From assembly GCA_007695015.1 (NCBI GenBank), contig REEN01000035.1, forward strand, positions 1 through 39,372: a DNA stretch of 39,372 bases, read 5' to 3'. Numbering within the stretch: the stretch's first letter is position 1; the number at the start of each line of letters is the position of its first letter. The notes under the pieces were generated by a model. It did not search any database. It saw nothing but the letters and a program-made list of their open reading frames with translations, and was not told where the DNA came from. This DNA is from Marinilabiliales bacterium. GTDB lineage: Bacteria > Bacteroidota > Bacteroidia > Bacteroidales > PUMT01. Shown here one piece after another: positions 1 to 39,372 of the stretch. Both the position numbers and the translations under genes were made by a program.

Positions 1-191
1 TTCATTCGTATAAAGTATAGTTAGCAAATTGTTTAACAATGTGTTACAAATTCATAATTCGGATATTATGCTTTTCAATCCATGGAACCCGCATGGTTTG
101 TACATGTTATTTTGTCTGCCGAAGGTTGATGCGGGTTTCATAATGTAAATAGTTGATAAGTGTTTGATTTACAATTATAAAATAAAAAATT

Positions 192-220
192 GAATTGACA
201 TCTTTTTTTTTCATAAATTG
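192..220 (+). promoter_or_regulatory. Possible promoter of the GH3 gene
   Basis: TTG at 190-192 (and again at 195-197) lies 16-21 bases upstream of TAAATTG at 214-220, a shortened form of the Bacteroidota -33/-7 pattern TTTG-N19-TAnnTTTG. It would start transcription near 227, about 40 bases before the GH3 start codon. The rest of positions 1-191 is AT-rich and shows no gene or clear repeat. This is a weak match and an inference. Confidence 0.3.
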
Positions 221-264
221 CAGAAGAGATAATATAACGCCTTAAATCTAAACTTTCGTTGATC

Positions 265-2499
265 ATGAAGCTGTTTTTTAAAATCCTTAAAATCTTTGGT
301 TTTAGCCTTCTTGCCCTGGTCATTCTTGTTTCCGGGATTGTTTTGACCGGACTTTGGTACCGTAAGCACGATCTCAGGTTTGACAGGCAGGCTTTCCCCC
401 AGGTGCAGAGCGAAGCCGATATAGACATTCTTGCCGGTGAACTGCTGGAGCAGATGTCGCTCGATGAAAAGCTGTGGCAGCTTTCCGGCGAAAGCCCTTT
501 TATCACCTACCGGCGATTTTTGGGCAGCTGGTTTTTGAAGGATCAGTTCCCGCACATCTTCAGCGGCCGGAACAGGCGTTTGAATATTCCCCCGTTCGTT
601 CTTTCCGACGGTCCCCGCGGCGCCGTTGTGGGCACCGGCAATACCAGCTTCCCTGTTGCAATGGCAAGGGGGGCCTCGTTCGACACCGATATGGAAAGGA
701 GGGTTGGCGATGTCATGGGCATGGAGCTTAGAGCCAACAACACCAACTATCTTGCCGCCCCGTGCATTAACCTGCTGCGTCATCCGGCATGGGGAAGGGC
801 GCAGGAGACATACGGCGAGGATCCCTGGCTGCTGGGGGAGATGGGCCTGGCGCTTGTAAGTGGCGCCCAGAGGCACAACGTGATGGCCTGTGCCAAGCAT
901 TTCGCCGTAAACAGCATCGAGAACTCAAGGTTCTACGTAGATGTCCACATGGATGAGCGCACATTACGGGAGGTTTACCTGCCGCATTTCAAAAAGGTTG
1001 TGCAGGAGGGCAACATTGCTTCCATAATGAGTGCATACAACCGTTTCAGGGGAGAATACTGCGGGCACAGCGAATACCTGCTCACGGAGATACTTCGGGA
1101 GGAGTGGGGGTTTGAGGGATTCGTTTCGAGCGACTGGGTGTTTGGTTTGCGCGATGGTGTCATGGGCATCAATGCCGGGATGGACGTAGAGATGCCGGCC
1201 AGAACATTCTATTCGCCAGGGAGAATAAAGCCTGCCCTTGAAAAGGGTGAGGTAACCATGGAGCAGATTGATGCCATGGTGCTTAGGGTTTTACGTACAA
1301 AACTGCTTTATGCGTTCAGGGATGATATCATGACCTACGATGAGAGCCTGAAAGCGAGCGACAGGAATATCAGCCTGGCAAGGGAGGTTGCAGGAAGGAG
1401 CATGGTACTTGTAAAGAACGAGGGAGTGCTTCCTTTTGACATCAGGGATATACGAACGGTTGCCGTTATCGGTGCACTTGCCGATGTTGAGAATACCGGC
1501 GACAGGGGCAGCAGCCATGTCCGTACCCCATATATTGTCACACCCTGGCAGGGTATCAGCTCTTATGCGGAAGCCAACGGGGTCAGGGCAGTTCTTTATG
1601 ACGGCCATGATGCCGAGGAGGCCCGGCAGGTTGCATCTGAAGCCGATGCGGTGATCGTCGTTGCGGGTTATACTCACGAGGATGAGGGAGAGTTCATGGG
1701 CAGCACAGATGGACCGCCGCCTGATCATACAGGATCTTCAGAAGGCAGATTCACAGCAGGCGGCGACAGGCCGGATCTGCGCCTTAAGCAGCAGGACCGG
1801 GCTCTTATAGCCGCCCTTGCCGGGGTCAATCCGGCAACGGTCGTTACTTATGTCGGGGGCAGTGCGATCATGATGGAAGAGTGGCGTAATGATATACCCG
1901 CCATACTGTTTGCATGGTACGCGGGGATGGAGGGAGGCAATGCCCTGGCAGAAGTACTTTTTGGCGACGTGAATCCTGCAGCCAGACTACCCTTTACCAT
2001 ACCTGTCAATGAGAATGACCTTCCTTTTTTCGACAGGTGGGTTGACAGCATCACCTATGGTTATTATCACGGGTATACCCTTTTTGACAAAAAAGGCTAC
2101 GAGGCTGCCTATCCTTTTGGTCACGGACTGAGTTATACAACTTTCAGCTACGGCAACCTTGAAGTCCTCACACCGGCGATAACCTGTGATGAATCCCTGG
2201 AAGTATCGGTTGAGGTTACCAATACCGGGATAAGGACCGGCGATGAAGTTGTACAATTATACATAGGGTTTGGCAATTCGGCAGCCGACAGGCCGGTGAA
2301 ACTGCTCAGGGGCTTCAGAAGGATTGAGCTTTTGCCGGGAGAGACCCGGCGGGTGGAATTTGAGCTGCCGGCGTCTGAACTTGCCATGTACGATCCGGTT
2401 GCCCGGGAGTGGGTGATCGAGCAGATGGTCTACGAGATATATGCAGGTCCTTCTTCTTCGAAGGATGACCTTCTTGTTTCGGAGTTTGAAGTTTTGTAG
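265..2499 (+). CDS. Glycoside hydrolase family 3 (beta-glucosidase-like), membrane anchored
   Basis: Retaining exo-acting glycosidase of family GH3, which removes terminal beta-linked sugars. The ATG at 265 is preferred to the TTG six bases upstream because it leads straight into a basic residue and a hydrophobic helix (about residues 5-28), so the enzyme is probably tethered in the membrane and faces the periplasm. The (beta/alpha)8 domain contains K211-H212-F (conserved KHF) and SSDW with D290 as the expected nucleophile. The second domain has a GYTHEDEGE stretch where the family acid/base glutamate usually sits, then an insertion rich in G, P and S before GGDR. A fibronectin-III-like C-terminal domain follows the PFGHGLSYT motif. 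At 745 residues, length is normal. Beta-glucosidase or beta-xylosidase specificity cannot be told apart from sequence. No SusCD partner is visible, so it may serve general glycan turnover. Confidence 0.9.
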   Translation: MKLFFKILKIFGFSLLALVILVSGIVLTGLWYRKHDLRFDRQAFPQVQSEADIDILAGELLEQMSLDEKLWQLSGESPFITYRRFLGSWFLKDQFPHIFSGRNRRLNIPPFVLSDGPRGAVVGTGNTSFPVAMARGASFDTDMERRVGDVMGMELRANNTNYLAAPCINLLRHPAWGRAQETYGEDPWLLGEMGLALVSGAQRHNVMACAKHFAVNSIENSRFYVDVHMDERTLREVYLPHFKKVVQEGNIASIMSAYNRFRGEYCGHSEYLLTEILREEWGFEGFVSSDWVFGLRDGVMGINAGMDVEMPARTFYSPGRIKPALEKGEVTMEQIDAMVLRVLRTKLLYAFRDDIMTYDESLKASDRNISLAREVAGRSMVLVKNEGVLPFDIRDIRTVAVIGALADVENTGDRGSSHVRTPYIVTPWQGISSYAEANGVRAVLYDGHDAEEARQVASEADAVIVVAGYTHEDEGEFMGSTDGPPPDHTGSSEGRFTAGGDRPDLRLKQQDRALIAALAGVNPATVVTYVGGSAIMMEEWRNDIPAILFAWYAGMEGGNALAEVLFGDVNPAARLPFTIPVNENDLPFFDRWVDSITYGYYHGYTLFDKKGYEAAYPFGHGLSYTTFSYGNLEVLTPAITCDESLEVSVEVTNTGIRTGDEVVQLYIGFGNSAADRPVKLLRGFRRIELLPGETRRVEFELPASELAMYDPVAREWVIEQMVYEIYAGPSSSKDDLLVSEFEVL

Positions 2500-2609
2500 G
2501 GTCTTCTGGTCTGAACGTGCAGCGGTATTGTGCAGGGCACGGTCAGGACCCGGATCATCTGGCAGGTATATTATTCAGGTCAAATTGTCTTTAAAATAAA
2601 ATCAGGTTT

Positions 2610-4856
2610 ATGAATATAGCATTTATAGGTACTTACCCGCCAAGAAAGTGCGGAATTGGCACATTTACAAAAAATATGGTAAAGGCGATACTGGCGAATA
2701 CCGGGCATAAGAATCCGCACGAAAGCATGATGATCGTGGCATTGAACGAAGATAACCAGGAGTTTGATTATCCGCCCGAGGTTAAGTTTACCATACGGCA
2801 GAACCGGCAGCGGGATTATGCCGATGCTGCAAGATATATCAACTTCAGCGAAACTGATCTGTGCATACTCGAACACGAATTCGGCATCTACGGCGGCGAC
2901 GACGGGGTCTACATCCTGCCCCTGCTTCACAGGCTGGAGGTCCCGCTGATCGTTACCTTCCACACAGTGCTGAAGGAACCTTCCTATACACAGCGGTCCA
3001 TCGTCGAGGAGATCGGGAAGAAGGCAGCCCGCATAGTGGTAATGAGCCGTCGCGCATTTACCTTTCTCAGGGAGATATATCACATACCCGCCGAAAAGAT
3101 TGAGGTCATTGAACATGGTGTTCCTGAATTTGAAAAGCTTTCGCGGAAAAAGGCGAAAGAGAGGTTCGGGCTCGAGGAGAGAAAGGTGCTGCTGACATTC
3201 GGACTCCTGGGGAGGAGTAAGGGAGTGGAGACCGTTATCAACGCATTGCCTGCCATTGTTGAAAAACATCCCGACGTGCTGTATATTGTGCTTGGGGCAA
3301 CCCATCCATCGGTGCTGCGGCATACCGGCGAGGAGTACCGTAATTTTCTCAGGCGTATTGTCAAGACCAAAGGACTTGAAAAGCATGTATACTTCAACAA
3401 TGAATTTGTGGCCGAGGACAGGTTATTTGAATACCTGAGTGCCACAGATGTATACATAACGCCCTATCCCAATGAGGCACAGATTACCAGCGGTACGCTG
3501 TCATATGCTGTCGGTTCAGGTTGTGCTGTTGTTTCCACGCCCTACTGGCATGCCCAGGAGCTTCTCGGGAACGGAAGGGGGCGGCTGTTCGATTTCAGGG
3601 ATACCGCGCAGCTTGCCTCAATAGTTGATGAGCTGCTGTCAGATCCCGAAAAACTTTCCGCGCTAAGGGAAAAATCAAGAGAATACGGCAAAAAACTCAG
3701 GTGGCCAAAAATTGGCAAGCAGTACCTGTACCTTGCCGAGTTTGTGTGTGACAACTGGGAAAAAGAGCCAAAGCCCGAAAAGCAGGCAATAGACCTGTCG
3801 CTTATGCCTTCATATGATCTTTCACATGTTAAAAGGCTTACCGACGACACCGGTATAGTGCAGCATGCCAAATACGGCATCCCCAACCTCAAGGAGGGAT
3901 ATTGTGTAGACGACAACTCCCGGGCACTCCTGATGTCCATCCTTGCCTGGAGGCAGAACAGGGACGAGGATTCCCTCAAGCTGATGCCTGTCTATCTCAG
4001 TTTCCTCCACTATATGCAGAGAGAGGACGGTAATTTCAGGAATTTTCTCAGTTTCAGCCGGCAGTTCCTGGATGAGCATGGTTCGGAAGATTCTTTCGGC
4101 CGTTCTGTATGGGCGCTCGCCTATCTTATAAGATTTGCACCCAATGATGCCTTCAAGCAGATAGGCAGGGAAATATTCTTCAGGTCGGTGCCTCATTTTG
4201 ATAATCTGCAATCGTTAAGAGGTATAGCTAACACTGTGATTGGGATATGTTATTACCTTAAAGCGACTCCTGATGATGAGGCGATGGTGAAAAAGATGAA
4301 GAGCCTGGTATCGGTTATCATGGAGGCATATAAAGACAACCGGGACGGGGACTGGCAATGGTTTGAAAAGATAATGACATATGATAATGCCATCCTTCCA
4401 CTTGCTCTCTTTTCAGCCTATGAGATAACCGGTGAGGATGAAATGCTTAATATTGCCATTGAATCAACTACTTTTTTGGAATCGGTTACTTTCAGGAACG
4501 GATGTCTGGTACCCGTCGGCAACCAGGGATGGTACGAGAAGGGGGGCAGAGTTCCGGAATTCGACCAGCAATCCATTGACGTTATGGCAATGGTGCTGAT
4601 GTACTACAGGGCTTTCCAGGTGACTATGGACCGCACCTGTATAGAGAAGATGTTTGCTTCATACCTCTGGTTCCTTGGAGAAAATTCACTCCGGCTACCA
4701 CTTTATGATCATGAGACCTGTGGTGGATGTGACGGACTTGAAAGGCAGGGGGTGAACAGGAACCAGGGGGCTGAAAGCACCCTTGCGTACTGGATATCAC
4801 ATCTTACCGTGCTTGCCGCGCAGGAGAAGGAGCACCTGCTCATCGGCAACCAGTGA
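2610..4856 (+). CDS. GT4-type glycosyltransferase fused to an alpha/alpha-barrel (glycosidase-like) C-terminal domain
   Basis: The N-terminal half (about residues 1-375) is a GT-B glycosyltransferase of the GT4 kind. It opens with FIGTYPPRKCGIGTF, has the sugar-nucleotide-side stretch LTFGLLGRSKGVETVI, and a donor-site region YPNEAQITSGTLSYAVG that stands where GT4 enzymes carry the E-x7-E motif. About residues 385-748 form a second domain rich in helices and aromatic residues (for example DDNSRALLMSILAW and DGDWQWFEKIMTYDN), resembling the six-hairpin glycosidase fold of proteins that act on unsaturated or N-acyl sugars. No signal peptide is visible, so it should be cytoplasmic. The start has no strong ribosome-binding site, as is usual in this phylum. 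It lies 110 bases after the GH3 gene on the same strand. The transferase half is secure; the role of the C-terminal half and the substrates are unknown. Confidence 0.85.
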   Translation: MNIAFIGTYPPRKCGIGTFTKNMVKAILANTGHKNPHESMMIVALNEDNQEFDYPPEVKFTIRQNRQRDYADAARYINFSETDLCILEHEFGIYGGDDGVYILPLLHRLEVPLIVTFHTVLKEPSYTQRSIVEEIGKKAARIVVMSRRAFTFLREIYHIPAEKIEVIEHGVPEFEKLSRKKAKERFGLEERKVLLTFGLLGRSKGVETVINALPAIVEKHPDVLYIVLGATHPSVLRHTGEEYRNFLRRIVKTKGLEKHVYFNNEFVAEDRLFEYLSATDVYITPYPNEAQITSGTLSYAVGSGCAVVSTPYWHAQELLGNGRGRLFDFRDTAQLASIVDELLSDPEKLSALREKSREYGKKLRWPKIGKQYLYLAEFVCDNWEKEPKPEKQAIDLSLMPSYDLSHVKRLTDDTGIVQHAKYGIPNLKEGYCVDDNSRALLMSILAWRQNRDEDSLKLMPVYLSFLHYMQREDGNFRNFLSFSRQFLDEHGSEDSFGRSVWALAYLIRFAPNDAFKQIGREIFFRSVPHFDNLQSLRGIANTVIGICYYLKATPDDEAMVKKMKSLVSVIMEAYKDNRDGDWQWFEKIMTYDNAILPLALFSAYEITGEDEMLNIAIESTTFLESVTFRNGCLVPVGNQGWYEKGGRVPEFDQQSIDVMAMVLMYYRAFQVTMDRTCIEKMFASYLWFLGENSLRLPLYDHETCGGCDGLERQGVNRNQGAESTLAYWISHLTVLAAQEKEHLLIGNQ

Positions 4857-5005
4857 CAGGGGTATATTTTATATAGAACCACACAAGGGCGTACGTTACG
4901 ATGTAGTTCAACCTGAAGGCCCGGAGCAATGGTAGATGACCAGTTGACTTACCAGTTCCGCCGGATTGTGTCAGAACCTTGAAAATGGATCTATTCAGGA
5001 TGAAA

Positions 5006-5398
5006 TCACTCGCGCCGGTAACTTCTTGTCTCCCCGTGATATACCCGTCTGCTGGGCGGGGGAGGTCCCAGCAGTTGCTCTATCAGGTAGGTGGCAGCCG
5101 ACAACAGAATGCTGAACAGTATTGCCTTCCAGAAAGTTTCAACAAAAAAGCCCCGCACCCATGCTCCGGCCATCCATATTATCAGTCCGTTAATTACGAG
5201 AAGGAACAACCCGAAAGTTAATATGGTTACCGGTATGGTCAGAACTATCAGGATCGGTTTTACTATCAGATTGAGGATGGCTAGCAGGAGAGCCACCCAT
5301 AATGCGGTGGTGAATGAGACAACCTCTACTCCGGGTATAAGCCATGCAATTCCCATAATGGCGATTGCGATCAGTATGAATTTGGTTATTGTGCGCAT
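5006..5398 (-). CDS. Four-helix membrane protein, phage-holin-4_2 superfamily (YvlD-like)
   Basis: A 130-residue protein made almost entirely of four hydrophobic segments (about residues 5-22, 28-50, 53-77 and 86-112), with the NLIVKPILIVLTIPVTILTFGLF signature region (from about residue 43) of the family formerly named after mycobacteriophage holins. Chromosomal members such as YvlD are ordinary inner-membrane proteins, and nothing phage-like lies nearby. The cytoplasmic tail is short and rich in proline and arginine. It is transcribed divergently from tex across 94 bases. Its molecular function is not established. Confidence 0.85.
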   Translation of the reverse strand: MRTITKFILIAIAIMGIAWLIPGVEVVSFTTALWVALLLAILNLIVKPILIVLTIPVTILTFGLFLLVINGLIIWMAGAWVRGFFVETFWKAILFSILLSAATYLIEQLLGPPPPSRRVYHGETRSYRRE

Positions 5399-5420
5399 AG
5401 GGTTAAGTATGGTTTCTTAA

Positions 5421-5428
5421 CAAAGGTA
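5421..5428 (-). promoter_or_regulatory. Candidate -7 element for the four-helix membrane protein
   Basis: On the minus strand this reads TACCTTTG, an exact match to the Bacteroidota -7 pattern TAnnTTTG, 23 bases upstream of the ATG. No convincing TTTG -33 box is seen at the expected distance. Confidence 0.4.
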
Positions 5429-5452
5429 TATAAATCGGCAGATAAAAAGGAT

Positions 5453-5460
5453 TAACTTTG
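5453..5460 (+). promoter_or_regulatory. Candidate -7 element for tex
   Basis: TAACTTTG matches TAnnTTTG exactly and lies about 33 bases before the tex start, back to back with the minus-strand element at 5421-5428. The -33 half is not evident. Confidence 0.4.
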
Positions 5461-5492
5461 GAGATTTTAAAAAAAGTTGGAGCGGTAGTGTG

Positions 5493-7622
5493 ATGAACAG
5501 ACTACATGTACACAGGATAGCGAATGAACTGGACCTTAACCCGGCGCAGGTTGAGAACACCATAAAGCTGCTGGCAGAGGGCTCAACTGTTCCCTTTATC
5601 AGCAGGTACAGGAAAGAGCTCACGGGCAGTCTTGATGAGGTAATGATTGCCGAAATAAAGGATAAGGCAGGCAAGCTTGCCGAGATGGATAAGCGCAGGG
5701 ATGCGATCCTTAAATCTCTTGAGGACCAGGGCAATCTCACTCCTGAATTGAAGCAGAAGATCGGCAGTGCGCAGAGTATTACTGAGCTGGAAGACATCTA
5801 CCTGCCTTACAGGCCCAAGAGGAAGACAAGGGCCTCGGTCGCAAGGGAGCGCGGACTGGAACCTCTGGCTGTGATTATGATGGAGCAACGTTTTAATGAT
5901 CTGGACGAAAGGGCTTTGAAGTTTTTGTCAGACGAAGTCCCCGAAGTCCCCGATGCGTTGCAGGGGGCGAGGGATATCGTTGCCGAATGGGTAAGTGAAA
6001 ACCAGGATGCACGTAATCGCATAAGGGGACTTTTTGAAAGGGAAGCAGTCATAACCTCCAGGATTGTAAGGAACATGGAGGAGGAAGGTGCCAAGTTCAG
6101 AGACTACTTCAGCTTTGAAGAGAGGCTCGCACGTTGCCCGTCACACAGAATTCTTGCGTTGAGAAGGGGCGAGGAGGAGGGTGTATTGAAACTCTCAATC
6201 GAGCCTCCTGTTGAGAAGGCACTGGAGATTCTTCACCGTTTGTTTGTAAAGGGCAGTAAAGAATCTTCCCGGCAGGTTGAGGAAGCGGTAAATGACAGCT
6301 ACAGGAGGTTGCTGGGGCCCTCAATTGAGAATGAATTCCGATCGTTCTCGAAGGAGAAAGCCGATACTGAAGCGATATCTGTCTTTGCCGAAAACCTGAG
6401 GCAGCTTTTGCTTGCACCGCCATTGGGGCAAAAACGTATCCTGGCAATAGATCCTGGTTACCGTACCGGTTGCAAGGTTGTTTGCCTTGATGAGCAGGGC
6501 AACCTGCTGCACAATGAGACAATTTACCCCCACCCGCCTCAGAGTGAGGGCCGGATGGCTGCAAAAAAGATAGCCTCGCTTGTCAACCAGTACAAAATTG
6601 AGGCAATATCCATCGGTAACGGCACCGCATCGCGTGAAACCGAGAACTTCATCAGGAAGGTTAAATTTGACAGGGATGTCAGTGTCTTCATGGTAAATGA
6701 GAGCGGGGCATCTGTCTATTCGGCATCACAGGTTGCAAGAGAAGAGTTCCCCGGTTATGATGTAACCGTGCGCGGAGCCGTATCAATAGGACGAAGGCTC
6801 TCTGATCCCCTCGCCGAACTGGTTAAGATAGATCCGAAGTCCATAGGGGTGGGCCAGTATCAGCATGATGTCGATCAGGGAAGGCTTAAGACCGGACTCG
6901 ACCAGGTGGTGGAGAGTTGCGTGAACCTGGTGGGTGTTAATCTCAATACAGCAAGCAGGCACTTGCTCACATATGTATCCGGACTTGGTCCCCAGTTGGC
7001 CGGAAATATTGTTGAATTCCGCAAAGAGAACGGACCCTTTGCATCAAGAGAAGATCTGAAAGGGGTCCCAAGGCTGGGAGCAAAGGCATTTGAGCAGTGT
7101 GCAGGTTTCCTCCGTATTCCCGGTGCACCTAATCAGCTTGATAATTCGGCTGTCCACCCCGAGTCCTATAATATTGTCGAACGTATGGCCGGAGATATGG
7201 GCGCAGCCATTGAGGACCTGATAAAGAAGAAGGAAATACGGGAAAAACTTGATTTGAATAAATATGTAACAGAAACCACGGGATTACCTACACTTAATGA
7301 TATAATGGCCGAGCTGGCCAAGCCCGGAAGGGACCCCCGCAGCAAGATTGAGGTTTTTGAGTTCTCACCCGATGTTTTCGGTATTGGCGACCTGAAGCCG
7401 GGGTTGGTTCTTCCCGGAATAGTCACCAATATAACTAATTTCGGAGCTTTTGTCGATATTGGTGTAAAGCAGGACGGACTGGTGCATATATCGCAGATGG
7501 CCGACAGGTTCGTAAAAAATCCCAATGATGTGGTTAAGCTCCATCAGAGTGTGAGGGTAAAGGTACTGGAGGTGGATGAAGCCCGCAAACGCATTCAGCT
7601 TAGCATGAAGGGCCTGAACTGA
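5493..7622 (+). CDS. tex: Tex, RNA-binding transcription accessory protein
   Basis: Tex binds nucleic acid and is linked to transcription and, in several bacteria, stress or toxin expression. The full domain order is visible: an N-terminal helical/HtH region starting HRIANELDLNPAQVENTI, a YqgF-like RNase H fold from about residue 315 (ILAIDPGYRTGCK), tandem helix-hairpin-helix motifs around residues 490-560 (YVSGLGPQLAGNIVEFR then GVPRLGAKAFEQCAG), and an S1 domain from about residue 636 (GIVTNITNFGAFVDIGV). At about 709 residues it is close to the usual family length. ATG at 5493 is preceded directly by an in-frame GTG at 5490, and either could be used. It is cytoplasmic and apparently monocistronic. 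Confidence 0.96.
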   Translation: MNRLHVHRIANELDLNPAQVENTIKLLAEGSTVPFISRYRKELTGSLDEVMIAEIKDKAGKLAEMDKRRDAILKSLEDQGNLTPELKQKIGSAQSITELEDIYLPYRPKRKTRASVARERGLEPLAVIMMEQRFNDLDERALKFLSDEVPEVPDALQGARDIVAEWVSENQDARNRIRGLFEREAVITSRIVRNMEEEGAKFRDYFSFEERLARCPSHRILALRRGEEEGVLKLSIEPPVEKALEILHRLFVKGSKESSRQVEEAVNDSYRRLLGPSIENEFRSFSKEKADTEAISVFAENLRQLLLAPPLGQKRILAIDPGYRTGCKVVCLDEQGNLLHNETIYPHPPQSEGRMAAKKIASLVNQYKIEAISIGNGTASRETENFIRKVKFDRDVSVFMVNESGASVYSASQVAREEFPGYDVTVRGAVSIGRRLSDPLAELVKIDPKSIGVGQYQHDVDQGRLKTGLDQVVESCVNLVGVNLNTASRHLLTYVSGLGPQLAGNIVEFRKENGPFASREDLKGVPRLGAKAFEQCAGFLRIPGAPNQLDNSAVHPESYNIVERMAGDMGAAIEDLIKKKEIREKLDLNKYVTETTGLPTLNDIMAELAKPGRDPRSKIEVFEFSPDVFGIGDLKPGLVLPGIVTNITNFGAFVDIGVKQDGLVHISQMADRFVKNPNDVVKLHQSVRVKVLEVDEARKRIQLSMKGLN

Positions 7623-7655
7623 GTGCCGGGAATTATTTATTATCCTCATATAGTA

Positions 7656-7684
7656 TTGTTTTTATAAGTATATTTATAATTTTG
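7656..7684 (+). promoter_or_regulatory. Predicted promoter of the DUF4914-type gene
   Basis: TTG at 7656-7658 and TAATTTTG at 7677-7684 are separated by 18 bases, close to the Bacteroidota consensus TTTG-N19-TAnnTTTG. Transcription would begin near 7691, giving a leader of roughly 65 bases. The position in the gap between tex and the next gene supports an independent transcript. Confidence 0.55.
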
Positions 7685-7757
7685 CGGCGGTTTATGGGTG
7701 TGGTTTATTGATCGAATGCATAATTAAATTTTTGATTATTTAACCTCTTAATCTATC

Positions 7758-9626
7758 ATGTTACCAGATAATATCAGTCTGCCCGAGGAGGTTTCCGGCC
7801 TTCTCTCAAAATGTCCTGATTGTAAGTTATTCACAAGTTCCGCAGAACTTGCAGATGCAGCGGTTGGAGGCAAGGAAAATAACAGCTTTGAGGTCAGCTA
7901 TGAAATCAAAGGAAAGGGTAAGCATGTGGAAGCCATGGTTCACCGGGTTGCCAACGGTATCTCTGTGAACTATACAGAGACCTACATGAGAAGAAGGGAT
8001 CCTGACACCCTGGTGGTTGCCGATGATAAACCAAGTGATAAGGAGAGGTTCAGTGACAAGTATGGCAGTGAGTTCAGTCCGTTGCGCCAGGAAACGATTG
8101 ACTGGCTTATTGAACAGCAACTTGGATATTTCATATTCAAGATCGGCCCTTCCGAATTCAGTTATTATGGTATAGCCATTGCACCGGCAAATGCTGCATT
8201 TTTCTGTATGGGGCTGTCACTGCTTCAGAAAATAATCGATCCGGCTGAAGTAAAAGAAGAAATAGCTGTAAAATCTGTAGTTTATGTAGCACCCACTTTC
8301 AGGCATACACATTTTGATGGAAAACAGGTTGTGGTGCACAACCGGACAGACGAAGTTTATGAAATATTTTCCTACAATCTTTATCCCGGACCCAGCGCAA
8401 AAAAGGGTATCTATGGCGTACTTCTCAGCATAGGAGAATTTGAGGGATGGTCAGCCCCGCACTGTTCGGCGGTCCAGAGCGTAAGTCCCTATGACAATAT
8501 AACAACATTCATGCACGAGGGTGCCAGTGGGGGAGGAAAAAGTGAAATGCTCCAGATGATCGTCCGTGAGCCTGAAGGCTCTGTCGAGATAGGTGAAAAT
8601 ACCATCACCGGCGAGAAAAGGGCAACTGCAATCCCGCAGTTTTGCAAGATCAACCCTGTATGCGATGATATGGGCATAGTCCATCCATCATATGAAACCG
8701 GCGGAATGAGATTGCGAATCATGGATGCTGAGCACGGCTGGTTTATAAGGACGGACAATATTACGGGTTACGGATGCGAACCTCAGATTGAGAAACTTAC
8801 CATAAACTCCACGGAACCGCTTCTGTTTCTGAATATCCGCACCAATCCCGGCGGAACGGCACTCATATGGAACCATATCGAAGACGAACCCGGTAAGCCA
8901 TGTCCCAATCCCCGTGTGGTTGTCCCCAGGCAGATATTCCCCGGTGTTGTTAATAAACCTGTTTCAGTTGACGTAAGGAGCTTTGGTGTGCGCACTCCTC
9001 CGTGCTCGGCAGAAAACCCAAGCTATGGAATAATAGGGCTGTTCCATATTTTGCCGCCGGCCCTTGCATGGTTATGGAGGCTTGTATCGCCAAGGGGGCA
9101 TGCTAATCCAAGTATAGTTGATTCTGACAAGATGGGCAGCGAGGGAGTAGGCTCATACTGGCCTTTTGCTACAGGGCTTAAGGTAACGCATGCCAACCTT
9201 CTTCTGGACCAGATCGTGAATAATACCGTTACCCAGTATGTTTTGACCCCCAACCAGTATATAGGTGTCTGGAAGGTTGGGTTCAAACCGCAGCTGCTGA
9301 TGCGTGAGTACCTTACAAGAAGGGGCAATGCCAAGTTCAGGGCAGAACAGTACCAGTCCGCCCGGTGCCCCCTGCTCGGTTTTGAACTTAACTACCTTAC
9401 AATAGAGGGGTCGAAGATCCCATCACGCTTTCTTAAGGTTTACAGACAGGAAGCAGTAGGTTTTGAGGGTTATGACAAAGGTGCTGAAATTCTTAAGGCA
9501 TTTTTCCATGAGCAGCTTCCGCAGTACCAGGTCAACGGGCTGTCTGATCTGGGACGCAGGATAATTGAAACATGCCTTGACAATGGGAATGTTGAAGATT
9601 ATGAAAGTTTAATTGAAAAAAGGTAA
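7758..9626 (+). CDS. DUF4914-type protein with phosphoenolpyruvate-carboxykinase-like active-site motifs
   Basis: A 622-residue protein of unknown function that I recognise, from memory, as the DUF4914 family of Bacteroidota and anaerobic Firmicutes. Three motifs run in the same order as in ATP-type PEP carboxykinase. APHCSAV (H235) resembles the MHCSAN segment with the metal-binding histidine. About 20 residues later comes HEGASGGGKSEM (P-loop, K261) where PEPCK has GLSGTGKTT. MDAEHGW (D323, E325, H326) resembles the kinase-2 DDEHGW. This points to a nucleotide-dependent phosphotransferase in the PEPCK/HPr-kinase superfamily, whose substrate is not known. No signal peptide or membrane helix is present, so it is cytoplasmic. 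A C-terminal region with YVLTPNQYIGVWKVGF lacks obvious PEPCK counterparts. It has its own predicted promoter and ends 54 bases before the oligopeptidase gene. Confidence 0.8.
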   Translation: MLPDNISLPEEVSGLLSKCPDCKLFTSSAELADAAVGGKENNSFEVSYEIKGKGKHVEAMVHRVANGISVNYTETYMRRRDPDTLVVADDKPSDKERFSDKYGSEFSPLRQETIDWLIEQQLGYFIFKIGPSEFSYYGIAIAPANAAFFCMGLSLLQKIIDPAEVKEEIAVKSVVYVAPTFRHTHFDGKQVVVHNRTDEVYEIFSYNLYPGPSAKKGIYGVLLSIGEFEGWSAPHCSAVQSVSPYDNITTFMHEGASGGGKSEMLQMIVREPEGSVEIGENTITGEKRATAIPQFCKINPVCDDMGIVHPSYETGGMRLRIMDAEHGWFIRTDNITGYGCEPQIEKLTINSTEPLLFLNIRTNPGGTALIWNHIEDEPGKPCPNPRVVVPRQIFPGVVNKPVSVDVRSFGVRTPPCSAENPSYGIIGLFHILPPALAWLWRLVSPRGHANPSIVDSDKMGSEGVGSYWPFATGLKVTHANLLLDQIVNNTVTQYVLTPNQYIGVWKVGFKPQLLMREYLTRRGNAKFRAEQYQSARCPLLGFELNYLTIEGSKIPSRFLKVYRQEAVGFEGYDKGAEILKAFFHEQLPQYQVNGLSDLGRRIIETCLDNGNVEDYESLIEKR

Positions 9627-9680
9627 AGACTGCATATTAATCGGTATTGATCAGCCAGGGTTCATTTTAATATAAAAGCG

Positions 9681-11804
9681 ATGCAAACCTATCCACAACG
9701 ATTATCAGCCTTAGTTATGCTAACCATTTTCTTTATGATATCAGGATCCTGCAAGGATCATGTGCCAAGTCCTCCGGTTGCGGAAAAAATACCCCATGAG
9801 ATAACCACCCACGGGCATACGCGTATTGACAATTACTACTGGCTGCGTGAAAGGGAGAATCCTGAGGTGATCGGGTACCTGGAAGAGGAAAACGAATATA
9901 CCACTAAAATGCTCCGGCACACCGAAGAATTGCAGGAGAATTTGTACAATGAAATAATCGGAAGAATAAAGCAGACCGATGAATCAGTCCCCTATTTTGA
10001 TAACGGCTACTACTATTACACCCGTTACGAAGAGGGGTTTGAGTTCCCGGTATATTGCAGGCGCAAGGGAAGCATGGATGCTGACGAGGAGATAATGTTA
10101 AATGTAAATGATATGGCCGGGGGGCACAGCTTTTTTCAGGTCGCCGGCCTGAATGTTAGTCCCGATAACAGGATACTTGCATTTGGCATCGATACTGTGG
10201 GCAGGAGGAGATATGCCCTTCACTTCAAGGATCTTGTCACCGGTGAACTATTATCCGATATGATCTCCGAAACAAACGGATATGTTGCCTGGAGCAATGA
10301 CAGCCGTACACTCTTCTACACTACCCAGAACAATATTACACTCCGAGCAGAGAATGTGTACCGGCACGCTCTTGGTGATGATCCGGCCAGCCGCAGACTT
10401 GTGTATCACGAGGATGATGAGACCTACAGGGTTGCAGTATTTACCACAAAATCAAAAGAGTATGTTATGATAGTGTCATCAAGCACTCTTTCGACCGAGT
10501 ACAGGTATGTCAGCGCAGGAGATCCTTTTTCTGATTTCAGGGTATTCCATCCCCGTGAGAGTGATATGCGCTATAGTGTTGATCATCATGGTGGCAGGTT
10601 TTATATTGTGACTAACTGGGAGGCAGTGAACTTCCGGCTTATGGAGACCCCTGAGGGCCGAACCGGCAAGGAACACTGGAAGGAGCTGGTTGGCCACAGG
10701 GATGATGTATTGCTAAGTGGAATTGAGATTTTCAATGACCACCTGGTGCTTTCTGAGAGGAAGAACGGGCTACGTCAGATTTATATTTACAACTGGGATG
10801 ATATGTCAGGTCATTACCTTGAATTTCCAGAAGAAGTATATACTGCTGCAGTGTCTGTCAATCCTGACTTTGACAGCGACATGCTCAGGTACAGCTACAG
10901 CTCTCTGACAACTCCCAATTCGGTTTTCGATTATAACATGAAGACGGGAGAACGGGTGCTCCTCAAGCAGGATGAGGTTATAGGTGATTTTGACCCGGAT
11001 AATTACCAGGCCCGGAGATTGTATGCCACCGCCGGTGACGGGACTAAAATACCGGTATCGCTGGTTTACCGAAAAGGCATTGAAAGGGACGGTTCAAATC
11101 CGCTTTTGCTTTATGCCTATGGGTCATATGGATCAAGTACCGACCCTCGTTTCAGTTCGGTGAGGCTAAGTCTGCTTGACCGGGGGTTTATTTATGCCAT
11201 AGCACATGTCAGGGGAGGACAGGAGATGGGCCGATACTGGTATGAGGAAGGCAAGTTGCTGAACAAGAAAAATACCTTCACCGATTTTAATGATTGTGCT
11301 CAATATCTCATTGACCAGAATTATACCAATCAGAGAATGCTCTTTGCCCGGGGAGGAAGTGCCGGGGGGTTGCTTATTGGCGCCGTAATAAATATGAGGC
11401 CCGATCTTTACCGCGGGGTCATTGCTGCCGTACCATTTGTCGATGTGGTGACCACAATGCTGGATGAAAGCATACCTCTAACAACTTCCGAATATGATGA
11501 ATGGGGAAACCCCAACATTGAAGAGTTCTATCACTATATGCTGTCGTATTCCCCGTACGACCAGGTGACCCGCCAGGGATACCCGGCGATGCTCGTTACA
11601 ACAGGTCTTCACGACTCACAGGTGCAGTACTGGGAACCTGCCAAGTGGGTTGCTAAATTGAGAGAATACAAAACCTGCGACAACCCGCTGTTGCTATATA
11701 CCAATATGGAAGCCGGGCATGGCGGCGCAGCGGGCCGATACAGGCGATACCGGGAGATTGCAATGGAATACGCCTTCCTGATCGACCTTGCGGGAGTAAA
11801 ATGA
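9681..11804 (+). CDS. S9A family serine oligopeptidase (oligopeptidase B-like), lipoprotein
   Basis: Prolyl-oligopeptidase family enzyme that cleaves short peptides. The N-terminal seven-bladed propeller region (about residues 60-440) starts with the typical DNYYWLRERENPEV. The alpha/beta-hydrolase domain carries the triad S560 in GGSAGG, D645 in GLHDSQVQYWEP and H680 in AGHGG. YGSYG and HVRGG, seen here around residues 478 and 510, are also standard. The GHGGAAGRYRR ending and the RG-rich core fit the oligopeptidase B branch, which prefers cleavage after Lys or Arg, rather than prolyl endopeptidase. An N-terminal hydrophobic segment ends in SGSC (C24), suggesting a lipoprotein exported to the periplasm, although OpB in enterobacteria is cytoplasmic. 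A strong terminator follows at 11837-11861. Confidence 0.92.
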   Translation: MQTYPQRLSALVMLTIFFMISGSCKDHVPSPPVAEKIPHEITTHGHTRIDNYYWLRERENPEVIGYLEEENEYTTKMLRHTEELQENLYNEIIGRIKQTDESVPYFDNGYYYYTRYEEGFEFPVYCRRKGSMDADEEIMLNVNDMAGGHSFFQVAGLNVSPDNRILAFGIDTVGRRRYALHFKDLVTGELLSDMISETNGYVAWSNDSRTLFYTTQNNITLRAENVYRHALGDDPASRRLVYHEDDETYRVAVFTTKSKEYVMIVSSSTLSTEYRYVSAGDPFSDFRVFHPRESDMRYSVDHHGGRFYIVTNWEAVNFRLMETPEGRTGKEHWKELVGHRDDVLLSGIEIFNDHLVLSERKNGLRQIYIYNWDDMSGHYLEFPEEVYTAAVSVNPDFDSDMLRYSYSSLTTPNSVFDYNMKTGERVLLKQDEVIGDFDPDNYQARRLYATAGDGTKIPVSLVYRKGIERDGSNPLLLYAYGSYGSSTDPRFSSVRLSLLDRGFIYAIAHVRGGQEMGRYWYEEGKLLNKKNTFTDFNDCAQYLIDQNYTNQRMLFARGGSAGGLLIGAVINMRPDLYRGVIAAVPFVDVVTTMLDESIPLTTSEYDEWGNPNIEEFYHYMLSYSPYDQVTRQGYPAMLVTTGLHDSQVQYWEPAKWVAKLREYKTCDNPLLLYTNMEAGHGGAAGRYRRYREIAMEYAFLIDLAGVK

Positions 11805-11836
11805 AAAAGGGCATAATATAATTATAACTTCATGAG

Positions 11837-11861
11837 CAGCCGGTATCACCGGCTGTTTTTT
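11837..11861 (+). terminator. Intrinsic terminator after the oligopeptidase gene
   Basis: A perfect 8-base-pair stem (CAGCCGGT with ACCGGCTG) closes a 3-base loop and runs directly into six T residues, 32 bases after the stop codon. This is the classical rho-independent form. Confidence 0.88.
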
Positions 11862-12040
11862 ATGCCGTGTTCGCCTGTGACCGGTTACTGTACGTATTCG
11901 TACAGCAAAATCGTATTGTTGGCTGCTTCTGAGCATGAATATTTTATCTGTATTTTATTAAAGCGCATAAAAACAGACACATATAAGGTTTGGCACGACT
12001 TTGGTTACTCTTGGGGTAAATTATTATAAACCAAAAATAC

Positions 12041-12045
12041 GGAGG
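12041..12045 (+). promoter_or_regulatory. Strong Shine-Dalgarno site (GGAGG)
   Basis: GGAGG lies 9 bases upstream of the ATG at 12055. Such a full anti-16S match is uncommon in Bacteroidota and is the only clear one noticed before a start in this window. It decides the start codon against the upstream in-frame TTG at 12001. Confidence 0.7.
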
Positions 12046-12054
12046 AACCAAAAA

Positions 12055-12519
12055 ATGAAAAAAGCAACTATTTTAATCGTTATTGCACTTGCATGTGCCA
12101 CATCAGCAGTAAAAGCCGAAGTACCCGATTACGTTCTTACCACAGATGAGGTAACCTATTATGACAGGGTCAGGGTCGGTATTACAAGCAGTCTTGTTGG
12201 AATTGGTAAAGAAGCCAGGAGCAGATACCAGGCCGAGGATATTGTCTCTTTCAGGAGAGACGGCCGTACCTACTCCAGGATGCCTGTTATAAAAAACAAC
12301 AAGCCTAATGGCCGCCATAGTTTCATGGAGCTGAAGGCTTACCGGAACGGACTGAGCGTTTACAAGCATGTTGAGCATCAGGGAAGTGGCATTCAGCCTG
12401 CAGAAACCTACCTGGTTTACAACAACAAGGGCGAGTACGTTCTTACCTTCACCAGACAGAACTACAAAACACTAAACCAGTTCTTTTGGGGATCATCCAG
12501 GGTTCTGGCAGCTAAGTAG
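12055..12519 (+). CDS. Small exported protein of unknown function
   Basis: A 154-residue protein with a clear Sec signal peptide: KK, then a hydrophobic stretch to about residue 18, with likely cleavage after VKA before EVPDYVL. The mature part (about 134 residues) is rich in Tyr, Arg and Lys and has alternating short polar and hydrophobic runs that suggest beta structure. There is no cysteine in the mature part and no membrane helix, so it is probably periplasmic or surface-exposed. I do not recognise the family. The strong GGAGG site and the dedicated terminator at 12553-12591 point to a monocistronic and possibly abundant product. The start was moved from the longer reading (12001) because of the ribosome-binding site and signal peptide. 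Confidence 0.8.
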   Translation: MKKATILIVIALACATSAVKAEVPDYVLTTDEVTYYDRVRVGITSSLVGIGKEARSRYQAEDIVSFRRDGRTYSRMPVIKNNKPNGRHSFMELKAYRNGLSVYKHVEHQGSGIQPAETYLVYNNKGEYVLTFTRQNYKTLNQFFWGSSRVLAAK

Positions 12520-12552
12520 GGTAGGGCAGAAAGAATTCTGCTTCATTATAAA

Positions 12553-12591
12553 TTCAAAAGAGGCTGTCTCAAAAGGGCAGCCTCTTTTGAA
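12553..12591. terminator. Bidirectional terminator between convergent transcripts
   Basis: A perfect 14-base-pair inverted repeat (arms 12553-12566 and 12578-12591, loop 11 bases) begins with A-rich and ends with T-rich sequence, so it can terminate transcription both ways. It lies between the exported-protein gene on the plus strand and the DUF3127 gene on the minus strand. Confidence 0.85.
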
Positions 12592-12720
12592 TCTGCAGAC
12601 CAAATTGCTTACGAGATGATAATCATTGCATTGTTATTATTAGCGATACGGGTTTATTTGCTCGAGCCGCGGTTTTTTCCCGTGAGCTATCTGTGCAGGA
12701 TTGCTTGTAGTTACCTTTTA

Positions 12721-13068
12721 TCAGAATGGCAAAAGATCTTCGTCAGAGGGAGGGGGCACATCTTCCCCGGGTGGCGGCACCGGAGTATCCGGCGAAACAG
12801 CCTTTTCAATTTTCCATGCCTTTACATCGGTATACCACCGTTCATTGAACTCCCTTGATTCTATGTTGACGTTTACCGAAACCTGATCGCCGGCCTGAAG
12901 TGCACCTGCTTCTTCAGCCCTGTCCCCCCAGGCGCTGATACATATTTTCCTTGCAAAATCGCCCGGTGTCTCAATAATGAAATCCTGTTTTACCCATGGG
13001 CCGTTTTTGCCTGTTCCGCTTTGCGCAGGAAGGATTTGCAGAACTTTGCCTTCAAGAACTACATTCAT
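12721..13068 (-). CDS. DUF3127 family protein, OB-fold-like with SSB-like acidic C-terminal tip
   Basis: A 115-residue protein matching my memory of DUF3127, a family found almost only in Bacteroidota. Residues 1-85 (starting VVLEGKVLQILP, with PWVKQDFIIET and KICISAWGDRA) look like a compact beta-rich OB fold. The tail from about residue 90 is proline-rich and acidic and ends in DEDLLPF. This closely resembles the acidic tip of single-stranded DNA-binding protein (DDDIPF), which recruits repair proteins. A role in single-stranded nucleic acid binding is therefore plausible but is an inference. It starts two bases after the stop codon of the FKBP gene, so the two are surely co-transcribed. 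Confidence 0.82.
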   Translation of the reverse strand: MNVVLEGKVLQILPAQSGTGKNGPWVKQDFIIETPGDFARKICISAWGDRAEEAGALQAGDQVSVNVNIESREFNERWYTDVKAWKIEKAVSPDTPVPPPGEDVPPPSDEDLLPF

Positions 13069-13070
13069 TT

Positions 13071-13754
13071 TTAATCAGAGACTATATCAAGAAGTTCCAC
13101 CTCAAATATTAGCATCATGTAGGGTTCAATCATCCCACCCTGCCTCGGATTGGCACCATATGCCAGATCCTGGGGTATGAAAATCCTCCACTTTGACCCG
13201 ACAGGCATCAGCTGCAGTGCTTCTGTCCATCCTGGAATAACACGGTTAAGCTGGAATTGTGCGGGCTCATTCCTTGAGTAGGAGCTGTCAAACTCGGTAC
13301 CGTCAATAAGTGTTCCCCTGTAATGCACTACCACCTCATCTTCTGCCGACGGACGCGGACCTTCACCCATCTCAATAACCTCATACTGAATACCTGATTC
13401 GGTGACTGTCACGCCCTCTCTCAGCATGTTTTCAGCAAGGAAATTCTCTCCCTCTTCAAGGTTTTCGCCAAACTGCATCTTCGCGAAGTACTCATTAAGG
13501 TACATATTTGCTTCCTCCGGGTTAAACATAGTGCTCTCATTATTTATCATTTCTGATATGGCAAGCGCTATAGCTTCAGGATTAATATCTTCCAGGCCGC
13601 TCGTCATGAGACTGTGTCCGAATGTTATACCAATTGCATAACTTATGGTGTCTGCCTCCGTTTTCAGGTCTGACCTTTCAGTCCTGCCTTGTCCGCAGGA
13701 ATTAAAAACAATTGTCAGTGAGAGTAAAAGTGTTGTTAGAATTTTGAATTTCAT
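13071..13754 (-). CDS. FKBP-type peptidyl-prolyl cis-trans isomerase, lipoprotein
   Basis: Folding catalyst for proline bonds in exported proteins. The signal peptide ends in FNSC (C20), so it should be lipid-anchored in the periplasm. Residues 30-110 form the helical FKBP N-terminal dimerisation domain (KTEADTISYAIG is typical), as in FkpA and Mip proteins. Residues about 125-225 form the isomerase domain, with VHYRGTLIDGTEFDSSY, the VIPGWTEALQLMPVG core and IPQDLAYG, which contains the usual active-site aromatic and hydrophobic residues. The length of 227 residues is normal for FkpA-like enzymes. It is the upstream partner of the DUF3127 gene. Upstream AT-rich sequence shows no exact promoter match. 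Confidence 0.95.
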   Translation of the reverse strand: MKFKILTTLLLSLTIVFNSCGQGRTERSDLKTEADTISYAIGITFGHSLMTSGLEDINPEAIALAISEMINNESTMFNPEEANMYLNEYFAKMQFGENLEEGENFLAENMLREGVTVTESGIQYEVIEMGEGPRPSAEDEVVVHYRGTLIDGTEFDSSYSRNEPAQFQLNRVIPGWTEALQLMPVGSKWRIFIPQDLAYGANPRQGGMIEPYMMLIFEVELLDIVSD

Positions 13755-13845
13755 CTGTTTGCGGTTTTATTAATTATTATCATATTGAAAGCCTAAAAGC
13801 CACGAAAGTAAAGCAAAAAAATAAGAAAAGTATAATTATTCCTCT

Positions 13846-14526
13846 TTATTTTGTTTTGTTTGGTTCTTCAAAAGATTTGAAAGCCAATGTGATTTGCCTT
13901 TTTCCGCGGGGACCGGGTACACGTATGACCCTGAGTCCCCCCGCCTGCATATTTCTTCTCACTTCTCCCTTTGAGGAGTATGTGGAAAGCAGTCCTCCGT
14001 CACTCATCATAGATGATATTTTCGAAAAGATTTCAACTGTCCACATTTCAGGTTGCACATCCGGGCCGAATGCATCAAAATAGACAATATCGTATTTACT
14101 GGCAGTTTCGTACCCGGTTATGTCACATATTATTTTTTTAATTCTGAACCGGGAAGAAATTGCTGTCTCTGCTCCCCAACTGCATTCATGTATTTTTCTG
14201 AAAAAGGAATTCGGCTTATCTGCTCCCAGGTGCTTTTCAAATTGACTCCATTCGGCTCTTTCAAGCGGAAACAACTCCACAGAGTGATAAACAACCGTTC
14301 TGTCGCTTTTTTCTGCCTCCAGGCATGTCAGCCAGGCATTCAGTCCGGTACCGAGCCCAACTTCAAAAACTGAAACAACCTTCTTGTCCGATTTTCTGAA
14401 CCCATTTTCAATAAATACATGTTCAGATTCATCCCGGGCGCCATACAATGAGTGGTAATACTCATTCAAATAGGGTACATAGAAGGTGGGTGAGCCGTCG
14501 TCAGTTATCTTAATGATACGCTGCAT
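13846..14526 (-). CDS. mnmD: tRNA 5-methylaminomethyl-2-thiouridine methyltransferase (stand-alone MnmD)
   Basis: Methylates the aminomethyl group of the wobble uridine in certain tRNAs, the last step of mnm5s2U34 synthesis. It is the MnmC C-terminal-type methyltransferase (DUF752) without the FAD oxidase domain of enterobacterial MnmC, as in many other bacteria. It contains the SAM-binding EVGLGTGLN (residues 55-63) and the family signature VYFDAFGPDVQPEMW (D151). The C-terminus has GLRVIRVPGPRGKRQITLA. At 226 residues it matches stand-alone MnmD. It lies 11 bases after the S41 protease gene and may share its transcript. Confidence 0.92.
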   Translation of the reverse strand: MQRIIKITDDGSPTFYVPYLNEYYHSLYGARDESEHVFIENGFRKSDKKVVSVFEVGLGTGLNAWLTCLEAEKSDRTVVYHSVELFPLERAEWSQFEKHLGADKPNSFFRKIHECSWGAETAISSRFRIKKIICDITGYETASKYDIVYFDAFGPDVQPEMWTVEIFSKISSMMSDGGLLSTYSSKGEVRRNMQAGGLRVIRVPGPRGKRQITLAFKSFEEPNKTK

Positions 14527-14537
14527 GATACAGAATG

Positions 14538-15560
14538 TCAGTTCTTTGAGGTATTTGTTCCGGAAATGTGTTCAAGGGCAGCCTCAATTATTGTGTCAAT
14601 ACCGTCTCTTAAATCGTTTGCAGACAGACGGACGTTGATGTCGGGCGGGATGCCGTTCTCCACATTAAAACCATTATATGCCAGCGTCATAGTCCTCGGT
14701 ATCCTGAAACGCCATCCGTTATATAACTCATAATCATATGGTGTGCCTCCGCCACCGCCAGTTGTGTCACCCATTATGGTGACATGAGGGAGTGATGACA
14801 TATAAAGCACGAAGTCGTTTGTTGCACTGTAAACCCTCCTGTTTGTAAGGACAACCACCTTCCCGGTATATTGCTTGTCGCCCAGCGGGCCAACAAAATT
14901 GGGTTGGGGCGCGGTGAAGTCATTATGTCCCGGACCGGATTTGTAGAGCGTGTAGGATACAAGCCTTCTTTTGTCGGCAAATCTTCCCGTGATAATTTCA
15001 CCGCTACTGCCAAATCCGCCGCTGTTGTTCCTTACATCAAAAATTATTCCCCTTGTATCATAGAGCCTTTCAATAACAGCATCGATATCGGCGTTATTTA
15101 TTCTTTCTGAAAAAGAGCCTATATAAACATAGCCTATGGAATCAAACACTTTGGTGTAAAACGGTCCCCAGGTTTCATAATCGTCAATAAGGTAATATTG
15201 TTCAAGAAGTTCAGAGTTGAAATTGGGTGAGAATAAAGAATACCATTCCACATTTCTCGAGTTGCCGAAACCCGAATAGAGATTTACGTGGCCGTCACGC
15301 AGTTCAAAGAGCATTCCGGATAAAACTTGAAAAAGCTCACTGTCTGAAAGTTCATTGCTGATACGGGGCCGGTAACTGTCGTAAATAGAATCCCAATTTA
15401 TATTTTTGTATTCAAAGAAGGAGTAATTCCGGTCTATTATTTCCCACATAAGCTCAAAGTTGTTTACCGGGGTGTCCTCGCAATCACTTTCTATCAGCAG
15501 CTTTTCGCAGGATAAAACGATCGTGGCAATAAACAGTGATATAAAGATTAACTTGTGCAT
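14538..15560 (-). CDS. S41 family (C-terminal-processing-like) protease, lipoprotein
   Basis: Serine protease of the tail-specific or tricorn-core S41 family. The first 18 residues are a lipoprotein signal (IVLSC, C18), so the enzyme sits in the envelope. An N-terminal helical region (residues 30-100) includes LRDGHVNLYSG, matching the LxDGH motif of the family. The TSPc domain (about 165-325) has RGIIFDVRNNSGG and VVVLTNRRVYSATNDF, with the nucleophile Ser in YSAT; DTTGGGGG precedes the last beta strands. No PDZ domain is evident, as in other Bacteroidota members. It begins 5 bases after the barrel-like gene's stop, implying one transcript. Substrates are unknown. Confidence 0.9.
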   Translation of the reverse strand: MHKLIFISLFIATIVLSCEKLLIESDCEDTPVNNFELMWEIIDRNYSFFEYKNINWDSIYDSYRPRISNELSDSELFQVLSGMLFELRDGHVNLYSGFGNSRNVEWYSLFSPNFNSELLEQYYLIDDYETWGPFYTKVFDSIGYVYIGSFSERINNADIDAVIERLYDTRGIIFDVRNNSGGFGSSGEIITGRFADKRRLVSYTLYKSGPGHNDFTAPQPNFVGPLGDKQYTGKVVVLTNRRVYSATNDFVLYMSSLPHVTIMGDTTGGGGGTPYDYELYNGWRFRIPRTMTLAYNGFNVENGIPPDINVRLSANDLRDGIDTIIEAALEHISGTNTSKN

Positions 15561-15565
15561 ATTTC

Positions 15566-16384
15566 CTATAAACTAAAAAATGTTTTGATGGATATTCCGT
15601 GCATTGCCGATTCCAGGCGATTTTCGTTCATGTGGCTGAAGTATTGCCATTTGTAGCCCAACTGGATTTTATTACCGCTGGACAGTGTACGTTCAATTGC
15701 TGTTTCTGTCACGGCACCGGCAAACCGGTTAAGGGAAGCGATTTCAATGCTACTGAAAAAACTTCTGATATTACCCGTGTTGTGATCCAGGAATCCCTCC
15801 GGCTTTATGTAGGACTGGGAGGGTCGCACAATAAAAGATATTACCGGTATGCTTGCGGTGAATGAGACCATGAAGTCCCTTCCCATTATATTTATGGCGT
15901 CTGATATTGATCCGGTAACATTAAGTGTGCTGAAGCTGTAATTCTTTTTGGCGCTGTTCATGAGGTTGTTGTGCTCATAGAAACCTATATTTGAGGTCAT
16001 TGTACCGCCTGCATGCAGCCTGATTTTTTCCCCGGTAAGGGTTCCTGCATACCTTAGAAGCTGAAAATCGAGACTGCCCCTGATACTTATTATCTCTGAG
16101 CCATCAGGTCCCGGATATATCGCTGGTATGATCCTGCCCCATGAAAAATTTGTGCTTATGCCTGCCAGTGTGCTGTCGCTGATATAATAATACCCTGCCT
16201 GAGCCAGCCCGTAATGACCGCTGTAGTATAGAGGGGATATACCTCTGTCCCTCAGTCCCCCTGCTTGCCACCCGCCTCCAAAACCAATATGCCTTTTTGC
16301 ACTGTTCCCCGCATATGTTTCTTGCGGAGCTTGCAGAAAGGTCATAATGATCAGGATAATAATAGTCCTAATATACTTCGCCAC
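15566..16384 (-). CDS. Probable outer-membrane beta-barrel protein, unknown function
   Basis: A 272-residue protein starting at a GTG codon, with a Sec signal peptide (hydrophobic residues 8-20, cleavage likely after TYA). The mature part alternates hydrophobic and polar residues with many Gly, Ser and Tyr (GFGGGWQAGG, YYSGHYGLAQAGYYY, IQLGYKWQYFS). It ends in an aromatic-containing strand (IKTFFSL), as outer-membrane barrels recognised by the Bam machinery do. There is no lipobox. I do not recognise a specific family. Context between a FISUMP lipoprotein and an S41 protease suggests an envelope gene set. The start codon could also be an internal ATG, but that would remove part of the signal peptide. 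Confidence 0.7.
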   Translation of the reverse strand: MAKYIRTIIILIIMTFLQAPQETYAGNSAKRHIGFGGGWQAGGLRDRGISPLYYSGHYGLAQAGYYYISDSTLAGISTNFSWGRIIPAIYPGPDGSEIISIRGSLDFQLLRYAGTLTGEKIRLHAGGTMTSNIGFYEHNNLMNSAKKNYSFSTLNVTGSISDAINIMGRDFMVSFTASIPVISFIVRPSQSYIKPEGFLDHNTGNIRSFFSSIEIASLNRFAGAVTETAIERTLSSGNKIQLGYKWQYFSHMNENRLESAMHGISIKTFFSL

Positions 16385-16393
16385 TATAAATGA

Positions 16394-16427
16394 TTTACAG
16401 CCCGGAATATCAGTGCCGGGCTGTAAA
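16394..16427 (-). terminator. Hairpin after the FISUMP lipoprotein gene
   Basis: A perfect 12-base-pair inverted repeat with a 10-base loop follows the FISUMP gene (transcribed on the minus strand) and precedes the barrel gene. On the minus strand it is followed by AAATCATTTATAG rather than a run of T, so it may be an attenuating or RNA-stabilising hairpin instead of a full terminator. Confidence 0.5.
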
Positions 16428-16480
16428 CTTACAAAAATAAGATTTAACTGTATCTGAGCGGGAACGGGACTTCAGGTATA

Positions 16481-17371
16481 TCAATCTTTTATGCACCTTA
16501 CTGAAAACCACTGACTCTTGTCTGTTGTATTCTGGATAGCCATCCGGCCGTTTTTTGTCATCAGGGCCATTGACCATGCATTTCCGTATATTGTTTCTGT
16601 CTTGGTCCAGTAAGTTGCACTTTCTCCGAGGCTGTAAAATTCCAGGTGGCCGGGCATATACCCGCCCGATCCGGGTGCAGAGAATCCGGAGCTGTTGGTG
16701 GCCCATTCATTCGGTTCTTCCCAGTGATCTGTTCCCGGGAGTTTCATCTTCCCTCCCGCAGTATATTCCCCGCCAAGATATTCCCTTATCATCGCATATT
16801 CGCTCCTGGTTGGCAGCCTCCAGTCCGGGGGACATGCATCCACTGCCATTTCCCATGTATATAGCCGCCCGTAAACTTCACCGTGGTCAGGGTCATTATC
16901 ATAGTGAACAGCTTTTCCGTCATCAAAATTCAGATTTTGGGCCATTATGTACTGTCCGGCAATCACAGTCACCTTGTATGTCTGTTCATCCCTGGGGTCG
17001 GTCAGTACACCGTACTGATTATCGTATTCATTCACCACAATATATCTTTGCTGTTCTATTGTGGTTTCGCCCGCTTCATTCCTTACCGTTAGTTTCACGC
17101 CGTATTCGCCGGGAATTTTGTATAGTACTTCCGGCTCAGTTACATCAGAATGATCTGGTGTACCTCCTTCAAAGCGCCATTCTGCATCAACTTCGTTATC
17201 TCCCGGGATCATATTGAACTTAACCACATCCCAGATATGGATATTCCGTTCAGAGGCCTCAAATTCAGCCGAAGGGGGCGGGAGAGCCTGTTCACCGTCA
17301 TCACAACCGGCTATCAGCAAAAGAAACAAAAATGACCACATGGCCCTTTTCACAAAAACTAAGTGTCGCAT
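16481..17371 (-). CDS. PKD- and FISUMP-domain lipoprotein
   Basis: A 296-residue surface or periplasmic lipoprotein with lipobox LIAGC (C23). Residues about 33-115 form a PKD-type immunoglobulin-like domain (WRFEGGTPDHSDVTEPEV, YGVKLTVRNEAGE). Residues 117-296 form the Fibrobacter-succinogenes-major-paralogous domain, with IMAQNLNFDD, YGRLYTWEMAVDACPPDW, LPTRSEYAMIREYLGG and the ending WFSVRCIKD. FISUMP domains are common on secreted Bacteroidota and Fibrobacterota proteins, and their ligand is not known. A lectin-like or adhesion role is only a guess. Confidence 0.9.
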   Translation of the reverse strand: MRHLVFVKRAMWSFLFLLLIAGCDDGEQALPPPSAEFEASERNIHIWDVVKFNMIPGDNEVDAEWRFEGGTPDHSDVTEPEVLYKIPGEYGVKLTVRNEAGETTIEQQRYIVVNEYDNQYGVLTDPRDEQTYKVTVIAGQYIMAQNLNFDDGKAVHYDNDPDHGEVYGRLYTWEMAVDACPPDWRLPTRSEYAMIREYLGGEYTAGGKMKLPGTDHWEEPNEWATNSSGFSAPGSGGYMPGHLEFYSLGESATYWTKTETIYGNAWSMALMTKNGRMAIQNTTDKSQWFSVRCIKD

Positions 17372-17535
17372 TTTTTAAAATTTTTGGTTAACAATTCTCC
17401 GGGCTTATGGGCTATCAGCGTCATCAGGCTGAAGTGTAAATTACTGCAAGAAGCTTGCCATTATGCATAGTAAATTAACACTCAGACAGTAATTAATATT
17501 GGTGATGGGACATGCTTGTTGGTTATGTTCGAAAA

Positions 17536-17552
17536 CGTACATGCAGTGTACG
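17536..17552. repeat. Short palindrome in the divergent gap
   Basis: CGTACA (17536-17541) and TGTACG (17547-17552) form a 6-base inverted repeat with a 5-base centre in the 280-base gap between the FISUMP gene and the small membrane protein. It has the size of a dimeric repressor site but could be chance. The rest of the gap shows nothing else beyond the candidate -7 element at 17619. Confidence 0.3.
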
Positions 17553-17618
17553 GTTGAGTTACATCTGGAACAGGCATGTTGAGTAAGGGGTGCCATTTAG
17601 TATTAATTATTAAGTTCC

Positions 17619-17626
17619 TATTTTTG
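17619..17626 (+). promoter_or_regulatory. Candidate -7 element for the small membrane protein
   Basis: TATTTTTG matches TAnnTTTG and lies 25 bases before the start codon. A TTTA at 17596-17599 is 19 bases upstream, one mismatch from the TTTG -33 box. Confidence 0.42.
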
Positions 17627-17651
17627 CGAGTATAAATTAATACACCAAGTA

Positions 17652-18155
17652 ATGTCGGAAAGAAAAGCATATGTAGTTATTGCATTACAATCGGCTGTTA
17701 TCGGGATACTTCTGGTTATGCTGGTGTTTTCACAGTCTAGAGCCTGGCGTGTTGCCGGACTTGAGGAACAGCTTGACGCCTCGCGCCTGCTTGTTGAAAA
17801 AAGTATAAACCGTAATGACAGCATTTCCCTGCTTCTGCAGGAATGCAGGGTAACCGGAGCCACACCTCCATTTATTGACGGCAGGCAGATTGAAGATCTG
17901 CAAAAAATGGGCCTCTCAGATCCGCTCCGCGAGCTCAGGGAAGACCTTGCTGCCGGTCAGGAAATTATCGGTTCAGCTTCTGTACTTGGCGGCACAATGG
18001 GGTTCTACTTTATGGACGGCATTCATATCCTCAACAAAAGGTGGGTTTTTGCCTACTTTGAGGACGGACACCTGGCCGGAGCCATGCTCCTGAGGTATGA
18101 TATTGATAACGAAGGAAATATAAGCTGGAAGGTATTGGATGAGATGATATACTGA
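17652..18155 (+). CDS. Small membrane-anchored protein, unknown function
   Basis: A 167-residue protein with a single N-terminal membrane helix (about residues 8-27), followed by a short likely coiled coil (residues 33-62, LEEQLDASRLLVEKSINRND). The soluble C-terminal region contains GTMGFYFMDGIHILNKRWVFAYFEDGHLAGAMLL, split here as residues about 112-146, which reads like a compact mixed alpha/beta domain with beta hairpins. It is probably anchored in the inner membrane with the soluble part outside. I do not recognise a family. It converges on the RNase Z gene, with 34 bases between the two stop codons and no strong terminator seen. Confidence 0.75.
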   Translation: MSERKAYVVIALQSAVIGILLVMLVFSQSRAWRVAGLEEQLDASRLLVEKSINRNDSISLLLQECRVTGATPPFIDGRQIEDLQKMGLSDPLRELREDLAAGQEIIGSASVLGGTMGFYFMDGIHILNKRWVFAYFEDGHLAGAMLLRYDIDNEGNISWKVLDEMIY

Positions 18156-18189
18156 AGACCATAGTGCCGGTAATAACAGCTTTATCCGG

Positions 18190-19131
18190 TTATCCCTGCC
18201 GGGCCATTCTGACCTGTTCGACAAGGTGGCAGTCACCTTCATTCGCCGGGAGGGTTCCGGGAAACTCCTCGCTCGCCTCTTCTACCAGTGCATCAACGGT
18301 TTTATACCTGGCAGAAAAGTGTCCTATTATGAGCTTGGCTGCTCCGGCTTTTGCAGCAATAATACCTGCCTGCCTTGCAGTTGTATGACCGGTTTCCCTG
18401 GCACGTTCAAGCATATTATGGAGGTAGGTGGCTTCATGGTAGAGGATGTCGACTCCCTTTATATGGGGAAGTATTGATTCTGTGTATTTTGTGTCGGTAC
18501 AATAGGCCAGTGACCTTGGTTTTACGGGGGGAAGGGTCAGTACCCTGTTGGGAATTACGTTCCCGTCGGCAGCAACAAAGTCCTCTCCCTGTTTTATATT
18601 CATGATTTCCCTTACGGGGATGTCATGGAATTTGACCATCTCTTTCCTGATGTTCAGCAGCGGAGCTTTTTCCCTGAAGAGGAACCCGCATGTGGGCACC
18701 CTGTGTTTCATGGGAATAGTATGGACCTCAAGCTTGTCGTCTTCAAAGATCAGCCTGCTTCTGGATGAGCCAACCGGATGAAACACCAGGTTGAATGGCA
18801 ACGGATGTTCATAGTAGTATTTACTGTGGTCATTCAGGACCTGCTCCAGCACTGGGTGTGCATAAATATGGAGGTCGGTATTTCTTCCCAGGAGACTCAT
18901 TGTGCTGATTAGTCCGAATAGTCCGAAGGTATGGTCTCCATGAACATGAGATATGAGAATATGGTTTATCCTGCTAAAACTGATACTGTTCCTCCTGAGC
19001 TGTATCTGGGTTCCTTCACCGCAGTCCAATAAGAAAAACCGCTCATGTATATTTACAACATGAGCGGAAGGAAATCTTTCTGAGGTGGGCACAGCCGAAC
19101 TGCTTCCCAGTATTGTGAATGAAAACGACAC
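18190..19131 (-). CDS. rnz: Ribonuclease Z
   Basis: Zinc-dependent endonuclease that trims the 3' end of tRNA precursors. It belongs to the metallo-beta-lactamase fold. Zinc ligands are visible in H62-x-H64-x-D66-H67 (SHVHGDH), with further histidines in MKHRVPTCGF, YHEATY and IGHFSARY. The N-terminal FTILGSSSAVPTSERFPSA and the LDCGEGTQIQL segment are diagnostic. At 313 residues it is the short bacterial form. The start is a GTG at 19131; no better ATG lies near. It is the only gene between the small membrane protein and the STAS gene, and follows STAS by 27 bases on the same strand. Confidence 0.95.
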   Translation of the reverse strand: MSFSFTILGSSSAVPTSERFPSAHVVNIHERFFLLDCGEGTQIQLRRNSISFSRINHILISHVHGDHTFGLFGLISTMSLLGRNTDLHIYAHPVLEQVLNDHSKYYYEHPLPFNLVFHPVGSSRSRLIFEDDKLEVHTIPMKHRVPTCGFLFREKAPLLNIRKEMVKFHDIPVREIMNIKQGEDFVAADGNVIPNRVLTLPPVKPRSLAYCTDTKYTESILPHIKGVDILYHEATYLHNMLERARETGHTTARQAGIIAAKAGAAKLIIGHFSARYKTVDALVEEASEEFPGTLPANEGDCHLVEQVRMARQG

Positions 19132-19158
19132 TATAATACCCTGTAAAAGGATTTAATT

Positions 19159-19509
19159 TCAGGCATTTTCGGTCTCGATGAATTTGGCTGCATCTTCAAC
19201 CGACGGGGTAATGTTAAGCACCGTATCAAGCTGCGAAATAGTTATAAGCCTTTCAACAGCATCATTCAGCCCTGTAAGCACAAAGATGCCGCCGGCATTC
19301 TTGCAAAGCCGGTTGGCAACAAGTATGGCGCTCAACCCGGATGAGTCGCAGTATTTACAATTGCCCAGATCCATAACGACATTTTTTTCGCCTTTTCCGG
19401 AAATCAGCACTAGCTCTGACTTGAGAGCAGGTGCAACGTGCGTATCCAGCTTTTCTTCCAGCACCTGTATCTTTGTGTAATTTTCAAGCTTTTCAATATT
19501 GAATTCCAT
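19159..19509 (-). CDS. STAS-domain protein (anti-sigma-factor-antagonist-like)
   Basis: A 116-residue protein consisting of one STAS domain like SpoIIAA/RsbV, which binds and releases kinase-type anti-sigma factors depending on its phosphorylation. The phosphorylatable serine lies in KYCDSSGLSAIL (D55-S56-S57-G58). Start ATG at 19509 is preferred to TTG six bases upstream. No anti-sigma kinase or PP2C phosphatase gene is in the window, so its partner is elsewhere. An 11-base inverted repeat sits in the leader just upstream. It precedes RNase Z with a 27-base gap and may be co-transcribed with it. Confidence 0.92.
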   Translation of the reverse strand: MEFNIEKLENYTKIQVLEEKLDTHVAPALKSELVLISGKGEKNVVMDLGNCKYCDSSGLSAILVANRLCKNAGGIFVLTGLNDAVERLITISQLDTVLNITPSVEDAAKFIETENA

Positions 19510-19536
19510 CCTCAAAGGTTTTAGTGAAATAAACTA

Positions 19537-19588
19537 TGAAACACTCATCAGCTAAAATAATAATTATAATTCAGTTGTGAGTGTTTCA
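19537..19588. repeat. Inverted repeat in the leader of the STAS gene
   Basis: TGAAACACTCA (19537-19547) and TGAGTGTTTCA (19578-19588) are perfect 11-base inverted copies separated by 30 AT-rich bases. The nearer arm ends 28 bases from the STAS start codon on the minus strand. In RNA it would form a large hairpin; as DNA it could be a repressor site. Confidence 0.6.
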
Positions 19589-19693
19589 AACAAAAGAAAT
19601 TTTAAAATAACCTATTCTTTTGGCTAAAATAATGAATTATTCCCATGTATGGCAATAAACCAGCCAACAAATTGTAAGCAAAGATTAATTTAT

Positions 19694-19708
19694 TGGTTAT
19701 CCTAACCA
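19694..19708 (-). terminator. Weak hairpin just after rpsA
   Basis: TGGTTA and TAACCA form a 6-base stem with a 3-base loop immediately after the rpsA stop on the minus strand. The following sequence is AT-rich but has no T run, so termination here is uncertain. Confidence 0.3.
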
Positions 19709-19710
19709 GG

Positions 19711-22362
19711 TTATTTTTTCTCGCTTCCGGACTTCTCCTCTCCTTTATCCTTACTGGCGGCCGGTTTTTTGGCGGTAGCGGACTTCTTCACTGATTTGGG
19801 TTTCTCTTCTGCCTCAGCTTTCTCTTCTGCCTCAGCTTTCTCCCCGGCATCATCTTTCTTTTCCTTCTCACTCTTTCCTTTGGTCTCCGTTTTTGCCTTT
19901 GCCTCCGGCTTTTTTTCTACCTCATCCTTCTTTTCAGTTCCGGTATCACCTTTATCATCAGCTTTATCTTTCACCATTTCAGGTTTTTCAGCTGCTTCGG
20001 CTTTCTCTTTCGCTGCCGGCTTTTCCTTAGCCTCAGTCTTTTCTTTATCCTTTTCACCGGCTGTTTTCACCTCTTTTGCTTCTTCAGCTTTTGCTTCTTC
20101 AGCTTTTGCTTCTTCAGCTTTTGCTTCAGCCTTCTGTTTCCTGCCCGCAGCTTTTGAACCTTCCTCCATCTCCTCTTTCAGAGATGCAAGTTCAGAGATA
20201 TCACCAAAGGTTGTTCTTTCAAGATTGGTCTTGAGCTTGCGCATTGTCTTCTGCGCGCTTGGTGCCTGCCTCGCTTTAATGGGTTCCTTTTCTTTTTGGC
20301 CGGCAGTCTCATCATTTACTCTTGTATGTGAAAGAATAATCCGTTTTGCGGCCTTTGAAAATTCAATCACCTTGAAGGGAAGCTTTTCGTCCACCTTTGC
20401 AGTAGTACCATCCTCCTTTACAAGGTGCTTGCTTGATACAAAGCCTTCAACGCCGTACTGCAGCGAAACGAGGGCGCCCTTATCAAAGACATCTGTTATG
20501 GTGCCTTCATGAATGGAGTCTACACTGAAAACAGTTTCAAATACATCCCACGGATTTTCCTCAAGCTGTTTGTGACCAAGACTCAGGCGGCGGTTCTGTT
20601 TGTCAATCTCCAGAACAACGATCTCTATCTCTTCGCCAATTGTTGTGAATTCAGCAGGATGCTTAACCTTCTTGGTCCATGACAGGTCAGATATGTGTAT
20701 TAACCCGTCAACACCCTCTTCTATCTCGACAAATACACCAAAATTAGTGAAGTTCCTCACTTTTGCCTTGTTTTTGGAACCAACAGGGTATTTCTCCTCA
20801 ACGTCTTCCCACGGATCAGGCTTGAGCTGCTTGATGCCCAGTGACATCTTTCTCTCTTCACGGTCAAGGGTGAGGATGTAGGCCTCAACCTGGTCGCCCA
20901 CTTTGAGGAACTCCTGGGCGCTGCGCAGATGCTGTGACCATGACATTTCAGAAACGTGTATCAGGCCCTCTACGCCCGGGGCGATCTCAACGAATGCACC
21001 GTAGTCGGCCATGACTACCACCTTGCCTTTAACCTTGTCGCCAACCTTCAGGTCGGGATCGAGCGAATCCCATGGATGCGGGGTAAGCTGCTTCATTCCG
21101 AGAGCTATCCTTTTCTTTGCATCGTCGAAATCAAGTATCACCACATTGAGTTTCTGGTCAAGTTCCACGATCTCTTCAGGATGGTTAACCCTGCCCCATG
21201 AGAGGTCGGTTATGTGTATCAGTCCGTCCACTCCGCCAAGGTCTATAAATACGCCATAGGATGTAATATTCTTGACTGTTCCTTCAAGCACCTGTCCTTT
21301 TTCCAGCTTGGCGATAATCTCTTTTTTCTGCTGTTCCAGCTCTTCTTCTATTAGAGCCTTATGTGATACAACAACGTTCTTGAACTCATGGTTGATCTTA
21401 ACAACCTTGAATTCCATGGTCTTTCCGACGTATGCGTCATAATCCCTGATGGGCTTGACATCGATCTGTGAACCCGGCAGGAATGACTCGATGCCGAAAA
21501 CGTCGACTATCATACCGCCTTTTGTGCGGCACTTGATATACCCTTTTATTATCTCATCATTTTCAAGGGCTGCATTGACCCTGTCCCATGACCTCAGTGC
21601 GCGGGCTTTTTTGTGCGAAAGCACAAGCTGACCTTTCTTGTCCTCCTGGCTCTCAACGTAAACCTCTACGGTATCTCCGGGCTTAAGCTCAGGATTATAG
21701 CGGAATTCACTCAGACTTATAACGGCTTCTGACTTGTAGCCGATATTAATGACAACTTCGCGCTTGTTCATTGAGATCACGGTCCCGTCAACCACCTCGT
21801 TAACATTAATGGTGGAAAGGGTCTTATCATACATCTCTTCAAACTTCGTCCTGTCGGCTTTCGAGTAGCTGTCGGTATCCTCTTCGAAGCTGTCCCAGTC
21901 AAATTCTTCATCATCGGCTTTGATTTCTTCCTCTTCTGCAGGTTCTTCAGCCATGGTGTCGACAATGGTAGCAACTTCGCCCGGTTTTGCTTCTATTGTG
22001 CCTTCCTCTGGTTCTTCGATAATTCCGGGTACAGGAGGTTCGGATTTTTCAGTTTCAGGTTGGGTCCCGGCTGTTTCAGTCAGATTGGGCTGGTCTTCTT
22101 CTGCCTTAGTTTCAGGTTCTTCTTCGACCGGTTCATTCCCGGAGCCGGCGACTTCCTTTTCAGGGTCTTTTTCGGCCGGTTTTTCGTCCGTGCCGGTGGT
22201 TTCTTTTTCAGTTTCTGCTAAAGGCTCTTCAGGTTTGGCCATTTCTTCCTTATCAGCAGGTGCTTCTTCTTTTGAAGATTCTTTTTCCGGAGTATTCCCG
22301 GTGGTTTCATCAGTGTTTTTCAACTCATCTTCTGGAAACTTCTCTTTTTCTTTTTCAGTCAT
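19711..22362 (-). CDS. rpsA: 30S ribosomal protein S1 with long charged N- and C-terminal extensions
   Basis: S1 helps mRNA bind the small ribosomal subunit. Six S1/OB domains run from about residue 190 to 685, each ending with the typical pattern (GLIHITDLSW, GLIHVSEMSW, GLIHISDLSW, with KRIALGMKQL-type closings and PWD/PWE linkers). The protein is 883 residues, well above the usual roughly 550-600. Residues 1-185 are strongly acidic and Glu/Pro/Thr-rich; residues about 686-883 are Lys/Glu/Ala-rich, with tandem AEEAK repeats and a histone-like KKSATAKKPAASKDKG end. Both extensions lack predicted fold. The reading frame is continuous and the S1 core intact, so this is a genuine long form rather than a frameshift artefact. 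A candidate promoter lies at 22429-22461. Confidence 0.94.
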   Translation of the reverse strand: MTEKEKEKFPEDELKNTDETTGNTPEKESSKEEAPADKEEMAKPEEPLAETEKETTGTDEKPAEKDPEKEVAGSGNEPVEEEPETKAEEDQPNLTETAGTQPETEKSEPPVPGIIEEPEEGTIEAKPGEVATIVDTMAEEPAEEEEIKADDEEFDWDSFEEDTDSYSKADRTKFEEMYDKTLSTINVNEVVDGTVISMNKREVVINIGYKSEAVISLSEFRYNPELKPGDTVEVYVESQEDKKGQLVLSHKKARALRSWDRVNAALENDEIIKGYIKCRTKGGMIVDVFGIESFLPGSQIDVKPIRDYDAYVGKTMEFKVVKINHEFKNVVVSHKALIEEELEQQKKEIIAKLEKGQVLEGTVKNITSYGVFIDLGGVDGLIHITDLSWGRVNHPEEIVELDQKLNVVILDFDDAKKRIALGMKQLTPHPWDSLDPDLKVGDKVKGKVVVMADYGAFVEIAPGVEGLIHVSEMSWSQHLRSAQEFLKVGDQVEAYILTLDREERKMSLGIKQLKPDPWEDVEEKYPVGSKNKAKVRNFTNFGVFVEIEEGVDGLIHISDLSWTKKVKHPAEFTTIGEEIEIVVLEIDKQNRRLSLGHKQLEENPWDVFETVFSVDSIHEGTITDVFDKGALVSLQYGVEGFVSSKHLVKEDGTTAKVDEKLPFKVIEFSKAAKRIILSHTRVNDETAGQKEKEPIKARQAPSAQKTMRKLKTNLERTTFGDISELASLKEEMEEGSKAAGRKQKAEAKAEEAKAEEAKAEEAKEVKTAGEKDKEKTEAKEKPAAKEKAEAAEKPEMVKDKADDKGDTGTEKKDEVEKKPEAKAKTETKGKSEKEKKDDAGEKAEAEEKAEAEEKPKSVKKSATAKKPAASKDKGEEKSGSEKK
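19802..19837. repeat. Two tandem 18-base repeats within rpsA
   Basis: Two identical 18-base units (19802-19819 and 19820-19837) encode repeated KAEAEE residues in the C-terminal extension of S1. They imply recent growth of the tail by slippage. Confidence 0.8.
20080..20124. repeat. Three tandem 15-base repeats within rpsA
   Basis: Three identical 15-base units (20080-20094, 20095-20109, 20110-20124) encode AEEAK three times in the C-terminal extension of S1. Identity at the DNA level, not only protein level, indicates recent expansion and likely length variation between strains. Confidence 0.85.
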
Positions 22363-22428
22363 GATTTTAGAGCAAAAATTTAATAATTAATGAGTTAGAC
22401 ATTATTTATGGATATGTTACAAGAGATG

Positions 22429-22461
22429 CAAAAGTAATCAAAAATTGTTGAAAACTACCAA
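22429..22461 (-). promoter_or_regulatory. rpsA: Candidate promoter of rpsA
   Basis: Read on the minus strand, TACTTTTG (22436-22429) matches TAnnTTTG, with TTG (22461-22459) 22 bases upstream. It would give a leader of roughly 60 bases. Confidence 0.45.
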
Positions 22462-22576
22462 CATAACCGAAAAAATATTTTGCCGGGGATTTTTTCTGTT
22501 TGCTTGTGAAAATTGCTAATTTAGCCATCTCGTCAGAAATGGTTGTTTAAATTAAATGTACTAATAACAGATAAGT

Positions 22577-23341
22577 ATGAGAACCAAAAAAATCATTTAT
22601 TTATCAGCACTGCTTACGGCTTGTATCTTGTTATCATCCTGCGCAGTGGAAAAGGAACCGGAATGGAGACCACTTTTCAATGGCCAGAACCTGGATGGCT
22701 GGGACATCAAGTTTTCCGGATATGAGCTTAACGATAATTTCAGGAATACCTTCAGGGTCGAAGACGGGCTGCTTGTAGCATCTTATGATGAGTGGGATTA
22801 TTTCAACGGTGAGTTCGGACATATTTTCTTTAATGAACCTTTTTCTCATTATAAACTGAGGGTGGAATACCGCTTTGTCGGTGAGCAGGTTGAAGGCGGA
22901 CCTGGCTGGGCCTACAGGAACAACGGCATTATGTTTCACTCCCAGAGTGCTGAAAGCATGGAGCTTAACCAGGATTTCCCGACATCGGTCGAAGCACAAC
23001 TGCTGGGTGGCGACGGTGAGAATGAAAGGACCAACATGAATGTCTGCACTCCGGGAACACAGATCATGATAGATGGCCGACTGCGAACCGAGCATTGCAT
23101 CACTTCAACATCCGATACTTATCATGGCGACAGGTGGGTGACCGTTGAGCTTCATGTTTACGGAGACTCACTGATACATCATATAGTTGAGCAGGATACG
23201 GTTTTTACCTATCATAACCCTCAGCTTTCAGAAACAGGTGAACCCCTTAAGAAGGGATATATAGCGCTCCAGGCAGAAAGCCATTCGACCCATTTCAGGA
23301 AGATAGAGATCCTCGATCTGAGTGATCAGTATATTAAGTAA
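22577..23341 (+). CDS. DUF1080 (3-keto-disaccharide hydrolase-type) lipoprotein
   Basis: A 254-residue lipoprotein (LLSSC, C22) made of one DUF1080 domain, a concanavalin-like beta-sandwich now linked to 3-keto-glycoside hydrolysis and often annotated as a laminin-G-like or glucanase-like domain. Typical features are WRPLFNGQNLDGWDI at the start, VEDGLLVASYDEWDYFNGEFGHI, WAYRNNGIMFHSQ with SVEAQLLGGDG, and the ending GYIALQAESHSTHFRKIEILDL. The length fits the single-domain form. It lies 14 bases before the UDP-glucose dehydrogenase gene on the same strand, but the function does not connect obviously with nucleotide-sugar synthesis. The exact substrate is unknown. Confidence 0.9.
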   Translation: MRTKKIIYLSALLTACILLSSCAVEKEPEWRPLFNGQNLDGWDIKFSGYELNDNFRNTFRVEDGLLVASYDEWDYFNGEFGHIFFNEPFSHYKLRVEYRFVGEQVEGGPGWAYRNNGIMFHSQSAESMELNQDFPTSVEAQLLGGDGENERTNMNVCTPGTQIMIDGRLRTEHCITSTSDTYHGDRWVTVELHVYGDSLIHHIVEQDTVFTYHNPQLSETGEPLKKGYIALQAESHSTHFRKIEILDLSDQYIK

Positions 23342-23355
23342 ATAAATAAAAACTA

Positions 23356-24696
23356 ATGAAGATAATCATGGTCGGTACCGGGTATGTTGGTTTGGTATCC
23401 GGGACCTGTTTTGCCGAAACTGGCGTAGATGTAGTTTGTGTTGATGTTGACAAACAGAAAATAGATAAGCTTAAGGAAGGGATCATGACAATATATGAAC
23501 CCGGCCTTGAAGACATGGTGGCAAGTAATCTCGAAAAGGGGCGCCTGAAGTTTTCTACAAGTCTGAAAGATAATCTTGAGGAGGCCGATGCAGTATTTAT
23601 TGCAGTTGGCACGCCTCCTGATGAGGACGGCAGCGCCGACCTGAGGTATGTGATTGAAGTAGCAAGGGAGATAGGCAGGAATATGAACCATTATATGGTT
23701 GTGGTGACAAAGAGCACAGTGCCAATTGGAACATCTGCCAAAGTAAGGAGTGCTGTTATTGAAGAACAACGTGAACGGGGGGTTGAAATCCCGTTTGATG
23801 TGGCCTCAAACCCTGAATTCCTTAAAGAGGGAAGCGCCATAGGTGACTTTCTCAAGCCGGAGAGGATTATAGTCGGAACTGATTCTGAAGATGCAGAAAA
23901 GATGATGCGGAGGCTATACAAGCCTTTTGTGCTGAATAACCATCCCATAATCTTCATGGATATACCGTCGGCTGAGCTTACAAAATATGCAGCCAATTCC
24001 ATGCTTGCAACCCGAATAAGCTTCATGAATGATATCGCAAACCTGTGCGAGCTTGTCGGCGCCGACATTAACTCCGTCCGCCGAGGTATAGGAAGTGACA
24101 GCCGTATTGGGAGCAAGTTCATTTATGCCGGAGCCGGCTATGGGGGATCATGTTTTCCCAAGGATGTCAAGGCTCTCATAAGGACAGCCGACGAAAGCAA
24201 CTATTCGCTTGAAATACTTAAAGCTGTTGAAAATGTTAACCAAAGGCAGAAGGAGGTGCTCTTCAACAAGGTGATGGATCATTTTGAAGGTAATATTGCC
24301 GGTAAACGTATTGCCATCTGGGGATTGTCATTCAAGCCCCGGACAGACGATATGAGGGAGGCTCCGGTGCTGGTAATTATAGACAAGCTGATTCAGGCGG
24401 GCGCCAGCGTGATCGCCTATGATCCTGTTGCCATTGACGAGGCGCGCCGGAAACTCGGCGATTCCATTGAATATGCAAGTGACCAGTACGAGGCGCTTGT
24501 CGATGCCGAGGCCTTGCTGCTTGTTACCGAGTGGAATGACTTCAGGACCCTTAATTACAAGGTGTTATCCAAACTTATGAAGAATAAACTTGTTTTCGAT
24601 GGCCGAAATCTGTATGAGCCTTCTGAAATGAAAGAGTTTGGCTTCACCTATTACGGTATCGGGCGCAGGTTGTCAGGCGAACAGAACAGGATGTAA
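23356..24696 (+). CDS. ugd: UDP-glucose 6-dehydrogenase
   Basis: Oxidises UDP-glucose twice with NAD+ to UDP-glucuronate. The N-terminal Rossmann motif is [11 protein letters not shown] (residues 6-16). The catalytic cysteine C266 lies in [12 protein letters not shown]. The central dimerisation helix region and the C-terminal UDP-binding domain ([34 protein letters not shown]) are all present. At 446 residues the length is usual. It is the first gene of a tightly spaced run with the decarboxylase, RfbA, RfbC and RfbD, and its product feeds the next enzyme. Confidence 0.97.
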
Positions 24697-24707
24697 AATC
24701 CGGAAAC

Positions 24708-25649
24708 ATGAGACGCATACTGGTTACAGGCGGCGCGGGATTTATAGGCTCACACCTTTGCGAAAGGTTACTTGAAGAGGGTAATGAGGTTTTGTGCCTG
24801 GACAATTTTTTTACCGGTTCCAGGAAAAATATCATACACCTGCTTGATAATCCCTGGTTTGAGCTTGTGCGACATGACGTAACCATGCCATACTACAGCG
24901 AGATAGACCAGATATTCAACCTTGCATGCCCGGCCTCCCCGATTCATTACAGCCACAATCCGATCAAGACGGTCAAGACAAATGTGATGGGGGCCATCAA
25001 TATGCTCGGACTTGCCAAGCGTAAGAAGGCCATTATATTGCAGGCTTCAACAAGTGAAGTCTACGGCGATCCGCAGGTCCACCCGCAGAAGGAAGATTAC
25101 TGGGGTTACGTGAATCCGATCGGCGACAGGTCCTGCTATGATGAGGGTAAAAGGTGCGCCGAAACACTGTTCATGGACTACCATAAGCAGAATGGCGTAA
25201 GGATCAAGATAGCGCGGATATTCAATACCTACGGTCCCCGTATGCAACTGGATGACGGACGTGTCGTCTCAAATTTCATTGTCAGGGCGTTAAAGGGCGA
25301 GGATATAGTTATATATGGCGATGGCTCACAAACGAGAGGGTTCCAGTATGTAGCCGACCTGGTAGAGGCGCTGGTCAGATTAATGAACACACCCGACCAT
25401 TTTACCGGTCCGGTCAATATAGGGAACCCGGGAGAGATATCAATCCTTGAACTTGCCAGTATGATAGCCCAAATGACCGGGTCTGGCTCAAAAATGGTTT
25501 TTGTTCCACCCAGGAGTGATGACCCGGTAAGAAGGGACCCCGACATATCCCTTGCTTCACGCGAACTGGGAGGCTGGAAGCCCTCAGTTGATCTGGAGGA
25601 GGGACTTGGAAAAACCATAAGATATTTCATAGATGAATTGAAAACATAA
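24708..25649 (+). CDS. UDP-glucuronate decarboxylase (UDP-xylose synthase)
   Basis: Converts UDP-glucuronate to UDP-xylose with bound NAD+. It is an extended short-chain dehydrogenase: GGAGFIGSH at residues 8-16 binds NAD, and the catalytic Y144-x3-K148 lies in RSCYDEGKR, a signature that separates UDP-xylose synthase from RfbB-type dehydratases. Further typical segments are [24 protein letters not shown] and [10 protein letters not shown]. At 313 residues it is full length and lacks a membrane anchor, so it is cytoplasmic. It starts 11 bases after ugd. Confidence 0.96.
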
Positions 25650-25661
25650 AATCTTTCCTGT

Positions 25662-26543
25662 ATGAGAGGAATTGTACTGGCCGGCGGAGCCGGCACAAGG
25701 CTGCATCCGGTAACCCACAGCATATCCAAACAGATATTGCCGGTGTATGACAAACCCATGATATATTACCCTTTATCGGTCCTGCTCCTGGCGGGGATAC
25801 GGGAAATACTCATTATTTCGACACCGCATGATCTTCCACTATTCAGGCACCTGTTGGGAAACGGCGACCGGTTAGGGGTCACCTTTTCCTACAAGGAGCA
25901 ACCCGAGCCGGGGGGACTTTCTCAGGCCTTTCTGATAGGAGAGGATTTTCTTGAAGATCAACCGGCATGCCTTATTCTTGGCGACAATATTTTTTACGGA
26001 TACGGGCTCAGCGGCATCCTTACAAAGGCATCGGAGATTACTGACGGGGGACAGGTGTTCGGTTACTTCGTGAATAATCCCAGAAGGTACGGTGTTGTCG
26101 AGTTTAACGACAGGGGCGACGTATTGAGCATAGAGGAGAAGCCCGCAAAACCTAAATCCAACTACGCGGTTACCGGTCTCTACTTTTACGGGAATGATGT
26201 GGTTGAGAAGGCAAAATCCCTTAAACCCTCTGCCAGGGGTGAGCTTGAGATCACCGATCTTAACCGCCTCTACCTGGATGAGGGGCGCCTAAGCGTGAAT
26301 CTGCTCGGACGCGGCATGGCCTGGCTCGATACCGGCACCCACGAAAGCCTGCTCCAGGCCTCAAATTTTATCCATACGATAGAGGAGAGGCAGGGGTTGA
26401 AGATCGCCTGCCTGGAGGAGATCGCATACAAGAAGGGCTTCATTGACAGGGATATGCTCCTGCACAGTGCAAAAGTGTTAAAGAACAACAAGTACGGCGA
26501 CTACCTCCTGCAGGTGGCCGGCGAAACTTCAGGAAAGCAGTGA
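25662..26543 (+). CDS. rfbA: Glucose-1-phosphate thymidylyltransferase (RfbA/RmlA)
   Basis: First enzyme of dTDP-rhamnose synthesis, making dTDP-glucose from glucose 1-phosphate and dTTP. The nucleotide-binding [11 protein letters not shown] and the sugar-phosphate-binding [17 protein letters not shown] segments are clear, followed by [10 protein letters not shown] (magnesium aspartate) and [34 protein letters not shown] is the usual C-terminal element. At 293 residues it is standard. It lies 12 bases after the decarboxylase gene and 4 bases before rfbC. Confidence 0.97.
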
Positions 26544-26547
26544 TAAT

Positions 26548-27111
26548 ATGAAGATAAGGGAAACGGAAATACCGGGGTTGGTGGTTATTGAACCCAGGGT
26601 TTATGAGGATGCCAGGGGGTATTTTTACGAGAGTTATAATGAAAGGCTTTTCAGTGAGCACGGGCTGCCATCCGGATGGGTGCAGGACAACGAGTCACGC
26701 TCTGCCATGAACGTGATCAGGGGTCTTCACTACCAGCTTGCACCATATGCCCAGGCAAAGCTTTTAAGGGTTCTGGAAGGCGCCATCCTTGATGTGGCTG
26801 TCGACCTGCGAAAAAACTCGCCAACCTTCGGCAAATGGAGCGGGATCGAGATATCGTCAGACAACAGGTTGCAGCTGCTGGTGCCCAAAGGCTGCGCCCA
26901 TGGTTTCAGGGTGCTGACAAAAAGTGCCACGGTTCTCTATAAATGTGATGACTTTTATAATCCCAGTGCGGAGAGGGGCATCCTCTTCTCCGACAGCCAT
27001 ATCGCGATAGACTGGGGAATCGAACCGTCCAGGGCCGTTGTATCTGATAAGGATATGAATGCACCATCCTTTGCCGCAGCCGATTATAATTTTATATTTG
27101 GTAATATATGA
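26548..27111 (+). CDS. rfbC: dTDP-4-dehydrorhamnose 3,5-epimerase (RfbC/RmlC)
   Basis: Third enzyme of dTDP-rhamnose synthesis. It is a cupin enzyme with catalytic H61 in VIRGLHYQ and the expected tyrosine Y137 in KCDDFYNP. PKGCAHGFRVL (residues about 111-121) is the family signature. The length of 187 residues is normal. Its stop codon overlaps the rfbD start by four bases (ATGA), implying translational coupling. Confidence 0.97.
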   Translation: MKIRETEIPGLVVIEPRVYEDARGYFYESYNERLFSEHGLPSGWVQDNESRSAMNVIRGLHYQLAPYAQAKLLRVLEGAILDVAVDLRKNSPTFGKWSGIEISSDNRLQLLVPKGCAHGFRVLTKSATVLYKCDDFYNPSAERGILFSDSHIAIDWGIEPSRAVVSDKDMNAPSFAAADYNFIFGNI

Positions 27112-27980
27112 AGACGTTGCTTGTAACAGGGGCCCGGGGACAACTGGGGCAGGAGCTGCAGGGGCTCTCATATACCCATGTGTTCAGGGACTACCGGTTC
27201 CTGTTCACCGATGTCGATACACTTGACATAACCAATGCCGGCAGGGTGGAGGAGTATATTGCCAAAAACGGCATAGACTGTGTCATAAACTGCGCTTCGT
27301 ATACAAATGTTGATAAGGCTGAAACCGAGCAGGATGCCGCGATGCTGATCAATGGCACGGCACCCGGGCTGCTTGCCGGCGCATGTGCCGGCAAGGGCGC
27401 TTTTCTTGTCCATGTAGGCACCGATTTTGTTTTTGACGGCGAAAGGCCCGTGCCTTATCGCGAGGAAGATAATGCCGCTCCAATTTCTTCATATGGCCGG
27501 TCAAAGCTCGAGGGTGACAGGGCAGTGCTCGCCTATGAGCGGGGAACAGTGGTACGCACATCATGGCTTTATTCCTCGTACGGTCATAATTTTTTCAGGA
27601 CCATACACCGTCTTGCCCATGAGAAGGATGAGCTTTCTGTGGTGTATGACCAGGCGGGCACCCCTACCTATGCACGGGATCTTGCAAGGGTGCTGCTTTT
27701 GCTTGCCGTTAATTCCCTTTCGGGGAAGGGCAGTTACGGCAAGGAACTGTTCCATTACAGCAACGAAGGAGTCTGTTCATGGTATGACTTTGCACTTGAG
27801 ATAATTACGCTTACGGGAATACAATGCCGGGTAAAGCCGGTAGAGACGGAGCAGTACCCACTGCCGGCGCGCAGGCCCCGTTACAGCGTCATGAGCAAGT
27901 CGAAGATAAGGTCGCGGCTGGAAATCGACATCCCGCACTGGAAAGAGAGCCTCCGCAACTGTATCTCGCAGCTTGACTGA
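27108..27980 (+). CDS. rfbD: dTDP-4-dehydrorhamnose reductase (RfbD/RmlD)
   Basis: Final NAD(P)H-dependent reduction yielding dTDP-L-rhamnose. The NAD(P)-binding GARGQLGQEL opens the protein, the catalytic tyrosine and lysine lie in SSYGRSKLEGD, and VRTSWLYSSYGHNFF is a conserved RmlD segment. The C-terminus PARRPRYSVMSKSKIRS matches the usual substrate-binding end. At 290 residues it is full length. It ends the tightly packed run; the expected fourth gene, rfbB, is not adjacent. Confidence 0.96.
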   Translation: MKTLLVTGARGQLGQELQGLSYTHVFRDYRFLFTDVDTLDITNAGRVEEYIAKNGIDCVINCASYTNVDKAETEQDAAMLINGTAPGLLAGACAGKGAFLVHVGTDFVFDGERPVPYREEDNAAPISSYGRSKLEGDRAVLAYERGTVVRTSWLYSSYGHNFFRTIHRLAHEKDELSVVYDQAGTPTYARDLARVLLLLAVNSLSGKGSYGKELFHYSNEGVCSWYDFALEIITLTGIQCRVKPVETEQYPLPARRPRYSVMSKSKIRSRLEIDIPHWKESLRNCISQLD

Positions 27981-28098
27981 GTAATTACTGAATATCCATG
28001 TAAATGAGTTGTTCCAACAGACTATGCAAAACATAACTAAATGAATATATATCGGTTAACTGCAGAAAAGATTAATATTAAATAATAATAACTGAGCG

Positions 28099-29844
28099 AT
28101 GGAAAAAGATGAACTGCTTACTACAGTACGTGACCGTGCCAAAGCATGGATGAGTGAAGATTACGACCCTGAAACCGTTTTACAGGTAAAGGCGTTGCTT
28201 GAGGGGCCTGAAAATGAGCTGATAGATGCTTTTTACCGCGATCTGGAGTTCGGTACCGGCGGGTTGAGAGGTGTAATGGGAGCCGGGACAAACCGGGTGA
28301 ATATCTATACCATTGGAATGGCCACTCAGGGTCTTTCAAACTACCTGCACAAACAGTTCCCGGATATTGACGCACCGTCTGCTGCCATTGCATATGACAA
28401 CCGGAACAACAGCAGGCTTTTTGCCGAGACTGCTGCCGGAATACTTACTGCCAATGGAATAGATGTCTGGTTGTTTGAGGATCTCAGGCCAACGCCCGAG
28501 CTCTCTTTTGCAATCAGGCATTACGGCTGCCAGACAGGAATTGTGATAACAGCCAGCCATAACCCTAAGGAATACAACGGCTACAAGGTTTACTGGGATG
28601 ATGGGGCACAGATCATCGCCCCACACGATGCCGGCATAATCGCAGAGGTGCGGAAGGTCAAGAGCATAAGCCAGGTCAACAGAAATGCCAGGCCCGAAAA
28701 GGTAAAGATCATAGGGGAGGAGACAGATGATATTTATATCGGCAAGATCAGGGAGATGTCGCTGTCTCCATCTATCGTTGCAAAGCACAGCGATATGAAG
28801 ATCGTGTTCACCCCGATACACGGTGCATCTGTAAAGCTTGTACCGATGGCATTGCGCAGTTACGGATTTACAGGTGTGATACCGGTGCCTGAACAGGATG
28901 TGACCGATGGCAATTTTCCCACAGTTATATCTCCGAACCCCGAAGAGGCTGCCGCCCTTGAGATGGCGCTTGACAAGGCCCGCGAAACCGGGGCTGAACT
29001 GGTTATGGGGTCAGATCCTGATGGCGACCGTGTCGGTATTGCAGTTAAAGACAACAGCGGAGAACTGCTACTGCTGAACGGCAACCAGGCGGCATCACTG
29101 ATGTTGTATTACATACTCAAACGGTGGGAGGAGACAAACAGGTTCCGTGGCAATGAATTTATTGCCAAGACAATTGTGACAAGCGGTCTGTTGAGTGATA
29201 TAGCCGAAAAGTTCGGGGTTGAATGCTACGACGTTCTCACCGGGTTCAAGTTTATTGCCGGACTTATCAGGGAGTATGAAGGGGAGAAGACCTTTATCGC
29301 AGGTTTTGAGGAGAGTTATGGTTACCTGGCGGGAGATCTGGTAAGGGATAAGGACGCGGTAATCTCATGTGCGCTCATAGCCGAGGCAGCAGCCTGGGCA
29401 AGGGAGATGGGCAGGTCGCTGTATGACCTTCTGATCGACCTTTACCTGGAGTTCGGACTTTACCGGGAGACACTTGTTTCGGTGGTTCGCAAGGGCAAAA
29501 GCGGGGCAGAAGAGATAGCCGGCATGATGGACCGCTTCCGCAACTCGCCTCCTGAGACTATTGCAGGCTCCCAGGTGATGACCGTACACGATTACCTGAA
29601 GCAGAAATCGTTCGATTCTATAAGCCACCTCAGGCGTGAGATAAAGCTGCCCAAATCCAATGTGCTGCAGTTCCTGCTTAATGACGGATCACTTATTTCT
29701 GTAAGGCCATCCGGAACCGAGCCAAAGATCAAGTTTTACATTAGTGTGCGTGGAAGTCTTGAACGCAGGGAGGATTACCCTGAGGCCTGCCGGCAACTTG
29801 ATGAAAGGGCCAGTAATATTCTCAGCGCCCTTGGCGTTTCCTGA
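28099..29844 (+). CDS. Phospho-sugar mutase (phosphoglucomutase/phosphomannomutase family)
   Basis: Interconverts hexose 1- and 6-phosphates through a phosphoserine, supplying glucose 1-phosphate to RfbA and UDP-glucose synthesis. The catalytic S153 lies in TASHNPKEYNG and magnesium is bound by D306-x-D308-x-D310 in DPDGDRVG. The sugar-binding GFEESYGYL and the phosphate-binding RPSGTEPKIKFY near the C-terminus are present. At 581 residues with an N-terminal stretch GPENELIDAFYRDLEFGTGG, it belongs to the long PGM2-like branch common in Bacteroidota. Whether glucose, mannose or both are preferred is not decided by sequence. It follows rfbD after 118 bases. Confidence 0.93.
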   Translation: MEKDELLTTVRDRAKAWMSEDYDPETVLQVKALLEGPENELIDAFYRDLEFGTGGLRGVMGAGTNRVNIYTIGMATQGLSNYLHKQFPDIDAPSAAIAYDNRNNSRLFAETAAGILTANGIDVWLFEDLRPTPELSFAIRHYGCQTGIVITASHNPKEYNGYKVYWDDGAQIIAPHDAGIIAEVRKVKSISQVNRNARPEKVKIIGEETDDIYIGKIREMSLSPSIVAKHSDMKIVFTPIHGASVKLVPMALRSYGFTGVIPVPEQDVTDGNFPTVISPNPEEAAALEMALDKARETGAELVMGSDPDGDRVGIAVKDNSGELLLLNGNQAASLMLYYILKRWEETNRFRGNEFIAKTIVTSGLLSDIAEKFGVECYDVLTGFKFIAGLIREYEGEKTFIAGFEESYGYLAGDLVRDKDAVISCALIAEAAAWAREMGRSLYDLLIDLYLEFGLYRETLVSVVRKGKSGAEEIAGMMDRFRNSPPETIAGSQVMTVHDYLKQKSFDSISHLRREIKLPKSNVLQFLLNDGSLISVRPSGTEPKIKFYISVRGSLERREDYPEACRQLDERASNILSALGVS

Positions 29845-29877
29845 TGAAAGGATGTTAACCGGTAAATACAATTCATT

Positions 29878-30294
29878 ATGAAGAGTTACAGGAAAGAGAT
29901 GTGGTTTGAAACTAAAAGCCGCAGGGAGCTTATCAACATAACCCCCGCAGTTGAACAGTGTCTTGCCGAGAGCGGGGTAAAGGAGGGGTTGCTGCTATGC
30001 AATGCTATGCACATTACCAGCAGCGTATTTATCAATGATGACGAGTCGGGTTTGCATCACGATTTTGAGGTCTGGCTCGAAAAGCTCGCGCCCGAGCACC
30101 CGCATTCGCAGTACCGGCATAACGGCTATGAAGATAATGCCGACGGGCACCTCAAGCGCACGATAATGGGCCGTGAGGTGGTGGTGGCCATCACCGGGGG
30201 AAAGCTCGATTTCGGGCCGTGGGAACAGATCTTCTATGGCGAGTTTGACGGAAAGCGGCGCAAAAGATTGTTGGTCAAAATAATCGGCGAATAG
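29878..30294 (+). CDS. YjbQ family protein (UPF0047, secondary thiamine-phosphate-synthase-like)
   Basis: A 138-residue single-domain protein of the YjbQ/UPF0047 family, which has weak thiamine-phosphate synthase activity reported for some members but no agreed physiological role. It shows the conserved pattern [22 protein letters not shown], split around residues 41-62, then [18 protein letters not shown] and the end-segment [13 protein letters not shown]. The several histidines and acidic residues form the family's presumed active-site cluster. It is cytoplasmic, 33 bases downstream of the mutase, and could share its transcript. Confidence 0.9.
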
Positions 30295-30333
30295 CCACCA
30301 GATCGTTCAGGTGGCGAAAAGTTGATTGTTATT

Positions 30334-30402
30334 CAGGTTATGACCAGATTATTCTGCAGGTTACGACCTGATTGTCCTGCAGTTGATGACCAGATTGTCC
30401 CG
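30334..30402. repeat. Three tandem 23-base imperfect repeats
   Basis: Units at 30334-30356, 30357-30379 and 30380-30402 share the core GACCAGATTGTC and begin with CAG. A fourth, degenerate unit (30403-30421) keeps GATTG. They fill the gap between the convergent YjbQ and RecD-like genes. With a unit of 23 bases they do not encode a repeated peptide and no CRISPR-like spacing is present. Confidence 0.75.
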
Positions 30403-30421
30403 GCTGCGACTACATGATTGA

Positions 30422-31840
30422 CTACTGGTCAAAGAACCGGTCGCTGAAATTGACCAGGAACAGCCTGGTGGTCGGCCTGGTAAAAGCGGTGTAGAGCCAC
30501 CTCAGGTATTCGGTATTTATCATCTCATCGGTTATGTAGCCCTGGTCGACAAATACATTCTTCCACTGACCGCCCTGTGCCTTGTGACATGTCACCGAAT
30601 AGGCGAATTTTACCTGGAGGGCATTGAACCAGTGGTTTTCACGTATCTGCTCGAAGCGCTTCCGCTTGTTGGTTATGGCGGAGTAGTCCCCGGCAACGGA
30701 CTGGAAAAGCTTTTTTCCCTGCTCCTGCGTCAGGGCGGCTGTTTCCGAGGTTATCGTATCGAGCATCAGCTTGACCTCTATCTCGGTATCTTTATAATCG
30801 GTAAATCTGACAAGGGCATCGGCAAACCTGAAACCATACATCTCTTCGTACCGCCTGACCCTTATAACTTCTATAATATCGCCGTTGGCTATAAAATCAG
30901 CCATTTCGTTCTCCGGCATCCAGAAATAGTTGTTCCTGACCACCATCAGAAGGTCGCCGGCAGCCAGCTCCTCGTCCCTGTATAATATCCTGTCTCTTAT
31001 TCCCTTGTTGAACTGGTTTGCCCTTTTGTTGGAACGGGTTATCACGATGGTTTCCTCAATCCCGTGTTTGTCGTACGATTCAGTTATCTTTTCGATAAGG
31101 TCTGATCCGCTTACCCGTTCTATGTCGTTATATCCTGCGGTTACAATTCGGGGGATGTTGTTTCCCTCTGATTCTACTTCGTACCTTATGCCGGTTGCAT
31201 TGAACAGGATGCCCGAGTCCTCTGCCTGCCTCAGGATATCTGACAGGAACACTTCGGTAACATCATAGCCAAATCCACTGAGATAACCGGCATCAAGAGC
31301 TGGGCTGATATCTATCCCGACCGGTGGAAGCTGTGCTGTGTCTCCCACCAGCACCAGTCTGCAATTTTTGCCGTTATCAATGTAAACAATTAAGTCATCA
31401 AGAAGCCTGCCGCTTCCGAATACATCTGATTCGGAAGATTGGTTTGAGATCATGGACGCCTCGTCAACTATAAACAGTGTATCCTTATGCATGTTCCTGT
31501 CCATCACAAAGCTGCCTGTGCCGTCGGCAGATGATCTCTGCCTGTATATCTTTTTATGGATTGTGCTGGCGGGATATCCGCAGTAGGAGGCCAGCACCTT
31601 GGCTGCCCTGCCGGTAGGGGCAAGAAGGACCACGTTATTTTTAAAAATCTGCATGGTGCGCACCAGAGCGCCGAGTATCGACGTTTTACCGGTCCCTGCA
31701 AAACCCTTTACCAGGAAGATATTTTTACTGTTGGCGCCGCTAAGAAAGCCGGGCAGCAGATCGATCATCTGTTGCTGGCTCTCAGTCGGACGGTGTCCAA
31801 GCTGTTCAGTTAATATATTGATAATATGGTTTTTCAACAT
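30422..31840 (-). CDS. RecD/Dda-like superfamily 1B DNA helicase
   Basis: ATP-dependent 5'-3' DNA helicase likely to act in repair or replication restart. Motif I (Walker A) is GFAGTGKTS (K52), motif Ia LAPTGRAAKVL, motif II LFIVDEASM (D126-E127), motif III LVGDTAQLPPVG, and motifs V/VI are SVTCHKAQGGQWKNVFVD and LYTAFTRPTTRLFLV. The 472-residue length is shorter than full RecD2 and typical of the Dda-like enzymes common in Bacteroidota. ATG at 31840 is preferred, though an in-frame TTG at 31849 exists. No RecB or RecC partner is nearby. Confidence 0.93.
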   Translation of the reverse strand: MLKNHIINILTEQLGHRPTESQQQMIDLLPGFLSGANSKNIFLVKGFAGTGKTSILGALVRTMQIFKNNVVLLAPTGRAAKVLASYCGYPASTIHKKIYRQRSSADGTGSFVMDRNMHKDTLFIVDEASMISNQSSESDVFGSGRLLDDLIVYIDNGKNCRLVLVGDTAQLPPVGIDISPALDAGYLSGFGYDVTEVFLSDILRQAEDSGILFNATGIRYEVESEGNNIPRIVTAGYNDIERVSGSDLIEKITESYDKHGIEETIVITRSNKRANQFNKGIRDRILYRDEELAAGDLLMVVRNNYFWMPENEMADFIANGDIIEVIRVRRYEEMYGFRFADALVRFTDYKDTEIEVKLMLDTITSETAALTQEQGKKLFQSVAGDYSAITNKRKRFEQIRENHWFNALQVKFAYSVTCHKAQGGQWKNVFVDQGYITDEMINTEYLRWLYTAFTRPTTRLFLVNFSDRFFDQ

Positions 31841-31885
31841 TTTAATCAATTATACTGAATTTTAGGTATAAATCCATTTTTTTTA

Positions 31886-31893
31886 TAAATTTG
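31886..31893 (+). promoter_or_regulatory. Candidate -7 element for the pseudopilin-like/DUF3822/rsmD run
   Basis: TAAATTTG matches TAnnTTTG and lies 74 bases before the first start codon of the three-gene run. A TTTA at 31861-31864 is the nearest -33 candidate. Confidence 0.45.
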
Positions 31894-31966
31894 CCCTCAA
31901 ACTTAAAGCGAAAATATCAGAAAAGAGAACCTTGCTCGTTATTATATCAAATCAAAATACAAACAG

Positions 31967-32572
31967 ATGAAGACAGTAATTCAGATTCTCCTTATAGTTG
32001 CAATACTCCTTCTGGGATACCTGTTGGTGGACGGCATTCACCAGCCCATCAGGTTTCAGCAGGAACAAAGGGTAAGGTACAACCGGACAATTGAGAGGCT
32101 GAAGGATATACGCACTGCCCAGCTTGCATACCGTTCTGTTCACGGAGAGTTTACAGGAAGTTTCGACACCCTGATAAATTTTGTCAAGTTTGACTCTTTC
32201 CGGGTTGTCAGGGCCATTGGTTTTGAAGATGAAGACGAAGATGTGGCTTCAGAAGAGATAATCCGTGATACCATAAGGGTAAGCGTAAAGGATTCCCTTT
32301 TCGCCCGTGGTTACCCTGTTGACTCTCTTCGTTTTGTGCCTTATACCGGTGGACGTGATACATTCTTCCTGGGCGCGGGCGAGGTAATGACCGGCAGTGG
32401 GCTCCCGGTGAAGGTTTTTGAAGCGCATGTGCACAATGACGTGTTGCTTTCAGGCCTTGACAGGCAGCTTGTTATTAATATGAATGATGAGCGCATAAGA
32501 AGGGATCAGTTCCCTGGCCTGCGGGTGGGTTCACTTACGCGGACCACCAACAATGCTGGCAACTGGGAATAA
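31967..32572 (+). CDS. Single-pass membrane protein with pseudopilin-like features
   Basis: A 201-residue protein of unknown function. A hydrophobic helix (residues 5-24) is followed by an amphipathic helical stretch (about 28-60) containing IRTAQLAYRSVHGEFTGSF, which recalls the AQ..Y...G.YP pattern of type II secretion pseudopilins. The C-terminal half (residues 75-185) is soluble, with DEDEDVASEE acidic run and FFLGAGEVMTGSGLPVKVFEA. There is no canonical prepilin cleavage site before the helix, so the pilin likeness is tentative. It is 14 bases before the DUF3822 gene, and the trio with rsmD appears to be a conserved Bacteroidota arrangement. Confidence 0.75.
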   Translation: MKTVIQILLIVAILLLGYLLVDGIHQPIRFQQEQRVRYNRTIERLKDIRTAQLAYRSVHGEFTGSFDTLINFVKFDSFRVVRAIGFEDEDEDVASEEIIRDTIRVSVKDSLFARGYPVDSLRFVPYTGGRDTFFLGAGEVMTGSGLPVKVFEAHVHNDVLLSGLDRQLVINMNDERIRRDQFPGLRVGSLTRTTNNAGNWE

Positions 32573-32586
32573 TAATCCCTTCCGGT

Positions 32587-33438
32587 ATGGAAATTGTTCT
32601 TATAGACGAAACATTTGATATAAATCAGACAGGTAATTACAGCATATCCATCCAGGCAGGCCCGGATGGATATGCTTTTTCTGTACTTGACCCGTTGAGG
32701 AACAAGTACATTCTGCTTAAGCATATTCCCTTTGAGGGTGGGTTGAGCGCCGGCCTTCTTGAGGATAGAATTGCAGGTATACATAAGAACGATGAGTTCC
32801 TGGCGCGTGATTATAAATCGGTCCTGTTCTCATGGCAGTGCCCCTGGTATACCCTTATTCCCGGGCCCCTTTTCCAAAAGGATAAGCTCCGTGCATATTT
32901 TGAGTTCAATCAACACCTGGAGGAGCTTGATGAGATACATTACAATAAGTTAACCGGGATCGATGCCTGCAATGTTTTTGTAATTCCCTCCGAAATTGCC
33001 GGTATTGTTCACAGGTCATACGGCAATGTAAAATACTTTCACCAGGTTACACCCTTTATTGAGAACGGTCTGGTGGCACACGGGGGCAAGGGAACCCGGA
33101 AAACCGTAATGGCTGGCATTTATGGCAAATATGTCGATATAGCTGTAACAGAAGGAGAAAAGCTGCTTCTGTGCAACACCTTTCCCTGGAAAGATGATGC
33201 CGATCTGGTCTATTTCATCCTTTATGTTTATGACCAGCTTAAACTCAGCGGAGAGGATATTCCCCTTGTAATTTCGGGAGAGATGAAAAAGGAATCAGAT
33301 GTTTACGGCATGCTCCGCTCCTATATAAGGAATACGGCGTTTGAAAAGCGCAACGATCATTTTATATACAGCTATACATTCAATGATGTTGAAGCACATT
33401 GGTTTGCGAACCTGTTCAACCTGAGGTTGTGCGTATAA
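32587..33438 (+). CDS. DUF3822 family protein, possibly actin-fold
   Basis: A 283-residue cytoplasmic protein of a Bacteroidota family I recall as DUF3822. The sequence alternates beta-strand-rich stretches (YSISIQAGPDGYAFSVLD; KTVMAGIYGKYVDIAVTEGEKLLLCNTFPW, split at residues about 177-206) in a way that resembles the two-domain actin-like fold of PilM or GspL. No clear phosphate-binding motif DxGxxx is visible, so ATP binding is uncertain. It overlaps rsmD by ten bases and follows the membrane protein by 14 bases, suggesting translational coupling. Function unknown. Confidence 0.82.
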   Translation: MEIVLIDETFDINQTGNYSISIQAGPDGYAFSVLDPLRNKYILLKHIPFEGGLSAGLLEDRIAGIHKNDEFLARDYKSVLFSWQCPWYTLIPGPLFQKDKLRAYFEFNQHLEELDEIHYNKLTGIDACNVFVIPSEIAGIVHRSYGNVKYFHQVTPFIENGLVAHGGKGTRKTVMAGIYGKYVDIAVTEGEKLLLCNTFPWKDDADLVYFILYVYDQLKLSGEDIPLVISGEMKKESDVYGMLRSYIRNTAFEKRNDHFIYSYTFNDVEAHWFANLFNLRLCV

Positions 33439-33965
33439 TAAGCGGTATATACAAGGGGAAGCGGCTCTATCCGGGAAAGAATTTCAGGGCAAGACCCACC
33501 ACAGATTTTGCCAAGGAGAACCTGTTCAATGTGATTGCCAACTATTTTGATTTTGGCGGACTTCATGTCCTCGACCTTTTCAGCGGTACGGGCAGCATTG
33601 CTTATGAGTTTGCATCACGCGGTTCAATGTCAGTCGATTCGGTCGAGATCAACTCAAAGTACCATGCTTTTATTCACAGGACATCAAAGGAGCTTCAGTT
33701 TGACCAGGTGACCGCCATACGTACCGATGCTTTCAGGTTTTTGAAGCACACCGATCGCGAATACGACATCATCTTTGCCGATCCGCCGTTCGACCTGAAT
33801 GACATTGATCAGATTCCCCACATTGTATTCAGCCGGAACCTGCTGAAACCCGGTGGCTGGTTTATTCTTGAGCACGGTAAAGACCACGACTTTTCCCTTC
33901 TTCCCCAGTTCAGGGAGCTCAGGAAATACGGCAGCGTTCATTTTTCGGTTTTTGAAAACAAATAG
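33429..33965 (+). CDS. rsmD: 16S rRNA (guanine-966-N2)-methyltransferase RsmD
   Basis: Methylates G966 of 16S rRNA using S-adenosylmethionine. The GTG at 33429 is chosen because it begins the family's usual N-terminus RIISGIYKGKRL and gives 178 residues; a longer reading would start inside DUF3822. SAM motif DLFSGTGSI is at residues 49-57 and the catalytic DPPF at 118-121. RPTTDFAKENLFN is a standard family element. Translation is likely coupled to DUF3822 because of the overlap. Confidence 0.94.
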   Translation: MRIISGIYKGKRLYPGKNFRARPTTDFAKENLFNVIANYFDFGGLHVLDLFSGTGSIAYEFASRGSMSVDSVEINSKYHAFIHRTSKELQFDQVTAIRTDAFRFLKHTDREYDIIFADPPFDLNDIDQIPHIVFSRNLLKPGGWFILEHGKDHDFSLLPQFRELRKYGSVHFSVFENK

Positions 33966-34004
33966 ACGATTCAGTTCTTTTACCAGTCCGCCAAGTCATC
34001 CTCC

Positions 34005-34059
34005 CACCGCTATCTCACCATCTTCGCACCACCTTCGCACCATCTCCGCACCATCTCAG
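34005..34059. repeat. Five tandem 11-base repeats
   Basis: Units of 11 bases begin with CACC. Four consecutive copies (34016-34059) share CACCATCTYCG with one or two changes, and a degenerate fifth (34005-34015) precedes them. The array is between rsmD and the tRNA gene and encodes nothing obvious. Confidence 0.75.
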
Positions 34060-34136
34060 TAAATGCCCCCCGCTTCGCTGCAGAACCGCCTGTTCATCCC
34101 CCGCTATTTGTTATTTTTAAAAAACGCATTCAAATA

Positions 34137-34167
34137 TTTGCAGGTATAAAAATAACTTGTATTTTTG
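34137..34167 (+). promoter_or_regulatory. Promoter of tRNA-Asp
   Basis: TTTG at 34137-34140, 19 bases, then TATTTTTG at 34160-34167: an exact match to the Bacteroidota housekeeping promoter. Transcription should begin near 34174, about 45 bases upstream of the mature tRNA. A leader hairpin (GACCCG/CGGGTC, 34181-34199) lies between and may guide 5' processing. Confidence 0.75.
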
Positions 34168-34219
34168 CATCACGAAAAACGACCCGCCTTGAACGGGTCA
34201 AAAGTTCTAAGAAATTCTG

Positions 34220-34296
34220 GTCCGGTAGTTCAGTTGGTTAGAATACATGCCTGTCACGCATGGGGTCGCGAGTTCGAGTCTCGTCCGGACCGCCAA
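34220..34296 (+). tRNA. tRNA-Asp (anticodon GTC)
   Basis: A 77-base tRNA including an encoded CCA end (34294-34296). The acceptor arms GGTCCGG and CCGGACC pair perfectly, the anticodon stem CATGC/GCATG encloses loop CTGTCAC with GTC at 34254-34256, and the T arm contains GTTCGAGTC. G at the discriminator position fits aspartate. It has its own promoter and terminator. No integrase or attachment-site duplication is seen next to it. Confidence 0.97.
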
Positions 34297-34306
34297 CTAC
34301 ACAGCA

Positions 34307-34334
34307 AACCCTCTGATTGTCAGGGGGTTTTGTG
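34307..34334 (+). terminator. Terminator after tRNA-Asp
   Basis: AAACCCTCTG and CAGGGGGTTT form a 10-base-pair stem (one G-T pair) with a 5-base loop, ending in TTTT. A second hairpin (GGCTGAT/ATCAGCC, 34350-34369) follows without a T run. Confidence 0.75.
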
Positions 34335-34414
34335 TTTCAGGGCACTTGGGCTGATACCCAGATCAGCCACATGAAGTAATGGGCGGAGGTTATTTGTGAA
34401 TAACAGGTATGAAT

Positions 34415-34447
34415 TTTGAAAAATGGGTATAAATATTATTATATTTG
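34415..34447 (+). promoter_or_regulatory. Distal candidate promoter of the cold-shock gene
   Basis: TTTG (34415-34418), 21 bases, TATATTTG (34440-34447). It would give a leader of about 100 bases beginning close to the AT-rich hairpin at 34458-34480. Confidence 0.45.
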
Positions 34448-34457
34448 GAAAAACAGG

Positions 34458-34480
34458 TAATTTTTATCGTATAAAAATTA
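34458..34480 (+). repeat. AT-rich 10-base inverted repeat upstream of the cold-shock gene
   Basis: TAATTTTTAT and ATAAAAATTA are perfect inverted copies around a CGT loop. If transcribed from the distal promoter it forms a hairpin near the 5' end that would be much less stable when warm than when cold. Confidence 0.55.
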
Positions 34481-34518
34481 GATATCACATTAGGCATTAT
34501 TTTTATTAAAAAATGTGT

Positions 34519-34526
34519 TACTTTTG
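34519..34526 (+). promoter_or_regulatory. Proximal -7 element of the cold-shock gene
   Basis: TACTTTTG matches TAnnTTTG exactly, 27 bases before the start codon. No TTTG is seen at the -33 position. Confidence 0.5.
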
Positions 34527-34553
34527 TTAATTCATAATTAAATCTAGTATAAT

Positions 34554-34751
34554 ATGAAAGGTACAGTTAAATGGTTTGATTCAAGCAAAGGGTTTGGATT
34601 TATCGTATCAGAAGAGGGAGAAGATATATTTGTTCACCATTCTGATATTTTACAGGAAGGTTTTAAGAATTTGGATGATGGTCAGGAAGTAACCTTCGAA
34701 AAAGTACAAGGAGAAAAAGGTCCGCAAGCCAAAGAGGTAAAAGGTGTTTAA
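34554..34751 (+). CDS. Cold-shock protein, CspA family
   Basis: A 65-residue OB-fold protein that binds single-stranded RNA and acts as an RNA chaperone. RNP1 is KGFGFI and RNP2 DIFVHHS, with [15 protein letters not shown] at the N-terminus. All aromatic residues of the nucleic-acid face are present. The length is at the short end of the family. It stands alone between the tRNA and a lipoprotein gene and has two candidate promoters plus an AT-rich leader hairpin. Confidence 0.97.
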
Positions 34752-35089
34752 TAACAGTAATTTATACGATAGCTGATACTGCAAATACTTTCAGGTCGTA
34801 TATTTTACTTTCCCTATAGGTTTTAATTACATCTTCAGCCAATTTCTTCGTCTTGCGTATTAACGGGCATAAGTTAATAGTGCCAGGCAGATTATTATAA
34901 ATTCTATGTCGGTATGAGTTAATACCGGCGTAGGATTTGTATTGTAGTTTCTCATCTAACAGTTGAACAAACCCGCATCCAGGTGAAGCTTATTGTTTCG
35001 TGCAACTGACCCCCATAAGACCACTCTGTTTCGACGTTTTATTATATATTTAGGGCGCTCAATCTCTTATTAACCCTAAATCATATAAA
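34752..35089. other. Non-coding stretch between the cold-shock and lipoprotein genes
   Basis: No convincing gene lies here. It holds one hairpin (GTCGGTAT 34908-34915 with ATACCGGC 34922-34929, 6-base loop, one G-T pair) and, near 35045-35052, TATATTTA, one mismatch from the -7 pattern and a possible promoter of the next gene. No terminator is evident for the cold-shock gene. Confidence 0.5.
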
Positions 35090-36508
35090 ATGAAGGATGC
35101 GATCAAGACCTTTTTCCTGTTTCTGTTTGTCTCATTGATGGTTATGCCTGCCGGTTGCGGCAGTCCGGAGCCGGCCGTCAGGGATGACGTGTGCTGCCTC
35201 GACGGACTGGGCGAGCGCAGGGCCGTCGGTTTCCGCTGGTCGGTATACGGCGCCAGGCGCACACCCAATACCAAAGAGTTCTGGTACAATGCAGCCGAGC
35301 AGTTCAACTCCTACTTCGATTACACCTGTCCGGAATTCATCTGGATAGTCGGCAACCTGCGAGGCGGCGGCTGCAACCTCGGGTTCCCGGCCGATACTGA
35401 CCATGAGCTCATATTTTCGGCCGAGACTGATCTTTATGAAGAGACATTCAGGCTATTCAGCGACATGGGAGTGAGGGTATGGCTCTCATTCGAGCCGGGC
35501 CATGCCCCTGTTGATGAGCTTCTCCACCTTATCCTTCAGCAATACAGCCACCACTCATGCATAGTGGGTATCGGCATTGACGTTGAGTGGAACGACTGCA
35601 GCGAGGGCTCTAAAGGCACACCGGTATCTGATGAGGATGCACTGCGCTGGATCAGCATCGCCAAGGAGTACAACCCCGATTACAAGTTCATGTTCAGGCA
35701 CTGGCGCGTTGATGTGATGCCCCCGACAGTCCGCGAAGACGTCATGTTCGTATCCAACAGCCAGATGTTTCCCGACTTCGGCACACAGGTGAGGGAGTTC
35801 CAGAGGTGGGGCGAGGCCTTCAGTCCGGCACCCATAGGTTTCCAGATAGGATATCCCAGGGACAGGGACTGGTGGGGCGAGTATGATAATCCTCCCCAGT
35901 TCATGGGCGATTCATTGTTTGCGGCAATACCAAACCTGAATGGTCTTTACTGGGTCGATTTCAGCACCGAGCTTGTCTTTGACGATATCGATACAGAAAA
36001 GACAACGGGTAACCTGCTGGCTACAGCCAGGGAATGGAGGGCCGCAACCGACAGGTTAGGTTCAAGGTACGAGTCCGGCGACCGCCTCATAAACTGCGGG
36101 GTGGCAGAGGTCACCTACCACCAGGCGGCAATCTCAGACAGGGGATTTCCATTTGTGGAGCTGATTTGCGGACTGAATGACAATATCGCCAACTACTCCG
36201 GTGGTTCAATAACCTACAAATGCGATTCAGACCTGTTGATAAAGCTTTCACAGAGTGATTTCGGTCCCGCCGGAAACAGCACCTATTCACATTACCAGCT
36301 CCTGGTGCCTGCATCGGAGGAGTGGAACACCGTTTATTTTGATTTCGACGAGTTCGCGCAGCCTGACTGGGCGCCTGAGGTTTCGCGAAGCATCCCGATA
36401 GTGAAGGAGAATGTCGATGCCGTGTACCTGGTGCCTGCGCTGGACTATGAAACCGAAGCGAGTGCGACACTGAAGGTAAAAGACCTGAGACTGACAGCCG
36501 GTAACTGA
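35090..36508 (+). CDS. Lipoprotein, putative TIM-barrel hydrolase with C-terminal beta-sandwich
   Basis: A 472-residue lipoprotein (MPAGC, C23) of a family I cannot name. Residues about 45-330 have the rhythm of a beta/alpha barrel, with strand-end segments WLSFEPGHA, GIGIDVEW (D and E as possible catalytic or substrate-binding residues), FMFRHWRVDV, PIGFQIGYPRD and GLYWVDFST. From about 345 to 472 comes a separate beta-rich domain like a carbohydrate-binding module. Many Trp and Tyr residues suit sugar binding. It is two bases upstream of the next gene, another lipoprotein of the same style, so they form an operon. A glycan-acting role is an inference. Confidence 0.7.
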   Translation: MKDAIKTFFLFLFVSLMVMPAGCGSPEPAVRDDVCCLDGLGERRAVGFRWSVYGARRTPNTKEFWYNAAEQFNSYFDYTCPEFIWIVGNLRGGGCNLGFPADTDHELIFSAETDLYEETFRLFSDMGVRVWLSFEPGHAPVDELLHLILQQYSHHSCIVGIGIDVEWNDCSEGSKGTPVSDEDALRWISIAKEYNPDYKFMFRHWRVDVMPPTVREDVMFVSNSQMFPDFGTQVREFQRWGEAFSPAPIGFQIGYPRDRDWWGEYDNPPQFMGDSLFAAIPNLNGLYWVDFSTELVFDDIDTEKTTGNLLATAREWRAATDRLGSRYESGDRLINCGVAEVTYHQAAISDRGFPFVELICGLNDNIANYSGGSITYKCDSDLLIKLSQSDFGPAGNSTYSHYQLLVPASEEWNTVYFDFDEFAQPDWAPEVSRSIPIVKENVDAVYLVPALDYETEASATLKVKDLRLTAGN

Positions 36509-36510
36509 AT

Positions 36511-37605
36511 ATGAACCTGAACGGTAATCGTTTCATACTGTTTTTAGCCATGCTGGCTGCGGCCGGCATGGTGTTTTGCTTCTGCTCACCGCGGGACAGC
36601 GGCCGGGCTGCAGGTACCCTGGCTGACAGGCTCCCCGTCAGCCTGGCGGTGGATCCTGAAGTACACGGGTGGCACACCGGAAAGGTCTTCCGGTGGGAGC
36701 GGTATGACGGGAATCCCGGACTGCTGATCGAAGAGGCTGAGGAGGCAGGGCTGAACATGATCTCGGTAATGGACAGGTATTTCACCCGTGGTGATGAAAC
36801 TAACTCAAGGCTGGTTGAGCTTGCCGGTGAGAGAGGGATACTTGTATTCATCATTTTCCAGACCTTCTACAACGACGATGCCACCATTGACGAATTGAAT
36901 TCGGCCCGCGACAAGCATGGCAACATGGTGAGGGACAGCTGGCTCACGTTCATATGCCCCAACGAGGAGGGGTATAAGATGCAGCGGCTGCAGGACATTG
37001 AAGAGCTTGTTCGCCGTGTTGAACCGCATGGCATAAGCATGGATTTTTTCAGGTATTTTGTCTACTGGGAGGCCGGCCGTGACGGCGACCGCATACAGAC
37101 ATGCTTCTGCAGCCGCTGTATGGAGGGGTTTAAAGATCAGTACGGTATAACCGCATCCCCGGATCATATCCTGTCCTGGCACCCGGATGAGTGGACACAG
37201 TTCAAATGCAATACGATAACCAACTATGCCGCGCTCATCCACGAAAGTGTAAACAGGATAAAACCGGGTATACTGATGAACCTGCACATGGTCCCATGGA
37301 AGCAGGATGACTACGACGGGGCAATCACCCGGATCGCCGCCCAGGATATTGGTGCCCTGTCGCGGTACTTTGATTTTTTCCAGCCGATGACCTATTCAAC
37401 CATGGTTGATGAGCCGGTTGAATGGATCTATGAGGTGGGGGTTGATGTGTACCGGAATACGACCGGCAGCTATGTTATACCCTGTATCCAGGCGGCTGAT
37501 GCCACACCTGGAAACATTGAGGCTGTCGTCAGGCCGCCCGTGCACGGCTATTCGATTTGGCCTTTTGAGAGATACCTGGAGCTTGCGGGGCAGGCGCAGC
37601 AGTAA
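36511..37605 (+). CDS. Putative secreted TIM-barrel glycoside hydrolase-like protein
   Basis: A 364-residue protein with a hydrophobic N-terminus ending in VFCFCS; C25 (or C23) would be the lipidated cysteine. The remainder looks like the barrel of GHL10-type or family-10-like hypothetical glycosyl hydrolases, with LNMISVMDRYFTRGDE, GILVFIIFQTFYNDD, HGISMDFFRYFVYWE (strand ending in D and E candidates), GILMNLHMVPWKQDDYDG and FFQPMTYSTMV. No second domain is seen. It follows the previous lipoprotein by two bases. Function and catalytic residues are unproven. Confidence 0.72.
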   Translation: MNLNGNRFILFLAMLAAAGMVFCFCSPRDSGRAAGTLADRLPVSLAVDPEVHGWHTGKVFRWERYDGNPGLLIEEAEEAGLNMISVMDRYFTRGDETNSRLVELAGERGILVFIIFQTFYNDDATIDELNSARDKHGNMVRDSWLTFICPNEEGYKMQRLQDIEELVRRVEPHGISMDFFRYFVYWEAGRDGDRIQTCFCSRCMEGFKDQYGITASPDHILSWHPDEWTQFKCNTITNYAALIHESVNRIKPGILMNLHMVPWKQDDYDGAITRIAAQDIGALSRYFDFFQPMTYSTMVDEPVEWIYEVGVDVYRNTTGSYVIPCIQAADATPGNIEAVVRPPVHGYSIWPFERYLELAGQAQQ

Positions 37606-37731
37606 GAGACAAAACGCTTATGAAACGGAAACCGGTTTGATTGCAATTAAACCGGCCCGGCAAGTTTTGTGCCCGTGCAGATGACCGAAAACCTGATGCT
37701 GCAAAATTCTGAGCCGGAATGATCCCGTTTG

Positions 37732-39372
37732 TTAACGCTCAAACACCGTTTCTCCTCCGAGGACCGTTCTGAGTACCTGTATTTCATGGATCTCTTCTGC
37801 AGGGATATTGAAATAGTCCCTGTCGATCACTATGAAGTCCGCCAGCATCCCCTCTTTGACCCTGCCTTTGAGGTGTTCGGAAAATTCAAGGAAGGCGGGC
37901 CAAACGGTGTAGGCCTTCAGCGCCTCCTCCCGGGTGAGCTTTTGTTCAGGTAACCAGCCGCCCGGAGGGTTGTTCTGGCGGTCCTGCCTTGTTACAAAGG
38001 CATGCATACCGAAAAAGGGTTCGTAGGGAGAAACCCCGTAATCTGACCCGCCTGATATTATCCCGCCGTTGTCGAGAATGCTGCGCCATGCATAGGAGCC
38101 TTTGGCCCTTTCGTTGCCAATTCTCTCCTCTACGAATACCATGTCTTCGGTGGCATGAACACCCTGCATCGATGCGATGATGCCCGATTTGCCGAAACGG
38201 GGTATATCATCGGGATGCAGCACCTGGGCATGCTCAACCACCAGCCTGGCTTCATCACCTTTTATGCCGGTCATCTCCATGGCTTTTTCGAAGGCATTGA
38301 GGGTGATGCGGTTGCCCCTGTCGCCTATGGAGTGGGTTCGCGTTCCAAATCCCTTTTCAAGCATGAGTGCAACCCTGCGGGCATACTCATCCTCATCCTG
38401 TCCGAGCGCCCTCAGCGCACCCGTTTCGGAGGGCATGTCGTCATAGGGCTCGATCATGGCTGCGCCCCTTCCGCCAAGCGAGCCGTCAACAAACTCCTTG
38501 ACCCACCTTACGGTGTAGTGGTCTTCATACAGCCCTGTTAGCGGACCGTCCATCTCCATTGCAGTTTCAAACAGTACGGCATCCATTATCCTGACCCTCA
38601 GGTAGCCCTCCTCATAAGCTTTTTTCCGCCTGCGGGTATCTTCAGGTGTTGTACCCGTGGCATCATGAACGGTTGTTATGCCATTGGCAAGCATGGCATC
38701 GCTGCCCAGTTTGTATGCTTCCATCATCTCCTGCTCTGTAAGCCGGGGCGGGGGAGGGATGTGCCTGTTGACCAGCGCCCCTGCGGCCGACACAAGCACG
38801 CCCGTGGCATTGCCGCCGGCATCGCGCACTATGGTGCCCGCATCGGGATCGGGTGTGGTACGTGTTATACCGGCTATCTCCAGGGCCCTGGTGTTGACAA
38901 AGGTGGCATGCCCGCAATAACGGCGGAGGCTGACGGGGTTATTGGGACTCGCACGGTCGAGAAGTCTGCGGTGTGCAGGCTCATCCCATATCGCGTCATT
39001 GTAGCCGCGTGCAACGATCCATTCACCGGGGGCAGCCCTTTCTGCTGCCATCCTGATCCGCTCCAGCATCTCGTCAACCGGCAGCCAGTAAACATCAAGA
39101 GGTGCAGTGAGGATGTTCACGCCTACGTAACCGAAGTGTATATGGCTCTCAGTAAGTCCGGGAAGCACCGTCTTCCCCTCAAGGTCCACTATGCGGGTGT
39201 CGTCACCGGCATGCTTCATGACCGCCTCATCGGTCCCCACCATCAGGAACCTGTTTCCCTTCACGGCGATGGCCGTGGCGGTGGGGCTTCCTTCATCCAT
39301 GGTATATACAATGCCATTGACAAAAACAGTATCGGCATATTCCCGGGGGCCGCATGAATTTGTCATGGCAAG
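37732..39372 (-). CDS. YtcJ-like metal-dependent amidohydrolase, 5' end outside the window
   Basis: Member of the amidohydrolase superfamily (amidohydrolase-3, YtcJ-like), whose members hydrolyse C-N bonds in N-acyl or cyclic compounds; substrates of YtcJ-like enzymes are mostly unknown. The N-terminal beta-sandwich (TVFVNGIVYTMDEGSPTATA) precedes the metal-binding SHIHFG (HxH). Later elements include VKEFVDGSLGGRGAAM, VEHAQVLHPDDI and GGSDYGVSPYEPFFGM. The reading frame stays open through an in-frame ATG at 39366 to the window edge, and that ATG is followed directly by TNSCG, which looks like a lipobox. The true start is therefore probably upstream, with a lipoprotein signal outside the window. 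It is convergent with the TIM-barrel pair. Confidence 0.88.
   Translation of the reverse strand, partial: LAMTNSCGPREYADTVFVNGIVYTMDEGSPTATAIAVKGNRFLMVGTDEAVMKHAGDDTRIVDLEGKTVLPGLTESHIHFGYVGVNILTAPLDVYWLPVDEMLERIRMAAERAAPGEWIVARGYNDAIWDEPAHRRLLDRASPNNPVSLRRYCGHATFVNTRALEIAGITRTTPDPDAGTIVRDAGGNATGVLVSAAGALVNRHIPPPPRLTEQEMMEAYKLGSDAMLANGITTVHDATGTTPEDTRRRKKAYEEGYLRVRIMDAVLFETAMEMDGPLTGLYEDHYTVRWVKEFVDGSLGGRGAAMIEPYDDMPSETGALRALGQDEDEYARRVALMLEKGFGTRTHSIGDRGNRITLNAFEKAMEMTGIKGDEARLVVEHAQVLHPDDIPRFGKSGIIASMQGVHATEDMVFVEERIGNERAKGSYAWRSILDNGGIISGGSDYGVSPYEPFFGMHAFVTRQDRQNNPPGGWLPEQKLTREEALKAYTVWPAFLEFSEHLKGRVKEGMLADFIVIDRDYFNIPAEEIHEIQVLRTVLGGETVFER

Follow-up and report, generated by a model that had tools for sequence, protein, structure and literature searches.

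Evidence for Remote Homology between the DUF4914 Family and PEP Carboxykinases, with Most Active-Site Positions Conserved

The exchange of PEP and oxaloacetate is a main metabolic branch point. PEP carboxykinases (PEPCKs) using ATP, GTP or pyrophosphate (PPi) have been described, and the same source terms the PPi enzyme unrelated to the other two (PMC8100219). For comparison, we used the ATP enzyme (EC 4.1.1.49, PF01293; T. thermophilus 2pc9 and E. coli pck), the GTP enzyme (EC 4.1.1.32, PF00821), and the PPi enzyme (EC 4.1.1.38; 8e1u and 6k31). The protein compared with them belongs to DUF4914 (PF16260), a Pfam family without an assigned function, and is encoded in a 39,372-nucleotide stretch of DNA from a Marinilabiliales bacterium (contig REEN01000035.1; hereafter, the window). 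In the open-licence literature, we found no mention of DUF4914 or PF16260, and no article on PEPCK-like proteins pointed to the family by its title or the start of its abstract.

The gene lies at 7758..9626 and, like every protein feature given below, on the + strand of the window. An original prediction, made from the DNA letters, had read this frame as a DUF4914 protein bearing the PEPCK motif series. The frame is real, with an ATG start and 622 codons plus a stop, and family membership is clear (PF16260, 933.3 bits against a curated cut-off of 25.7, profile positions 1-612 of 612). The motifs are located as proposed, APHCSAV at residue 233, HEGASGGGKSEM at 253 and MDAEHGW at 322. Together with the model and structure matches described below, the frame and Pfam assignment identify the product as a member of the PEPCK superfamily.

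Direct sequence searches detected this relationship faintly. The window protein was not listed against PF01293 at E values up to 10 and did not match PF00821, and as neither model matches, DUF4914 is classed with neither the ATP nor the GTP enzyme. Searching solved structures, phmmer listed no PEPCK, two profile searches reached ATP-PEPCK only at E 1.5, and at 0.067 and 0.16, and neither method gave a PDB sequence match to PPi-PEPCK. Some family members matched PEPCK models weakly (best E 0.00058 and 0.0072), PF01293 being listed for 3 of 81 members with a best E of 0.0072; in the family scans, families unrelated to PEPCK scored similarly. Run against the sample of our organism's own phylum, the DUF4914 HMM produced seven matches below the cut-off, six of which are ATP-PEPCKs as judged by their P-loop and HCSA motifs. 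The seventh, a 262-residue frame, reads as a response regulator and was set aside as a chance match.

HMM-HMM alignment of DUF4914 with 26 ATP-PEPCKs gave a probability of 92.4 and E 5.1e-7, rising with 48 ATP-PEPCKs to 96.6 and E 5.2e-10 in local mode and to 99.1 and E 8.1e-18 in global mode. As these E-values derive from single comparisons, control profiles were run. The real ATP-PEPCK profile scored 75.6 in hhalign, while none of 25 unrelated families exceeded 38.2 (the highest being read as an ABC-type ATPase, the other 24 reaching at most 20.8), 15 column-shuffled PEPCK profiles at most 24.9, and the reversed profile 24.3. The resemblance of DUF4914 to PEPCK, as judged from these profiles, is not due to chance. 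The match to 23 GTP-PEPCKs was weak (probability 56.1 and E 1.1e-4 local, E 13.6 global), its local E-value passing only modestly the strongest control (E 7e-4); this set was motif-selected, 17 of the 18 newly added sequences having been picked by the GTP-PEPCK motif pattern, and one sequence (L190) was left out.

The predicted fold agrees. An AlphaFold2 model built from the window protein and an alignment of 80 relatives had a pLDDT of 87.6 and a pTM of 0.88, with pLDDT below 50 confined to residues 257-264, in the P-loop, and 451-456. Every one of the 50 Foldseek matches listed was a PEPCK; the ATP, GTP and PPi enzymes were all represented, at E 8.9e-21 to 1.5e-18, and the GTP enzyme 2qzy stood at the top (E 8.9e-21). 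VIA-align placed the ATP enzyme 2pc9 first, with a Z-score of 29.2 over 485 residues at 3.1 Å covering model residues 1-609; GTP-PEPCKs followed with Z about 25. The PPi enzyme 8e1u scored Z 26.6, below ATP-PEPCK, over 579 residues at 3.4 Å. Among the 50 matches listed, PPi-PEPCK had the most residues aligned and the highest query-normalised TM (0.70-0.74 for 8e1u and 6k31), two measures that both favour a longer target, its chains having about 1110-1126 residues compared with 622 for DUF4914. The motif comparison below covers the ATP and GTP enzymes. The original prediction had called for a structural model to be set against PEPCK, and the predicted model carries the PEPCK fold over the whole chain. 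The second segment of low pLDDT lies in R446-S466 (9093..9155), a possible lid loop, beyond which F470 pairs with F413; judging from the model, residues 451-456 are perhaps the PEPCK lid.

To follow individual residues within the family, we used a 110-row alignment comprising the window protein, 80 loci retained as the best of 123 relatives in a contig scan (with 61-95% identity to the window protein), 7 from the own-phylum sample and 22 from a 249-genome sample; L138 was left out, and L144 and L146 lack their first residues. Identity to the window protein ranges from 48 to 95%, and 117 columns are invariant. Correspondence to E. coli ATP-PEPCK was read from alignments in seven settings, two with a narrow profile and five with broader ones. 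In all seven, R79 pairs with R65, Y209 with Y207, K215-K216 with K212-K213, H235 with H232, S257, K261 and S262 with S250, K254 and T255, and N384 and R386 with N331 and R333. Every one of these DUF4914 residues is invariant (110/110). In the E. coli enzyme, R65, Y207, N331 and R333 are substrate-binding residues, and K213 and H232 are metal ligands.

These positions fall in short conserved segments along the chain. R79 lies within R78-R80 (7989..7997); since R78 and R80 are also invariant, its assignment could be off by one. Y209, K215 and K216 lie in YPGPSAKKG (Y209-G217, 8382..8408), the Lys-Lys pair being shifted by one residue in the alignment with 23 GTP-PEPCKs. APHCSAV (8454..8474) carries H235 at the place of the metal ligand H232, as originally proposed; its C236 is not conserved in DUF4914. 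CPNPR (C382-R386, 8901..8915) holds N384 and R386 and is also aligned with GTP-PEPCK, whose DD, HPNxR and FGGRR motifs align with D303-D304, CPNPR and FGVRT; within the last, F409-R412 (8982..8993), R412 pairs with the first Arg of FGGRR. The P-loop, GASGGGKSE (residues 255-263, 8520..8546), contains the superfamily pattern GxSGxGK[ST] as GASGGGKS and lacks the Cys-containing loop of GTP-PEPCK (PSACGKT). Conservation of H235 and K261, on which the original prediction had staked its assignment, is thus complete, and K261 stands at the place of the P-loop Lys. The spacing between the two, described as nearly identical to that of PEPCK, is similar but not exact, with 26 residues from H235 to K261 and 22 from H232 to K254; exact equality is found between K216 and H235 and between K213 and H232, both 19 residues. 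Remote homology of DUF4914 to PEPCK, with most active-site positions conserved, is well supported by these comparisons.

The third proposed motif fared differently. MDAEHGW had been equated with DDEHGW of PEPCK, yet H326 is His in only 7 of 110 rows and Asn in 82. Only the narrow ATP-PEPCK profile (2/7 settings) pairs E325 with E270 of DDEHGW, whereas the broader profiles (5/7) move the segment to a later strand, pairing E325 with E282 and R331 with K288, and GTP-PEPCK alignments with 23 sequences (3/3 settings) place M322-E325 on the INPE segment. M322-R331 (MDAEHGWFIR, 8721..8750) is therefore the likelier counterpart of the FNFEGGCYAK/INPE strand, and MDAEHGW is probably not equivalent to DDEHGW. 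From the alignments, the metal-binding Asp pair most likely corresponds to D303-D304 (8664..8669), favored because it is invariant and closes a predicted strand. All three GTP settings place it there; the ATP alignments disagree, five broad settings putting the pair on E280-N281 (D269 with N281), where Glu is found in 60 and Asn in 104 of 110 rows, and the two narrow ones putting D269 on A324.

On the side of the phosphate donor, DUF4914 departs from ATP-PEPCK. The P-loop is altered as originally noted, reading GGGKSE, with GGG (GSG in two rows) where PEPCK has GTG, and E263, invariant in DUF4914, stands at the position of T256. Within F509-R516 (9282..9305), K510 pairs with R449 and M515 with T455, two ATP-contacting residues of the E. 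coli enzyme, in all seven settings. Both columns vary across the 110 rows, the first being Lys in 84 and Met in 20, the second Met in 82 and Thr in 11. Since the R449 and T455 positions vary and an invariant Glu replaces T256, the donor or the way it is bound would be unlike that of ATP-PEPCK. By analogy, PPi suggests itself as the candidate donor, given that the PPi enzyme has this fold and aligns with more model residues than any other match listed, a measure that its long chains favor.

Given these comparisons, we think it fairly probable that DUF4914 constitutes a fourth PEPCK-type family, acting on oxaloacetate and PEP with a donor or donor-binding mode unlike ATP-PEPCK; judging from its residues, the family may represent an oxaloacetate-PEP enzyme of a type not yet recognised. 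In such an enzyme, a divalent metal would be held by K216, H235 and probably D304, and oxaloacetate or PEP by R79, Y209 and R386. The phosphate donor would sit on the P-loop (S257, K261, S262) with a second metal at S262, a lid would close, and the reversible reaction would release CO2 from oxaloacetate and phosphorylate it, giving PEP, or run the other way. If this is true, a domain of unknown function becomes a testable enzyme, a further PEPCK family could close a gap in how the metabolism of Thermotoga and certain anaerobes is reconstructed, and DUF4914 would offer a new case of how the PEPCK fold selects its phosphate donor.

The distribution of the family bears on its role. Above the DUF4914 cut-off are 8 of 296 genomes in the own-phylum sample, our organism's included, and 26 of 249 in a sample from the phylum of G297, the genome of locus L021, whose record is titled Clostridiaceae; we call this phylum Clostridia-like by inference. 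Among 14 control genomes, only Thermotoga maritima had a match, and none was found in the plasmid records. L021 and a second locus, L062, whose record is titled Candidatus Anammoxibacter, carry DUF4914 proteins with 64% and 62% identity to the window protein. Relatives in the 249-genome sample are only 48-56% identical, and for this reason we suspect misbinning; both contigs are probably Bacteroidota. Two further genomes have apparently broken copies, one with many in-frame stops (G361; L150-L152 and L148) and one with a single TGA and the gene split across two contigs (G428; L147 and L149).

Carriers differ in their other enzymes of PEP and oxaloacetate. By profile search, the window's genome encodes an ordinary ATP-PEPCK (704 bits) and no GTP-PEPCK, PF00311 PEP carboxylase or PF02436 protein. 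GTP-PEPCK occurs in 4 of the 8 own-phylum carriers. In the 249-genome sample, ATP-PEPCK is above its cut-off in 5/26 carriers compared with 98/223 other genomes (p 0.019), GTP-PEPCK is present in 4/26 and 23/223, and either enzyme in 9/26 and 116/223 (p 0.10), p-values that ignore kinship and genome incompleteness. These counts argue weakly for replacement of other PEPCKs by DUF4914. With G297 excluded, 17 of 25 carriers, some of them perhaps incomplete genomes, have neither PEPCK, and none of the 25 has PEP carboxylase of the PF00311 type above its cut-off (the other type being PF14010), G464 showing a weak match below it. A link to PF02436 (pyruvate carboxylase/oxaloacetate decarboxylase), suggested by its presence in 22 of these 25 carriers, was rejected given a base rate of 214/249; at 22/26 carriers and 192/223 others, there is no association. 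T. maritima matched none of PF01293, PF00821 and PF00311, and a published table has no pepck entry for it (PMC3561251). DUF4914 could thus serve as the PEPCK in certain lineages and is an extra protein elsewhere. Such coexistence has a parallel in PPi-PEPCK, which often accompanies ATP- or GTP-PEPCK (PMC8100219). A narrower form of the proposal, which we hold only tentatively, is a compact PEPCK whose donor would be PPi or some other compound outside the purine nucleoside triphosphates; it would be the overlooked PEP-oxaloacetate enzyme of Thermotoga, and also of those anaerobes that carry DUF4914 but lack ATP-PEPCK, GTP-PEPCK and PEP carboxylase.

The original prediction had instead favored a PEPCK-like phosphotransferase for something other than oxaloacetate; some other keto acid or dicarboxylic acid would be an example. 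The PEPCK-like part of that view stands. Its argument against oxaloacetate was that the substrate-binding elements of the C-terminal part were not apparent; N384 and R386, aligned in every setting, contradict this, and since the positions aligned with the oxaloacetate- or PEP-binding Arg, Tyr, Lys, Asn and Arg of PEPCK do not vary in DUF4914, this argument for a different acceptor falls. Such an acceptor keeps some appeal from the low identity to ATP-PEPCKs (15-17% among the matches listed), the segment of about 25 extra residues between the P-loop and D303, and the canonical ATP-PEPCK in the window's genome, which leaves a further PEPCK not obviously needed there. Overall, we regard a different acceptor as rather unlikely. 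Less plausible still is a nucleotide-dependent small-molecule or protein kinase, which would have only the P-loop and metal site in common with PEPCK, as is the case for HPr kinase. The P-loop and metal-site residues by themselves would fit such an enzyme, but both the homology and the structural match take in almost the entire chain on either side of the P-loop, and PEPCK residues outside the loop are conserved too. A catalytically dead or regulatory PEPCK derivative, to which the uncertain third metal ligand and the two genomes with a many-stop copy and a contig-split copy with one stop might point, is highly improbable in the face of 117 invariant columns over 110 rows, the aligned active-site positions among them.

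Returning to the proposed oxaloacetate- and PEP-acting family, nothing in its gene neighborhoods ties it to the metabolism of PEP or oxaloacetate, and no enzyme partner recurs widely across 99 neighborhoods (99 of 101 loci had a recognised target; some loci are short, with few neighbors). The commonest neighbor, which immediately precedes the DUF4914 gene in the same orientation in 28 of these 99, reads as an XRE-type helix-turn-helix regulator whose C-terminal part is cupin-like. It occurs at L011, L015, L016 and 25 other loci, at none of one group of 20 loci, and not in the window. It is a possible regulator of DUF4914.

In the window, a Tex-type gene ends 135 bp before the DUF4914 start and a prolyl oligopeptidase gene starts 54 bp 3' of its end, both on the same strand. 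The gene had been described as standing alone with its own promoter. With the next same-strand gene only 54 bp on, it need not be alone, and the promoter claim is weak. A single candidate, TAATTTTG (7677..7684, + strand), resembles a Bacteroidota-type -7 element. No TTTG or matching -33 box lies upstream, TTTG occurring only at 7681, inside TAATTTTG, and at 7731. From the letters, a separate promoter is possible.

The searches also brought up other PEPCK-like sequences. A short frame in the window's own genome (G000:C71:3905-4090) is a second, weak PF01293 match with GFSGAGKST and is possibly HPr-kinase-like. Four divergent proteins (L179-L182, in G498, G547, G545 and G503) score 66-79 bits to PF01293 and carry GLSG[AS]GKST and HDDA motifs; in G503, a PF02436 match is found some 200 bp away from the gene. 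In a second divergent group (L183 and L203-L209; 249-307 bits), IRQDD replaces LIGDD. Elsewhere in the window, a 472-residue ORF at 35090-36508 has no Pfam match at E 0.0001, and at 23356-27980, consecutive genes for a UDP-glucose/GDP-mannose dehydrogenase, an epimerase, a nucleotidyltransferase and an RmlD-type protein likely form a sugar-nucleotide cluster.
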